This document shows positions 1 to 50,102 of a stretch of 50,102 bases of DNA, one piece after another. The notes beneath the pieces were generated by a model that saw only the letters and a program-made list of their open reading frames with translations, was not told the origin of the DNA and made no database searches. A program made the position numbers and the translations under genes. Origin of the DNA: an uncultured Acidobacteriota bacterium (GTDB taxonomy: Bacteria > Acidobacteriota > Vicinamibacteria > Vicinamibacterales > UBA2999); the NCBI GenBank assembly GCA_902826515.1, contig CADEFD010000010.1, forward strand, positions 1 through 50,102, in the 5' to 3' direction. Every line of letters begins with the position of its first letter. The first letter of the stretch is position 1.

Positions 1-785
1 GTGAAGTAGATGACGTCCTCGGCGAGCCGGCTGAGGTGCACCATCGCCAGCGACGCCGCATGCAGGAAGCTCACGGCGAAGTCGCGGTCGGACGACGTGT
101 CCATGCTGTTCAGCACGACCCGCGAGAAGCCGAGGGCGGCGGCGAGCGCCCGGGTGTCGATGGCGTAGCCGGTGCCGGCGACGGCGCCCGACCCGAGCGG
201 CAGCGCGTCGGCTTCGTCCATCGCCACGGCGAGCCGGCCGTGGTCGCGGCGCAGCGCGGCGGCGTGACTCAGCAGGAAGTGGCTCACGAGCACCGGCATG
301 GCGCGGCGCATGTGCGTGTAGGCGGGCATGAGCGCCTCGCCCGACCGCTCGGCCTGATCGGCGAGCGCGGCGATGAGCGCCCGCACGCGCGCCTGGAGCG
401 GCGGAATGCGGCGCCGCATGTAGAGGCGGAAGTCGAGCGACACCTGTTCGTTGCGCGAACGGCCGGTGTGCAGGCGGCGGCCGTCGTCGCCGACGAGCGC
501 CACGAGCTGGCGTTCGACGAAGCTGTGCACGTCTTCGTCGTCGCCCGACACCCACGACGGATCCTGGCGGCCGCGTTCGAGCACCTGCCGCAGCCCGTCC
601 TTGATGCGGGCGATCGCCGCCGGATCGAGCACGCCGGCGTTGCCGAGCGCATCGGCCCAGGCCAGACTGCCGATGACGTCATCCTCGAAGAGCTGACGAT
701 CGAACGGGAACGAGACGCCGAAATCGAATGCCGCAGGATCGGGCGCCTCATCGAACCGGCCCGACCACAGATGTCCCCCACTCAT
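1..785 (-). CDS. argH: Argininosuccinate lyase, 3' part outside the window
   Basis: Catalyses the last step of arginine synthesis, argininosuccinate to arginine plus fumarate, in the cytoplasm. The minus strand is open from an ATG at 785 to the window edge, about 261 codons; family members are near 460 aa, so the C-terminal part with the catalytic GSSxMPxK loop is not visible. Seen here are the N-terminus SGGHLWSGRFDE, then DVHSFVE followed by HTGRSRNEQV, MPAYTHMRRA, and PLGSGAVAGTGYAID with NSMDTSSDRDF, all at the usual ArgH positions. The start overlaps the stop of the upstream ArgG-like gene as ATGA, implying translational coupling. It forms a leftward argR-argG-like-argH unit. Identity is very likely; the unseen part cannot be judged. 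Confidence 0.95.
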   Translation of the reverse strand, partial: MSGGHLWSGRFDEAPDPAAFDFGVSFPFDRQLFEDDVIGSLAWADALGNAGVLDPAAIARIKDGLRQVLERGRQDPSWVSGDDEDVHSFVERQLVALVGDDGRRLHTGRSRNEQVSLDFRLYMRRRIPPLQARVRALIAALADQAERSGEALMPAYTHMRRAMPVLVSHFLLSHAAALRRDHGRLAVAMDEADALPLGSGAVAGTGYAIDTRALAAALGFSRVVLNSMDTSSDRDFAVSFLHAASLAMVHLSRLAEDVIYF

Positions 786-1705
786 GCATCCACCTCAATC
801 CGTCCATCGACGACGCGCAGCCGCACTTCCCCGGTGGCCGGGTCGAGCACCCGGTCCACGAACGCATCCAGCCCGGCGCGCACGGGGCTGAACCACGTGC
901 CGTCGCGCACGACGGCGGCATAACTTTCGGCCACGGTGTCGGCCATCTCGCGCGTGGGCGGATCGAACCGATCGGCCGTGAGCGCGTCGAACGCCACCTG
1001 CAGCGCCAGCGCCGCCGGCGCCTGCACCACCCTGGCGCCGCCGCCAGGGCCGCCCGCCCGCACCTGCCACGAGCCGGCCCCATGGGCGCCGGTGATCGTG
1101 GCGAGGCTCTCGATGAGCGCCGCCGGCGTCATGGTGACACCACTGAGTGCGACCGGTACCCCCCGTTCGAAACCGATCCGCACCTCGGCCGCGCCCGGCA
1201 GCGTGCCGCGTGCGGGCGCCGCCGGCCCATCCGCCGGAACGACGCGCGCCCACAGATTCGCGGTGGCCGCCGCGCCGGCGCCGCTGACCGACACGAGGCC
1301 GAGCATCGGCGCGAGCGCCTTGAGCAGCGCGCGCAGGCGCTGCCGATCGCCGGGCGTTTCGGCCCACACGCCGATGGTGGTCGCGTCTTCGAGGCGGCAG
1401 ATCTCGACGACGGTCTCGGCCACGACCGGCATCGTGAGCGCCGTCAGCACCGGTTCGCCCGGCGCGGCGAGCGCGCCGGCCCGCAGCACCGGCCAGCAGA
1501 TCGACCCGGCGAGCGTGTCGATCGCGTCCACCACGTGACAGCGCCGCGCGCCGGAGGCGAGCGCCAGGTCGCGCAGCGCTTCGAGGCTCGCGCCGCTGCC
1601 GACATCGATCGCCACGGCCACGATCTCGAGTTCGCGGCGGGCGGCGAGGTCCGCGACCGTTGCGGCCGCGGCGGGCGTGAGTACAGGAATGACGAGACGT
1701 TCCAT
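782..1705 (-). CDS. ArgG-like protein lacking the catalytic motifs of argininosuccinate synthase
   Basis: The 307-aa product aligns by eye with argininosuccinate synthase (usually about 400 aa). The N-terminal half keeps the fold signature (LEIVAVAIDVGSGASLEALR, then GARRCHVVDA). The C-terminal half is clear: NLWARVV, VRIGFERGVPVALSG, QAPAALALQVAFDAL, and WFSPVRAGLDAFVD. The ATP pyrophosphatase loop SGGLDTS is replaced by LTPAAAATV. The Arg of the family ALxRP stretch is Met (ALTMPV), and the TGKGNDQ segment with the following region (about 90 residues) is essentially gone, leaving GVWAETPGDRQRL. I take ATG 1705, with GGAG about 10 nt upstream, over the longer frame from 1789 that runs into argR. 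It lies between argR and argH, overlapping argH by ATGA. Probably a pseudoenzyme or a very divergent synthase; activity is doubtful. Confidence 0.8.
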   Translation of the reverse strand: MERLVIPVLTPAAAATVADLAARRELEIVAVAIDVGSGASLEALRDLALASGARRCHVVDAIDTLAGSICWPVLRAGALAAPGEPVLTALTMPVVAETVVEICRLEDATTIGVWAETPGDRQRLRALLKALAPMLGLVSVSGAGAAATANLWARVVPADGPAAPARGTLPGAAEVRIGFERGVPVALSGVTMTPAALIESLATITGAHGAGSWQVRAGGPGGGARVVQAPAALALQVAFDALTADRFDPPTREMADTVAESYAAVVRDGTWFSPVRAGLDAFVDRVLDPATGEVRLRVVDGRIEVDA

Positions 1706-1739
1706 CGGCGGCAGGCTCCAGCCTCGGCCCGAGCGGGCC

Positions 1740-2201
1740 TCAGCTCGCGGCGAGCCCCTCGAACTGCTGAATGAGCGCGCGCGCGACACGCGCGTCGCGC
1801 GCGATGACGAGGATGGTGTCGTCGCCGGCGATAGTGCCGAGGACGTCCGTCAGGCGGGCCCGATCGATCGCGAGGGCCAGCGGCTGCGCCTCGCCGGGGC
1901 CGGTACGCAGCACGAGGAGCTGCTGCGACTGCTGGATGCCGGCCAGATAGTCGACGAGCGCGCGCTGCAGCGTATGCCGCGCGGCGTCACTCGCCGGCGC
2001 GGTCGGATCGTCGTCGGGCGACGGCTGGTACGAGCCGTCGGCGGCGCGCTTCACGAGGCCGAGTTCCTTGATGTCGCGCGACAGCGTCGCCTGCGTCACA
2101 TCGAAGCCGCGCTGGAACAGGCGCTGCCGGAGCTGTTCCTGGCTGCGCACGGGATCCCGGCTGAGGATGTCGAGCACGGCCGCCTGGCGTCTGGCTTTCA
2201 T
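1740..2201 (-). CDS. argR: Arginine repressor ArgR
   Basis: Arginine-responsive transcriptional repressor, 153 aa, the usual family length. Residues about 1-70 form the winged helix-turn-helix, with the recognition region FDVTQATLSRDIKELGLVK. The C-terminal domain contains GTIAGDDTILVIARD, the conserved arginine-binding and hexamer-forming motif. It is transcribed away from argC across a 103-bp region containing ARG-box-like sequences and lies 34 nt upstream of the ArgG-like gene, so it probably heads argR-argG-like-argH. The layout suggests that it represses both divergent arg units, including itself. Confidence 0.95.
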   Translation of the reverse strand: MKARRQAAVLDILSRDPVRSQEQLRQRLFQRGFDVTQATLSRDIKELGLVKRAADGSYQPSPDDDPTAPASDAARHTLQRALVDYLAGIQQSQQLLVLRTGPGEAQPLALAIDRARLTDVLGTIAGDDTILVIARDARVARALIQQFEGLAAS

Positions 2202-2264
2202 GTTTATGCAACACAGCGTATACCATTATGCAGTCGTCGAACATGTAAATTTGCTCAATTACTC

Positions 2265-2321
2265 TTGACATGACGCGACCATTCCTGAATAGTTATGCTT
2301 TCCAATGAATAAGAATTCCGA
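2265..2321 (+). promoter_or_regulatory. argC promoter with two tandem ArgR boxes
   Basis: A perfect -35 TTGACA lies at 2265-2270, with a weak -10 (AATAGT, 2288-2293) 17 bp further on. Two 18-bp ARG-box-like sites follow: 2284-2301 (core TGAATAGTTATGCT) and 2304-2321 (core TGAATAAGAATTCC). The second is a near-perfect match to the TGAATwwwwATTCA consensus. They are 2 bp apart, like the paired boxes bound by ArgR hexamers (2-3 bp spacing in known systems). The second box covers the argC ATG at 2305. The predicted transcript would start around 2300, leaving almost no leader, and no Shine-Dalgarno is visible, so argC may be translated leaderless. Confidence 0.7.
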
Positions 2322-3330
2322 AACAAAGACCGGCGCCGGCCGGACACGAGTGGCGGTCGTCGGCGCCACCGGCTACGCCGGTCAGGAACTGGTGCGGCTG
2401 CTGGCCCGGCATCCGAACGCGTCGCTCACGATGGCCACCGCGTCGCAGGCCACGAGCGCGCCGCGGGCCCTGCCCGGGCTGCGCCGGCTGTGGGACGGCC
2501 AGGTGCTGCCGCTCGAACCGGCCGCCGTCATCGACGCCGCCGACATCATCTTCCTGGCGCTGCCGGAAGCCGCCTCGGCCGAACTCGGCGCGACGTTCCT
2601 CGCCGCCGGCCGCCGCGTGATCGACCTCTCGGGCGCCTTCCGCCTGAAGGACGAGGCGGCGCGTGCGCGCTGGTATCCGGCCACGACCACGATGCCCGAG
2701 GGCGTGGTGTACGGGCTCACGGAGTTCACCGGCGCCGACATCCCGGGCGCACGGCTCGTGTCGTGCCCGGGCTGCTATCCCACGGCGTCCCTTCTCGCGC
2801 TGCAGCCGCTCGCCGACGCGGGCCTGCTGCGCGACGGCGGCGACGTCATCATCGACGCGAAGTCGGGGGTGTCGGGCGCCGGCAAGGCGCCGTCCGATCG
2901 CACACATTTCTGCGAGAACCACGGCAGCGTCGCGGCCTACGGCCTCTTCGGCCACCGCCACACCGCCGAGATGATCCAGTGCCTCGGCCGTGACGTGACC
3001 TTCACGCCGCACCTCGTGCCGCTCGACCGCGGCATTCTGTCCACGATGTACGCGCGGCTCGCTCCAGGCGTCACGGCCGCGCGCGTCACCGCCACGCTCG
3101 AAGCCGCGCACGCGCGCTCGCCGTTCGTGCGGCTGAGCGGCGACACGCTGCCCGAAATCAAACACGTGGCCTACACGAACTTCTGCGACATCGGCTGGCG
3201 GGTGGACGAGGCGACCGGGCGCATCATCCTCGTCTCGGTCATCGACAACCTGCTCAAGGGCGCGGCCGGCCAGGGCGTGCAGAACTTCAACCTCCTCGTC
3301 GGCCTCGACGAGACGACGGGACTCTACTGA
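2305..3330 (+). CDS. argC: N-acetyl-gamma-glutamyl-phosphate reductase
   Basis: NADPH-dependent reduction of N-acetylglutamyl phosphate to the semialdehyde, third step of arginine synthesis. The 341-aa length is normal. The NADP-binding loop VVGATGYAGQEL is at residues 18-29. The catalytic Cys is C157 in SCPGCYPTAS. KSGVSGAGK follows, and HxHTAEM-type residues (GHRHTAEM) lie further on, as in the family. It is the first gene of the rightward unit argC-argB-argD-NAGS-argJ-argF. Its stop overlaps the argB start (TGATG). The start codon lies inside an ARG box and has no ribosome-binding site in front; I find no better downstream start. Confidence 0.96.
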   Translation: MNKNSETKTGAGRTRVAVVGATGYAGQELVRLLARHPNASLTMATASQATSAPRALPGLRRLWDGQVLPLEPAAVIDAADIIFLALPEAASAELGATFLAAGRRVIDLSGAFRLKDEAARARWYPATTTMPEGVVYGLTEFTGADIPGARLVSCPGCYPTASLLALQPLADAGLLRDGGDVIIDAKSGVSGAGKAPSDRTHFCENHGSVAAYGLFGHRHTAEMIQCLGRDVTFTPHLVPLDRGILSTMYARLAPGVTAARVTATLEAAHARSPFVRLSGDTLPEIKHVAYTNFCDIGWRVDEATGRIILVSVIDNLLKGAAGQGVQNFNLLVGLDETTGLY

Positions 3331-4139
3331 TGGCGCGCGTGACGGTGCTGAAACTGGGCGGCGAGCTCCTCGAGGAGCCGGGCCGCGTGGCGGCGATCGC
3401 CAGAGTCATCAGGCAGACGGCCGCGAAGGGCCCGCTCGTCGTCGTGCACGGCGGCGGCCGCGAGATCGACCGCGCACTCTTCGCCGCCGGCATCGCCAAG
3501 CAGCAGATCGACGGCCTGCGCATCACCGACGACGCCACGCTGCACGTCGTGGTGTCGGTGCTCGGCGGCACGATCAACACGCAGTTCGTCGCGGCGCTGA
3601 ACGCCGCGAAGGTGAAGGCCGTGGGGCTCACGGGCGCCGACGCGTCGGTGGCCCCGGTGAAGAAGGCCGCGCCGCACACCGCGTCGAGCGGCGCCACCGT
3701 GAGCCTGGGCCAGGTGGGCGAACCGGCCGGCCGCACGGCGCCGGCGCTGCTCCTGCATCTCACGAAGGGCGGCTACGTGCCGGTCATCGCGAGCGTCAGC
3801 GCCTCGAGCACCGGTGAACTCTTCAACGTGAACGCCGACACGCTGGCCGCCGACGTGGCGTCGCGTCTCGGCGCCGCGCGGCTGGTCATCGCCGGCGGCA
3901 CCCCCGGCGTGCTCGACACGGCTGGCGCCACCATCCCCGTGGTCGATCGCGCGCTCGGCCGCCGCATGATGGCGTCGGGTGAAGCCAGCGCCGGCATGGT
4001 GGCCAAACTCAAGGCCTGCCAGAAGGCCGTCAAGGCCGGCGTGGCCGACGTGCGCATCGCCGACGGCCGCGCGCCGGGCGGGCTCACCGCCGCCCTGGCC
4101 GGTGCGACCGAACCGGGTCCGTGGACCCGCGTCAAGTGA
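3330..4139 (+). CDS. argB: Acetylglutamate kinase
   Basis: Phosphorylates N-acetylglutamate, second step of arginine synthesis. The 269-aa protein is of the amino-acid kinase fold: KLGGELLEE at the start, VVVHGGGREID for substrate and phosphate binding, NVNADTLAADVA near residue 170, and a C-terminal GMVAKLKACQKAVKAG segment. It is slightly shorter than the usual 280-300 aa and has no long N-terminal helix of the kind seen in arginine-inhibited hexameric enzymes, so feedback control at this enzyme may be weak (inference). The start overlaps the argC stop by one base. Confidence 0.96.
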   Translation: MARVTVLKLGGELLEEPGRVAAIARVIRQTAAKGPLVVVHGGGREIDRALFAAGIAKQQIDGLRITDDATLHVVVSVLGGTINTQFVAALNAAKVKAVGLTGADASVAPVKKAAPHTASSGATVSLGQVGEPAGRTAPALLLHLTKGGYVPVIASVSASSTGELFNVNADTLAADVASRLGAARLVIAGGTPGVLDTAGATIPVVDRALGRRMMASGEASAGMVAKLKACQKAVKAGVADVRIADGRAPGGLTAALAGATEPGPWTRVK

Positions 4140-4147
4140 GGACCTCC

Positions 4148-5362
4148 GTGACCACCGCCATCGACATCCAGTCCCTCGAAGCCCGCCACGTCCTGCAGAC
4201 CTACAAGCGCCAGCCGGTCGTGTTCGTGCGCGGCGCCGGCGTGCGGCTCACCGACATCGAGGGCCGCTCGTACCTCGACTTCATCTCCGGGATCGGCGTC
4301 TCGGTGCTCGGCCACGCGCACCCGGCCCTCACGGCGGCCGTCAGCGAGCAGGCCGGAACGCTGCTGCACACCTCGAACCTCTACTACCACCCGCTGCAGG
4401 GCCAGGTGGCGGCGCGCCTCGCCACGCTCTCGGGGCTGCAACGCTCGTTCTTCTGCAACAGCGGCACCGAGGCGATGGAAGCCTGCCTCAAGTTCGCGCG
4501 CCGCTACTGGTACACGCAGGGCGTGCGCGGCCGCACCGGCTACGTCGCCTTCGAACACGGCTTCTCGGGCCGCTCGATGGGCTCGCTCTCGGTCACCGCG
4601 AACCCGCACTACCGCGAGCCGTTCGAGCCGCTCATCCCGGGCGTGACCTTCGTCTCGCCCGACGACGTCGCCGGCTTCGAGGCCGCCGTGACCGACACCA
4701 CCGCGGCCATCGTGGTGGAGCCGATTCAGGGCGAAGGCGGCGTGCGGCCGATCTCGGCCGACCTCGCCGCCGCCATCGAGCGTGTCTGCGCGCGCACGGG
4801 CACCCTGCTCATCGCCGACGAGATCCAGTGCGGTCTGGGCCGCACCGGCCACGCGTTCTACTACCAGGCGCTCGGCCTCACGCCCGACCTCGTCACCGTC
4901 GGCAAGGCGATCGGCGGCGGCGTGCCGGTGGGCGCGGCGCTCGTCGCGGAAGACGTCGCGCGGCAGGTCCTGCCGGGCGATCACGGCACGACCTACGGCG
5001 GCAATCTGCTGGCGACGCGCGCCGCCCTCGTCGTGCTCGAAGAGCTGATGGACCGCGGCCTCATGGCGCACGTGCAGACGGTGGGCGCCCATTTCGAGGC
5101 GCGTCTCCTCGAACTCGCCGCGAAGTATCCGGTCGTGCGCGCCGTGCGCGGCGCCGGTGTCATGCGCGGCCTCCAACTGGCCGTGGACGCGACGCCGGTG
5201 GTCGAAGGCGCGCTGGCGCGCGGCCTGCTCGTGAACCGCACCGCGGAACGTGTGGTGCGGATGCTGCCGCCGTACACCGTGACCACGGCCGACATCGATG
5301 AGGCCATCGTCACGCTCGACGCCGTGCTGGCCGGCCTTCCGGCAGAAGCGGGCGCCCAGTGA
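4148..5362 (+). CDS. argD: Acetylornithine aminotransferase
   Basis: PLP-dependent transfer of an amino group from glutamate to N-acetylglutamate semialdehyde. The protein is 404 aa from GTG 4148, which I prefer because TGAGGA sits 5 nt upstream; an in-frame GTG at 4121 would lengthen it by nine residues into argB. Motifs: FCNSGTEAMEACLKFAR (phosphate binding), VEPIQGEGG, LLIADEIQCGLGRTG, and the Schiff-base lysine at about K253 in TVGKAIGGG. Class III aminotransferase length and order are normal. The stop overlaps the next gene as GTGA. Confidence 0.95.
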   Translation: MTTAIDIQSLEARHVLQTYKRQPVVFVRGAGVRLTDIEGRSYLDFISGIGVSVLGHAHPALTAAVSEQAGTLLHTSNLYYHPLQGQVAARLATLSGLQRSFFCNSGTEAMEACLKFARRYWYTQGVRGRTGYVAFEHGFSGRSMGSLSVTANPHYREPFEPLIPGVTFVSPDDVAGFEAAVTDTTAAIVVEPIQGEGGVRPISADLAAAIERVCARTGTLLIADEIQCGLGRTGHAFYYQALGLTPDLVTVGKAIGGGVPVGAALVAEDVARQVLPGDHGTTYGGNLLATRAALVVLEELMDRGLMAHVQTVGAHFEARLLELAAKYPVVRAVRGAGVMRGLQLAVDATPVVEGALARGLLVNRTAERVVRMLPPYTVTTADIDEAIVTLDAVLAGLPAEAGAQ

Positions 5363-5928
5363 GCCCGCAGACGGCGACGATGACGGCGCCGGCCGTCCAG
5401 CCGGTCTTCGCGGGCGTGCAGGCACCGCCCGTGCCGGCGGTGGTGCTGCGCACCGCGCGTGCCGGCGATGCGGCAGCCATCCTGGCGCTCATCGACGCAC
5501 ATCTCGAAGAAGGCCACCTGCTGCCGCGCACGCTGGCGGAGTTGACGGTGCACACCTCGCGCTTCGTCGTGGGCGTGGCCGGCAGGCGCGTGGTGGCGTG
5601 CGCGGAACTGGCGCCGCTCTCGGCCACCGTGGCCGAGGTGCGCTCGCTCGTCGTGCACCGCGACGCGCGGCACGACGGCCTCGGCCGCGACCTCGTGGAC
5701 GAACTCGTGCGGCGCGCCCGTGTGCAGGGCGTCGATACGCTGTCGGCCTTCACGCACGGCCCCGGCTACTTCGTGCGCATGGGCTTCTCGCTCGTGCCGC
5801 ACCACTGGATGCGCGAGAAGATTGCGGCCGATTGCCAGGCGTGCGCGCTCTTCCGGCGCTGCGGCCAGTCGGCCGTGGTGCTGTCGCTCACCGATCTGGG
5901 CCGGGGCGGCCGCCCCGTGCGTTCGTAG
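5359..5928 (+). CDS. argA: GNAT-type N-acetylglutamate synthase (short ArgA form)
   Basis: A 189-aa single-domain acetyltransferase, with no amino-acid-kinase domain, beginning with a GTG that overlaps the argD stop. The domain starts at VVLRTARAGDAAAILALI. The acetyl-CoA segment is weakly conserved (RHDGLGRDLVDELVRRA). The C-terminus FTHGPGYFVRMGF...HHWMREKIAADCQACALFRRC matches the pattern of short N-acetylglutamate synthases, with the paired Cys of DCxxC. Position inside the arg operon supports the first committed step, glutamate plus acetyl-CoA to N-acetylglutamate. argJ is next, so two routes to N-acetylglutamate coexist; the synthase may mainly prime the cycle (inference). Confidence 0.85.
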   Translation: MSPQTATMTAPAVQPVFAGVQAPPVPAVVLRTARAGDAAAILALIDAHLEEGHLLPRTLAELTVHTSRFVVGVAGRRVVACAELAPLSATVAEVRSLVVHRDARHDGLGRDLVDELVRRARVQGVDTLSAFTHGPGYFVRMGFSLVPHHWMREKIAADCQACALFRRCGQSAVVLSLTDLGRGGRPVRS

Positions 5929-5937
5929 GACCCGTTC

Positions 5938-7152
5938 ATGGCGCACACGATCAGCGAACTCGACGGTGGTGTCACCGCGCCGCGCGGCTTCCGCGCGGCC
6001 GGCCTGCACTGCGGCATCAAGGCGAACGGCAAACCCGATCTGGCGCTCGTCGTGAGCGACACGCCGGCCTCGGCGGCGGCCGTCTTCACGACCAACCAGG
6101 CGCAGGCGGCGCCGGTGCTCGTCTCGAAGGCGCACCTTGCGGCCAGTCACGGCCAGGCGCGCGCCGTCGTGAGCAACAGCGGCTGCGCGAATGCCTGCAC
6201 CGGGCCGCAGGGTATGGCCGACGCGGATGAGATGGCCGCGCTCACGGCCGCGGCCCTCGGCGTGGCCGCGCACGAAGTGCTCGTCGCTTCGACCGGCGTC
6301 ATCGGCGTGAACCTGAAGATGCCGGCCCTGCGCGGCGGCATCCCGCGCGCGGTGGCGGCGCTCTCGCCTGACGGCGGCGCCGAGGCCGCGGTGGCCATCA
6401 TGACCACCGACCCGTTTCCCAAGTCGGCGGCGGTGGAGGTGGTGACCCCCGCGGGCACCTTCCGCGTGGGCGGCATGACCAAGGGCTCGGGAATGATCGA
6501 GCCGCGCATGGCGACGATGCTCGGGTATCTCACGACCGACGCGGCCGTGGATCCGGTCCGCCTTCGCAAGGTCCTCGTGGACGCCTGCCGCTTCACCTTC
6601 AACGCCATCACCGTGGACGGCGAGCCGTCCACCAACGACTGCGTGTTCGCCCTGGCCAACGGCGCCTCGGGCGTGACGATCGACGACGCCACGGAGGCCG
6701 CGCTCTTCGAGGGGTTCCGCGCTGTCGCGAAGACGCTGGCGCTCGGCATCGTGCGCGGCGGTGAAGGCGCGACCAAACTCGTGGCCATCACCGTGAGCGG
6801 GGCGGCCACCGATGCCGATGCCTGGATGGCGGCGCGCGCCATCGCCAACTCGCTGCTCGTGAAGACGGCGATCCACGGCGCCGATCCGAACTGGGGCCGC
6901 CTCGTGGCCGCTGCCGGACGCTCCGGCGCGCGTTTCGTGCTCGACGGCGCGCGTGTGCGCATCGGCGAGCTGGTGCTCTTCGAGCAGGGACGCCCCTTCG
7001 ACGAACGGGCGCCGCAGGCCGCCGCCTACCTGCAGGGCTCCGACCTCGACATCGAGGTGAATCTCGGCGCCGGCGGCGTCTTCACGGCCACCGTGTGGAC
7101 GTGCGATCTCTCGAAGATGTACGTCCAGATCAACGCCGAATACCGCACGTAG
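5938..7152 (+). CDS. argJ: Bifunctional ornithine acetyltransferase / N-acetylglutamate synthase
   Basis: Transfers the acetyl group from N-acetylornithine to glutamate, recycling acetyl in the arginine pathway. The 404-aa precursor has the autocleavage motif KGSGMIEPRMATMLGY; cleavage before T193 should give alpha and beta chains with Thr as nucleophile. GANPNWGRL-type sequence (HGADPNWGRLVAAAGRSG) and the C-terminal SEYRT-like end (NAEYRT) are also present. It starts 9 nt after the synthase gene. Whether it also uses acetyl-CoA cannot be read from sequence. Confidence 0.95.
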   Translation: MAHTISELDGGVTAPRGFRAAGLHCGIKANGKPDLALVVSDTPASAAAVFTTNQAQAAPVLVSKAHLAASHGQARAVVSNSGCANACTGPQGMADADEMAALTAAALGVAAHEVLVASTGVIGVNLKMPALRGGIPRAVAALSPDGGAEAAVAIMTTDPFPKSAAVEVVTPAGTFRVGGMTKGSGMIEPRMATMLGYLTTDAAVDPVRLRKVLVDACRFTFNAITVDGEPSTNDCVFALANGASGVTIDDATEAALFEGFRAVAKTLALGIVRGGEGATKLVAITVSGAATDADAWMAARAIANSLLVKTAIHGADPNWGRLVAAAGRSGARFVLDGARVRIGELVLFEQGRPFDERAPQAAAYLQGSDLDIEVNLGAGGVFTATVWTCDLSKMYVQINAEYRT

Positions 7153-7190
7153 GGGCGGGACCCGGGGCCCGGGGTCCGGGGCTCGGGACC
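7153..7190. repeat. GC-rich quasi-palindromic intergenic repeat, copy 1
   Basis: The argJ-argF gap contains runs built from GGGCCCGGGG, GGTCCGGGG and GGCTCGGG units. A closely similar block occurs at about 12497-12530 between two unrelated genes. Both are composed of GGGCCC/GGGTCC palindromic pieces and end near CGCATCAC. It looks like a dispersed intergenic repeat of this genome; no function is evident. Confidence 0.55.
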
Positions 7191-7220
7191 TGCCGCATCA
7201 CGAGACACCAGGTGTCGCCA

Positions 7221-8156
7221 ATGCCAAAGCATTTCCTGTCGCTGCTCGACTACACGCCCGACGAACTGGCGCGCACGCTGGCGCTCGCCGCCGAACTGAA
7301 GACGGCGCGGCGCGCCCGCGCGGTCTCGTCGCACGCCTCGGCGCTCGCCGGCCGCCACGTGGGCCTGCTCTTCGAGAAGCCGTCGCTGCGCACGCGCGTC
7401 ACCTTCACGATCGGTGTGGGCGAACTCGGCGGCAGCGTCGTGGACATCCCGTCGGACGTCATGCACGCCGACCGCGAGCCGCTGCATGACGTGGCCCGCA
7501 ATCTCGAGCGCTGGGTGGATGCGGTGGTCATCCGCACGTTCGCGCAGGGCCGCCTCACGATCTTCACCGAGTCGGCGCCGGGCCTGCGCATCGTCAACGC
7601 CCTCTCGGACGAGGAACATCCGTGCCAGGCGCTCGCCGACATGCAGACCCTGCAGGAGCGCTGGGGATCGGTGGCGGGCCGCACGATCGCGTTCGTCGGC
7701 GACGGCAACAACGTGGCGACCTCGCTCGTGCACGCCGGTCTGATGCTCGGTGCCCACATGCGGATTGCGACGCCGAAGGGCTACGGCCTGCCGGCGGACG
7801 TGGCCGAGGTGGCCGCGCGCATCGCCGTCAGGGGCGCGGAACTGACGCAGTATGTCGATCCGAACGACGCGGTGACGGGCGCCGACGCCATCTACACCGA
7901 CGTCTGGACGTCGATGGGCCAGGAGGTCGAGTACGCCGAGCGCACGAAGACCTTCTCGCGCTACCAGGTGAACGACGCGATGATGGCCCGCGCCAGGGCC
8001 GACGCGCTCTTCATGCACTGCCTGCCGGCGCATCGCGGCCAGGAAGTGTCGGACGACGTGATGGAGTCGCCGGCCTCGGTCGCCTTCGACCAGGCCGAGA
8101 ACCGCCTGCACGCGCAGAAGGCGATGCTCGTCGCCCTCTTCGCCGACCAGGGCTGA
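7221..8156 (+). CDS. argF: Ornithine carbamoyltransferase
   Basis: Forms citrulline from ornithine and carbamoyl phosphate. The 311-aa protein carries the carbamoyl-phosphate site EKPSLRTRVTF (S55-R59), DEEHPCQALADMQT, the ornithine loop DVWTSMGQE, and HCLPAHRGQEV. The SMG loop and HCLPAHR favour ornithine over N-acetylornithine as substrate. I take ATG 7221; an in-frame start at 7095 would put 42 unrelated residues inside argJ. It is the last arg gene of the rightward unit, separated from argJ by the 68-bp GC-rich spacer. Confidence 0.95.
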   Translation: MPKHFLSLLDYTPDELARTLALAAELKTARRARAVSSHASALAGRHVGLLFEKPSLRTRVTFTIGVGELGGSVVDIPSDVMHADREPLHDVARNLERWVDAVVIRTFAQGRLTIFTESAPGLRIVNALSDEEHPCQALADMQTLQERWGSVAGRTIAFVGDGNNVATSLVHAGLMLGAHMRIATPKGYGLPADVAEVAARIAVRGAELTQYVDPNDAVTGADAIYTDVWTSMGQEVEYAERTKTFSRYQVNDAMMARARADALFMHCLPAHRGQEVSDDVMESPASVAFDQAENRLHAQKAMLVALFADQG

Positions 8157-8176
8157 GACACGCCCGCGGGCCCAGC

Positions 8177-8250
8177 CGAATTGTAACGGGGTCTGTCACG
8201 GTCACGGAACCGTGACAAGTCGTGACCGTGACAGACCCCGTTACAATTCG
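8177..8250. repeat. Perfect 30-bp inverted repeat (dispersed palindromic element, copy 1)
   Basis: Arms 8177-8206 and 8221-8250 are perfect reverse complements separated by 14 nt; the core is AACGGGGTCTGTCACGGTCA. The loop itself contains CCGTGAC, allowing a nested GTCACGG/CCGTGAC hairpin. The right arm ends 6 nt before the pxpA start codon, so the hairpin would lie at the very front of the pxpA message or terminate argF. A second copy with the same core is at 47747-47834. Confidence 0.9.
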
Positions 8251-8256
8251 CTCACC

Positions 8257-9018
8257 ATGCGCATCGATCTGAACTCCGATCTGGGCGAGGCGTTCGGCGC
8301 CTGGCCGATGGGCCAGGACGGGCTGCTGATGCCGGTCATCTCCTCGGCCAACGTCGCCTGCGGCTTCCACGCCGGCGATCCGTGCACGATTCGCCAGACG
8401 ATCCGCCTCGCCCGCAAACACGGTGTGGCGGTGGGTGCGCACCCCGGCCTGCCGGACCTCGTCGGCTTCGGCCGCCGCGAGATGCAGGTGGCGCCAGCCG
8501 AGGTCGAGGACATGGTGCTCTACCAGGTGGGCGCGCTGGCGGCGATTGCCAGACACGAGGGCGTGCGGCTCCAGCACGTGAAGGCCCACGGCGCGCTCTA
8601 CAACATGGCCTGCCGCGACGAGGCCCTCGCCGAGGCCGTCGCCCGCGCCGTCGTGGCCTTCGACCCGACGCTCGTGCTCTTCGGCCTGCCCGGCTCGGCG
8701 CTGCTGCAGGCGGGGCTCGACGCCGGCCTGCCGGTGGCCGCCGAAGCGTTCGCCGACCGCGCCTACCAGCCCGACGGCTCGCTCGCGCCGCGCTCGCAGC
8801 CCGGCGCCGTCATCCACGACGTCGACGCGGTGGTGTCACGCGCGGTGGCGATGGTGACGGAGCAGACGGTGGTGGCGACCGACGGCTCCACCATCGAGTT
8901 CGAGGCGGATACGCTCTGCCTCCACGGCGACACGCCGGGCGCGGCCGCCCTCGCCGTCGCGATCCGCCGCGGACTCGAAGACGCCGGCGTGACCATCGCC
9001 GCGCTCGTCCGCCGCTGA
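8257..9018 (+). CDS. pxpA: LamB/YcsF family 5-oxoprolinase subunit A
   Basis: The 253-aa product matches PxpA, the subunit of ATP-dependent 5-oxoprolinase acting with PxpB and PxpC, which opens 5-oxoproline to glutamate. Motifs are MRIDLNSDLGEAFG at the start, SSANVACGFHAGDP, GAHPGLPDLVGFGRR, and LCLHGDTPGA near the end. I take ATG 8257 because the longer frame would read through the palindrome. No pxpB/pxpC genes are near; their absence here says nothing about the rest of the genome. Its place after argF fits glutamate supply, but co-transcription across the palindrome is uncertain. Confidence 0.92.
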   Translation: MRIDLNSDLGEAFGAWPMGQDGLLMPVISSANVACGFHAGDPCTIRQTIRLARKHGVAVGAHPGLPDLVGFGRREMQVAPAEVEDMVLYQVGALAAIARHEGVRLQHVKAHGALYNMACRDEALAEAVARAVVAFDPTLVLFGLPGSALLQAGLDAGLPVAAEAFADRAYQPDGSLAPRSQPGAVIHDVDAVVSRAVAMVTEQTVVATDGSTIEFEADTLCLHGDTPGAAALAVAIRRGLEDAGVTIAALVRR

Positions 9019-9064
9019 CAAGTCTGTAAGTACGACGACGAACTCGTGCGCGGCCCAGCCCGCG

Positions 9065-9084
9065 GATTCACGGGATTCCGTGAA
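9065..9084. repeat. Short perfect hairpin after pxpA
   Basis: ATTCACGG and CCGTGAAT form an 8-bp perfect stem with a GATT loop, followed by TTTCC. It lies about 50 nt downstream of the pxpA stop and could act as a weak terminator or as the first hairpin of the structured region that follows. Confidence 0.5.
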
Positions 9085-9085
9085 T

Positions 9086-9205
9086 TTCCGCCCAAACCGA
9101 CCCCGGCATGGCGCCTGCAATACGGAGGGGCGTCGCCAGTTCTGTTGTTTGCGGTTTGGTGCCGTGAACGCTGGGGGGAGCCAGGCTGGCGACACCTATA
9201 TGGCG
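9086..9205 (+). ncRNA. Candidate structured RNA upstream of a strong terminator
   Basis: This stretch has no plausible ORF but has complementary segments. GGCGTCGCCAG (9129-9139) can pair with CTGGCGACACC (9186-9196), with one mismatch, enclosing a 46-nt G-rich interior. CCAAACCG (9093-9100) can alternatively pair with CGGTTTGG (9152-9159). An intrinsic terminator follows at 9206. I do not recognise a riboswitch, 6S or SRP consensus. It may be a small RNA, or simply the 3' untranslated region of pxpA. Confidence 0.3.
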
Positions 9206-9243
9206 AAGGGCGGCCCGGGTATACCGGAGCCGCCCTTTGTTAT
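9206..9243 (+). terminator. Intrinsic terminator
   Basis: AAGGGCGGC (9206-9214) pairs perfectly with GCCGCCCTT (9229-9237), with an additional inner CGG/CCG pairing, followed by TTGTTAT. It ends the rightward transcript (pxpA or the candidate RNA) just before the convergent DGQHR gene, whose stop is at 9273. Confidence 0.8.
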
Positions 9244-9272
9244 GTGACCGAATGATCGGTCGATCGGTTGAT

Positions 9273-10406
9273 CTACTGGCCGGCGCCTTCGGGATACTGC
9301 AGCGCCAGCCGCAGTTCCTTCACGAGGCCTTCGACGCTCGCGCCCGACCGCTTCCACGCCCCGTCGGTTTCAAAGCGCAAGGCGCCGATGCGCCGGCCCC
9401 ACGGGGCGATCGCGCGGCCGATGGCGCGGTAGTCGGTGCGTTCGGCATGCTGTTCGTCCACCGCGCGCACGACGTCCGGGGCCACGCGCACGAAGGCGCG
9501 CAGCGCCGTGGCCGAGCGGATGCTGTACTTGCGGCCGTGCCACGCGGTTTCGAACACCGTGGCCACCTGCTTCAGGTAGTTCACGAAGAACGTCTTCGAC
9601 TCCTCGCGGAACTGCGCCGCCTTCCGCGCCCCACCGAGCGCCTCTTCGTTGGCGAACATCCGCTTGAATTCCTGCGCGAGCGGTGCCTGCGCCACGCGGC
9701 CCTTGCCCACGCCGAGCAGCTTGATCTCGTTGTGGAGCGGCGAATCTTCGCGGTCGTTGAGCGCGCGCACGACGTCGTGCGCGGCGGCGAGCGATTCGTC
9801 GCGGTAGAGCTGACGGCCCGAGAGCGACACCAGGTGCGAGGCGTTCAGCCGCGTGTGCTTGGCGTTGATCGTGACGAACATCTGCACGACGTGGTCTTCG
9901 GGCAGGCGGTCGAAGATGATCGCCGGCACGGTGAACGACTCGTCCTGGAAGTTCTCGATGTCGGCGTGCAGCGCCAGCAGGCGATGCTGCCCGTCGATGG
10001 CGCGCAGGATGCCCTCGCGCTCGGGCACCTTCAGACGGCCGAGCGAACTGCCGGATTCCATCGGCTCGAACGACAGCTTCTCGTCGCACGAGATGATGAC
10101 GGCGCCGGGAATCGACGGCAGGTCGCGCGCCTGGCGGCACTGCTCGTAGTACTGCACGAGCTCGTCGATCTTCTTGCGGATGATCTGGCGCTGGTACGCC
10201 TTCTCGCTCGACGCGATGCGCCGCTCGAGCAGATCCCACCGGATCTTGGTGGGCGCCTTCTTGCCGCCGCGGACGCCGCCGGCGCCCTGATCGCCGTAGC
10301 TGAGCACCTCGAAGCGCACCAGCTTGTCGATGTCGCTGGCGGTGAGTGAGGCCTGGTAGAACTGCACTCCGAACTGCTGCATCCGAATCGCGGCGACGCT
10401 GATCAT
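9273..10406 (-). CDS. DGQHR-domain (DndB-like) protein, orphan
   Basis: A 377-aa protein with the signature RAIDGQHRLLAL (D138-R142) of the DGQHR/DndB superfamily, related to the ParB/sulfiredoxin fold. Also visible are VPAIIFDRLPEDHVVQMFV and FVTINAKHTRLNASHLV, the FxxINxxxxxL region typical of these proteins. In DNA phosphorothioation systems DndB regulates modification, but no dndA/C/D/E, pbe or restriction genes lie nearby, so that role is not implied. The opening region (QFYQASLTASDIDKLVRFEV) resembles DGQHR proteins that bind DNA or nucleotides; its ligand is unknown. It has its own promoter and is convergent with pxpA. Confidence 0.85.
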   Translation of the reverse strand: MISVAAIRMQQFGVQFYQASLTASDIDKLVRFEVLSYGDQGAGGVRGGKKAPTKIRWDLLERRIASSEKAYQRQIIRKKIDELVQYYEQCRQARDLPSIPGAVIISCDEKLSFEPMESGSSLGRLKVPEREGILRAIDGQHRLLALHADIENFQDESFTVPAIIFDRLPEDHVVQMFVTINAKHTRLNASHLVSLSGRQLYRDESLAAAHDVVRALNDREDSPLHNEIKLLGVGKGRVAQAPLAQEFKRMFANEEALGGARKAAQFREESKTFFVNYLKQVATVFETAWHGRKYSIRSATALRAFVRVAPDVVRAVDEQHAERTDYRAIGRAIAPWGRRIGALRFETDGAWKRSGASVEGLVKELRLALQYPEGAGQ

Positions 10407-10427
10407 AGGGGTCCGTTGGACGGCCGG

Positions 10428-10457
10428 ATTTTACTGGCGCGTCCACGGGGATACCAA
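10428..10457 (-). promoter_or_regulatory. Promoter of the DGQHR gene
   Basis: On the minus strand a -35 TTGGTA (10452-10457) and -10 TAAAAT (10428-10433) are 18 bp apart. The -10 lies about 22 nt before the start codon at 10406. The surrounding region is unusually A/T-rich for this window, including a run of seven A on the minus strand just upstream. The rest of the 10458-10670 gap shows no gene I can support. Confidence 0.5.
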
Positions 10458-10670
10458 CGTTTTTTTGGCGGACGGCCCGAACCAGCCGGACCGTGCGCCG
10501 CTGCGACGATCGCTGCAACCGGTTGAAAATCAGTCACTTGGCGTGTCGTTCGCGTGACAAACGCTGGGGACGAACGGTGGCCGCGGCATGCAGAACCGTG
10601 CAGCCGAATCCGTCATCGGGCGACTGCCCAATCTCTACGGTCGGCCCCCGGACGCCCCCCACGACGCCGC

Positions 10671-11504
10671 TCAGACGCGCTGGGCGGTCAGAATCACGTC
10701 GGGGTCCGCGACCGTCATACGCGTCACCGCCGTCCCCTCCCGGGTGAAGGCAATCCGCACGGACGGGACACCCGACGGGTAGAACACCAGCCCGCCGGTA
10801 TGGAAGAGCAGGCTCCGGTTGCCGTCGGTGCGCTGTATCCCGAGTCGATCGGTGCGGACGTCCACGTCGAAGCGGTCGCGCGGTCCCGGGCCGAAGGTGT
10901 AGCGGCCCACCACCGCGTCGCGGTCGGCGGCCGCGAGGTCTGCCGTGGCCGGCCGCGTGTCGGCGCCCCCCACACCTTCGAGGTAGGCGACCACGGCCGC
11001 CGCGTCGGGTCCGCCGGACCTGGCGTGAGCCAGAAGCGTGATGGCGTGCGGACCGCGTGTCGTCTGAATGCCGGGCACCGTTTCGACCCAGGCCCGCACC
11101 ACCGCGAGCTGCCCGAGCATCGCCGCCGAGAAGAGCGTGGGCTGGGCGCCATGGGCCAGCAGGAACTCGGCGATTTCCCGCCGCCCGGTGTGTGAGGCGG
11201 CGCCGAGGGCCGTCTCCCAGTCGCCGTACCCCCAGTCGATGGCCGCACGCGCGAGCGCCGGCTGGCGCTCGACCAGTTCGCGCACGCGCTTGATGTCCAC
11301 GTGCGAGCGGCCCACCACTTCCTGTGCGAGGGCCGGGTCCTGACGCGGGAACCAGTCGCCGAGCGTGGCGGCGGGTGCCTGGGTGCGGGCGACGGCGGCG
11401 GCCGGCAGCACCGCGCCGAGCAGGCCGCCGAGGGGCAGGGCCTGCACGAACCGCCGGCGGCCTGGGAGGGACGGAGAAACAGCGGAGCGTCGGGTGTGTG
11501 TCAT
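10671..11504 (-). CDS. Tat-exported ankyrin-repeat protein
   Basis: The product is 277 aa from ATG 11504; the longer frame to 11648 would overlap the upstream gene. The N-terminus has a Tat-like signal (GRRRFVQALPLGGLLGAVLP, ending near AVARTQA). Residues about 55-170 contain ankyrin-type repeats: DIKRVRELVERQPALARAAI, WETALGAASHTGRREIAEFLLAHGA, and LFSAAMLGQLAVVRAWVE. A C-terminal beta-rich segment (VVGRYTFGPGPRDRFDVDV...) resembles DUF3471-like tails of periplasmic proteins. It follows the ToxR-like gene in the same direction after about 100 bp. Function unknown; likely protein binding in the periplasm. Confidence 0.75.
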   Translation of the reverse strand: MTHTRRSAVSPSLPGRRRFVQALPLGGLLGAVLPAAAVARTQAPAATLGDWFPRQDPALAQEVVGRSHVDIKRVRELVERQPALARAAIDWGYGDWETALGAASHTGRREIAEFLLAHGAQPTLFSAAMLGQLAVVRAWVETVPGIQTTRGPHAITLLAHARSGGPDAAAVVAYLEGVGGADTRPATADLAAADRDAVVGRYTFGPGPRDRFDVDVRTDRLGIQRTDGNRSLLFHTGGLVFYPSGVPSVRIAFTREGTAVTRMTVADPDVILTAQRV

Positions 11505-11570
11505 GCGCCGTATCCTGCCGGGGCCGTGAACGGGCCCGCAAGCGCGGAGCCCCCGAGGGTTGGATGAGGA

Positions 11571-11599
11571 GCCAAGTGCCATGTCCTCAGCCACTTGGC
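11571..11599. repeat. 8-bp inverted repeat between the regulator and ankyrin genes
   Basis: GCCAAGTG (11571-11578) and CACTTGGC (11592-11599) are perfect reverse complements across 13 nt, starting 9 bp beyond the stop of the ToxR-like gene. There is no U-tract, so it may be a weak terminator or an operator for the downstream ankyrin gene. Confidence 0.45.
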
Positions 11600-11607
11600 G
11601 AAGCGCA

Positions 11608-12492
11608 TCAGGACACGCCGGGGGCCAGCAGGTGGCGGCGCACGACACGCGTGGTCTCGGCGAGCACGTCCGCTTCGAAGGCGAGGACCTCGTCGGGCGG
11701 CCGCACGAAGCGCTGGGCCTGGAGGTGCACGCCGTCGCTGAGGCGAATGAAATGGACGATGAACCGCAGGCGGTCGTCCTGGCGCTGAAGCTGGCCGAGC
11801 ACTACGTAGTCGGCGTCCACTGCAGCGGCCAGGGCCTTCAGGTTGCGGATGTTCCGCGCCTGGCGCAGCGCGGCGGCGTTGCCGACGACGCCCACCTGGC
11901 CGGGTGCGAGGTTCGTGAGTTCGGTGACGACGAGGTCAGAGAGTCCCGTGACGAAGCGGTCGTGGGCCGGATCGCCGGTTTCGTTGTCGAAGATCGATAC
12001 GGCCACGACCGGCGGCGGCGCGGGCACGGCGAGCCGCCAGCCGAGCGCCGCCAGCGCGGCCACGAGGAGCGCCGCCGCCGCGAAGGTCCAGCGCGGCACG
12101 CGTGGCGCCGCGGCGGGCACCGGCGACGGTGCGGCATCAGGCGGCGGAGACGGCGCCACGGGCGCGGCTGCCGGGCCGTTCACGGCCACCGGTGCGAGGA
12201 AGCGGAACCCGCGCTTCGGCAGCGTCTGCACGAAACGCGGCTGCTCGGCGCTGTCACCAAGCGCCGAACGCACCTGGCCGATGCAGTAGGCGAGACCGCG
12301 GTCGTAGTCCACGTGCGTCTCGGCACCCCAGATCGCCTGACGCATCTCCTCGCGCGTCACGACGTCCCCGGTCCGCGACAGCAGCAGCGCCAGCGCCCGC
12401 GCCGGCTGCGGCTCGAGTGCCACGCGCCGCCCCTCGCGCGTCAGCTCGAGCGACGCGCCATCGAACGCGTAGGTGGAGAAGGCATAGATCAT
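11608..12492 (-). CDS. Membrane-anchored wHTH (ToxR/CadC-like) regulator with TolB/FlgO-like domain
   Basis: The 294-aa protein has three parts. Residues 1-100 are an OmpR-type winged helix (LEPQPARALALLLSRTGDVVTREEMRQAIWG, then VSALGDSAEQPRFVQTLPKRGFRFLAPV-like text). A Pro/Ala-rich linker of about 30 residues follows, then a single transmembrane helix near 140-155 (FAAAALLVAALAALGW). The C-terminal periplasmic part (VVAVSIFDNETGDPAHDRFVTGL...) resembles the N-terminal subdomain of TolB/FlgO-like modules. The arrangement is that of one-component transmembrane activators. Its target is unknown; the downstream ankyrin gene or the upstream peptidase are candidates by proximity. Confidence 0.85.
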   Translation of the reverse strand: MIYAFSTYAFDGASLELTREGRRVALEPQPARALALLLSRTGDVVTREEMRQAIWGAETHVDYDRGLAYCIGQVRSALGDSAEQPRFVQTLPKRGFRFLAPVAVNGPAAAPVAPSPPPDAAPSPVPAAAPRVPRWTFAAAALLVAALAALGWRLAVPAPPPVVAVSIFDNETGDPAHDRFVTGLSDLVVTELTNLAPGQVGVVGNAAALRQARNIRNLKALAAAVDADYVVLGQLQRQDDRLRFIVHFIRLSDGVHLQAQRFVRPPDEVLAFEADVLAETTRVVRRHLLAPGVS

Positions 12493-12496
12493 GGTC

Positions 12497-12533
12497 GCGG
12501 CTCGGGGCCCGGGTCCCGGGGCCCGGGACTCCC
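12497..12533. repeat. GC-rich quasi-palindromic intergenic repeat, copy 2
   Basis: The 46-bp gap between the M24 peptidase and the ToxR-like gene consists of GGCTCGGGGCCC, GGGTCCCGGGGCCCGGGA and similar units, matching the block after argJ at 7153. Several nested palindromes (GGGCCC, CCCGGG) are present. Confidence 0.55.
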
Positions 12534-12538
12534 CCGCA

Positions 12539-13846
12539 TCACTTGATGACCAGGAGCCGGTAGTTGGCCGGATGGAGGAACTGCACGCCGTGCTCCATCA
12601 GAATGGCGTCGTCCTCGATCGGGATGCGCAGTTTCCTGCCGCCCCACTCCGCAATCGGCGAGTAGGCGAAGTACTCGAACGAGAACATGTGCTGCAGGTG
12701 CAGCGTGAAGGTGCTCTGGAAGGGCTGCCACGTCGTCATCGACGGGCCGATGTCGTGGCCGGTGTTGCCCACCGGGTGGAAGCCGTAGGTGATGTCGGTC
12801 TTGTCGTCGTTGTTCGGCGTGTTGAAGGCGATGACGCCGTAGCCGGCGGCCTTCAGGGCGGCATCCATCGCCGCCATCGTCTCTTTCGCCGTGCGGCCCG
12901 GCTTGATGGCCGGCTTGATGACGTCGCGCGCCGCGACCGCCTTCGTGAAGGCGTCGCGGATGCTCTTCGGCGGCTGCGTCTCGCCGGGTTTCAGCACGTA
13001 GGCCACACGCTTCACGTCGGTGCCGAAGTTCATGAGCTGCACGCCCCAGTCGATCATCATGACGTCGCCGGGCTGCACGATACGCGCGGTGGACGTGGCC
13101 ACGATGCCCTCGGGCCCCGTCACGTACACCGAGGGCATGTCGAACTCGGAGCCGAGCCCCTTCTCGAGCAGGCGGTCCTGCAGCCACCAGGCCACGTCTT
13201 CGAGCGTGGTCTTGCCGGGCGTGATGACCTCGTTCGAGAGCGCGCGTTCGGCCAGCCCCACGGCGATGCCGGCGGCTTCACCGAAGGCCACGATTTCCGA
13301 CGCCACGCGGCGCGAGCGGAACTCCGAGACGAGCTTCTCGGCGCTGACGAGGCGCGAGGCATAGGGCTCGCCGAGCGTCTTGATGAGATGCGCGTGCATG
13401 GTCACGGAGAGGCCATCGGCCGGGCCGATCTCCTGCGACATGTTGACGCCGATGCGCTTCGGATCGCGCTGGCGCACGAACTCCGGCAGCATCGAGGCGG
13501 CGGTCATGCCGTCGTAGGCGCCGGATTCGTTGATGAGGTAGCCGCTCGGTCCGAGGGCGATGCGCTCCACGCGGTCGCCGCGCAGGAAGAACATGTAGTA
13601 GCCCATGCCGGTGACGTAGCCGCGGCCGAGGTCTTCCCACAGCGGATCGATGTGGTTCTCCTTCACCGCGACGAGCCACATGTCGATGTTGTTGTTCTTC
13701 ATCGCCAGCGGCAGGATCTGCTCGAACTTGTCGAGGCGGATCTGGCGCTGCATCTCCCAGCGACGCCGCGCTTCCTGGGCGCCGGCCTCGGTCGCGATCG
13801 TCAGGCAGACGGCCACGGCCGCCGCGCTCTTCCACATCCACGTCAT
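12539..13846 (-). CDS. Exported M24 family (Xaa-Pro) metallopeptidase
   Basis: The product is 435 aa from ATG 13846, which gives a clean signal peptide (MTWMWKSAAAVAVCLTIATEAGAQ). The creatinase-like N-terminal domain is residues about 30-190. The M24 pita-bread domain follows with all five metal ligands visible: Asp in MIDWGVQL, Asp in NFGTDVKR, His in NTGHDIGPS, Glu in FSFEYFAYS, and Glu in RIPIEDDAIL. It should cleave Xaa-Pro bonds in the periplasm. The DUF1624 membrane protein gene lies upstream in the same direction. Confidence 0.88.
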   Translation of the reverse strand: MTWMWKSAAAVAVCLTIATEAGAQEARRRWEMQRQIRLDKFEQILPLAMKNNNIDMWLVAVKENHIDPLWEDLGRGYVTGMGYYMFFLRGDRVERIALGPSGYLINESGAYDGMTAASMLPEFVRQRDPKRIGVNMSQEIGPADGLSVTMHAHLIKTLGEPYASRLVSAEKLVSEFRSRRVASEIVAFGEAAGIAVGLAERALSNEVITPGKTTLEDVAWWLQDRLLEKGLGSEFDMPSVYVTGPEGIVATSTARIVQPGDVMMIDWGVQLMNFGTDVKRVAYVLKPGETQPPKSIRDAFTKAVAARDVIKPAIKPGRTAKETMAAMDAALKAAGYGVIAFNTPNNDDKTDITYGFHPVGNTGHDIGPSMTTWQPFQSTFTLHLQHMFSFEYFAYSPIAEWGGRKLRIPIEDDAILMEHGVQFLHPANYRLLVIK

Positions 13847-13936
13847 TCGACAGTCCTCCGGAGAAACAAGGGGCTCACTGTATCGCACTGGCTCGACCGC
13901 GCCAGAGGCGCGCACCACGGCCGGGCTGGCGCGCGG

Positions 13937-15088
13937 CTAGAGCAGCTTCGCGACGAGCTGCCGGATCGGTTCCGGCCGCCCCGACGGCGCCGCCACCCAG
14001 CGGCGCGCCCACGGCACGAGCCGCGCCATACCCCAGGCGACGAGCAAGGTGGCCACGAGCGAGGCCTCGAAGGGCAGGCGCCGTTTCAGCACGATGGCCG
14101 GGCCGCCGTAGACGAGCTCGATGTGCACCCAGTAGACGAAGAGCGAGGCGGCGCCGAGGGTGGCGAGTGCGGCGCCGACACCGGCCGGCATCACCCGGCG
14201 CAGGCTCCAGCAGAGCGGCATCAGCGCGAGCACGATGCCGAGCCGGATCGCGAAGAACGCCGGCGACGGTCCCCAGAACGTCGAACGCCCCGGCGGATAG
14301 ATCGACGGCTGGAGCGACGCCCAGTAGGCCGCGGCCGTGCCGAGCACGGCGAGCACCGCGAGCGCGCGCTGCAGGCGCCATTCGTCATCCGCGGCCTTCA
14401 CGCCAGCCACCCGCACGCCCACGGCGAGGCCGGCCGTCACGAACGCCGCCCACGGCAGCAGCGTGAAGTTGGTGTGGCCCGGCGTGGGCCGCAGGTACCA
14501 CTGGAGCGGCGCGGGCAGCCAGTCGATCCAGCCGGCGGTGCGCACGAGCGGCGCCACGAAGGCGAGCGCGGCCGTGGCCAGCACCGCCAGCCAGACGCGG
14601 CCGCGATCGTCGTCCACGAGGCTCCAGAGCAGCGCCGCCACGACGAGCGCGAGGCCCATCACGTTGAGCACGTCCACCTTCAGCAGATCGACGGGCCGAC
14701 CGAGGCCGAGGATGAACGCCTGCAGCCGGAAGGCGAACGCCAGCCCGAAGATCGTGAGGCCGCGCAGCACGAGGGCGCGCCGCACCTCGGCCGCGCTGCG
14801 GCCGCGGCGCCGCTGCGAGGCTCCAGACAGCGCCGTGCCGAGGCCGGCCAGGAAGAGGAACGCCGGTGCGGCCAGGCCGCCGAGGAACGTCGCCCAGTAG
14901 TAACTCGAGCGATCGCGGTCGGCCTCCCTGGTCCACGCGTCCACCACGTGAGCGAGCACCATGAGCACGACCGCGAGGCCGCGCGTCCAGTCGAGCCAGT
15001 CGCGGCGCGCGGGCGCGGACGCCCCGCTCGTCAGGGCACGACCTCGTAGGAGGTCTGGAACGCAATGTCCTGGCGCAGCGAATGCCAC
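13937..15088 (-). CDS. DUF1624/HGSNAT-like polytopic membrane protein
   Basis: The 383-aa protein has about ten hydrophobic segments. It starts with RRDWLDWTRGLAVVLMVLAHVVDAW, the family signature of heparan-alpha-glucosaminide N-acetyltransferase-like and DUF1624 proteins, which carry acyl groups across membranes using a His in this first helix. FLGGLAAPAFLFLAGLGTAL follows, as in the family. The only in-frame start before the first helix is ATG 15088, overlapping OsmC by 58 nt; the true start may be a non-ATG codon nearer 15030. Substrate unknown. Confidence 0.75.
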   Translation of the reverse strand: MAFAAPGHCVPDLLRGRALTSGASAPARRDWLDWTRGLAVVLMVLAHVVDAWTREADRDRSSYYWATFLGGLAAPAFLFLAGLGTALSGASQRRRGRSAAEVRRALVLRGLTIFGLAFAFRLQAFILGLGRPVDLLKVDVLNVMGLALVVAALLWSLVDDDRGRVWLAVLATAALAFVAPLVRTAGWIDWLPAPLQWYLRPTPGHTNFTLLPWAAFVTAGLAVGVRVAGVKAADDEWRLQRALAVLAVLGTAAAYWASLQPSIYPPGRSTFWGPSPAFFAIRLGIVLALMPLCWSLRRVMPAGVGAALATLGAASLFVYWVHIELVYGGPAIVLKRRLPFEASLVATLLVAWGMARLVPWARRWVAAPSGRPEPIRQLVAKLL

Positions 15089-15438
15089 ACCGAGCAGTAC
15101 TTGTCGTGCGACAGCTCGATGGCGCGTTCGATCGCGTGCGCCGGCGCGTTCGTGCCCACGCGGAAGTGCAGCGTGACGGCGGTGTAGCGGCTCGGCGGCT
15201 CCGGCGCGCGTTCGGCCACGAGGTCGGTGACGAGGCTCGACACCTCGTGACGCCCCTTCACGAGGATGTCCACGACATCCACGGCCATGCAGCCGGCCAG
15301 GCCGAGGCCGAGGGCTTCGACCGGCGACGGGCCGGCCTGCGAGCGGCCGTCGATGACGAGCGGCACGCGGTCGGACATGGCGGAGAAGCGGAGGTCGCCC
15401 TCCCAGGTGATGGACAGCCGAATCGGAGGTTTCGCCAC
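15031..15438 (-). CDS. OsmC family peroxiredoxin-like protein
   Basis: A 135-aa OsmC-fold protein, taken from GTG 15438 (MAKPPIRLSITWEGDLRFSA) because the upstream frame runs through the divergent promoter. Both redox Cys are present: LGLAGCMAVDVVDILVKGR and HDKYCSVWHSLRQDIAF. SPVEALG precedes the first Cys as in the family. It would reduce organic hydroperoxides in the cytoplasm. It is divergent from the glycosyltransferase gene and overlaps the start of the DUF1624 gene. Confidence 0.85.
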   Translation of the reverse strand: MAKPPIRLSITWEGDLRFSAMSDRVPLVIDGRSQAGPSPVEALGLGLAGCMAVDVVDILVKGRHEVSSLVTDLVAERAPEPPSRYTAVTLHFRVGTNAPAHAIERAIELSHDKYCSVWHSLRQDIAFQTSYEVVP

Positions 15439-15490
15439 AGCGCCGAGAGTACTACAGCCGCGCCGGCTGACGCCGTACACTGCCCTGTCG

Positions 15491-16948
15491 ATGGTGGCAC
15501 GGGTGAAGCGGGAGCTGGCGCGGGGGTCGGGCGTGACCGTCCTCGCCGCGCTTGCGTTCGTGCTCGCCACGCTGCACCTGACGGTGCGCCTCGACCGCGA
15601 GATGGTGGACGTGTGGGACGAGTCGATCTACGCGACGAGCGCCCTCGAGATGCGTGCGTCGCGCGCGTGGGCCGTCACGACGTTCCAGGGCGCGGTGGAC
15701 TACTTCAACTCGAAGCCGCCGCTGAACGTGTGGCTCATCGTCGGCGCCTTCGATCTCTTCGGCGTCGGGCTCGCGCCGCTGCGGCTGCCGGCCGCGCTCG
15801 CCGCGTGGCTCACGATCCTGGTCGTGTTCCGCTGGACGCGGCAGGTGTCGGGACGAGCCCAGGCGGCACTGGCCGCGCTGGTGCTCGCCACCACCTATCC
15901 GTTCCTCTACGTGCATGCGGGGCGCACGGCCAACACCGATGCGCCGCTGGCGCTCGTGGTCACGCTCGTGTTCGTGGTGTTGTGGCGCGCGCGCACCGAC
16001 GCCCGCGCGGCCGTCTGGCTCGGGCCGCTGGCGGCGGCGGCGCTGATGCTGAAAGGGCCAGGTGCGCTCGGGTTCATCGTGCCGATGCTCGCGGCGGACG
16101 GGGCGGCCCGCTGGCGGTCCGGCTCGTTCGACCGCGTGTGGCTCCGGCGTCTGTTCACCGGTGGCCTGCTTGGCGCCCTCCCCGTTGTGGCCTGGGCGAT
16201 CGCGCGCTGGCAGTCCGACGGCTGGACGTTCCTCACCCGCCTCGTGGCGCACGACGTCCTCAATCGCGCCACGACCGGCATCGAAGGGCATGCCGAGCCG
16301 CTCCACTACTACCTGCTCGTGCTGCTCAGGCACCACTACGACTGGCTGACCGTGACGGTCGTGGCGCTCGCCGTGGCGCCTGTGGTGCTGCGGCGGGCGT
16401 GGGCGTGGATGGGGCGTGACGCCGACCTGCACGCGCGGCTGCTCGTGGCCGGCTGGCTCGCCGGCACCGTCCTCGTGCCCACACTCGTGCCGACGAAGCT
16501 CGCGTGGTATCTCACGCCGTTCTACCCGGGCGCCGCGGTGCTGACGGGACTCGCCGTGCACACGGCATGGCAGGCGCTCCGCGAGGCCGGACACCGGGGA
16601 CGCGCGCACGCGGTCGTAGCCATGACCGTGGCGGCCGTGCTCGTCGTCGAAGGGCGCCTCGTCTACCGCTCGGTCGTGATGCTCGACCTCGACCGCTCGG
16701 CGCAGGGCCTGCTCATCGCCCACGCCGACCTGGTGCGAGGCGCGCGCGTGTTCGCCACGGCGTGCCCGTATCCGGAAGCGTTCCTCGCGCGGGTGGCCGG
16801 CGGCACCTGCGTGCCCGCGGCAGACGTCGCCACAGCCCGTCGCGCGGCGGTCGCAGGTGATCTCTGGCTCGACGCAGCGACCACCGATGTGCCCGGCCTG
16901 GCGGTCATCGGACGCAACCGCCGGGCATCACTGCACCGCCTGCCCTAG
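15491..16948 (+). CDS. ArnT/PMT-like integral membrane glycosyltransferase
   Basis: The product is 485 aa from ATG 15491 (MVARVKRELARGSG) with about ten transmembrane segments. The first periplasmic loop has the catalytic-type Asp-Glu in VWDESIYATSALEM, followed by YFNSKPPLNVWLI, both typical of GT-C enzymes such as ArnT that take a sugar from a polyprenyl phosphate. TNTDAPLAL lies after the fourth helix. The C-terminal 100 residues form a soluble tail. Acceptor unknown. Its stop overlaps that of the convergent amidohydrolase-like gene within a CTAG. Confidence 0.85.
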   Translation: MVARVKRELARGSGVTVLAALAFVLATLHLTVRLDREMVDVWDESIYATSALEMRASRAWAVTTFQGAVDYFNSKPPLNVWLIVGAFDLFGVGLAPLRLPAALAAWLTILVVFRWTRQVSGRAQAALAALVLATTYPFLYVHAGRTANTDAPLALVVTLVFVVLWRARTDARAAVWLGPLAAAALMLKGPGALGFIVPMLAADGAARWRSGSFDRVWLRRLFTGGLLGALPVVAWAIARWQSDGWTFLTRLVAHDVLNRATTGIEGHAEPLHYYLLVLLRHHYDWLTVTVVALAVAPVVLRRAWAWMGRDADLHARLLVAGWLAGTVLVPTLVPTKLAWYLTPFYPGAAVLTGLAVHTAWQALREAGHRGRAHAVVAMTVAAVLVVEGRLVYRSVVMLDLDRSAQGLLIAHADLVRGARVFATACPYPEAFLARVAGGTCVPAADVATARRAAVAGDLWLDAATTDVPGLAVIGRNRRASLHRLP

Positions 16949-17712
16949 CGGCCCGCCCCCGGCGGCGTGGGTGGCGGCAGCGTGCCGCGGCGGAGCATCC
17001 GGATGTGCGCCTGCGTCAGCACTTCGCCTCGGAAGACGACGGCGTCGATCGCGCGCGAGGCGCGGATGTCTTCGAGCGGGTTGGCAGTGAGCACGAGGAA
17101 ATCGGCCGCGTGCCCGGGGGCAAGCGTCCCGACCGCGTCGAGGCGGAGCGCGCGGGCGTTCTCGCGTGTGAACGTCGCAATCGCTGCCGCCGGCGTTCGG
17201 CCCTCGGCGACGAGGCGCGCCAGAGCGTCGTGCACCGCATCGAGCGCCTCCGGCGCCGACGCGGCGGCCACCCCGCCTTCCCGCGCGCACGCGGGCGCCA
17301 GCTTCGGCCCGTAAGCGCGGCCGCTCGCCAGATCCTGGCGCCAGCGTTCGAGGCGCGCCGGATTGCCATTCGGATCAGCGATGGTGGTCACGCCGCGGGC
17401 GAGGAGGGCCTGGGCCGCCGCGGGCGTGAACGCCGCCGTGCGCGCGTCGGCGTCCACGAGGCCCGCGATGGCGAACTTCCCCCGGCCGTCGATCAGGGTC
17501 TTCGCGGGCGGCAACGGCTGGCCCGCCGGCGCCAGCATGGTGATGCGGGTGCCGCGCACGACGATGTCGCGATCCGGCAGGAGACGGCCGGCGCCGTCGA
17601 CGACCGCGATGTGCCGAACGACCAGCTCGGCCGGTCCCTCGGCGGTGCCGATCGTGCCCAGGGTGGCGACTGCGAGAAGTGCGATGCCCGCCGAGCGTTC
17701 GATGCTGTTCAT
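16945..17712 (-). CDS. Exported amidohydrolase-like protein lacking the metal centre
   Basis: The product is 255 aa from ATG 17712, preceded by GAGGAAGGG; family members are 400 aa or more. It has a signal peptide (IALLAVATLGTIGTAEG) and then a good amidohydrolase start (ELVVRHIAVVDGAGRLLPDR) and end (LRLDAVGTLAPGHAADFLVL, NPLEDIRASRAIDAVVFRGE). At the usual IPGLVDxHxH position it reads IAGLVDADARTAAF, so both metal His are missing. The central part with the other metal ligands is reduced to about 90 residues. The frame is intact with normal codon use, so it is not an obvious recent pseudogene. Divergent from padR. Confidence 0.75.
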   Translation of the reverse strand: MNSIERSAGIALLAVATLGTIGTAEGPAELVVRHIAVVDGAGRLLPDRDIVVRGTRITMLAPAGQPLPPAKTLIDGRGKFAIAGLVDADARTAAFTPAAAQALLARGVTTIADPNGNPARLERWRQDLASGRAYGPKLAPACAREGGVAAASAPEALDAVHDALARLVAEGRTPAAAIATFTRENARALRLDAVGTLAPGHAADFLVLTANPLEDIRASRAIDAVVFRGEVLTQAHIRMLRRGTLPPPTPPGAGR

Positions 17713-17724
17713 GGGCCCTTCCTC

Positions 17725-17776
17725 CCGGCACGTGCCGGATTGCATTGTTATGGACTCCGGTATATCGTACTCCAGC
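17725..17776. promoter_or_regulatory. Divergent control region with palindrome and PadR-site candidate
   Basis: A perfect 14-bp palindrome CCGGCACGTGCCGG lies at 17725-17738, close to the amidohydrolase-like start. Further right, ACTCCGGTATATCGTACTCC contains a direct repeat of ACTCC around GTATATCGTA, directly before the padR ATG at 17777. This A/T-rich core contains a TATATC -10-like element. Either sequence may be an operator for the PadR protein; this is inference. Confidence 0.45.
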
Positions 17777-18130
17777 ATGTCATCGCAATCCGCCGCCGAT
17801 ATCCTGCGTGAAGCCAAGAAAGGCAGCGCCGAACTCGTGATCCTGGCGCTGCTCGAACACACGCCGCGCCACGGCTACGAGCTGGCGGCGCGGATCGACG
17901 AAGACTCGAACGGCGCGCTCAGCTACAACTTCGCCTCGCTCTACGCCACGCTCTACAAGCTCGAAGAACGCGGGCTGGTGCAGGGGCGCTGGGTGGAACG
18001 CGCCGGGCAGCGCCGCCGCCGTTACTACCGCCTGACCGCCGCCGGTGCCTCTCTGCTGGGCCGCCAGCGGGAGGAATGGAAACAGTTCGTGCTGGCCCTC
18101 GGCCGCATCGCGGGCATCAGCTTCGCCTAG
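17777..18130 (+). CDS. PadR family transcriptional regulator
   Basis: A 117-aa winged-helix repressor: KGSAELVILALLEHTPRHGYELAARI, FASLYATLYKLEERGLVQGRW, RRRYYRLTAAGASLL. This is the standard PadR N-terminal domain with a short C-terminal helix. It lies 10 nt upstream of the large permease gene, the usual arrangement in Acidobacteriota, and probably controls it. The sequence before the start (AGCATGTCATCG) has no clear ribosome-binding site. Confidence 0.92.
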   Translation: MSSQSAADILREAKKGSAELVILALLEHTPRHGYELAARIDEDSNGALSYNFASLYATLYKLEERGLVQGRWVERAGQRRRRYYRLTAAGASLLGRQREEWKQFVLALGRIAGISFA

Positions 18131-18140
18131 AGAGGACGCC

Positions 18141-20786
18141 ATGAACGACTGGCAGCTGCGGGTACGGCGGCACCTCGACACTCGCGGCCTCACGCTCGCG
18201 CCGGCGGTCGTGGACGAACTGGCCGCCCATCTCGAAGACGCGTGGGAGGCGCGGCGCGCGGGTGAGACCGACGACGCCGACGCGTTCGCCGCCGCCGCGC
18301 TGGCCCGCGCCGACATCCCGGCGCTCGCGCCGCGCCACGCCGCGCCGCCGCCCGCGCCGGAACCCGTCGCCGGCCCGATGTGGCGCGGTCTCGCCGGCGA
18401 GGTGCGCCACACGCTCCGCCAGTTGCGGCGGGCGCCGGTCTTCACCGCGGCCGTGGTGGCGGTGCTCGCCCTCGGCATCGGCGCCACGACGGCGGCCTTC
18501 GCGGTGGTGCATGCGGCCCTCCTCGCCCCGCTGCCCTACGCCGACGCCGACCGGCTCGTGCTCGTGTGGGAGCACAACCTGCCGCGCAACCGTCCGCGCA
18601 ACGTGATCAATCCGGGCAACTACTTCGCGTGGTCCGAACGCAGCACGTCGTTCGAACGGACCGGCCTCTTCACGCCAACGGTCGCCAACCTGGCCAGCGA
18701 CGGCCAGCCTCCTGAGGAAGTCCGTGGCCTCGCCGTGGAGCCGCAGGTGCTCGGCATGGTCGGCGCCACGCCGCTTGCCGGCCGCCTCTTCACCGAGGCC
18801 GACGGCGCCGCGTCCGCGCCGCGCACGCTCCTCATCAGCGAGGGCCTGTGGCGCCGGCGCTTCGGCGGCGCACCCGATGCGATTGGCCGGGCCGTGGTGC
18901 TGAACGGCGAGCCCGCGACGATTGTCGGCGTGCTGCCCACGACCATCGACGTCGCCGGCTTCCGCGGTGAGTTCTGGCGCACCGCCACGCTGCCCGCCGA
19001 AGCCCGTCAGAGCTTCCGCGGCCGCAGCCTGATGGCGCTCGCCCGCCTGAAGCCAGGTGTCGGCCCCGCCGCAGCACAGCAGGAACTGAGCGCCATCTTC
19101 CAGAGGCTCGTGGCCGAGCACCCTGATTTCAACACCGGCTGGACGCTCAACGTCGTGCCGGTCCACGAGCAGCTGCGCAGCGAGACACGGCCGGCGCTCT
19201 GGACCCTCTTCGGCGCGGTGGTCGCCGTGCTGCTCATCGCCTGCGCGAACGTGGCGGCGCTGCTGCTCGTACGGGCGGCCGGACGGCGGCACGAACTGGC
19301 GGTCAAGGTGTCACTCGGCGCGCGGCCGGTGCATCTGGCGCGGCAGTTCTTCGTCGAGACCGCGGTGCTCGTCGGCGCGGGAGGCCTCGGCGGCGCCGCG
19401 CTGGCGGCCGGGCTGGTGCGCGTCGTGGCCGCCACTGCGAGCGATGCCGGCGTGCCGATCGCCACGGCGGATGTGCTCGATGGCACGGCGCTGTTGTTTG
19501 CGGCCGCGGTCACCGCCGTGACGGTGCTGGTGTGCGGGCTCGGCCCGGCATTGGCCGCGCGATCGACCTCCGCCGCCAGCGCGCTGCGCGAAGGCGGGCG
19601 CGGCCAGACCGGCGGCGGACAGCGGTGGCGCGGCTGGCTGGTGGCCGGCGAAGTCGCGGCCGCCATGCTCATCCTCTCGGGCGCCGCGCTGCTCGGACGC
19701 AGCTACGTCGCGCTGCAGGAGGTCGCGCCCGGCTTCAATCCGCGGCAGGTGCTGACCGCGCGCGTCTCGCGCATGGGGCCGCACGCGCAGGCCGCGTCGG
19801 TGGCGTTCACGAGCGAGGTGCTGGCCCGGCTGCGCGCGCTGCCGGGCGTGACCGCGGCGGCGGGCACGTCCTTCCTGCCCCTCGACGGCAACCTCGGCAT
19901 CGCCTCGTCCTTCCTGCTCGCCGACCGGCCGGTGCCGCCGGCGGGCGAACGCCCCTCGGCCGACTACCGGCCCGTGACCCCCGGCTACTTCGCGGCGCTG
20001 CAGATCCCGGTGCACGCCGGACGCGACTTCCGCGACGCGGACGGCGCCGATCGGCCGCGGGTGGCGATCGTCAACGAGACCTTCGTGCGCCAGTTCTCGC
20101 CGGATGTCTCGCCGCTCGGCCGCCGCCTGACCGACTCGCTCGGCAGCGAGCAGGAGATCGTCGGCGTCGTCGGCGACGTGACGCTCTCGAGTCTCGGCGC
20201 CGAAGCGCGGCCGGCGATCTACCTGCCGTACGCGCAGCAGACGATTGGCGCGATGACCTTCGTGATCCGGACCGCGGGCGATCCCGCGGCCCTCGGCCCC
20301 GCGTTGTCCGCGGCGGTGCGCGCCGTGGATCCGCAGCAGCCGGTGTCCGACATCCGGCCGCTCGAAACGGTGGTTGCGCGCTCGCTCACGCGTCCACGCG
20401 TCGCCTCGGCCGCGCTCGGCCTGTTCGCCGCCGCGGCGCTGCTGCTCGCGGCTATCGGCGTCTACGGGGTGGTGGCGTACGGCGTGGCGCAGCGGCGCGC
20501 CGAGTTCGGCGTGCGCCTGGCCCTGGGCGCGCAGCCGGGCGATGTGATGCGTCTGGTCCTGCGGCAGAGCATGACGGTGGTGGCGGCCGGCGTCGTGACC
20601 GGTGCGGTGCTCTCGGTGCCGCTCGCCTCCGCGCTGCGCGCGCTCCTGTACGGGGTGGCGCCCGGTGATCCGTCCACCCTGCTCGCCGTCGGCGCCCTCA
20701 TCGCCGGCGCGGGATGGCTGGCGAGCTACCTGCCGGCGCGGCGCGGCACACGCGTCGATCCGGTGGAGACACTGCGCGCCGGCTGA
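18141..20786 (+). CDS. ADOP-type MacB/FtsX duplicated permease
   Basis: The product is 881 aa. An N-terminal cytoplasmic segment of about 85 residues (DELAAHLEDAWEARRAG...) is followed by two MacB-FtsX cassettes. The first has LRQLRRAPVFTAAVVAVLALGIGATTAAF, a periplasmic MacB core domain (residues about 125-340), and three helices from about 355. The second cassette begins near residue 495 with WLVAGEVAAAMLILSGAALL and ends with GVVAYGVAQRRAEFGVRLALGAQPGDVMRLVLRQ and three helices. No ATP-binding gene is adjacent, as usual for these acidobacterial duplicated orphan permeases. Preceded by GAGAGGA at the start. Likely efflux or envelope signalling; substrate unknown. Confidence 0.92.
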   Translation: MNDWQLRVRRHLDTRGLTLAPAVVDELAAHLEDAWEARRAGETDDADAFAAAALARADIPALAPRHAAPPPAPEPVAGPMWRGLAGEVRHTLRQLRRAPVFTAAVVAVLALGIGATTAAFAVVHAALLAPLPYADADRLVLVWEHNLPRNRPRNVINPGNYFAWSERSTSFERTGLFTPTVANLASDGQPPEEVRGLAVEPQVLGMVGATPLAGRLFTEADGAASAPRTLLISEGLWRRRFGGAPDAIGRAVVLNGEPATIVGVLPTTIDVAGFRGEFWRTATLPAEARQSFRGRSLMALARLKPGVGPAAAQQELSAIFQRLVAEHPDFNTGWTLNVVPVHEQLRSETRPALWTLFGAVVAVLLIACANVAALLLVRAAGRRHELAVKVSLGARPVHLARQFFVETAVLVGAGGLGGAALAAGLVRVVAATASDAGVPIATADVLDGTALLFAAAVTAVTVLVCGLGPALAARSTSAASALREGGRGQTGGGQRWRGWLVAGEVAAAMLILSGAALLGRSYVALQEVAPGFNPRQVLTARVSRMGPHAQAASVAFTSEVLARLRALPGVTAAAGTSFLPLDGNLGIASSFLLADRPVPPAGERPSADYRPVTPGYFAALQIPVHAGRDFRDADGADRPRVAIVNETFVRQFSPDVSPLGRRLTDSLGSEQEIVGVVGDVTLSSLGAEARPAIYLPYAQQTIGAMTFVIRTAGDPAALGPALSAAVRAVDPQQPVSDIRPLETVVARSLTRPRVASAALGLFAAAALLLAAIGVYGVVAYGVAQRRAEFGVRLALGAQPGDVMRLVLRQSMTVVAAGVVTGAVLSVPLASALRALLYGVAPGDPSTLLAVGALIAGAGWLASYLPARRGTRVDPVETLRAG

Positions 20787-20799
20787 ACCCCTTGCGCCC

Positions 20800-21396
20800 T
20801 CAGCCGCCCGCGTGCACGACGGTGCGGCGGCTGCGATGGCCGGCCACGAGATCCGGCAGGAGCTGCTTGCTCAGGTAGACCTTCGACTCGCCGGGACCGC
20901 TCGCGTGCCGCTCGAACTTGACCACGTCGAAGCCGAGCTGCGCCAGCACGGCGCGCATGTCGTAGAACTTGTTCTTCGTCTTCACGACGACTTCCTGGAA
21001 GCCGAGCGCGACGGCCCAGGCTTCCGACTGCTCCGTGAGCGCGCGGAAGTGGCCCTGGCCACGCCAGTCGCGGCGCGTGGCGCCGATCCAGGAATACAGC
21101 ACCTTGCGGCCATCGAAGTCGATGCAGCCGCGCAGACGTTCGACCAGGTCGCGCAGCTTCGGATCGGCCTCGACGGCGCGCAGCTCGTGCACGACCTTGT
21201 AGGCCACGGGAATGCGCGTGGACGGATCGTCGGGCAGCGCGCTCTCGGCCATCAGGATGAGCGACTCGCGATCGGCCAGCCGGCCGACGACCTCCGCGGC
21301 TGTCTTGCGACGCGGGAACTCGCCGAAGAACTCCTCGATGTACTGGATTTCGAGGGCGCCCGACTCGAGCGGGTACTGCTTGATCAGATATTCCAC
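20800..21396 (-). CDS. GNAT family N-acetyltransferase
   Basis: The 198-aa protein starts at GTG 21396. The acetyl-CoA loop is ATRRDWRGQGHFRALTEQSEAWAVALGF, fitting the Q/RxxGxG/A motif, and is preceded by VLYSWIGATRR as beta strand 4. The end (FYDMRAVLAQLGFDVVKFER) has the NxxMxxxxxxxGF-like pattern of the family. Acceptor unknown. It follows the formate-tetrahydrofolate ligase gene in the same direction, separated only by a 44-bp tandem repeat, so the two may be co-transcribed. Confidence 0.8.
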   Translation of the reverse strand: MEYLIKQYPLESGALEIQYIEEFFGEFPRRKTAAEVVGRLADRESLILMAESALPDDPSTRIPVAYKVVHELRAVEADPKLRDLVERLRGCIDFDGRKVLYSWIGATRRDWRGQGHFRALTEQSEAWAVALGFQEVVVKTKNKFYDMRAVLAQLGFDVVKFERHASGPGESKVYLSKQLLPDLVAGHRSRRTVVHAGG

Positions 21397-21401
21397 GCGC
21401 G

Positions 21402-21436
21402 GTCCCTGTTCCCTAGTCCCTGTTCCCTAGTCCCTG
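21402..21436. repeat. 14-bp tandem repeat, two and a half units
   Basis: GTCCCTGTTCCCTA occurs at 21402-21415 and again at 21416-21429, followed by GTCCCTG. It fills nearly the whole gap between the GNAT start and the ligase stop. On the coding (minus) strand it reads AGGGAACAGGGAC, purine-rich, directly upstream of the GNAT start, so repeat number could influence its translation. Confidence 0.85.
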
Positions 21437-21440
21437 CTCT

Positions 21441-23054
21441 TCAGTATTCCATGCCCACGATGTCACCGGCGTCGCTCACGTCGAGCGTGTGCGCCTGCGG
21501 CACCTTGCCGAGGCCCGGCATGAGCATCATGTTGCCGGCCGTGGCCACGACGAAGCCGGCGCCGGCCGAGAGCGACGCATCCGAGATGGTGAGCGTCCAG
21601 TCGCTCGGCGCGCCCATCAGCTTCGCGTCGTCGCTGAAGGAGTACTGCGTCTTGGCGATACAGACCGGCAGGTGGCCGTAGCCGAGTGCTGCGTATTGCT
21701 GCAGCCGCGTCTTCGCACCGGGCTTGAACGCGACGCCCTTGGCGCCGTAGACCTGGGTGGCAATGGCCGTGATTTTCTGCTCGAAGGTCAGTTCGGGCCC
21801 GTAGAGGGGCTGCACCTGCGACAGGTCGGCGCGATCGGCGGCCGCCACCACCTTGCGGGCCAGATCCGCCATGCCCTCGCCGCCCTTGAGGTAGCCCTCG
21901 GAGAGCGCGGCGTCCACGCCGATCGAGGCGCAGTAGTCGAGCACCGCCGTGAGGTCGGCCTCGCCATCGGCCGCAAAGCGGTTCAAGGCCACGACCGGCT
22001 GCGCGCCCCAGCGGCGCACGTTCGCGGCGTGACGTGCGAGGTTCGGGAACCCCGCGGCGACCGGCCCGTCGGGCGACCCGCCCTGCGCGCGCAGCGCCTT
22101 GAGCGTGACGATCATGACGGCGACCGACGGCACGTGGCCGCACATCGGCATCACGATGTCGAAGAACTTCTCGGCGCCCAGATCGGCGGCGAAGCCCGTT
22201 TCGTTGACCACGTAGTCGGCCAGGTGCAGGCCGAGCCGCTGCGCGAGCACGCTGCTCGTGCCGTGGGCGATGTTGGCGAACGGGCCGCAGTGCACGATCG
22301 CCGGCGCGCCTTCGCCCGTCTGCACGAGGTTCGGCATGAGCGCGTCGTTCAGCAGCACCATCATCGGCCCGACGGCCTTGAGGTCCGCGGCCGTCACGGG
22401 CCTGCCGTCGTAGTTCAGCCCCACGACGATGCGGCCGAGCCGCGCACGCAGATCGGCGCGGCTCTCGGCGAGCGCCATGATCGCCATGATCTCGGACGCG
22501 GCGGTGATGATGAAGCCGGTCTCACGCGCCGGCCCGTTCTCGCGCCCGCCCATGCCGGCCGCGATCTTCCGGAGGGCGCGGTCGTTCATGTCCATGCACC
22601 GCGGCCACAGGATCTCCTTCGCGTCGATCCGCAGCTCGTTGCCGAAGTGCAGGTGCGTGTCGAGCAGCGCGGCGAGCAGGTTGTGCGCCGAGGTGATGGC
22701 GTGGAAGTCGCCGTTGAAGTGGAGGTTGATCTTGTCCACCGGATGCAGCGACGCCTTGCCGCCGCCGGTGGCGCCGCCCTTCTGCCCGAACACCGGCCCG
22801 AGCGACGGCTCGCGCAGCGCCGCCACGGCGTGTTTGCCGATGTGCACGAGCCCCTGGGTCAGGCCGATCGTGTTGACCGTCTTGCCCTCGCCGCTCGTCG
22901 TCGGCGTGATGGCCGTCACGAGGATGAGCTTGCCGCGCCGGGCGGGAAACCGCTCCAGTGTCTCGAGGCGGATCTTCGCGGTGTAGCGGCCGTAGGGTTC
23001 GAGGAGGTCCTCGGTGAGCCCGAGGCGGGCGGCGATGTCGGCGATGGGCTGCAT
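21441..23054 (-). CDS. fhs: Formate-tetrahydrofolate ligase
   Basis: ATP-dependent formylation of tetrahydrofolate, one-carbon metabolism. The protein is 537 aa from ATG 23054 (MQPIADIAARLGLTEDLLEP), close to the usual 550-560 aa. The nucleotide loop is ITPTTSGEGKTVNTIGL, followed by LREPSLGPVFGQKGGATGGG, HFNGDFHAITSAHNLLAA, PRCMDMNDRALR, and TGFIITAASEIMAI, all in family order. The upstream frame to 23594 is antisense to the SRPBCC gene and is not used. The stop is 44 bp before the GNAT gene. Confidence 0.95.
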   Translation of the reverse strand: MQPIADIAARLGLTEDLLEPYGRYTAKIRLETLERFPARRGKLILVTAITPTTSGEGKTVNTIGLTQGLVHIGKHAVAALREPSLGPVFGQKGGATGGGKASLHPVDKINLHFNGDFHAITSAHNLLAALLDTHLHFGNELRIDAKEILWPRCMDMNDRALRKIAAGMGGRENGPARETGFIITAASEIMAIMALAESRADLRARLGRIVVGLNYDGRPVTAADLKAVGPMMVLLNDALMPNLVQTGEGAPAIVHCGPFANIAHGTSSVLAQRLGLHLADYVVNETGFAADLGAEKFFDIVMPMCGHVPSVAVMIVTLKALRAQGGSPDGPVAAGFPNLARHAANVRRWGAQPVVALNRFAADGEADLTAVLDYCASIGVDAALSEGYLKGGEGMADLARKVVAAADRADLSQVQPLYGPELTFEQKITAIATQVYGAKGVAFKPGAKTRLQQYAALGYGHLPVCIAKTQYSFSDDAKLMGAPSDWTLTISDASLSAGAGFVVATAGNMMLMPGLGKVPQAHTLDVSDAGDIVGMEY

Positions 23055-23147
23055 GCGGTGAGCGCATGATACCCCGACCGCCCCGGCCGCTCCGACCGCG
23101 CGGGCGGAACCCGGGACGGCCCGGCGGGCGTCTCTAGGTGGAGTCGT

Positions 23148-23621
23148 ATGGCGCTGCTCGAGACGTCGTTGTTCCTGCCCCGGCCGCTCGACGAAGTGTT
23201 CCCGTTCTTCGCCGAGGCCGGCAACCTGCAGCGCATCACCCCGCCGTGGGTGGATTTCCGCATCGTCACGCCGCTGCCCATCGAGATGCGGGTCGGCGCG
23301 CTCATCGACTACCGCCTGAAGGTGCACGGCGTGCCGATCGCGTGGCGCACCGAGATCACGGCCTGGGATCCGCCGTTCCACTTCATCGACTCGCAGGTCA
23401 GCGGCCCGTACTGGCGGTGGATTCACAGTCACCGCTTCCGTGAGACGCCGCAGGGCACGTGGGTGGACGACCAGGTGGATTTTGCGGTGCCCGGCGGCTG
23501 GCTCGTCGAGCGCCTGTTCGTGCGCCGCGATCTGACGCAGATCTTCCTGCACCGTCAGCACGCCACGCTCGCCGCCTTCGGCGTGACCGCGCACGAGCCG
23601 CCCGCCGTGCGCTTCCGCTAG
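23148..23621 (+). CDS. SRPBCC family (cyclase/dehydrase-like) protein
   Basis: The 157-aa protein starts at ATG 23148 behind AGGTGGAG. Its sequence matches the small SRPBCC cell-division-inhibitor/cyclase-like group: LFLPRPLDEVFPFFAEAGNLQRITPPW, then LIDYRLKVHGVPIAWRTEITAWDPP, FIDSQVSGPYWRWIHSHRF, and VDDQVDFAVPGGW. These proteins have a START-like ligand cavity; the ligand is unknown. Divergent from the ligase gene. Confidence 0.85.
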   Translation: MALLETSLFLPRPLDEVFPFFAEAGNLQRITPPWVDFRIVTPLPIEMRVGALIDYRLKVHGVPIAWRTEITAWDPPFHFIDSQVSGPYWRWIHSHRFRETPQGTWVDDQVDFAVPGGWLVERLFVRRDLTQIFLHRQHATLAAFGVTAHEPPAVRFR

Positions 23622-23724
23622 CCCGGCGGCACCGGCGCGATGGCCGGGGTATCATGCGCGCGTCGCGGGCCACCCGGTGGTGCCTGCCCGCCCACCCCAC
23701 CGTTCGTCACTCCGGGAGGCTCCC

Positions 23725-26700
23725 GTGATTCGTCGCTTCGTGGCCGCCGCGGCCGCCCTTGGTTTCGCCGTCGGACTGCCGCTGCTCGCTCAGGAACAGC
23801 CGGCCACGCCGCCCGCCGCCAATGGCCTCGTGCTCAAGACCGAACGCACCATCGACTTCACGACCGATGAGGTCACGTGGATGTCGGTGGACGTCTCGCC
23901 CGACGGCCAGACGATCGTGTTCGACCTGCTCGGCGACCTCTACACGCTGCCCGTCGGCGGCGGCGAGGCGCGACGCATCATGGGCGGCCTGTCGTTCGAA
24001 AGTCAGCCCACGTGGTCGCCCGACGGCCGCACGATCGCCTTCCTGAGCGATCGCACCGGCGTCGAGAACCTGTGGATTGCGGATGCCGATGGCAGCAACC
24101 CGCGCGCCGTGAGCAAGGACGGCCGCACGAACGACCGGCCGCAGATCATGACGTCGCCGGCGTGGACACCCGACGGCCAGTACATCGTCGTGTCGAAATC
24201 GCGGCCGCCGGATCCAGGCACCTTCTGGCTCTTCATGTACCACCGCGACGGCGGCAACGGCGTGCGCGTGGGCGCCGCCCCGCCGCCGCAGCCCTCGCCC
24301 GATGCGGCCGGCCCGCCCCCGCCGCCACCGCCGAACCGCATGGGCGCCGTGGTGTCGCCCGACGGGCGGTTCATCTACTACGCGCAGCGCACCGGCACCT
24401 TCACCTACAACGCGCGCTTCCCGCTCTGGCAGATCCACCGCCACGATCGCGACACGGGTGACGTGTCGCAGGTGACGAACGCGCAGGGCAGCGCCATGCG
24501 GCCGGTGCTCTCGCCCGACGGGAAGTGGCTGGTCTACGCGACGCGCTACAAGACCGACACCAGCCTGCGCATCCGCAATCTCGAAACGGGCGCCGAACGC
24601 TGGCTCGTCTCGCCGGTCACCCGCGACGATCAGGAATCGCGGGCCAGCCGCGACACGCTGCCCCGCTACGACTTCCTGCCCGACGGCCGCTCGATCGTCG
24701 TGCCGATTGCCGGCAGGCTCCAGCGCATCGACGTCGAGACCGGCGCCGCCACGCCGATTCCGTTCACCGCGCGCGTGCAGGTGGAGGTGGCGCCGCGCGC
24801 CTCCTCCGAGATCCGCATCGACGACGGGCCGCAGGTGCGGGCGCGGCTGGTGCGCTGGCCGCGGGTGTCGCCGGATGGGCGCCGTCTGGTCTTCAGCGCG
24901 CTCAACCATCTGTACCTGATGGATCTGCCGGCTGGTACGCCGCGCCGGCTGACCTCGGCCACCGAAGGTGAGTTCATGCCCACCTGGGCGCCCGATGGCC
25001 AGTCGATCGCCTACACCACGTGGACCTCCACCGGCGGTCACATCAAGCGGGTGCCGGCGGCCGGCGGCGCACCGCAGACGCTGACCGCCCACGAAGGCTA
25101 CTACCTCGATCCGGTCTTCACGCCTGACGGCACGCGCGTGGCGTTCCTCGCCGGCGCCGCTTCTGATCAGCTCTACGCGATCATGCTGGACACGCCGCCG
25201 CCGGATCACGACGGCGACAGCCCGGCGGAGATCGGCGGCATCGACCCGCCGAACACGCTCGAGATCCGCACGATGCCGGCCGCCGGCGGCGCGCAGACAC
25301 TGGTGGCGTCGGCCCAGGGCGGGCGCGGCCTGCACTTCGCACGCGGCGACAACGACCGCGTGTACTTCCGCACCAACCGCGGCCTCGCCTCGATCACGCT
25401 CGCCGGTTTCGACCGCCGCACGGTCGTGCGCGTGCAGGGCGTGGGCCCGGGCAACAACCCGCCGGCCGCCGACGAGATCCGGCTCTCGCCGGATGGCACG
25501 AAGGTGTTCGTGAGCCTGCAGGGCCGCCATCACCTGTTCTCGTTGCCGCGCGCCGGCCGCGACACGGTGGAAGTGCGCATCACCGGCCGCGGCGACAACA
25601 CGGCAGTGCCCGTTACGCGGATGTCGGCCGAGGGCGGCGACTATCTGGACTGGACGAGCGACGGCGCCTCGGTGGTGTGGGCCCTCGGCGCGCAGGTGTT
25701 CCGGCAGACCGTCGGCAGCGCCGAACCGCAGCGCCTCGACGTGGTGGTGGAAGCGCCACGCGCCAGGCCCACGGGCTCCGTGCTGCTCACCGGCGGACGC
25801 GTCATCACCATGAACGGCGACGAGGTGCTCGAGAGCGGCGACATCCTCGTGACCGACAACCGCATTGCCGCCGTGGGTCCGCGCGGCAAGGTGACCGCCG
25901 CGCCCGGCATCCGCCGCATCGATCTGCGCGGCAAGACGGTCATCCCGGGCATCGTGGACGTGCACGCGCACATGTGGGCGCCGCGCGGCCTGCACCAGAC
26001 GGCGGTGTGGCAGTACTACGCGAACCTCGCCTACGGCGTGACCACGACGCGCGATCCGCAGACCTCGACGCCGGACGTCTTCGCCTACGCCGACATGGTG
26101 GATGCCGGCATGATGCCCGGCCCGCGCGTGTTCGCGACCGGCCCGGGCGTCTTCTCCACGTCGGGCATCGACAGCCGCGAGGCCGCCTTCAGCTTCATCA
26201 AGCGCTACAAGGAGGCCTACCGCACGAACACGATCAAGCAGTACGTGGCCGGCGACCGGCTGGTGCGGCAGTGGATCATCGAAGCCAGCCGTGAGTACGG
26301 CATCACGCCGACGATCGAAGGCTCGCTCGACCTGAAGCTGAACCTCACGCAGATCATGGACGGCTACACCGGCCAGGAGCACAGCTTCCCCATCATGCCG
26401 CTGCACAAGGACGTGGTGGAGTTCGTCGCCCGCACGAAGACGTTCTACACGCCGACGATTCTCGTGGCCTACGGCGCGCCGTGGAGCGAGAACTTCTACT
26501 TCGAAACCGAGAACACGGTGGGCGACGCCAAGCTCAACAAGTGGATCCCGAACGAGCTGCTCGACACGATGATCCGCCGCCGTCCGCAGTGGTTCATCCC
26601 CGAGGAATACGGCCACACGAAGATCGGGAAGCAGGTGGCCGACATCGTGCACGCCGGCGGCCGCGCCGGCCTCGGCAGCCACGGCCAGCTCCAGGGCCTC

Positions 26701-27012
26701 GGCGCGCACTGGGAGACGTGGAACCTCGGCTCCGGCGGCCTCACGCCGCACGAGACGCTCAAGGTCATCACCATCTTCGGCGCCGAAGCGCTCGGCATGC
26801 AGCGCGACGTCGGCTCGATCGAACCCGGCAAGTTCGCGGACCTGACGATCCTCGACGGCAATCCGCTCGTGAACCTGCGCAACACGAACACGGTGCGGTT
26901 CGTGATGAAGAACGGGGAACTCTACGAGGCCGAGACGCTCAACACCATCTGGCCAACGGCCAAGACGCTGCCGAAGCCGTTCTGGTGGGACACCGCGCCG
27001 CCGAAGAAGTAG
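23725..27012 (+). CDS. Exported TolB-propeller/amidohydrolase fusion protein
   Basis: The product is 1095 aa from GTG 23725 with GGGAGG 5 nt upstream and a signal peptide (FVAAAAALGFAVGLPLLAQ). Residues about 45-690 form a beta-propeller with repeated SPDGxxIxF blades (DVSPDGQTIVFDLLGDLY, TWSPDGRTIAFLSDRTG, TWAPDGQSIAYTTW). A proline-rich insert lies near 195-215. Residues about 700-1090 are an amidohydrolase with HxH in VDVHAHMW (H747, H749), GQEHSFPIMP, LGSHGQLQGLGAHWE, and GSIEPGKFADLTIL. It is likely a periplasmic cyclic-amide or peptide hydrolase; this fusion is common in Acidobacteriota. A TATCAT -10-like element is at 23649-23654. Confidence 0.9.
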   Translation: MIRRFVAAAAALGFAVGLPLLAQEQPATPPAANGLVLKTERTIDFTTDEVTWMSVDVSPDGQTIVFDLLGDLYTLPVGGGEARRIMGGLSFESQPTWSPDGRTIAFLSDRTGVENLWIADADGSNPRAVSKDGRTNDRPQIMTSPAWTPDGQYIVVSKSRPPDPGTFWLFMYHRDGGNGVRVGAAPPPQPSPDAAGPPPPPPPNRMGAVVSPDGRFIYYAQRTGTFTYNARFPLWQIHRHDRDTGDVSQVTNAQGSAMRPVLSPDGKWLVYATRYKTDTSLRIRNLETGAERWLVSPVTRDDQESRASRDTLPRYDFLPDGRSIVVPIAGRLQRIDVETGAATPIPFTARVQVEVAPRASSEIRIDDGPQVRARLVRWPRVSPDGRRLVFSALNHLYLMDLPAGTPRRLTSATEGEFMPTWAPDGQSIAYTTWTSTGGHIKRVPAAGGAPQTLTAHEGYYLDPVFTPDGTRVAFLAGAASDQLYAIMLDTPPPDHDGDSPAEIGGIDPPNTLEIRTMPAAGGAQTLVASAQGGRGLHFARGDNDRVYFRTNRGLASITLAGFDRRTVVRVQGVGPGNNPPAADEIRLSPDGTKVFVSLQGRHHLFSLPRAGRDTVEVRITGRGDNTAVPVTRMSAEGGDYLDWTSDGASVVWALGAQVFRQTVGSAEPQRLDVVVEAPRARPTGSVLLTGGRVITMNGDEVLESGDILVTDNRIAAVGPRGKVTAAPGIRRIDLRGKTVIPGIVDVHAHMWAPRGLHQTAVWQYYANLAYGVTTTRDPQTSTPDVFAYADMVDAGMMPGPRVFATGPGVFSTSGIDSREAAFSFIKRYKEAYRTNTIKQYVAGDRLVRQWIIEASREYGITPTIEGSLDLKLNLTQIMDGYTGQEHSFPIMPLHKDVVEFVARTKTFYTPTILVAYGAPWSENFYFETENTVGDAKLNKWIPNELLDTMIRRRPQWFIPEEYGHTKIGKQVADIVHAGGRAGLGSHGQLQGLGAHWETWNLGSGGLTPHETLKVITIFGAEALGMQRDVGSIEPGKFADLTILDGNPLVNLRNTNTVRFVMKNGELYEAETLNTIWPTAKTLPKPFWWDTAPPKK

Positions 27013-27030
27013 CGCGGCGACGCCCGGCTC

Positions 27031-29133
27031 TCAGCAGATGAGCTGATCGACCGGCACGGGGCGGCCGAAGAGATACCCCTGCATCACCGGGCAGCCGAGT
27101 TCGAGCAGCTTGTCGCGCTGGGCGGCGCGTTCGACGCCTTCGGCCACGACGTCCATCGAGAGACTGCGCGCCACGCCGATGATGGCGGTGACGATGGCGG
27201 CATCGCGCGAGTCGGTCGTGATGTTGCGGATGAACGAGCGGTCGATCTTGAGCGCGTCGAGTGGCAGCGCCTTCAGATACGTGAGCGACGAGTAGCCGGT
27301 GCCGAAGTCGTCGAGGATGAGCGAGAACCCGGCGTCCTTGAGCGCGCGCAGCGTGGGCACGGCGCGGGCGTGGTCGGCCAGCACACTTTCGGTGATCTCG
27401 AGCGACACGGCCCGCGGATCGAGCTTCGAGGCGGTGACGGCTTCGAGCAGTGTATCCACGACGTCCGGCCGCTTGAACTGCTGCGCCGAGATGTTCACCG
27501 CCACGTTCACGCCGCGGGCGTGCCAGCCGCGAGCCATCGACTCGCTGCTCGACTTGTGCAGGATCCAGCGGCCCAGCTCGTGGATCGACCCGCTCTCTTC
27601 CGCCACGTGGATGAACTGCGCCGGCGCGATGAGGCCGGCCTCCGGGCGGTTCCAGCGCATCAGCGCCTCGACGGCCACGACGCGGTTGGTCCGGCCGTCC
27701 ACCTGCGGCTGGAAATAGGCCACGAGCTCGTCGTTCTGCACCGCGCGGCGCAGATGTCCTTCGAGCAGCAGGCGCTGCAGCGCCGCCTCGTTCAGCGAAC
27801 TGCTGAAGAACTGGAAGCAGTCGCGGCCCGAGTCTTTCGCGTGGTAAAGCGCGGCATCGGCGTTCTTGAAGAGTTCCTCGACGGTCTGCCCGTCCTGCGG
27901 GAACACGCTGATGCCCATGCTGGTCGTCACGAACACCTCGCCGTAGGGCGCCAGCGTGACCGGCTGCTTGAGGGCGTCCTGGAGGCGGCGGGCGATGCGC
28001 GGCACGTCCTCCACGCGATCGAGATCGCCGATCGCCAGGATGAACTCGTCGCCGCCCAGACGGGCCACGGTGTGCGTCTCGCCCTCGCCGTGGCGATCGC
28101 GCGTGAAGAGATCGGTATCGCGCACGGTGTCGCGGAAGCGGTCGGCCACCGTCTTCAGCAGCTCGTCGCCGGCCGTGTGGCCCATCGTGTCGTTGACACT
28201 CTTGAAGTTGTCGAGGTCGACGAACACGGTCGCCACGAGCTGGTGCCGCCGCCGCGCCGTGGCGATCATGCCGCGCAGCCGCTCGGTGAAGAGCACGCGG
28301 TTCGGCAGGTGGGTCAGGCTGTCGTAGTAGGCCAGGAACTTGATGCGGTTCTCGGCCGCCGTGCGCTCGGTGATGTCCTGCAGCGTGCCCATCACGCGGG
28401 TGGCGCGGCCCTGCTCGTCGTACATCGCCTCGCCCTGCGTGTGCAGCACGCGCGCCTGCCCGCCCGTCTGCACGAAGCGGAGGTCGAGCGCGAAGGCGGG
28501 CGACCCGGCCAGCACCTGGTCGAGCGCCGACCGCGCCGCCGCCTGGTCACCGCGGTGCACCCGTTCGAGGAAGCGGGCCATGGGCGCCGTGCGGATGGCG
28601 TCGGGCACACCGAGCAGGCGGTGCACTTCGGCCGACCACACCACGCGGTCTTCCTGCGGATCCCAGATCCAGTTGCCGAGCCGTGCGATGCGCTGCGCCT
28701 GCGCGAGGCTCGACTCGCTCTTGCGCAGGTCGTGCACCGTGCGCGTGACGCGCAGCAGCTGCCGCACGCGATGCCCGAGCAGCGGCGTGGGCGCCGTGCG
28801 GGTGGCGAAGTCGGTCGCGCCGGCTTCGAGCCCCTGATGCACCGCCCCGGCATCCTTGTCCGCGATGAGCAGCAGCACGGGCGTTTCGGCCATCCAGGGC
28901 TGCGCGCGCAGTTCGAGGATCGTCTGGAAGACGGCGCGCGCGCCGTCCAGTTCGGCATCGATGACGACCACCCCGGGCCCTGGCTCGGCGCAGGCGGCGC
29001 ACACGGCGGCGCACGCCGTGACGGTCGTCACGGTGAACCCGTCGGAGGCGAACGTATCGGCCAGCCGGGTGCGGAGGTCCGGAGCCACGGCCAGCAACAA
29101 ATGCGGCGGGGCCTCCGTGCGGGGGTCGGTCAC
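27031..29133 (-). CDS. REC-PAS-GGDEF-EAL cyclic-di-GMP protein
   Basis: The 700-aa cytoplasmic protein has four domains. The receiver-like domain (residues about 10-125) has Asp in VVVIDAELDG but lacks a typical second acidic pair (LLLAVAPDLRT), so phosphorylation is uncertain. A PAS domain lies at about 145-265 (NWIWDPQEDRVVWSAEVHRLLG). The GGDEF domain has an intact LGGDEF at about 359-364, and the EAL domain has VEALMRW (E489), LEITES, LDDFGTGYSS, KIDRSFI and AEGVE. Both synthase and phosphodiesterase motifs look complete, so net activity cannot be predicted. Convergent with the TolB-fusion gene. Confidence 0.93.
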   Translation of the reverse strand: MTDPRTEAPPHLLLAVAPDLRTRLADTFASDGFTVTTVTACAAVCAACAEPGPGVVVIDAELDGARAVFQTILELRAQPWMAETPVLLLIADKDAGAVHQGLEAGATDFATRTAPTPLLGHRVRQLLRVTRTVHDLRKSESSLAQAQRIARLGNWIWDPQEDRVVWSAEVHRLLGVPDAIRTAPMARFLERVHRGDQAAARSALDQVLAGSPAFALDLRFVQTGGQARVLHTQGEAMYDEQGRATRVMGTLQDITERTAAENRIKFLAYYDSLTHLPNRVLFTERLRGMIATARRRHQLVATVFVDLDNFKSVNDTMGHTAGDELLKTVADRFRDTVRDTDLFTRDRHGEGETHTVARLGGDEFILAIGDLDRVEDVPRIARRLQDALKQPVTLAPYGEVFVTTSMGISVFPQDGQTVEELFKNADAALYHAKDSGRDCFQFFSSSLNEAALQRLLLEGHLRRAVQNDELVAYFQPQVDGRTNRVVAVEALMRWNRPEAGLIAPAQFIHVAEESGSIHELGRWILHKSSSESMARGWHARGVNVAVNISAQQFKRPDVVDTLLEAVTASKLDPRAVSLEITESVLADHARAVPTLRALKDAGFSLILDDFGTGYSSLTYLKALPLDALKIDRSFIRNITTDSRDAAIVTAIIGVARSLSMDVVAEGVERAAQRDKLLELGCPVMQGYLFGRPVPVDQLIC

Positions 29134-29268
29134 TCGCTGTAACTATCGGTGGCGGGCGCATCGGCAATTAGGCCGGAGCGTGCCGTGATGTGCGAAAACA
29201 GGCCGGGAATGTCGCGGTCAGACGCCCGATCCGGTGCACGTCAGGCGTGCAACCGCGCGCAGACGCGG

Positions 29269-29916
29269 TCAGCGCGCATCGGCTGCGGCGTCGATGGCGT
29301 CGAGCACGGCGAGAAACTCCGCCAGCACCATCGCCGTCGCGCCCCAGACCCTGGCCCCATCCACGTCGAAGTAGGGCACGTCCATCAGCACCGACGGCGG
29401 ACGCTCGCGCACCCGCTGCTCCCACCGCACCGTCGCCGGCGCGCGCAGGTGCACGAGCGGCGCTTCGATCACACGCTCGACCTCGGCTTCGGCGATGCGG
29501 AAGTCTGGACGCGCCGCCGTGACCCCGACCACCGGATGCAGCAGGTGGTGCGACACCGGGATGTGGAGTGCCGTCAGGCGTCCCACGATCTCGATGCCGC
29601 CAGGGCCGATACCCACTTCCTCGAAGGCCTCGCGCAGCGCCGCCTGTTCGAGTGTCTCGCCGGGATCGACGCGTCCGCCGGGCAGCGACACCTGCCCGGT
29701 GTGATGCCGCAGGGCCGAGGCACGCAGCGTCAGCAGCAGCTGCCAGTCGCCGTCGTGCGGATAGAGCAGCAGCAGGCCGGCGGCATCGCGCATGCCGGGC
29801 GGTACCGTGTGCGGGTCCCACCCGGGGCGCGGCCGCGGCGCCATACGCAACTGCGCGTCGAGCCCCGGCAGCGGCGCGGCGAGGTGCGCGCGCAGCCTGT
29901 CAGCGAAAGCCTGCAT
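29269..29916 (-). CDS. Nudix hydrolase, CoA pyrophosphatase type
   Basis: The 215-aa protein starts at ATG 29916 (MQAFADRLRAHL). The Nudix box is complete: GGRVDPGETLEQAALREAFEEVGI. It is preceded by LTLRASALRHHTGQVSLPGG, the extra motif (LLTxRSxxLxxHxGQVxFPGG) that marks CoA-cleaving Nudix enzymes such as NudL. It should split CoA or acyl-CoA to phosphopantetheine and 3',5'-ADP. Divergent from the amidohydrolase lipoprotein gene across 90 bp. The 135-bp gap at 29134-29268 shows nothing notable. Confidence 0.9.
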   Translation of the reverse strand: MQAFADRLRAHLAAPLPGLDAQLRMAPRPRPGWDPHTVPPGMRDAAGLLLLYPHDGDWQLLLTLRASALRHHTGQVSLPGGRVDPGETLEQAALREAFEEVGIGPGGIEIVGRLTALHIPVSHHLLHPVVGVTAARPDFRIAEAEVERVIEAPLVHLRAPATVRWEQRVRERPPSVLMDVPYFDVDGARVWGATAMVLAEFLAVLDAIDAAADAR

Positions 29917-29934
29917 CGTGGTGGATCGTACCGG

Positions 29935-29940
29935 TTGACA
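29935..29940 (+). promoter_or_regulatory. -35 element candidate for the amidohydrolase lipoprotein gene
   Basis: A perfect TTGACA lies 67 nt before the GTG at 30007, but the expected -10 position around 29958 does not resemble TATAAT. Weak candidate. Confidence 0.3.
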
Positions 29941-30006
29941 GGTCATGCGGCAACCGGCGACAGTTCCGAACGTCGCGGCTCCGTGGACGCGACAGGAGGA
30001 CCGACG

Positions 30007-31740
30007 GTGACGCAGGCGACGACGTGGCGGATGGCGGGAATGGCGGCGGCACTGGCCGCGCTGACGGCGTGTGCGAGTGAACCGGCCATCGGACCGGCGA
30101 CGATGGTGGTGAAGAACGGCACCATCGTCACGATGGAGTCGGCGGCGCCCGAGGTGCAGGCCCTCGCCGTGCGCGGCGACCGCATCGTGGCTGCCGGCAC
30201 CACGGCCGAGATCGAGAAGTACGTCGGCCCGGCGACCGAGGTCATCGACCTCGGCGGCCTCACGGCCATCCCCGGCCTCATCGAAGGGCACGGCCACTTC
30301 ATGGGCCTCGGCCAGTCGCGCATGGTCATCGACCTGATGGACGTGACCAGCTGGGACGACATCGTGCGCCTCGTGGGCGAGGCCGCCGCGAAGGCGCAGC
30401 CCGGCGAATGGATCCGCGGACGCGGCTGGCATCAGGAGAAATGGACGTCGGTGCCGCAGCCGAACGTCGAGGGCTTCCCCCTCCACGACGCGCTCAGCAA
30501 GGTGTCGCCGAACAACCCGGTGATCCTCGAACATGCGAGCGGTCACGCCACCTACGTCAACGCGAAGGCGATGGAACTGGCGGGCATCACCGCCGCCACG
30601 AAGAGTCCGGCCGGCGGCGACATCCTGAAGGATCGCGCCGGGCGGCCCATCGGCGTGCTGCGGGAAACGGCGTCGGACCTCGCCGAAGACGCGCTCGCCG
30701 CCTCGATCGCAAAGCGCACGCCCGAAGAACGGGCGGCGGATGCCCGCAAGGTCATCGAGGCCGCCGTGCAGGCGTCGCTCGAGAAAGGCGTCACCTCGTT
30801 CCAGGACGCCGGCGAAAGTTTCGCGACGGTGGACGTGATCAGACAGGCCGCCGAGCAGGGGGCGCTTGGCATCCGCCTGTGGGTGATGGTGCGCGACAGC
30901 AACGAGAACATCGCCGCAAAAATGGCGAGTTACAAGGCCGTCGGTCTGGCGAACAACCACCTCACGATTGCCGCCATCAAGAAGACCATCGACGGCGCCA
31001 TCGGCTCGCGCGGCGCCTGGCTGCTCGCGCCCTACAGCGACATGCCCACGAGCACCGGCCTCAACACCTCGCCGGTGGAAGAAGTGCGGGCGCTCGCCGG
31101 CCTCGCCGCGGCCAACGGTGTGCAGCTTGGTGTGCACGCCATCGGCGACCGCGCCAACCGGGAAGTGCTCGACATCTTCGAGGCGACCTTCAAGGCGAAC
31201 CCGACGGTGACGGACTGGCGCTGGCGCATCGAACACGCGCAGCATCTGGCGGCGTCGGACATCCCGCGTTTCGGTCAGCTCGGCATCATCGCCTCGATGC
31301 AGGGCATCCACGCCACGTCGGACGCCCCGTACGTGCGGGCCCGCCTCGGCGAGGAACGTGTGGCCGAAGGCGGCTACGTATGGCAGAAGCTGATGAAGAG
31401 CGGCGCCATCATCTCGAACGGCACAGACGTGCCGGTGGAACGTATCGACCCGATGCCCAACCTGCACGCCACCATCACGCGGCGGCTCAAGGACGGCACG
31501 GAGTTCTTCCCCGACCAGCGCATGACCCGGCAGGAGGCGCTGAAGTCGTACACGTGGAATGCCGCGTACGCGGCGAAGGAAGAGACGCTGAAGGGGTCGC
31601 TCGGGGTGGGCAAGCTGGCCGACATCACGGTGCTCTCGAAGAACATCATGACGGTGCCGGAGGCGGAGATCCCGGCCACCGACGTCGTCTACACGATCGT
31701 CGGCGGCACGGTGGCGTATCGGGGCGCTGCGGCGAAGTAA
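30007..31740 (+). CDS. YtcJ-like amidohydrolase lipoprotein
   Basis: The product is 577 aa from GTG 30007, behind AGGAGG with 7-nt spacing. The signal peptide ends in the lipobox LTAC with Cys at 20, so it is a lipoprotein. It belongs to the YtcJ-type amidohydrolases: VVKNGTIVTMESAAPEVQALA, metal site EGHGHFMG (H95, H97), GWHQEKW, KKTIDGAIGSRGAWL, GVHAIGDRANREVLD, EHAQHL, and NGTDVPVERIDPMPNL. These enzymes hydrolyse amide or imide bonds; the substrate is unknown. The longer upstream frame is discarded because it is antisense to the Nudix gene. Confidence 0.88.
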   Translation: MTQATTWRMAGMAAALAALTACASEPAIGPATMVVKNGTIVTMESAAPEVQALAVRGDRIVAAGTTAEIEKYVGPATEVIDLGGLTAIPGLIEGHGHFMGLGQSRMVIDLMDVTSWDDIVRLVGEAAAKAQPGEWIRGRGWHQEKWTSVPQPNVEGFPLHDALSKVSPNNPVILEHASGHATYVNAKAMELAGITAATKSPAGGDILKDRAGRPIGVLRETASDLAEDALAASIAKRTPEERAADARKVIEAAVQASLEKGVTSFQDAGESFATVDVIRQAAEQGALGIRLWVMVRDSNENIAAKMASYKAVGLANNHLTIAAIKKTIDGAIGSRGAWLLAPYSDMPTSTGLNTSPVEEVRALAGLAAANGVQLGVHAIGDRANREVLDIFEATFKANPTVTDWRWRIEHAQHLAASDIPRFGQLGIIASMQGIHATSDAPYVRARLGEERVAEGGYVWQKLMKSGAIISNGTDVPVERIDPMPNLHATITRRLKDGTEFFPDQRMTRQEALKSYTWNAAYAAKEETLKGSLGVGKLADITVLSKNIMTVPEAEIPATDVVYTIVGGTVAYRGAAAK

Positions 31741-31749
31741 GCCGCGCGC

Positions 31750-32178
31750 CTACTTCTTCAGGGCGTCGCGGATCTCGCGCAGCAGGATGACGTCTTCGGG
31801 CGTGGGCGGCGGCGGCGCGGGAGCCGCCGGCGCCGGCTTGCGGGCGGCGTTCACGCCCTTCACGAGCATGAACACCACGAAGCCGACGATCACGAGGTTG
31901 ATGATGGTGTTGATGAACGCGCCCACGTTGAGCGTGACCGCGCCGGCGTCCTTCGCCGCGGCGAGCGTGCCGTAGGGGCCGGCCGCCTTGGCGCCTTCCT
32001 TGAGCGTCAGGAAGATGTTCGAGAAGTCGGTGCCGCCCATGACGAGGCCGAGCGGCGGCATCATCACATCCGTCACGAACGACCCGGCCATCGCGCCGAA
32101 CGCGCCGCCGATGATGACGCCGACCGCCAGGTCGAACGCATTGCCCTTGATGATGAATTCCTTGAATTCCTGGAACAT
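31750..32178 (-). CDS. mscL: Large-conductance mechanosensitive channel
   Basis: 142-aa MscL, opening under membrane tension to release solutes on osmotic downshock. ATG 32178 is chosen over GTG 32187 because GAGGAG lies 8 nt upstream. The first helix NAFDLAVGVIIGGAFGAMAG carries the pore lining, followed by FVTDVMMPPLGL. A second helix (NTIINLVIVGFVVFMLVKGV) and a cytoplasmic end helix (PEDVILLREIRDALK) follow. The linker before the end helix is proline/alanine-rich. It is the last gene of a leftward run after DUF481. Confidence 0.96.
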   Translation of the reverse strand: MFQEFKEFIIKGNAFDLAVGVIIGGAFGAMAGSFVTDVMMPPLGLVMGGTDFSNIFLTLKEGAKAAGPYGTLAAAKDAGAVTLNVGAFINTIINLVIVGFVVFMLVKGVNAARKPAPAAPAPPPPTPEDVILLREIRDALKK

Positions 32179-32208
32179 GTCTCTCACTCCTCGCGCAGGT
32201 CGTGCAGG

Positions 32209-32973
32209 TCAGTACTTGTAAACGACAGAGAGCACGATCGACTGGTCGGCCTTCTTGAGGGCCGTGTTCGTCAGCTTGTTCTTGTAGGTGGAGAGGAACT
32301 CGGTCTTCAGGTCGAAGTTGCCGGCAATCGACGTGAGCAGGCCGGCCGAGAACGTGTAGAAGGCGTCGTCGAAGTCCTTCATCTTCCAGAGCGCCGTGGC
32401 GGCGTGCACGAACTTCGTCTTCTCGGCGAACTTGTGGGTCAGCTTCTCGCCGGCGATGAGGGCGCCGCTCGTATCCACGTCGAGGCCCTTGTTCTTTTCG
32501 AACACCACGCCGGCGCTGCCGTCGGTCATCCACTCGGTGCGTTCGGTGGCCACGACCTTGTAGCTCAGGCCGGCAGTGGGCGCCAGGATGTAGTCGATCG
32601 CCTTGAAGTTGTCGCGCGCGAACGTCGTCTGGCCGAACGCGGAGAGGCGCGGCGAGAGCGTGTAGCCGATGCGGGCGTCGGCCTGCGAGCGGTCCACGTT
32701 CGAGACGCCGTTGTTCGAGCCCTTGAGCAGCAGGCCCGCGGACTTGAAGATGACGTTCGTGCCGTGGTCCTTCAGCACGTCGTAGCCGACGTTGGTGGTC
32801 GACGTATCGGAGTTGCCGCTGGTGATGGCCAGGCCGCCACCGATCGAGCCGGTCCAGCCAGGCGGCGGAGGCGGCGGAGCGGCGGCGGGTGCCTGGGCAG
32901 CGGCGGGGGCGGCGAGCGCGAGCGAGAGGGCGAAGGGCAGGAACAGCAGACGACGGGCAGGCGCAGCGAACAT
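32209..32973 (-). CDS. DUF481 outer-membrane beta-barrel protein
   Basis: The product is 254 aa from ATG 32973 with a signal peptide ending near AAPAAAQAP, then a Pro-rich stretch. The mature part begins GWTGSIGGGLAITSGNSDTSTTNVGYDV, the DUF481 signature (YdiY-like), continues with alternating amphipathic strands, and ends in VVYKY, with a terminal aromatic typical of barrel proteins. Function unknown. It lies 30 bp upstream of mscL in the same direction; an envelope-stress link is speculative. Confidence 0.88.
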   Translation of the reverse strand: MFAAPARRLLFLPFALSLALAAPAAAQAPAAAPPPPPPGWTGSIGGGLAITSGNSDTSTTNVGYDVLKDHGTNVIFKSAGLLLKGSNNGVSNVDRSQADARIGYTLSPRLSAFGQTTFARDNFKAIDYILAPTAGLSYKVVATERTEWMTDGSAGVVFEKNKGLDVDTSGALIAGEKLTHKFAEKTKFVHAATALWKMKDFDDAFYTFSAGLLTSIAGNFDLKTEFLSTYKNKLTNTALKKADQSIVLSVVYKY

Positions 32974-33058
32974 AGGTACGGAATCCCCCTGAAGGTGTGG
33001 ATCGTCGCTCGATGCGAGCCGAGGGGGACGGGTCGCCGAGCGCGGCCCTGTCACCATA

Positions 33059-35437
33059 CTACAAACGGATGAGATAGGAGAGCTTGGCGAAGAAGCCGTC
33101 CTGCGTGCGGCGGTAGTTCCGCGGCCGTCGCGGGTCGTCGTCGTCGAGCCGCAGGCTGCTGCCGTAGCCGGCGAAGAAGACCGTGCCGGGCGTGGGCTGG
33201 TAAGAGAACAGCCAGTCGAGGCGGAGCCGCCGGGACGATGCCCGCAGGGCCGGAGCGTAGCCCGTGGCCGTGCGGATGAACACCGGCAGATTCGTGCGTG
33301 AGTCGTCGCGCAGGGTGTCCTGGAAGTTGCCGTCCTGCTCGGCGATGAGCCGCACGAAGATCGGCCGCGTCACCTGGTATTCGACGCGCAGCCGCGGAAT
33401 ACGCCGGATGCCGGCATACGAGCCATCCGACCGTCGCTGGTACGACTGCAGCTGATAGCGGGCTTCGAGGCGCAGTTGTTCGGTGGGCCGCCACGTGCCC
33501 GACGCGTTCAGGAACACGATGTCGGCCGACGACCACTCGAAGAAGTTCTCGTCCTTGCCCCACAGCAGGAAGAGCGAGCCGTTGAAGCCGCGCCGGGTGG
33601 GCGTGTCGGCCGAGACGACGTAGTCGAGATTCGGCAGCCGCGGCGTGCCCACGTAGGGCTCGAAGCGCGTCGTGCCGTCGGCCAGCGGGCGGGCCACCAC
33701 GTAGTCGCGATAGAGCGTCTCGTCGTAACCGAACGACTCGATGAGCACCGAGCCGCCCACGCGCCAGCCGCCGTTCAAGGTCAGGTTCTGGTTGAAGTGC
33801 AGTTTGCGATCCTGCGACGGGCGGCCGGCCATCAGGTCGTCGTAGACCCACTGGCCGTCGAGCACGACGTCACTCGAGAAGCGCTGGAACCAGCTGCCCG
33901 GCGCGCCGAGCGTCGTCCACTGGTTGGTGACGTTGAAGGCGGCGATGCCGCGGCGGTTGATGAACCCCGACTGCGCCTCGAACTTCGGATCGATGCCGCG
34001 CGCCTGCGCGCGCAGGCCGTAGCGGCGGCCGGCGCGGTTGAAGGTGGCCTGCCAGAGTGGCGAGGTGTCGCTCGTCGTGCCGGTGTCGGTGTGGCTGGCC
34101 GCTCCCTGCAGCAGCAGCGAGTAGACCTCCTTCCACACGAGGCGCGAGTCGACGCCGAGCACGCGGTTCGACCGCGCGCCGTCGATGCGGTCGGTGTAGA
34201 CCAGGCCGAGCTTCGACGACGTGCCCAGATCCTTCTGCGCGCGCAGGATGTTGAACACGGGATGATCGGTGCCCGTGAACGACGTCGCCGCATCGTCCAC
34301 CGCCGAGAGGTAGGCGATGCTCGTCGACGGCGTGAGCCGCCCGGTCAGCTTGGCGGCGGCAAGCGGCGCCACCACGCGGCGCGTGTAGATGAGGTTGTTC
34401 GGCGTCGCGTACTGCTCGATGCCGTCGAGGAAGAAGGGCCGCTTGTCGGGGAAGAACAGCGCCTGCCGCGGATCGAACTGGAATTGTCCGGCATCCGCCT
34501 CGACCTGCGAGAAGTCGGGGTTGACGGTGGCATTGAGCGTCATGGTCTGGGTGACGCCCCAGCGCACGTTCATGCCGAGATCCGGACGCGCGGCGTCGTA
34601 GCCCCAGCCGTCGGCCCCCGGCGTGCCGTCCACCCGCGCGGTCGCGATGGGGTTGAGATCCAGCACCAGGCCGCGCCTGAGATCGTGCAGGCCTTCGAGG
34701 AACCCGGCCTGCGAGAGGAACGAGGCGCCTTCACGCCGCGCCGGCGCCCAGCTGTCTTCCACACCCGCCCGCGGGCTCACGCGCGTGACGTGTACGCCCC
34801 AGCGCTGCTCGGCGGCCGACTGGTAACGCAGGCTCTTGAACGGGATGCGGAGTTCCACCACGTAGCCGGTGTCGTTGACCGTGCCGCGCGACTGGAAGAC
34901 GAAGTCCGGACTGCGGTCGACCTCTTCGCGGCCCACCGCCAACCCGCCGAAGCCGCCGCCGCCGCGCAGGCCCTCCACGAGCGAGCCGTCCATCTGCACG
35001 CCGAACGGGTTGACGGCGAAGACGAACGCCTGACGGCCGTCGGCGAACGTGCTGAGGAAGAACTGCACGTGGTCGTCGGCGTCGATGCGGTCGCGATCGG
35101 CCAGCGTGGCCTGCACGCCGCCGGCGCCGGCCGTGGCGCGCACGCCGAAGTGGATGGCCGTCGGCGAATACCACACGAGCACGTCGGTCGTGCGATCGGC
35201 GGCGCCGCCATCCACCGGCGCGTAGCGCGAGAAGCCGGTGAGGCGCGCGGCCTCGCTCCAGACGGGTTCGTCGAGCACGCCGTCGATGACCACCTCGACT
35301 TCCACACGCGGGGGCCGTACCTGGAGCTGCCGGTCGAGGCCGGAATGGGTGGCGCCCGCCTCGCCGGAGGCCCGCGCCGGAAGCGGACCCGCAAGCAGGC
35401 TCCACGCCACGAGCACCGCGACGATCAACACACGCAT
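33059..35437 (-). CDS. Exported CBM9-like/DUF5916 protein
   Basis: The 792-aa protein has a signal peptide (MRVLIVAVLVAWSLLAGPLPARA). Residues about 40-230 form a carbohydrate-binding family 9-like domain (VEVVIDGVLDEPVWSEAARL, IDADDHVQFFLSTFADGRQA). The rest is DUF5916: MNVRWGVTQTMTLNATVNPDFSQVEADAGQF, FFPDKRPFFLDGIEQY, and many aromatic amphipathic strands suggesting an outer-membrane barrel. This family is common in Acidobacteriota and Bacteroidota and often sits near exported peptidases; its function is not established. Confidence 0.9.
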   Translation of the reverse strand: MRVLIVAVLVAWSLLAGPLPARASGEAGATHSGLDRQLQVRPPRVEVEVVIDGVLDEPVWSEAARLTGFSRYAPVDGGAADRTTDVLVWYSPTAIHFGVRATAGAGGVQATLADRDRIDADDHVQFFLSTFADGRQAFVFAVNPFGVQMDGSLVEGLRGGGGFGGLAVGREEVDRSPDFVFQSRGTVNDTGYVVELRIPFKSLRYQSAAEQRWGVHVTRVSPRAGVEDSWAPARREGASFLSQAGFLEGLHDLRRGLVLDLNPIATARVDGTPGADGWGYDAARPDLGMNVRWGVTQTMTLNATVNPDFSQVEADAGQFQFDPRQALFFPDKRPFFLDGIEQYATPNNLIYTRRVVAPLAAAKLTGRLTPSTSIAYLSAVDDAATSFTGTDHPVFNILRAQKDLGTSSKLGLVYTDRIDGARSNRVLGVDSRLVWKEVYSLLLQGAASHTDTGTTSDTSPLWQATFNRAGRRYGLRAQARGIDPKFEAQSGFINRRGIAAFNVTNQWTTLGAPGSWFQRFSSDVVLDGQWVYDDLMAGRPSQDRKLHFNQNLTLNGGWRVGGSVLIESFGYDETLYRDYVVARPLADGTTRFEPYVGTPRLPNLDYVVSADTPTRRGFNGSLFLLWGKDENFFEWSSADIVFLNASGTWRPTEQLRLEARYQLQSYQRRSDGSYAGIRRIPRLRVEYQVTRPIFVRLIAEQDGNFQDTLRDDSRTNLPVFIRTATGYAPALRASSRRLRLDWLFSYQPTPGTVFFAGYGSSLRLDDDDPRRPRNYRRTQDGFFAKLSYLIRL

Positions 35438-35525
35438 GAACCGACCACGGTATCAGAAGCGCCGGGCCGCGTAGCCGCCACGAGACGGATTGTGGTGATG
35501 GAGCGTGCGACGAACGGCGACGGGC

Positions 35526-36917
35526 TCAGGCGGCCCTGAGGGCCACGGTGCGGAACGATTCGGTGGCGCGCCGGGCATCGAGCGCCGTGCGCTCGAACAC
35601 CGGCAGGTGCTGGCGCAGCGACGCCACGCCCTCCGCCAGTTGTTCCAGTTCCCCGGTCGAGCGCTGAAGCTGGCCGACGATGCGGTCGAGCAGCTCGCGG
35701 AACATGCCGGCCTCGGGGATGCCCACGGCCTGGATGGCGCCGATGAGGTGCACGCTCGACAGCCGGCGCAGGTCGGTCTCGAGTTCGTGCTGCAGGCGGA
35801 TGAGGCGCGGAATCGGCGCCTGCGCCCGCGGCAGCGCCGCGATGAGGTGCGCGGTGCTCGCCATGAGCGACTCGGTCAGCGTGCGCAGGTCGCCGCGCAG
35901 GCGGGCGTCGGCGGTGGCGTCTGGTTCGGCCAGCCGCTCGTGCGAGAGCTCGCGGATGAAACACGAGGTCATCTCGATCTGGAGCTTCGCGGCCGTCACG
36001 CTGAAGGCGGTCTCGCCGAGCGACCCCGAGAGCTCGCGGAGCTGCACCGCCATCGCGTTCACGTTGTCGGTGCATTCCTGCGACAGCCGGGCGAGGTCTT
36101 CGGTGACCACCGACAGCCCTTCCCCGCCGCGTTCGAGCCGGCACGAGCCGACGAGCGCGTTCAGCGAGATGAGGTGGATGTCGCCGGCCAGGCCCAGCAC
36201 GTAGGTGGCCGCGGTGCCGAGCTGCTTGATCGTGGCGAGCAGGCCGTCCACGCGCGAGAACAGATCGTCGAGGCCGTGTTCGACGGCGCCGCACGAGGCG
36301 AGCGTGGGCGCGAGGTCGGCGGTGACCCCTTCGGGCTCGTGGCCGCTCGCGGCGAACGCCCGCTGCGCGTCGCGGTGGCCCGAGAGTTCGGCGGCAAGCG
36401 CGATCCGCATGAATTCGTCGTAGCTGGCAAACCCCAGGCTGCCGATCGCCTCGACGAGGCGCGCCGTGGCCGCCGCCATGCCGGCCCGCCAGGCGCCGCC
36501 CCCGTCGCCGGCCGCGCGTTCGATGGTCAGGAGTTCGGTGTAGAGGTCGCGCACCACCGGGAAGAACGCGCTCGACGGCTTGAGGCGCACCGACAGGTAG
36601 CCGCCGTCGATCGGCACGACCAGCGCCATCACCCAGTAGTAGCAGCCGTCGGCCGCCATGTTCTTCACGAAGCCGGCAAACGGCTTGCCCTGATCCAGGT
36701 AGCTCCACAACAACTGGAAGACCGCCCGCGGCATGTCGGGGTGGCGGATGATGTTGTGCGGCGCGCCGAGCAGCGCCTCGAGCGGATGGGCGCTGACGCG
36801 CACGAATACCTGATTGCCGCTGCGGATGATGCCCTTGCGATCGGTGGTCGAGAAGAACAGTTCGTGCGGGCCGAAGGCCCGTTCCTGAGGGCGGGGGACA
36901 ACCGTGGGTCTGGCCAT
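35526..36917 (-). CDS. Aer-like soluble PAS receptor with divergent signalling domain
   Basis: The product is 463 aa from ATG 36917. Residues about 15-125 match the Aer-type PAS domain (ELFFSTTDRKGIIRSGNQVFVRVS, APHNIIRHPDMPRAVFQLLW, GFVKNMAADGCYYWVMALV), which in Aer binds FAD. No transmembrane helix is seen. The C-terminal helical part contains LAGDIHLISLNALVGSCRLERGGEGLSVVTEDLARL, recognisably the chemoreceptor tip but altered. The NLLALNAAIEAARAG core is changed to HLISLNALVGSCRLERG. It may signal redox state to a chemosensory array or a related kinase; no che genes are nearby. Confidence 0.8.
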   Translation of the reverse strand: MARPTVVPRPQERAFGPHELFFSTTDRKGIIRSGNQVFVRVSAHPLEALLGAPHNIIRHPDMPRAVFQLLWSYLDQGKPFAGFVKNMAADGCYYWVMALVVPIDGGYLSVRLKPSSAFFPVVRDLYTELLTIERAAGDGGGAWRAGMAAATARLVEAIGSLGFASYDEFMRIALAAELSGHRDAQRAFAASGHEPEGVTADLAPTLASCGAVEHGLDDLFSRVDGLLATIKQLGTAATYVLGLAGDIHLISLNALVGSCRLERGGEGLSVVTEDLARLSQECTDNVNAMAVQLRELSGSLGETAFSVTAAKLQIEMTSCFIRELSHERLAEPDATADARLRGDLRTLTESLMASTAHLIAALPRAQAPIPRLIRLQHELETDLRRLSSVHLIGAIQAVGIPEAGMFRELLDRIVGQLQRSTGELEQLAEGVASLRQHLPVFERTALDARRATESFRTVALRAA

Positions 36918-36988
36918 GGACGCTCGTCGTGTTGAATCGGCACGAGCGGTCCGGAGCTTGAGCCGGTGGACGTCGCCCGGCAGCCGCC

Positions 36989-37624
36989 TCAGCCGGACGA
37001 GGCGCGGCGCAGCACACGCGCCGCGAGCGCCAGCAGCGCCAGGCCGGTGGCGGCCCCGAGCAGGCGGCGCGGTCCGGCCCGGCGGAACACCTGCCGCATG
37101 CGATGCAGCGCCAGCGCCCACGCGGCATGGCAGGTGAATGCCAGCGCCACGTGGCTCACCGCCAGCACCACATACGCCCAGCGCGGCCAGGCAGGACGCA
37201 GGAACGTCGGCACGACGGACAGGTAGAACGTCAGGATGACCGGGCCGAGGAGGTTCACCATGAGCCCCTCGCGGAAGCTGCGGTGATGCGCGTCGCGGGC
37301 TTCGGTGAAGGCGAGCGCCAGCGGCGCCTGCCCCTGATACGCGAGCCACAGGCTGCGCAGGCCGAGCCAGGCCAGGTAGCCGCCGCCAGCCACGCGCACG
37401 ACCTCGAGCGCGCCCGGCCACGCGCGCAGCAGCGCCGCACCGCCGAGCCCCGCCACGGTGGCATGCGTGGCATTGGCGCAGGCGGCGCCGAGCGCGGCGA
37501 AGAGCCCGGCGCGGCGGCCGCCGTCGAGCGTGTTGCGCACGACGACGGCGGTGGTCGCCCCGGGTGTCGCGACGAAGACGAACGTGAAGCTCAGAAACGC
37601 CGCGTACAGGGGATCGCCGAACAT
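36989..37624 (-). CDS. LysE/RhtB family amino-acid exporter
   Basis: The 211-aa protein has about six transmembrane helices. It starts FGDPLYAAFLSFTFVFVATPGATTAVVVRNTLDGGRRAGLFAALG, matching the LysE family signature (TPGxxxxxVxxxxLxxGRRAG). MVNLLGPVILTFYLSVVPTF is the second conserved block. It probably exports an amino acid or derivative; the substrate is unknown. The start overlaps the heme A synthase stop as TGATG, so the two are translationally coupled. Confidence 0.88.
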   Translation of the reverse strand: MFGDPLYAAFLSFTFVFVATPGATTAVVVRNTLDGGRRAGLFAALGAACANATHATVAGLGGAALLRAWPGALEVVRVAGGGYLAWLGLRSLWLAYQGQAPLALAFTEARDAHHRSFREGLMVNLLGPVILTFYLSVVPTFLRPAWPRWAYVVLAVSHVALAFTCHAAWALALHRMRQVFRRAGPRRLLGAATGLALLALAARVLRRASSG

Positions 37625-38580
37625 CAGGCAGCGTGCGGCGCGCGGACGGCGTCGGCCGAGGGGGCCGGCCACTTCCACGCCACGAGCGCGAGCGCGGTGA
37701 GCGCGCCGAGCAGCAGGCTCGACACGGTCAGGTGCGTCACCTGCGCGGGCGGCGGCAGCGCGAAGCCCGCCAGCACCATGCCGGCGGCGATCTGCACGAC
37801 CACGGCGGCCAGCGCGGCGCTGGCCGTGTGGCGCAGCGGCGCATGCGGCCCGTGCCGCAGCCAGGCCCACATCCACAGGCCGACGACGGCGAGCGTCACC
37901 ACGGCCCCGAGCTCGCGATGCCAGGTGTCGATGGCGCCCACCGCCGCCAGCACCTCGGCGCGCGGCACACCCGGCAGCGCGTCGTCGATGGCGCCGCGCA
38001 CCTGCGTGCCGACGCCCACCTGCACGAGCAGCAGCGCCGTGACGGCCCACGCCGCCCAGCCGAAGCGGCGGAGCGAAGCGGACGGCGGCGCGGTGGCCGG
38101 ACGCGCGCCGACGAGCGATTCCACCGTGGCCCAGAGGAGGAGCTGCACGATGACGAGCGCCACGACCATGTGCGCGGTGACGATCCACGGCGCCAGTTCG
38201 TGCGCCACCACCCGTCCGCCGAGCCAGCCTTCGTAGCCGGTCAGGAGCAGCGCGGCCACCGTGGGCCAGAGCACGCGCGGCTCACGGCGGTGACGGCGCC
38301 AGGCAGAGACCGTGGTGGCGAAGATGGCGAAGCCCACGCTGACGCCGAGCAGCCGGTTGAGGTACTCGGTCCACATCAGCGTCGGGTTGAACTGCGACGC
38401 GTCGAACTCGGGCGGCAGCGCCGCCGCGGACATCGGCGGAATCCACGAACCGAAGCACCGCGGCCAGTCGGGGCAGCCGAGCCCCGCTCCCGAGGCCCGC
38501 ACGAGACCACCGACGGCGATGAGCAGATACGTCAGCGCCGTCGTCGTGATGGCGAGGCGCTGGAAGGGCGTGAGACGCAT
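37624..38580 (-). CDS. ctaA: Heme A synthase (COX15/CtaA)
   Basis: The product is 318 aa from ATG 38580 with eight transmembrane helices; it oxidises heme O to heme A for cytochrome oxidase. GGLVRASGAGLGCPDWPRC includes the paired Cys of the first loop. Heme-ligand His are visible in AHELAPWIVTAHMV, IDTWHRELG and THLTVS. The first ligand position reads EYLNRLLG, with Asn where many enzymes have His, a variant I recall from actinobacterial CtaA. No oxidase subunits are nearby; tcyP lies upstream and lysE downstream. Confidence 0.9.
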   Translation of the reverse strand: MRLTPFQRLAITTTALTYLLIAVGGLVRASGAGLGCPDWPRCFGSWIPPMSAAALPPEFDASQFNPTLMWTEYLNRLLGVSVGFAIFATTVSAWRRHRREPRVLWPTVAALLLTGYEGWLGGRVVAHELAPWIVTAHMVVALVIVQLLLWATVESLVGARPATAPPSASLRRFGWAAWAVTALLLVQVGVGTQVRGAIDDALPGVPRAEVLAAVGAIDTWHRELGAVVTLAVVGLWMWAWLRHGPHAPLRHTASAALAAVVVQIAAGMVLAGFALPPPAQVTHLTVSSLLLGALTALALVAWKWPAPSADAVRAPHAA

Positions 38581-38630
38581 GGCGCGACAACTCCACCGGC
38601 GATCGTACACCGCGCGGAAGTCTGGCCCCG

Positions 38631-38663
38631 CCCCGAATGGGGTCTGACCCCGCGCAACCGGGG
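38631..38663. repeat. Chained GGGG/CCCC palindromes
   Basis: Three overlapping inverted repeats share arms: CCCCGAATGGGG (38631-38642), GGGGTCTGACCCC (38639-38651) and CCCCGCGCAACCGGGG (38648-38663). They directly follow the tcyP stop on its coding strand. GGGGTCTG recurs in the two large palindromic elements at 8177 and 47747, suggesting a related repeat family; the hairpins may also end tcyP transcription. Confidence 0.65.
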
Positions 38664-38664
38664 T

Positions 38665-40101
38665 TTACGCGCGGGCGCCGGCGGGTTCGCCGGCGGGCGC
38701 CTGGTCCGTGTCGGCGTCGGCTTCGGTCGGCGGCGCGTCGTGCGCCTCAAAGACGGCAAAGTCGAGCTGGCCGAGCATCTTGCCGGTGATCGTGCCGGCC
38801 GTCATCGACCCGCTGACGTTCACCGCCGTGCGGCCCATGTCGATGAGCGGCTCGACCGAGATGAGCAGCCCGGCAAGGGCGACCGGCAGGTTGAGCGCCG
38901 AGAGCACGACGAGCGCCGCGAAGGTGGCGCCGCCGCCGACGCCGGCGATGCCCACCGAGCCGAGCGTGGCGACGCCGACCACCGACGCCATGAACGGAAG
39001 CGACGTCGGATCGACGCCGGCGCCCGGCGCGATCATCACCGCGAGCATCGCCGGGTAGAGGCCGGCGCAGGCGTTCTGCCCGATGGTGGCGCCGAAGCTC
39101 GCCGCGAAGTTGGCGATGGCCGGCGACACGCCGAGGCGGCTCACCTGCGTCTCGACGCTCAGGGGAATCGCCGCCGCGCTCGACCGCGACGTGAAGGCGA
39201 AGGTCAGCACCGGCAGCACCTTCTGGTAGAAGCGCACCGGGTTCAGGCCCGTGCCCGTGAGGATGGCGGCGTGCAGCAGCAGGATGATGCCGAGCCCGAG
39301 ATACGAGGCCACGACGAAGCCGCCGAGGTTGTAGATGTCGTTCACGTTCGACGTCGCCACGACGCGCGTCATCAGCGCCAGCACGCCGTACGGCGTCAGC
39401 CGCAGCACCATGCGCACGAGGCGCAGGACGAGCTGCTGCAGGGTGTCGATGCCCTGCTGCACGCGTTCGCCCACCTCGGGCTTGTCGCGCTTGAGCGCGA
39501 GCGCCGCGAAGCCGAGCATCGCCGCGAACACCACGACGCCCATGATCGACGTGGAGCGCGCCCCGGTCAGGTCCGCGAAGATGTTCGTGGGCACCATCGC
39601 CGTGAGCAGCGACGGCAGGTCGAGCTTGGCGGCATCGGCCACGCGGGTTTCCATGTAGGTGCCGCGTTCGAGTTCGCGGGCGCCCTGCACGAGCCCTTCG
39701 GCGCGCAGCCCGAAGAGGGTGGTGACGCCGATGCCGATGGCGGCGGACAGGGCCGTGGTGATGAGCAGCGTGCCGAGCACGCCGGCGCTGATCTTGCCGA
39801 GCGCCTTGGCGTCGTGCAGCTTCGTGACCGCCGAGAGGATCGAGACCAGCACGAGTGGCGTGACCACCATCTGCAGCAGCCGCACGTAGATCCCGCCGAC
39901 GACACCCACCCACGTCATCGTGCCGGTGATGGCGGCGCTGCCGAGCCCGTAGGCCGTCTGCGCCAGCGCGCCGAGCACCACGCCGAGCAGCACGGCCAGC
40001 AGCACGTTGCTCGAAATCGACGCCCCGCCCTTGCGCCGCTGGTAGAGATAGCCCAGCGTCAGCGCGAAGACGGCCATGTTGGCGAGAACGGGTAGGTTCA
40101 T
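38665..40101 (-). CDS. tcyP: L-cystine:cation symporter (TcyP-like, DAACS family)
   Basis: The 478-aa membrane protein is of the dicarboxylate/amino acid:cation symporter family. MNLPVLANMAVFALTLGYLYQRRK and the hairpin-loop sequence FTSRSSAAAIPLSVETQVSRLGV match the cystine-uptake branch (TcyP/YdjN) better than GltP, and NAACAG-like QNACAGLYPAML and the STITGK-like end (GTITGKMLGQ) are present. A Ser-rich HP1 and NxxGS core are seen. AGGAG precedes the start by 5 nt. Upstream lies a leader ORF with six Cys codons and an attenuator-like hairpin set, which independently supports a cysteine-related substrate. Confidence 0.85.
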   Translation of the reverse strand: MNLPVLANMAVFALTLGYLYQRRKGGASISSNVLLAVLLGVVLGALAQTAYGLGSAAITGTMTWVGVVGGIYVRLLQMVVTPLVLVSILSAVTKLHDAKALGKISAGVLGTLLITTALSAAIGIGVTTLFGLRAEGLVQGARELERGTYMETRVADAAKLDLPSLLTAMVPTNIFADLTGARSTSIMGVVVFAAMLGFAALALKRDKPEVGERVQQGIDTLQQLVLRLVRMVLRLTPYGVLALMTRVVATSNVNDIYNLGGFVVASYLGLGIILLLHAAILTGTGLNPVRFYQKVLPVLTFAFTSRSSAAAIPLSVETQVSRLGVSPAIANFAASFGATIGQNACAGLYPAMLAVMIAPGAGVDPTSLPFMASVVGVATLGSVGIAGVGGGATFAALVVLSALNLPVALAGLLISVEPLIDMGRTAVNVSGSMTAGTITGKMLGQLDFAVFEAHDAPPTEADADTDQAPAGEPAGARA

Positions 40102-40161
40102 ACGAACTCCTGAAGCGGTGCCGTCTGTTGGACGCGGGGGCCGCGCCGCTGTTTCATCCCC

Positions 40162-40197
40162 GAAAACACAACGGCCCTCCCGCGGGCGAGAGGGCCG
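40162..40197 (-). terminator. Intrinsic terminator/attenuator in the tcyP leader
   Basis: On the minus strand CGGCCCTC (40197-40190) pairs with GAGGGCCG (40179-40172) over 10 nt, followed by a T-rich run (TTGTGTTTTC). It lies about 60 nt before the tcyP start, in the leader. The 5' arm segment GGCCCTCT (40196-40189) is also the perfect complement of AGAGGGCC (40260-40253) inside the upstream leader ORF, so the two hairpins exclude each other. Confidence 0.85.
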
Positions 40198-40233
40198 GAC
40201 TGGCTGTGGTGCGCGGTCGCGGTCGAGCGGGAC

Positions 40234-40287
40234 TCACGGCGCACAGATGGCGGGCCCTCTGTCGCAGGTGCGGCAACAACAACACAC
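40234..40287 (-). CDS. Cysteine-rich leader peptide (17 aa) for tcyP
   Basis: A GTG-initiated ORF on the minus strand (40287 to the TGA at 40236-40234) encodes MCCCCRTCDRGPAICAP: Cys at positions 2-5, 8 and 15, six of seventeen residues, four consecutive. Codons used for the run are TGT TGT TGT TGC. It is too short for ordinary gene finding. No clear Shine-Dalgarno is present; a TTG 27 nt upstream is an alternative start. The codons immediately after the Cys cluster (AGA GGG CCC) form the antiterminator arm. The peptide itself is probably only a sensor for cysteinyl-tRNA through ribosome stalling. Confidence 0.75.
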   Translation of the reverse strand: MCCCCRTCDRGPAICAP

Positions 40288-40322
40288 GCGGGCGCGAAAG
40301 AACGTCGGGGCCAAGTGCGCGC

Positions 40323-40352
40323 AGTCTAATGCCGGGCGCTCACGGGCGTCAA
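40323..40352 (-). promoter_or_regulatory. Promoter of the tcyP leader transcript
   Basis: On the minus strand -35 TTGACG (40352-40347) and -10 TAGACT (40328-40323) are 18 bp apart. Transcription would begin near 40316, about 28 nt before the leader GTG at 40287 and about 215 nt before tcyP. Confidence 0.6.
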
Positions 40353-40403
40353 CGGGGCGTCCGACCCGGATCGGGCCGCAATCCTGCTGGTAGAGTGTGC
40401 GCG

Positions 40404-41966
40404 ATGAGCTGCGTCTGCCAGGGGGGCCACCCCGACCCGGCGCCCGGTCCGGCGCCCATCAGCCGCCGCGCGTGGCTGGCGGGCGGGGCCGGGGTCGCGG
40501 GACTGCTCGCGGCCGTCCGGCCCGCCCGGGCCGCCTCGTCCGCGCAACCGGCCCGCGCCGCCTCGGTGCCCGAACCGCCGCGGGCGCCGTTCGTCATCGA
40601 GGCCGGCTGGGCGCTCACGACAGACGCCGTGGACCGCGTCACCCTCATGCGCGACGCCTCGATCGTGGTCGAGCAGGGGGCCATCGCCGAGGTGCGGCAG
40701 GGCCGGGTGGCCGGCCGCCAGACCCGTATCGACGCGCGCCGGCTGCTCGTGCTGCCGGGCTTCATCAGCGGGCACACCCACGTCTCCGCGGGCACGCCCA
40801 CCCGCGGCATCATCGAAGGCGGACGGTCGTACGCGCGTCCGCTCGAGGTGGTCGAAGGGCTCGACGACGCCGGCCTCGACGCCCTCACGGCGCTCAATCT
40901 CGCGGAGCTCCTGCGCAGCGGCTGCACGACCACGCTCGACATGAGCCTGAGCCTCCGCCAGGCCGAGTCGTACGTGCGGGTGGCGACGCGCTGGGGCGTG
41001 CGCGGCTACCCGGCGCCGATGATTCCCGGCATCCCGCGGCTCTTTCCGATCTGGCAGCGGCGCGACGACGCCACGCTCACGGCGTCCGTGCCCGGCACGC
41101 TCGAGGAGATCGCCGCCGCGCGCCGCTTCGGGGTCACGAACGCCCGGGCCAACGACGGCCTGATCCGCGCGCAGATCGCGCCGCACGCCACCGACACGCA
41201 CACCCCCGAGACGATGCGCGCGCTGATCGACGCCGCGCGTGCCGTGGGCAACGGCCTCCACATCCATCTGGCGCAAGGCGCCCGGGAGACGGAGACCGTG
41301 ACGCGGCTCTGGGGCGTTTCCCCGGTGCGCTGGCTCGAGTCGCTCGGCGCCTACGATCTGCCGGTGTTCGGCGCGCACATGAGCGGCGTGGACTGGGCCG
41401 CGGATGGCCCCGTGCTCAAGCGGCACGGCGTGGTCTTCGCGCACTGCCCGTCGGCCGGGGGCGCCGGTGGCGAGTCGATGCCGTATCCCGAGGCCCTCGG
41501 CGCCGGTGTGGCGGTGAACATCGGCATCGATACGCACTCGAACGACTACGTCGAGAACCTGAAGCTGGCGGTGCTCTACGGACAGGCGCGCGAGGCGCTC
41601 CTGCGCCGCGTGAGTCCCGTGGCCCTCGAACGTCCCTCGATCTGGACGGCGGTGGCGGGCGCCACGCTCGTGCCGGCCATCGGCCTGCGCCGCCCGGACC
41701 TTGGACGGATTCGCGCCGGGGCCCGCGCCGACCTCACGATGATCGACGTCTCGGGGCTGCTCGTGGGCGCCGGCGCGCTGCCGCCCGAGCCCCTGCACCA
41801 CCTGCTCTATGCGAACGGCACGGCGGTGCGGCACGTGATGACCGACGGTCGGCTGCAGGTCTTCGACGGCCGCCTCGTGGCCGATGAGGCGGAGGTCCTC
41901 GACGCCGGCGGACGCGCCGTGCAGACGGTGTGGCAGCAGCTCGATCGTGAAGGATGGTTTCGATGA
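40404..41966 (+). CDS. Tat-exported deaminase-type amidohydrolase
   Basis: The product is 520 aa from ATG 40404. The N-terminus has a Tat signal (SRRAWLAGGAGVAGLLAAV). The metal-dependent hydrolase motifs of the ATZ/TRZ-cytosine deaminase group are complete: LPGFISGHTHVSAG, HIHLAQGARET, FAHCPSAGGAG and NIGIDTHSNDYVENLK, with a normal end (LGRIRAGARADLTMIDVSG). It probably hydrolyses or deaminates a small heterocycle outside the cytoplasm; the substrate is unknown. Its stop overlaps the start of the following oligopeptidase, suggesting co-translation. Divergent from the tcyP leader. Confidence 0.85.
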   Translation: MSCVCQGGHPDPAPGPAPISRRAWLAGGAGVAGLLAAVRPARAASSAQPARAASVPEPPRAPFVIEAGWALTTDAVDRVTLMRDASIVVEQGAIAEVRQGRVAGRQTRIDARRLLVLPGFISGHTHVSAGTPTRGIIEGGRSYARPLEVVEGLDDAGLDALTALNLAELLRSGCTTTLDMSLSLRQAESYVRVATRWGVRGYPAPMIPGIPRLFPIWQRRDDATLTASVPGTLEEIAAARRFGVTNARANDGLIRAQIAPHATDTHTPETMRALIDAARAVGNGLHIHLAQGARETETVTRLWGVSPVRWLESLGAYDLPVFGAHMSGVDWAADGPVLKRHGVVFAHCPSAGGAGGESMPYPEALGAGVAVNIGIDTHSNDYVENLKLAVLYGQAREALLRRVSPVALERPSIWTAVAGATLVPAIGLRRPDLGRIRAGARADLTMIDVSGLLVGAGALPPEPLHHLLYANGTAVRHVMTDGRLQVFDGRLVADEAEVLDAGGRAVQTVWQQLDREGWFR

Positions 41967-44128
41967 TGGCGCGTGTCTCCCCCTCCCTCTTGTGTGTCCT
42001 CTGCGGGATCGCCGCGCTCTCCGCGTGCGGGCGGCCTGCCCCGCCGCCGCCGATGGCGCCGGTCACGCGCGTCGAGACCGTGGTGGATACGATCCACGGC
42101 GAGGCCTTTCCCGATCCCTACCGGTGGCTCGAGGATCAGCGCGCACCGGACACGCGCGCCTGGCTCACCGCGCAGGAGGCGTACACCACCGTCACGCTGC
42201 CGCGCGACGACAGCCGCCTCGCCCTCGAGCAGCGACTGACGGCGCTCATGGACCGCGCCGAGATCGGCGCGCCGCGCCGCGGCGGCGACCACGAGTACTT
42301 CACCCTGCGCCGTGTGGGCGATCCGCTGGCCGCCATCTACCGACGCCCGGTGCCGGCCGCGCCGGCGAAGGGCACCGCGGCGCCGCGGTCGCCGATCGAT
42401 CCGGCCGCCACGTATGAGGTGGTCGTGGATCCGCGGCCGCTCAGCGCCGATCAGACCACGCGCGTCGAACTCGTGAGCGTCGATCGACAGGGCCGGTATC
42501 TCGTCTACGCCGTGCGCGACGGCGGGCAGGACGAGCACTCGCTGCACATTCGCGACCTCGCGTCGGGACGCGATCTCGCCGACTCCTTCCCCGCCGCGCT
42601 CTACAGCAGTCTCGTGCCGGCGGCTGCCGGTGACGGCTTCTATTACAGCGTCCGCTCGCGGCAGACCGGCGCGCGCGTCCGGAAGCACCGGTGGGACACG
42701 GGTACCGACACCGACGCGCTCGTGTTCGGCGACGGCTACGGCCCCACCGCATTCGTCTCGGTGCTGCAGAGCGACGACGGACGCTGGCTGGTGTTCACCG
42801 CGCAGCACGGCTGGGCCTCGACCGATGTGTTCGCCCTCGACACGCGCGCGCCGCGGGCGGCGCCGATCGAGATCGCCCGGGGACTGGATGCGCGCTTCTA
42901 TCCGCGCTTCGTGAACGGCGAGCTGTGGATGCGCACCGATTTCGAGGCGCCGCGCAACCGCGTGGTGGCCGTGTCACTCGCGCGGCCGGCGCGCACGGCC
43001 TGGCGTACGGTGGTGGCCGAGCAGCCCGAGGTGCTCGAAGACGTCACCGTCATTGACGGCGCCATCTACGCGCAGCTCCTGCACGAGGCGGCCAGCCGCC
43101 TCGTGCGCTTCGATCCGGATGGCACGCGCCGCGACGAACTGCCAGTGCCGCCCATGCACTCGGCATCGATTCGCGGCGACGGCCCCGGCCACGCGGTGCT
43201 GACGCTCGAGTCGTTCGCCGCGCCAGAGACGTCGTGGCGCACGGACCTCGCGACCGGCGCGCGCACCGTGGATCGTGCTGCCGAGATCCCGTACGACGGC
43301 ACGAACGTCGAGGTGCGCTACGGCGCCGCGGCGTCGAAGGACGGCACGCGGGTGCCGGTCTGGGTCGTGCACAAGAAGGGTCTGACGCGCACCGGCAGCA
43401 CACCGACGCTGCTCTTCGGCTACGGCGGCTTCTACGCCGCGCAGAAGCCGTCGTTCTCGCCGCTCGCGGCGGCGTGGGTCGAGGCCGGCGGCGTCTACGC
43501 GATGGCGGTCCTGCGCGGCGGCAGCGAGTTCGGCGAAACCTGGCACCGCGCCGGCATGCTCACGAACAAACCGCGGGTCTTCGAGGACTTCATCGCCGCC
43601 GGCGAGTGGCTGGTGGCAGAGCGCTACACGAGTCCGCGGACACTGGGCATCATGGGCACGAGCAACGGCGGCCTGCTCGTCGGCGCCGCGCTCACCATGC
43701 GGCCCGACCTCTTCCGCGCCGTGCTCTGCGGGTTCCCGGACGTCGACATCCTGCGCTTCAACCACTACACGACGAACAACAACATGCCGGCGCTGCTCGA
43801 GTACGGCGATGCGGCCATCAAGGCGCAGTTCGACGTGATTCGCACCTACTCGCCGTATCAGGCGGTGCGGGCCGGCACGCCGTATCCGGCCGTGCTCGTC
43901 GCAACCGGCGACCTCGACACGCGCGTGCCGCCGCTTGCCGGCCGCAAGTTCGCCGCGCGTCTCCAGGCCGCGACCACGTCGGGACATCCGGTGCTGCTGC
44001 GGTACCACGCGAAGGGCGGGCACGCGGCCAACTACGGCATGCCCTTCCCGCTGCGCGTGCAGCAGACGGCGATGGACCTGCACTTCATGATGCGCGAGCT
44101 GGGCCTGCCGCTGCCGCCCGCGCGCTGA
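41963..44128 (+). CDS. Prolyl oligopeptidase (S9A) lipoprotein
   Basis: The product is 721 aa from ATG 41963, which has AAGGA about 8 nt upstream; alternatives at 41954 and 41966 are in frame. The signal ends in the lipobox LSAC, so it is membrane-anchored. Residues about 35-430 form the S9A propeller, starting with GEAFPDPYRWLEDQRAPDTRAWL, the usual N-terminal signature. The hydrolase domain has Ser in GIMGTSNGGLL (S567), Asp in GDLDTRVPPLAG and His in KGGHAANYG. It cleaves after proline in short peptides. Paired with an upstream amidohydrolase by overlapping stop and start. Confidence 0.93.
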   Translation: MMARVSPSLLCVLCGIAALSACGRPAPPPPMAPVTRVETVVDTIHGEAFPDPYRWLEDQRAPDTRAWLTAQEAYTTVTLPRDDSRLALEQRLTALMDRAEIGAPRRGGDHEYFTLRRVGDPLAAIYRRPVPAAPAKGTAAPRSPIDPAATYEVVVDPRPLSADQTTRVELVSVDRQGRYLVYAVRDGGQDEHSLHIRDLASGRDLADSFPAALYSSLVPAAAGDGFYYSVRSRQTGARVRKHRWDTGTDTDALVFGDGYGPTAFVSVLQSDDGRWLVFTAQHGWASTDVFALDTRAPRAAPIEIARGLDARFYPRFVNGELWMRTDFEAPRNRVVAVSLARPARTAWRTVVAEQPEVLEDVTVIDGAIYAQLLHEAASRLVRFDPDGTRRDELPVPPMHSASIRGDGPGHAVLTLESFAAPETSWRTDLATGARTVDRAAEIPYDGTNVEVRYGAAASKDGTRVPVWVVHKKGLTRTGSTPTLLFGYGGFYAAQKPSFSPLAAAWVEAGGVYAMAVLRGGSEFGETWHRAGMLTNKPRVFEDFIAAGEWLVAERYTSPRTLGIMGTSNGGLLVGAALTMRPDLFRAVLCGFPDVDILRFNHYTTNNNMPALLEYGDAAIKAQFDVIRTYSPYQAVRAGTPYPAVLVATGDLDTRVPPLAGRKFAARLQAATTSGHPVLLRYHAKGGHAANYGMPFPLRVQQTAMDLHFMMRELGLPLPPAR

Positions 44129-44138
44129 CACAGTGGCG

Positions 44139-45590
44139 TCAGTGCGGCGCCGTCGTGGCGGCAGCGCGACTCTTCGCGTCGGCCAACAGCGCGTCGAGCG
44201 CGGCCCGGTCGAGCGCCTGCCCGCGCAGCACGAGCGCATGAATCGCGCGCGTGGCGCCGATGTCCTCGAGCGGGTTCTTCTCGAGTACGAGGATGTCGGC
44301 GTGTTTGCCGGCCGCGAGCGCGCCGTAGTCTGCGCCCTTGCCGAGGAACGCCGGGCCGTGCACCACCGACGCCGCCAGCGCCTGCTGCGGCGTCAGGCCG
44401 TAGCGCACCAGGATCTCGAGTTCGTCGTGCAGGCCGATGCCGGGATAGTTGAACGAGTTCAGGAACCCCGCATCGGTGCCGGCGAGAATCGTGACGCCGG
44501 CCTGCTGCAGCAGCGGCAGCAGCCGCGCCGCCTGCTCGAACCGCTCGTGGCGCCGCGCCACGGCCGCGGCATCGTCACCGGCGGCGCGCGTCACACGCCC
44601 CTCGTACGTAGCCTTCAGACCGGCGCCGAGGTACTGCAGATAACTGTCGCCCGCGTGTGAGTCCTGGTCGAGATACGCGAGGATGCGGCTGCCGTTGAGC
44701 GTCGGCGTCACGGCGGTGCCGCGCTTCGCGAGACGCTGGTAGGTGCTGAGCGCCGTGGCCTCGTCGAACGAATCGATCATCGCAGTCGTGGCGTCGGCTG
44801 CCGTCATCGTGCCGGCAGCCACGGCCGCGCTCAGTTCCGCTTCGCGCGGTGAGCCGCCGCGCAGCAGATACGACATGTGCTCGATGGAGCGCAGGCCCGC
44901 CTCCGACGCCTGATCGAGCGTCACCGCCACCGGCACATGCGCTGACGTGGCAAAACCGCGCCGCGTGGCCTCGCGCAGGCCGTACATGTAGAGCGCCGGC
45001 GTGAGCGTGTTCTCGGTGATCTTCACGAAGTCCACGCGCATGGCCTGCAGCTTGTCGAGCGCGGCCTGCACCTCGGGTTCACTCCCCACCTCGAGGTCGC
45101 CCGGCCACACCGAGTTGATGCCTTCGAGCTTCGGGCCCGAGGTGAAGATCGACGGCCCCTGCAGCGTCCCGGCGGCCACCGCCGCGCGCCACTCGAGCAC
45201 GCTCGGGCTGAGGTCTCCGGCCGCATCGCGCACCGTCGTGATGCCGTGCGCGACGTAGAGCGGCAGCAGATTGCGGTTCTCCTCGATGAGGGCCTCGCCG
45301 CCGCCGAAGTGGACGTGCATGTCCCACAGCCCCGGCAGGGCGAAACGGCCCGTGGCGTCCACGGTGCGGGCCGGCGCGAACCCCGCCGCCGAGTCGTTCA
45401 CCGCGACGATGCGGTCTCCGGCCACGACGATGGTGCGCCCGGGCGTGAGCGTGCCGGTGGCGACGTCCACCACGGTGACGCCCGTGAGCGCGAGATCGGC
45501 CGGCGTGCCGGCCGGCTGGCCGCAGCCGGCGATCACGAGCCCGAGAACGAAGACGAAGGCAAGCGAGCGTATGGACGTCACGCGCGACAC
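44139..45590 (-). CDS. Amidohydrolase lipoprotein
   Basis: The product is 483 aa from GTG 45590 (an in-frame GTG at 45581 is equally possible). The N-terminus SIRSLAFVFVLGLVIAGCGQ is a lipoprotein signal. Metal ligands are complete: LPGLWDMHVHFGGG, DFVKITEN, SAHVPV, SIEHMSYLLRG, and ILAGTDAGF. GLHDELEILVRYGLTPQQALAAS and GALAAGKHADILVLEKNPLEDI follow. It is the intact counterpart of the degenerate protein at 16945-17712. Convergent with the oligopeptidase gene and divergent from the solute-binding gene. Confidence 0.88.
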   Translation of the reverse strand: MSRVTSIRSLAFVFVLGLVIAGCGQPAGTPADLALTGVTVVDVATGTLTPGRTIVVAGDRIVAVNDSAAGFAPARTVDATGRFALPGLWDMHVHFGGGEALIEENRNLLPLYVAHGITTVRDAAGDLSPSVLEWRAAVAAGTLQGPSIFTSGPKLEGINSVWPGDLEVGSEPEVQAALDKLQAMRVDFVKITENTLTPALYMYGLREATRRGFATSAHVPVAVTLDQASEAGLRSIEHMSYLLRGGSPREAELSAAVAAGTMTAADATTAMIDSFDEATALSTYQRLAKRGTAVTPTLNGSRILAYLDQDSHAGDSYLQYLGAGLKATYEGRVTRAAGDDAAAVARRHERFEQAARLLPLLQQAGVTILAGTDAGFLNSFNYPGIGLHDELEILVRYGLTPQQALAASVVHGPAFLGKGADYGALAAGKHADILVLEKNPLEDIGATRAIHALVLRGQALDRAALDALLADAKSRAAATTAPH

Positions 45591-45632
45591 CGTAACACGA
45601 TCGCCGGGCGGGCGGCCGCGCCGCGTGCCATG

Positions 45633-46682
45633 ATGGCGCGCATGCTGCGACGTCACTTCCTGCAGTCCGCCGCTCTGGCGCTTGCCGCCGCGTCGCCGGT
45701 GGCACGGGCCTCGGGCCAACCGCGTCCCTTCCGCGTACTCCTCAATTCCAGCATCTCCGGCCCGCAGGCGTTCTTCTTCCTCGCGCAGGACCGCGGCTAC
45801 ATGAAGGCCGCCGGCCTCGACGCCGCGTTCGTCGGCGGCGACGGCGCGGCCGCGATCGTGCCGCGCGTCGGGCCCGAGGGATTCGACTTCGGCTACGGCG
45901 ACCTGAACGCTCTGGTGCCGCTCGTGGCGCGGGGGACCGCCGACGCCCCGATCGCCGTGTGGGTCGCCTTCAACACCACCCCGCTCACGATCGCCGTGGA
46001 TGCTGACGGCCCGGTGAAGACGCCGAAGGATCTCGAAGGCCGCGTCGTGGCCGGGCATCCCATCGATGCGGCGCTCGAGGTGTTTCCCGAGTTCGCCGCC
46101 GCCACCGGCATCGACGCGCGCGCGGTCACGGTGCGCCGCTCGCCTGCCAGCATGCGCAGCCTGGTCGAGGACATGCTGGCCGGCAGGAGTGCCGGCGTCT
46201 TCGGGTTCGTGAACACGATCATCGCCGCGGTCGCGCCGGCCGGCATCGACGGCCGCACCAGGCTTCGCTTCCTCGAATACCGCCACCACACGCCCGATCT
46301 CTACGGCAACACGCTGATGGTGTCGCGACGGCTGCTGGCCGAGCGCCTGGCGGATGTCACGGCCTTCGTGCGCGCCGTCAATCGCGGCCTGGCCGACACG
46401 GTGACCGACCTCGATGCCGCGATCGCGAGCGTGGTCAAGCGGGATGCGGCCGTGCGCGCCGACGTGGACAAGCCGCGGCTGGCCGGCACGCTGGCGATGG
46501 AGATGGCACATCCGGAAGGCGCGCGCCTGGGCATCGGCGACGTGGACGACGGGCGCCTCTCGCGTGGCATCGCCCTCATCGCGAAGAGCCGCGGGCTGCC
46601 CCGCGTGCCGGCGCCGTCCGAAGTCTTCACACGCACCTGCCTGCCACCGCTGGCCGAGCGCGTGACGTCGCTGGCGCGCTGA
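45633..46682 (+). CDS. Tat-exported NMT1/SsuA-like solute-binding protein 1
   Basis: A 349-aa periplasmic binding protein. Several in-frame ATGs exist (45630, 45633, 45642); all retain the Tat-like RRHFLQSAALALAAASP. The mature part FRVLLNSSISGPQAFFFLAQDRGYMKAAGLDAAF and GFDFGYGDLNALVPLVARG fit the NMT1/THI5/SsuA family, which binds sulfonates, nitrate, or pyrimidine precursors. No ABC permease or ATPase gene is adjacent. It is followed by a paralogue of the same length, so the pair arose by tandem duplication. Confidence 0.82.
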   Translation: MARMLRRHFLQSAALALAAASPVARASGQPRPFRVLLNSSISGPQAFFFLAQDRGYMKAAGLDAAFVGGDGAAAIVPRVGPEGFDFGYGDLNALVPLVARGTADAPIAVWVAFNTTPLTIAVDADGPVKTPKDLEGRVVAGHPIDAALEVFPEFAAATGIDARAVTVRRSPASMRSLVEDMLAGRSAGVFGFVNTIIAAVAPAGIDGRTRLRFLEYRHHTPDLYGNTLMVSRRLLAERLADVTAFVRAVNRGLADTVTDLDAAIASVVKRDAAVRADVDKPRLAGTLAMEMAHPEGARLGIGDVDDGRLSRGIALIAKSRGLPRVPAPSEVFTRTCLPPLAERVTSLAR

Positions 46683-46696
46683 CCCTGGAGTTGCCG

Positions 46697-47746
46697 ATGT
46701 CCGCACCGACCCGCAGACAGTTCCTGTCAACGCTGGCCATCGCACCGGCCGTCATGCTCGGCACCGGACGTGAGGCCCAGCCGCCGACGCGCCTGCGCGT
46801 GCTCCTCAACTCCGACTTCTCGAGCGTCAACACCTGGTTCACGCTGGCCGACGACCGCGGGTTCTTCCGCGACGCCGGACTGGCGCTCGACTACACGGCG
46901 GGCCGAGGCGCCTACACCGCCGCCGGACGGGCGGCCGCCGAGGGCTTCGATGTCGCCTACGGCGATGTGAATGCGCTCGTCGAAGAGGTCGCGCGGTCGA
47001 ACGTGCAGGCGCCGGTGGCGGTCTACATGATGTTCAACCGCTCGCCGTCGGTCGTCGCGGTGCCGGCTGGTTCAGCGATACGCACCGCGGCCGATCTCGC
47101 GGGCCGGCACGTGCGCGGGCATGCCACCGACGTCGCGCTGCAGACGTTCCCGGTGCTGGCGGCGGCGCACGGCGTGGACGCGAGCCGCGTGCGCATCACG
47201 ACGAGCGAGGCGGGCATGGGTGCGCTCGTCACCGGCATGCTCGCCGGGGAGAGCGACGGCACGTTCGGCTACGACTCCACGATTACGGCCGCCCTCCTGA
47301 CCGGGGGCGTGCCACTCGAGCGCGTGCGCTTCCTGTCCTACGCCACCCTCACGCCGGACCTCTACGGCAGCGCGCTCATGGTGTCGCGCCGTCTCGCGCG
47401 CGAACAGCCGGCCGTGGTGCAGGCACTCGTCCGCGCCGTGAATCGGGGCGTCGGCGCGGTGGTCGGTGACGCCGACGCGGCGCTTGCGGCGACGAAGCGG
47501 CGGGTGCCCGCCATGCACGACGCCGCCGAACGGGCGCGCCTCGAACACACGCTGCGCGGCGACATGGGCCATCCGGAGGGCCGGCGGCTCGGCGTCGGCG
47601 CCGTGGACGACGCGCGCTTCGCGCGTGGCATCGCCGCGCTCTGCCGCGCCAAGGACCTGCCGCGTGTGCCGGCAGCGGCAGACGTCTTCGACGCGGCGTT
47701 CGCCGTGCCCGCCGCCGACCGCATCACCTCGCTCGCCGGCGCCTGA
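46697..47746 (+). CDS. Tat-exported NMT1/SsuA-like solute-binding protein 2
   Basis: The product is 349 aa from ATG 46697 with GGAG 6 nt upstream. The Tat motif TRRQFLSTLAIAPAVML is clear. It aligns along its whole length with the preceding protein (RVLLNSDFSSVNTWFTLADDRGFFRDAGL, GFDVAYGDVNALVEEVAR, TPDLYGSALMVSRRLA, HPEGRRLGVGAVDDARFARGIA). It starts 14 bp after the first copy ends, so they are co-transcribed. The ligand-facing parts differ, suggesting related but distinct substrates. Confidence 0.82.
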   Translation: MSAPTRRQFLSTLAIAPAVMLGTGREAQPPTRLRVLLNSDFSSVNTWFTLADDRGFFRDAGLALDYTAGRGAYTAAGRAAAEGFDVAYGDVNALVEEVARSNVQAPVAVYMMFNRSPSVVAVPAGSAIRTAADLAGRHVRGHATDVALQTFPVLAAAHGVDASRVRITTSEAGMGALVTGMLAGESDGTFGYDSTITAALLTGGVPLERVRFLSYATLTPDLYGSALMVSRRLAREQPAVVQALVRAVNRGVGAVVGDADAALAATKRRVPAMHDAAERARLEHTLRGDMGHPEGRRLGVGAVDDARFARGIAALCRAKDLPRVPAAADVFDAAFAVPAADRITSLAGA

Positions 47747-47834
47747 CCAGTTGTAACGGGGTCTGTCACGGTCACCGAACGTCTCTGGTGACAGCCCCGA
47801 TGACAACTGGTGACCGTGACAGACCCCGTTACAA
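47747..47834. repeat. Dispersed palindromic element, copy 2, with duplicated right arm
   Basis: Arms 47751-47776 and 47809-47834 are perfect 26-bp reverse complements with the same core as the element at 8177 (AACGGGGTCTGTCACGGTCA). The 32-nt loop contains a decayed second right arm (GGTGACAGCCCCGATGACAA, then CTGG) that can also pair with the left flank CCAGTTGT...GGGG.CTGTCA. It separates the second binding-protein gene from the convergent oxidoreductase gene. Confidence 0.88.
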
Positions 47835-47835
47835 A

Positions 47836-50102
47836 TCAGGCTTTCAGCGCCGCTGATACGCGCGCCGGCGTGAACGGCAGGCGGCGCATCCGCACGCCGG
47901 TGGCATCGAAGATCGCGTTGGCCACGGCCGCGAGCATCGGCTTGCACACCGTTTCGCCGGCGCCGTAGTGCGGCAGGTCGGGGCGATTCGGATTCGGGTC
48001 GCCGTTCACCTGCAGGATCTCGATCGACTCGGGCACGTCGGCGTGCGTCAGCGTGGGCGAACTCACCCAGTCCACGCTCAGCATCTTCGTGTCGTCGAAC
48101 CGCGCCTCTTCACAGAGCGCGCGGCTCACCGAGTGCAGCAGGCCGCCCTCGAGCGTGCGCGTGAGCGCCTCGGGGTTGATGACGAGGCCGCAGTCGTGCG
48201 CGCAGACGATGCGCTTCACCCACACCCGGCCCGTACGACGGTTGACCTCGACCTCGACCATCTCGACCGCCACTGTTTCGCTGCGATACGAGTAGGCCAC
48301 GCCGCGACCGGTCACGACGTCGGCCGCCGGGATCGGGCCCGGCGCGGGCCGGGGCGTCCAGCCGAACTTCGTGGCCGCAGCTTTCAGACACGCGATCGAA
48401 CGCGCGCGTTTGTGTCCGGCATCGTCACCGGTGCCGCGTTCGAGCAGCCCGAGGCGAAATGCCACCGGGTCGGCCTTCGCCGCCGCGGCCAGTTCGTCGA
48501 TGAAGCTCTCGGACGCGAACGTCACCTGCGGACCGTCGGGATCGCGCAGATTGCCCATGCGCACCGGCGTTTCCCACGCGAGCGGCAGCGGCACGACGCT
48601 GCCGCGCATGCGCCGCGTCGGAATGGCGTACTTGTCGGAGGGGAACGACGCCCGGCCACGCGCCGGCTCGGCCTTCCGCTGACCGGTGAGCTGCGCGATG
48701 AGCACCGTGTCGTATTCGTTGTAGCCGATGTGGTTGTGGTCGGCCGCGCGGGCGTCGAAGTCGAGCGCCACGACCTGCCCCTGCGCGTCGAGGGCGCCGC
48801 GCATCGTGATCGCATACGCCGGCCCCTTCGTGTCCCACGCCGTTTCTTCCTGACGCGACCACTGCAGCCGCACCGGCCGCTGCAGTTCGTGCGCGAGGAA
48901 TGCCGCTTCGAAGCCGGCATCTTCGGCCGCCGTGCGGCCGTAGGCCTGCGGCCCCTGCATCCACACGACGCGCACCGTCTCGCGGGGGATGTTCAGGAAT
49001 CGCGCCACGCCGTTTCTGAGCCCGTACGACTTCATGTCGTTCGAGTAGATCGTGAGCTGGCCGTTCGACGGATCGGCCAGCGCATGCGCCGGCCCGAAGG
49101 CGGTGTGCCCCTGGAACGGGATGTCGTACTGCGCCTGCACGGTGGTGGCGGCGCCGAGAATCGCCGTGTCGACGTCGCCGATCACGGCAGGCGGGCTCGA
49201 CGACGACGGCGCCGTGGCCCGCATGTAGGTGAAGAGGTCTTCAGAGGGCGGGAACGGCTTCGTGGCCGGCGGTGTCCACTCCACCTTCAGCTCGCGGGCG
49301 GCGCGGATGGCCTGCTCCTCCCGTTCGCAGACCACGGCGACGTAGTTGCCCTTGCTCACCACCTTCACCACGCCAGGCACGGCCTTCAGCGACGACTCGT
49401 CGATCGCCTTGAGCGTGGCGCCCACCATCGGCGGCCGCACGTTACGCGCGTGCAGCATGCCGGGCACTTTCATATCCACGGCCCAGCGCTGCGAGCCGTC
49501 CACCTTCGCCGGGATGTCGTCGCGCCGCGGCGACTTCCCGACGTTCTTCATGTCCTGCACGGCCTTGAGCGGCGCCCGTCCGGTCGTGGTGTCGGTGTTC
49601 TTCCCCGTGAGCGTGACGTTGAACTTCTTCCCGCCGATGAGCTCGCCGTAGGTGATGCCGCGATCGGCGGAATCACCCGTCTTCGTGCTGACGACGCCGT
49701 CACTCACCGCGAGCGCCGTGACCGGCACGCCGAAGTGGGTGGACGCCATCTCGAGCAGCACGCGCCGTGCTTCGGCGGCCACACGGCGCATCGGATAGCC
49801 GTCGGTCTGCAGGGCATCGGATCCGCCCGAGCCGCCCTGATCCACCGTGACGTCGGTGCTGCCCATCACGCAGGTGGTCTTTGCGAAGTCGATGTCGAGT
49901 TCGTCCGACATGATCTGCCGGAAGGCCGTGCCCGTGCCCTGCCCAAGATCGGTCTTGCCCACGAAGAACGTGGCGGTGTTGTCGGGCCGGATCACAATCC
50001 ACGAATCGAGCTGCAGGAAATCAGGATCCGGATACGGCCCGGCCGCGGCCGGACGCTGCAGGAACGCCTCGACCCCTTCCACCGAGATCGCCGCGACCGA
50101 CG
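47836..50102 (-). CDS. Xanthine-dehydrogenase-family molybdopterin large subunit (IorB-like), 5' end outside the window
   Basis: The frame is open from the stop at 47836 to the window edge, about 755 codons; a GTG at 50082 exists, but the frame continues upstream as SVAAISVEGVEAF, so the start is probably outside. The sequence fits the isoquinoline 1-oxidoreductase beta/aldehyde dehydrogenase type: KTDLGQGTGTAFRQIMSDEL, WAVDMKVPGMLHARNVRPP, AYGRTAAEDAGFEAAFLA, and HYGAGETVCKP with the catalytic Glu. It would bind the molybdenum cofactor and work with a 2Fe-2S small subunit, which would have to lie to the right. Substrate unknown. Confidence 0.9.
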   Translation of the reverse strand, partial: SVAAISVEGVEAFLQRPAAAGPYPDPDFLQLDSWIVIRPDNTATFFVGKTDLGQGTGTAFRQIMSDELDIDFAKTTCVMGSTDVTVDQGGSGGSDALQTDGYPMRRVAAEARRVLLEMASTHFGVPVTALAVSDGVVSTKTGDSADRGITYGELIGGKKFNVTLTGKNTDTTTGRAPLKAVQDMKNVGKSPRRDDIPAKVDGSQRWAVDMKVPGMLHARNVRPPMVGATLKAIDESSLKAVPGVVKVVSKGNYVAVVCEREEQAIRAARELKVEWTPPATKPFPPSEDLFTYMRATAPSSSSPPAVIGDVDTAILGAATTVQAQYDIPFQGHTAFGPAHALADPSNGQLTIYSNDMKSYGLRNGVARFLNIPRETVRVVWMQGPQAYGRTAAEDAGFEAAFLAHELQRPVRLQWSRQEETAWDTKGPAYAITMRGALDAQGQVVALDFDARAADHNHIGYNEYDTVLIAQLTGQRKAEPARGRASFPSDKYAIPTRRMRGSVVPLPLAWETPVRMGNLRDPDGPQVTFASESFIDELAAAAKADPVAFRLGLLERGTGDDAGHKRARSIACLKAAATKFGWTPRPAPGPIPAADVVTGRGVAYSYRSETVAVEMVEVEVNRRTGRVWVKRIVCAHDCGLVINPEALTRTLEGGLLHSVSRALCEEARFDDTKMLSVDWVSSPTLTHADVPESIEILQVNGDPNPNRPDLPHYGAGETVCKPMLAAVANAIFDATGVRMRRLPFTPARVSAALKA

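Follow-up and report, generated by a model that had tools for sequence, protein, structure and literature searches.

The window analysed here, a stretch of 50,102 nt from an uncultured Acidobacteriota bacterium of the order Vicinamibacterales (contig CADEFD010000010.1), carries on its minus strand a gene for a cystine transporter, tcyP, and upstream of it a promoter, a short reading frame with a run of cysteine codons, and an intrinsic terminator. The features are:

38665..40101, minus strand: tcyP, encoding a DAACS (SDF) family cystine/cation symporter of 478 aa, with a GGAG ribosome-binding site at 40110-40107
40162..40197, minus strand: intrinsic terminator, an 11-bp stem with a 4-nt loop (40197-40172) and the T-rich tail TTGTGTTTTC
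40189..40196, minus strand: segment 3, GGCCCTCT, common to the predicted antiterminator and the terminator
40234..40287, minus strand: leader ORF as given in the first-pass annotation, GTG, then Cys-Cys-Cys-Cys-Arg-Thr-Cys-Asp-Arg-Gly-Pro-Ala-Ile-Cys-Ala-Pro, then TGA
40234..40314, minus strand: longer form of the leader ORF, from TTG 40314, LAPTFFRARVCCCCRTCDRGPAICAP, to the stop TGA 40236-40234
40253..40260, minus strand: segment 2, AGAGGGCC, the 5' half of the predicted antiterminator, which complements the 5' arm of the terminator
40273..40284, minus strand: putative regulatory Cys-codon run, TGT TGT TGT TGC
40323..40352, minus strand: promoter, with -35 TTGACG (40352-40347), an 18-nt spacer and -10 TAGACT (40328-40323)

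The product of tcyP matches Pfam PF00375 (E 9e-96) and shares 57.6% identity, over 94% of its length, with the product of the E. coli gene annotated tcyP, a cystine/sulfocysteine:cation symporter, and both matches uphold the earlier description of a TcyP-like symporter downstream of the leader. Judged by this homology, the target of the leader is a TcyP cystine importer, and the amino acid that would be sensed fits the target, since TcyP imports cystine, a source of cysteine. Orthologues of tcyP occur in 11 of 193 genomes of the class, all in one family, and none was found outside that family in an even sample of the phylum. No leader of this kind was noticed before the tcyP relatives of other phyla, most of them from Gammaproteobacteria; a short frame with CCC does occur at two Pseudomonas loci. 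The interval from tcyP to the ctaA/COX15 gene downstream of it (38610-38664) contains a short GC-rich sequence that includes the palindrome GGGGTCAGACCCC; at the related locus L002, tcyP is followed by a similar stretch, GGGGTCTGACCCC.

Upstream of tcyP, the promoter, the intrinsic terminator and the 8-nt complementarity between the reading frame and the 5' arm of the terminator were all found as the first-pass annotation had described them. The promoter-like minus-strand sequence TTGACG-18-TAGACT is the only sigma-70-like site found in 4 kb, with 0.1 expected in shuffled sequence, and it predicts a transcription start at about 40316. The terminator (40197-40162) lies at the stated coordinates and its hairpin has an energy of -22.7 kcal/mol (z = -3.5 relative to dinucleotide-shuffled sequence), and AGAGGGCC is, to the base, the exact 8-nt complement of GGCCCTCT.

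The 17-codon frame from GTG 40287 to TGA 40234, with its cysteine codons, is likewise present and would encode M-CCCC-RTCDRGPAICAP. The proposed start at GTG 40287 is, however, unlikely to be universal. Among the six leaders described below, a GTG or ATG stands at this place in L001 (the window's own) and L002 only, the ATG of L002 replacing the GTG, and L004 has neither there. A TTG at the position of 40314 is common to L001, L002 and L004, and in L004 it is the sole usable ATG, GTG or TTG start 3' of the promoter; in the window it lies at, or no more than about 3 nt from, the predicted transcription start. Counted from predicted, unmapped transcription starts, the 5' UTR would be 2 nt long in L004 (from the TTG), 7 and 10 nt in L003 and L006 (each from an ATG), 2 or 29 nt in L001 and L002, and 42 nt in L005. 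No clear Shine-Dalgarno site precedes any of the six leader ORFs, whereas tcyP has its GGAG. With starts so near the predicted 5' end, and no clear Shine-Dalgarno site, leaderless or near-leaderless initiation, as in the poly-Cys sORFs of mycobacteria, is plausible. The variation in start codon and in mode of starting was counted against the attenuator reading developed below.

Cysteine codons 2-5, 8 and 15 had all been assigned to the sensor. The run at 2-5 is kept in the relatives, but L003, L005 and L006 have not retained the codons at 8 and 15, and a ribosome stalled at either of these would cover segment 2 and so favour termination. Including them in the sensor was therefore probably wrong, and it is probably the run alone that is useful to the switch.

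The region upstream of tcyP could be read in 10 of the 11 genomes, and the leader is present at six loci, L001 to L004 in one genus (g1) and L005 and L006 in a second genus (g11), where TcyP is 75-78% identical to the protein of the window. The six leader peptides read (L)APTFFRARVCCCCRTCDRGPAICAP, (L)APSLLRVRMCCCCRSCDRGPAMRVP, MRAAPCECCCCRTSPRGSGRRTP, LAPNLCRAGRFRCCCRTCGRGPAACAS, MTCRLHVLGCCCCGGFLSRKPGASTP and MSNQLHLSGCCCRGGFLPRKPGVWTP. The expectation that the Cys codons would be kept in relatives is borne out for the run, where 22 of the 24 codons specify Cys over the six leaders; TGT and TGC are exchanged at the first and fourth codons. Of these 22, 15 are TGT, against 16% TGT among the Cys codons of the window's genes, and this preference for the rare codon fits a cysteine sensor. 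The position of the TGA stop is kept in all six, the distance from this stop to the terminator arm is 37 nt in g1 and 40 nt in g11, and every leader retains the terminator stem and a T-containing tail (6/6). Outside the Cys run, stop, spacing and terminator the leaders have diverged. The sequence TTGACG...TAGACT stands before tcyP in L001-L004 and also in L011, with variants in L005-L008. The neighbouring gene is a divergent amidohydrolase in L001 and L002 and a co-directional amidohydrolase in L003 and L004, and other genes take its place in L005 and L006; these three gene contexts indicate that the leader goes with tcyP.

Covarying hairpins had also been expected in relatives. The terminator stem contains no compensatory changes, as its arms are nearly invariant, and the structural support is instead the altered antiterminator pairing that folding predicts for the second genus.

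A covariance model of the six leaders recovered exactly those six in the 193 genomes of the class, one per genome, at E <= 6e-22, the next-best match having an E of 0.02. A laxer model search of 40 genomes of the family gave one stronger extra match (0.002), which is an ordinary gene-end terminator. Other weak matches proved on inspection to be ordinary terminators or coding DNA, except for L190, to which we return below. The tcyP orthologues at L007, L008 and L010 have no leader. At L011 the tcyP promoter is followed directly by a similar GGCCC-type terminator, some 120 to 50 nt before the gene, with no leader ORF between them; this may be the remnant of an attenuator, or an attenuator that uses a different sensor. 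At L007, repeated units of the AGGTCTTAGG/GTCCTAGG type replace the leader between promoter and gene, about 170-80 nt upstream of tcyP.

To follow how the fold depends on the position of the ribosome, we set a model ribosome on each codon in turn and folded the RNA in front of it, stopping before the 3' arm of the terminator. The footprint was taken as 12 nt behind and 15 nt ahead of the first P-site base, an approximate value, and folding was modelled at equilibrium rather than co-transcriptionally. When the A site holds Cys 5, the front edge of the ribosome reaches about 40263, immediately 5' of segment 2. With the A site on the last codon of the run, segment 3 is sequestered in the model with probabilities of 0.99, 0.99, 0.87 and 0.99 in L001 to L004 and of 0.74 and 0.61 in L005 and L006; in L001 the pairing of segment 2 with segment 3 itself has a probability of 0.99. 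Two codons past the run, sequestration in g1 falls to about 0.4-0.5, and thereafter it lies mostly between 0.05 and 0.6. The mean drop over the six leaders is 0.53, a value that none of 300 joint shuffles of the region between the Cys run and the terminator reaches (maximum 0.27). Taken singly, the fraction of shuffles reaching the drop is 0.010, 0.000, 0.017, 0.000, 0.040 and 0.207 in L001 to L006, so that the effect is marginal in L005 and not significant by itself in L006.

In g1 the predicted antiterminator is the pairing AGAGGGCC/GGCCCTCT, which is bulged in L003 (GAGGG-T-CCGG), and in g11 a different pairing, GCCGGGAG/CTTTCCGGC, would do the same job. The antiterminator pairing would thus have been rebuilt between the two genera while the Cys run and the terminator stayed. 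When RNA up to the terminator is folded with no ribosome on it, the antiterminator is favoured at equilibrium in L001-L003. A protector hairpin of the 1:2 type, which would let transcription terminate when no translation takes place, has a probability of 0.60-0.92 in L002-L006 and of 0.04 in L001. The ribosome-free fold and the low value in L001 weigh against the attenuator reading, as do the single-leader results for L005 and L006, the lack of compensatory changes in the terminator stem and the tcyP orthologues that have no leader.

We consider it very likely, from the arrangement of these elements and the modelled folds, that the leader is a Cys-specific ribosome-mediated transcription attenuator of the trp/his/leu type controlling tcyP. 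RNA polymerase would start at about 40316, and a ribosome would start translating the leader ORF at the 5' end of the transcript or very close to it. When charged tRNA-Cys is ample, the ribosome would pass the CCCC run and cover segment 2 (AGAGGGCC), leaving segment 3 to pair with its 3' arm, so that the terminator would form and transcription would stop before tcyP. When charged tRNA-Cys is scarce, the ribosome would halt on the Cys run with its leading edge just before segment 2, which would then pair with segment 3 and pre-empt the terminator; tcyP would be transcribed and cystine imported. This logic, in which stalling gives the antiterminator and fast translation the terminator, had been put forward in the first-pass annotation. 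The footprint folding agrees with it in the four g1 leaders and more weakly in the two of g11, and the parts that are conserved are the parts that it needs. Among the features that define attenuators of this class, a leader ORF with Cys codons, a cysteine-related gene and an intrinsic terminator between the two are all in place, and the mutually exclusive antiterminator is found by computation, clearly in g1 and less so in g11. We infer that the leader is translated, that transcription does end at the terminator and that expression of tcyP answers to cysteine.

Serine O-acetyltransferase (CysE) was found above the curated cut-off in none of 43 genomes of the window's family, and CysK-like genes are present. 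Cysteine auxotrophy of the family as the reason for the switch is not claimed here, given the CysK-like genes and the fact that another acyltransferase could replace CysE.

Other explanations of the locus have to be set beside this one. The Cys run is by itself a striking feature of a short frame, since Cys makes up 0.64% of the codons in the 31 genes predicted in the window, where TGT is the rarer Cys codon (16%). The genome nevertheless contains 68 runs of four in-register TGY codons, and a reversed control pattern is equally frequent, so the run alone proves little and could in principle be a chance ORF before a plain terminator with no regulatory role. Six of the 68 runs lie in a short frame with a terminator-like hairpin no more than 150 nt from its stop, and the leader of the window has the longest and most GC-rich stem among these six; in this genome-wide survey no second comparable attenuator was seen. 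We regard chance as the least probable of the explanations weighed here. The terminator sits between a promoter and tcyP rather than behind another gene, the neighbour in the window being divergent; the arrangement is kept over two genera and three gene contexts, and the effect of ribosome position exceeds that in shuffles. It is the conservation in five relatives, read from their sequences, that we take as the decisive evidence.

Only slightly more credible is a protein- or small-molecule-binding RNA, such as a T-box or a riboswitch, with the Cys frame incidental. A terminator with an alternative fold would suit any sensor, and folding reveals the fold and not the ligand. Against this, no Rfam family matches the region 38000-42000 up to an E of 5, no conserved aptamer-like structure is apparent, and the in-frame run of so rare an amino acid is the best-conserved element upstream of the gene. 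It is also improbable, if somewhat less so, that the hairpin has only a minor role and that the leader-peptide system works chiefly by way of Rho or by controlling how accessible the ribosome-binding site of tcyP is. Such modes have been proposed elsewhere: Rho was suggested for Cys leaders of Actinobacteria that have no terminators (Seliverstov 2005, PMC1262725), and cysteine genes of mycobacteria have been described as under translation attenuation (PMC13236596). At tcyP, however, a strong T-tailed intrinsic terminator is present in all six leaders (6/6) at a fixed distance from the leader stop, and the alignment contains no conserved element between terminator and gene that could cover the ribosome-binding site.

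The proposed transcription attenuation of tcyP by its leader resembles several systems already described. The nearest is the uORFC-8-2 motif, a predicted Cys transcription attenuator with an intrinsic terminator upstream of cysS in Rhodobacterales (PMC8632094). Both have a short ORF in which Cys codons stand in tandem, followed by an intrinsic terminator, and both are predicted to respond when charged tRNA-Cys is low. Features of uORFC-8-2 alone are a cysteinyl-tRNA synthetase target, a place in the Alphaproteobacteria, an AUG start, and two Cys codons, at about positions 14-15, that lie within the first stem, whereas the tcyP leader has a run of 3-4 Cys codons before the antiterminator, no conserved first stem holding that run, a cystine importer as its target, and an acidobacterial host. 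The tcyP leader would work like uORFC-8-2 but is not a member of it. The Cys leaders of Actinobacteria stand before cys/cbs genes, with Cys codons near the stop and no conserved terminators (Seliverstov 2005, PMC1262725), and the tcyP leader differs from them in its strong terminator and its gene. Poly-Cys leaderless sORFs are known from mycobacteria (Canestrari et al. 2020, Mol. Microbiol. 114:93-108, as cited in PMC13236596). They and the actinobacterial leaders have in common with the tcyP leader a poly-Cys short ORF before cysteine-related genes; a start close to the 5' terminus of the RNA and a response to cysteine would be further likenesses. The mycobacterial ones are described as a case of translation attenuation (PMC13236596). 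With the trp, his, leu and ilv attenuators of Proteobacteria the likeness lies in leader codons for the sensed amino acid and in mutually exclusive antiterminator and terminator, and the differences are cysteine as the amino acid, an importer in place of a biosynthetic operon, and the lack of a clear Shine-Dalgarno site.

The claim of novelty made in the first-pass annotation stands in part. Our search of open-licence papers found no report of an attenuator for a cystine importer or for Acidobacteriota, and a survey of 2010 left the attenuators of Acidobacteria almost without assigned functions (PMC2965389), but a Cys transcription attenuator had already been predicted for cysS (PMC8632094). 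What is new is thus the target gene and the phylum, ribosome-mediated Cys attenuation itself being already known or predicted. The Acidobacteriota gain a concrete and testable case, in which candidates for sensor, switch and target are all identified and in which cysteine attenuation would act on uptake and not on synthesis or tRNA charging. To our knowledge, amino-acid attenuators have hardly been assigned outside the Proteobacteria, Actinobacteria and Firmicutes.

The one weak covariance-model match that did not turn out to be an ordinary terminator or coding DNA comes from G180, a genome of another family in the same order:

L190 (G180:C201), about 29.7-29.9 kb, also L235 and L261, minus strand: poly-Cys leader of G180

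At this locus TTGACG-17-TATATT stands ahead of VIPVGLENDPAFAGGARCALACCCCRHRGHGARAV, an ORF with ...ACCCCR... whose GTG coincides with the predicted start of the transcript; a strong 12-bp terminator with TTTTT comes next, and then a gene of PF04143 (YeeE/YedE sulphur transport). An antiterminator is not clear in the footprint folding of this leader, and the NCBIfam scores of the transporter for the selenium and thiosulfate types are below their cut-offs. The other full-length yeeE genes examined in the class have no such leader, which was found in G180 only. The locus offers a hint that poly-Cys leaders came to stand before sulfur importers on more than one occasion. Together with the tcyP leaders in two genera of one family, this YeeE/YedE leader in another family makes it possible, although we propose it only tentatively, that the order uses poly-Cys leaders as a general transcription-attenuation switch for importers of sulfur compounds, several of these leaders having their predicted start at the 5' end of the transcript or close to it.
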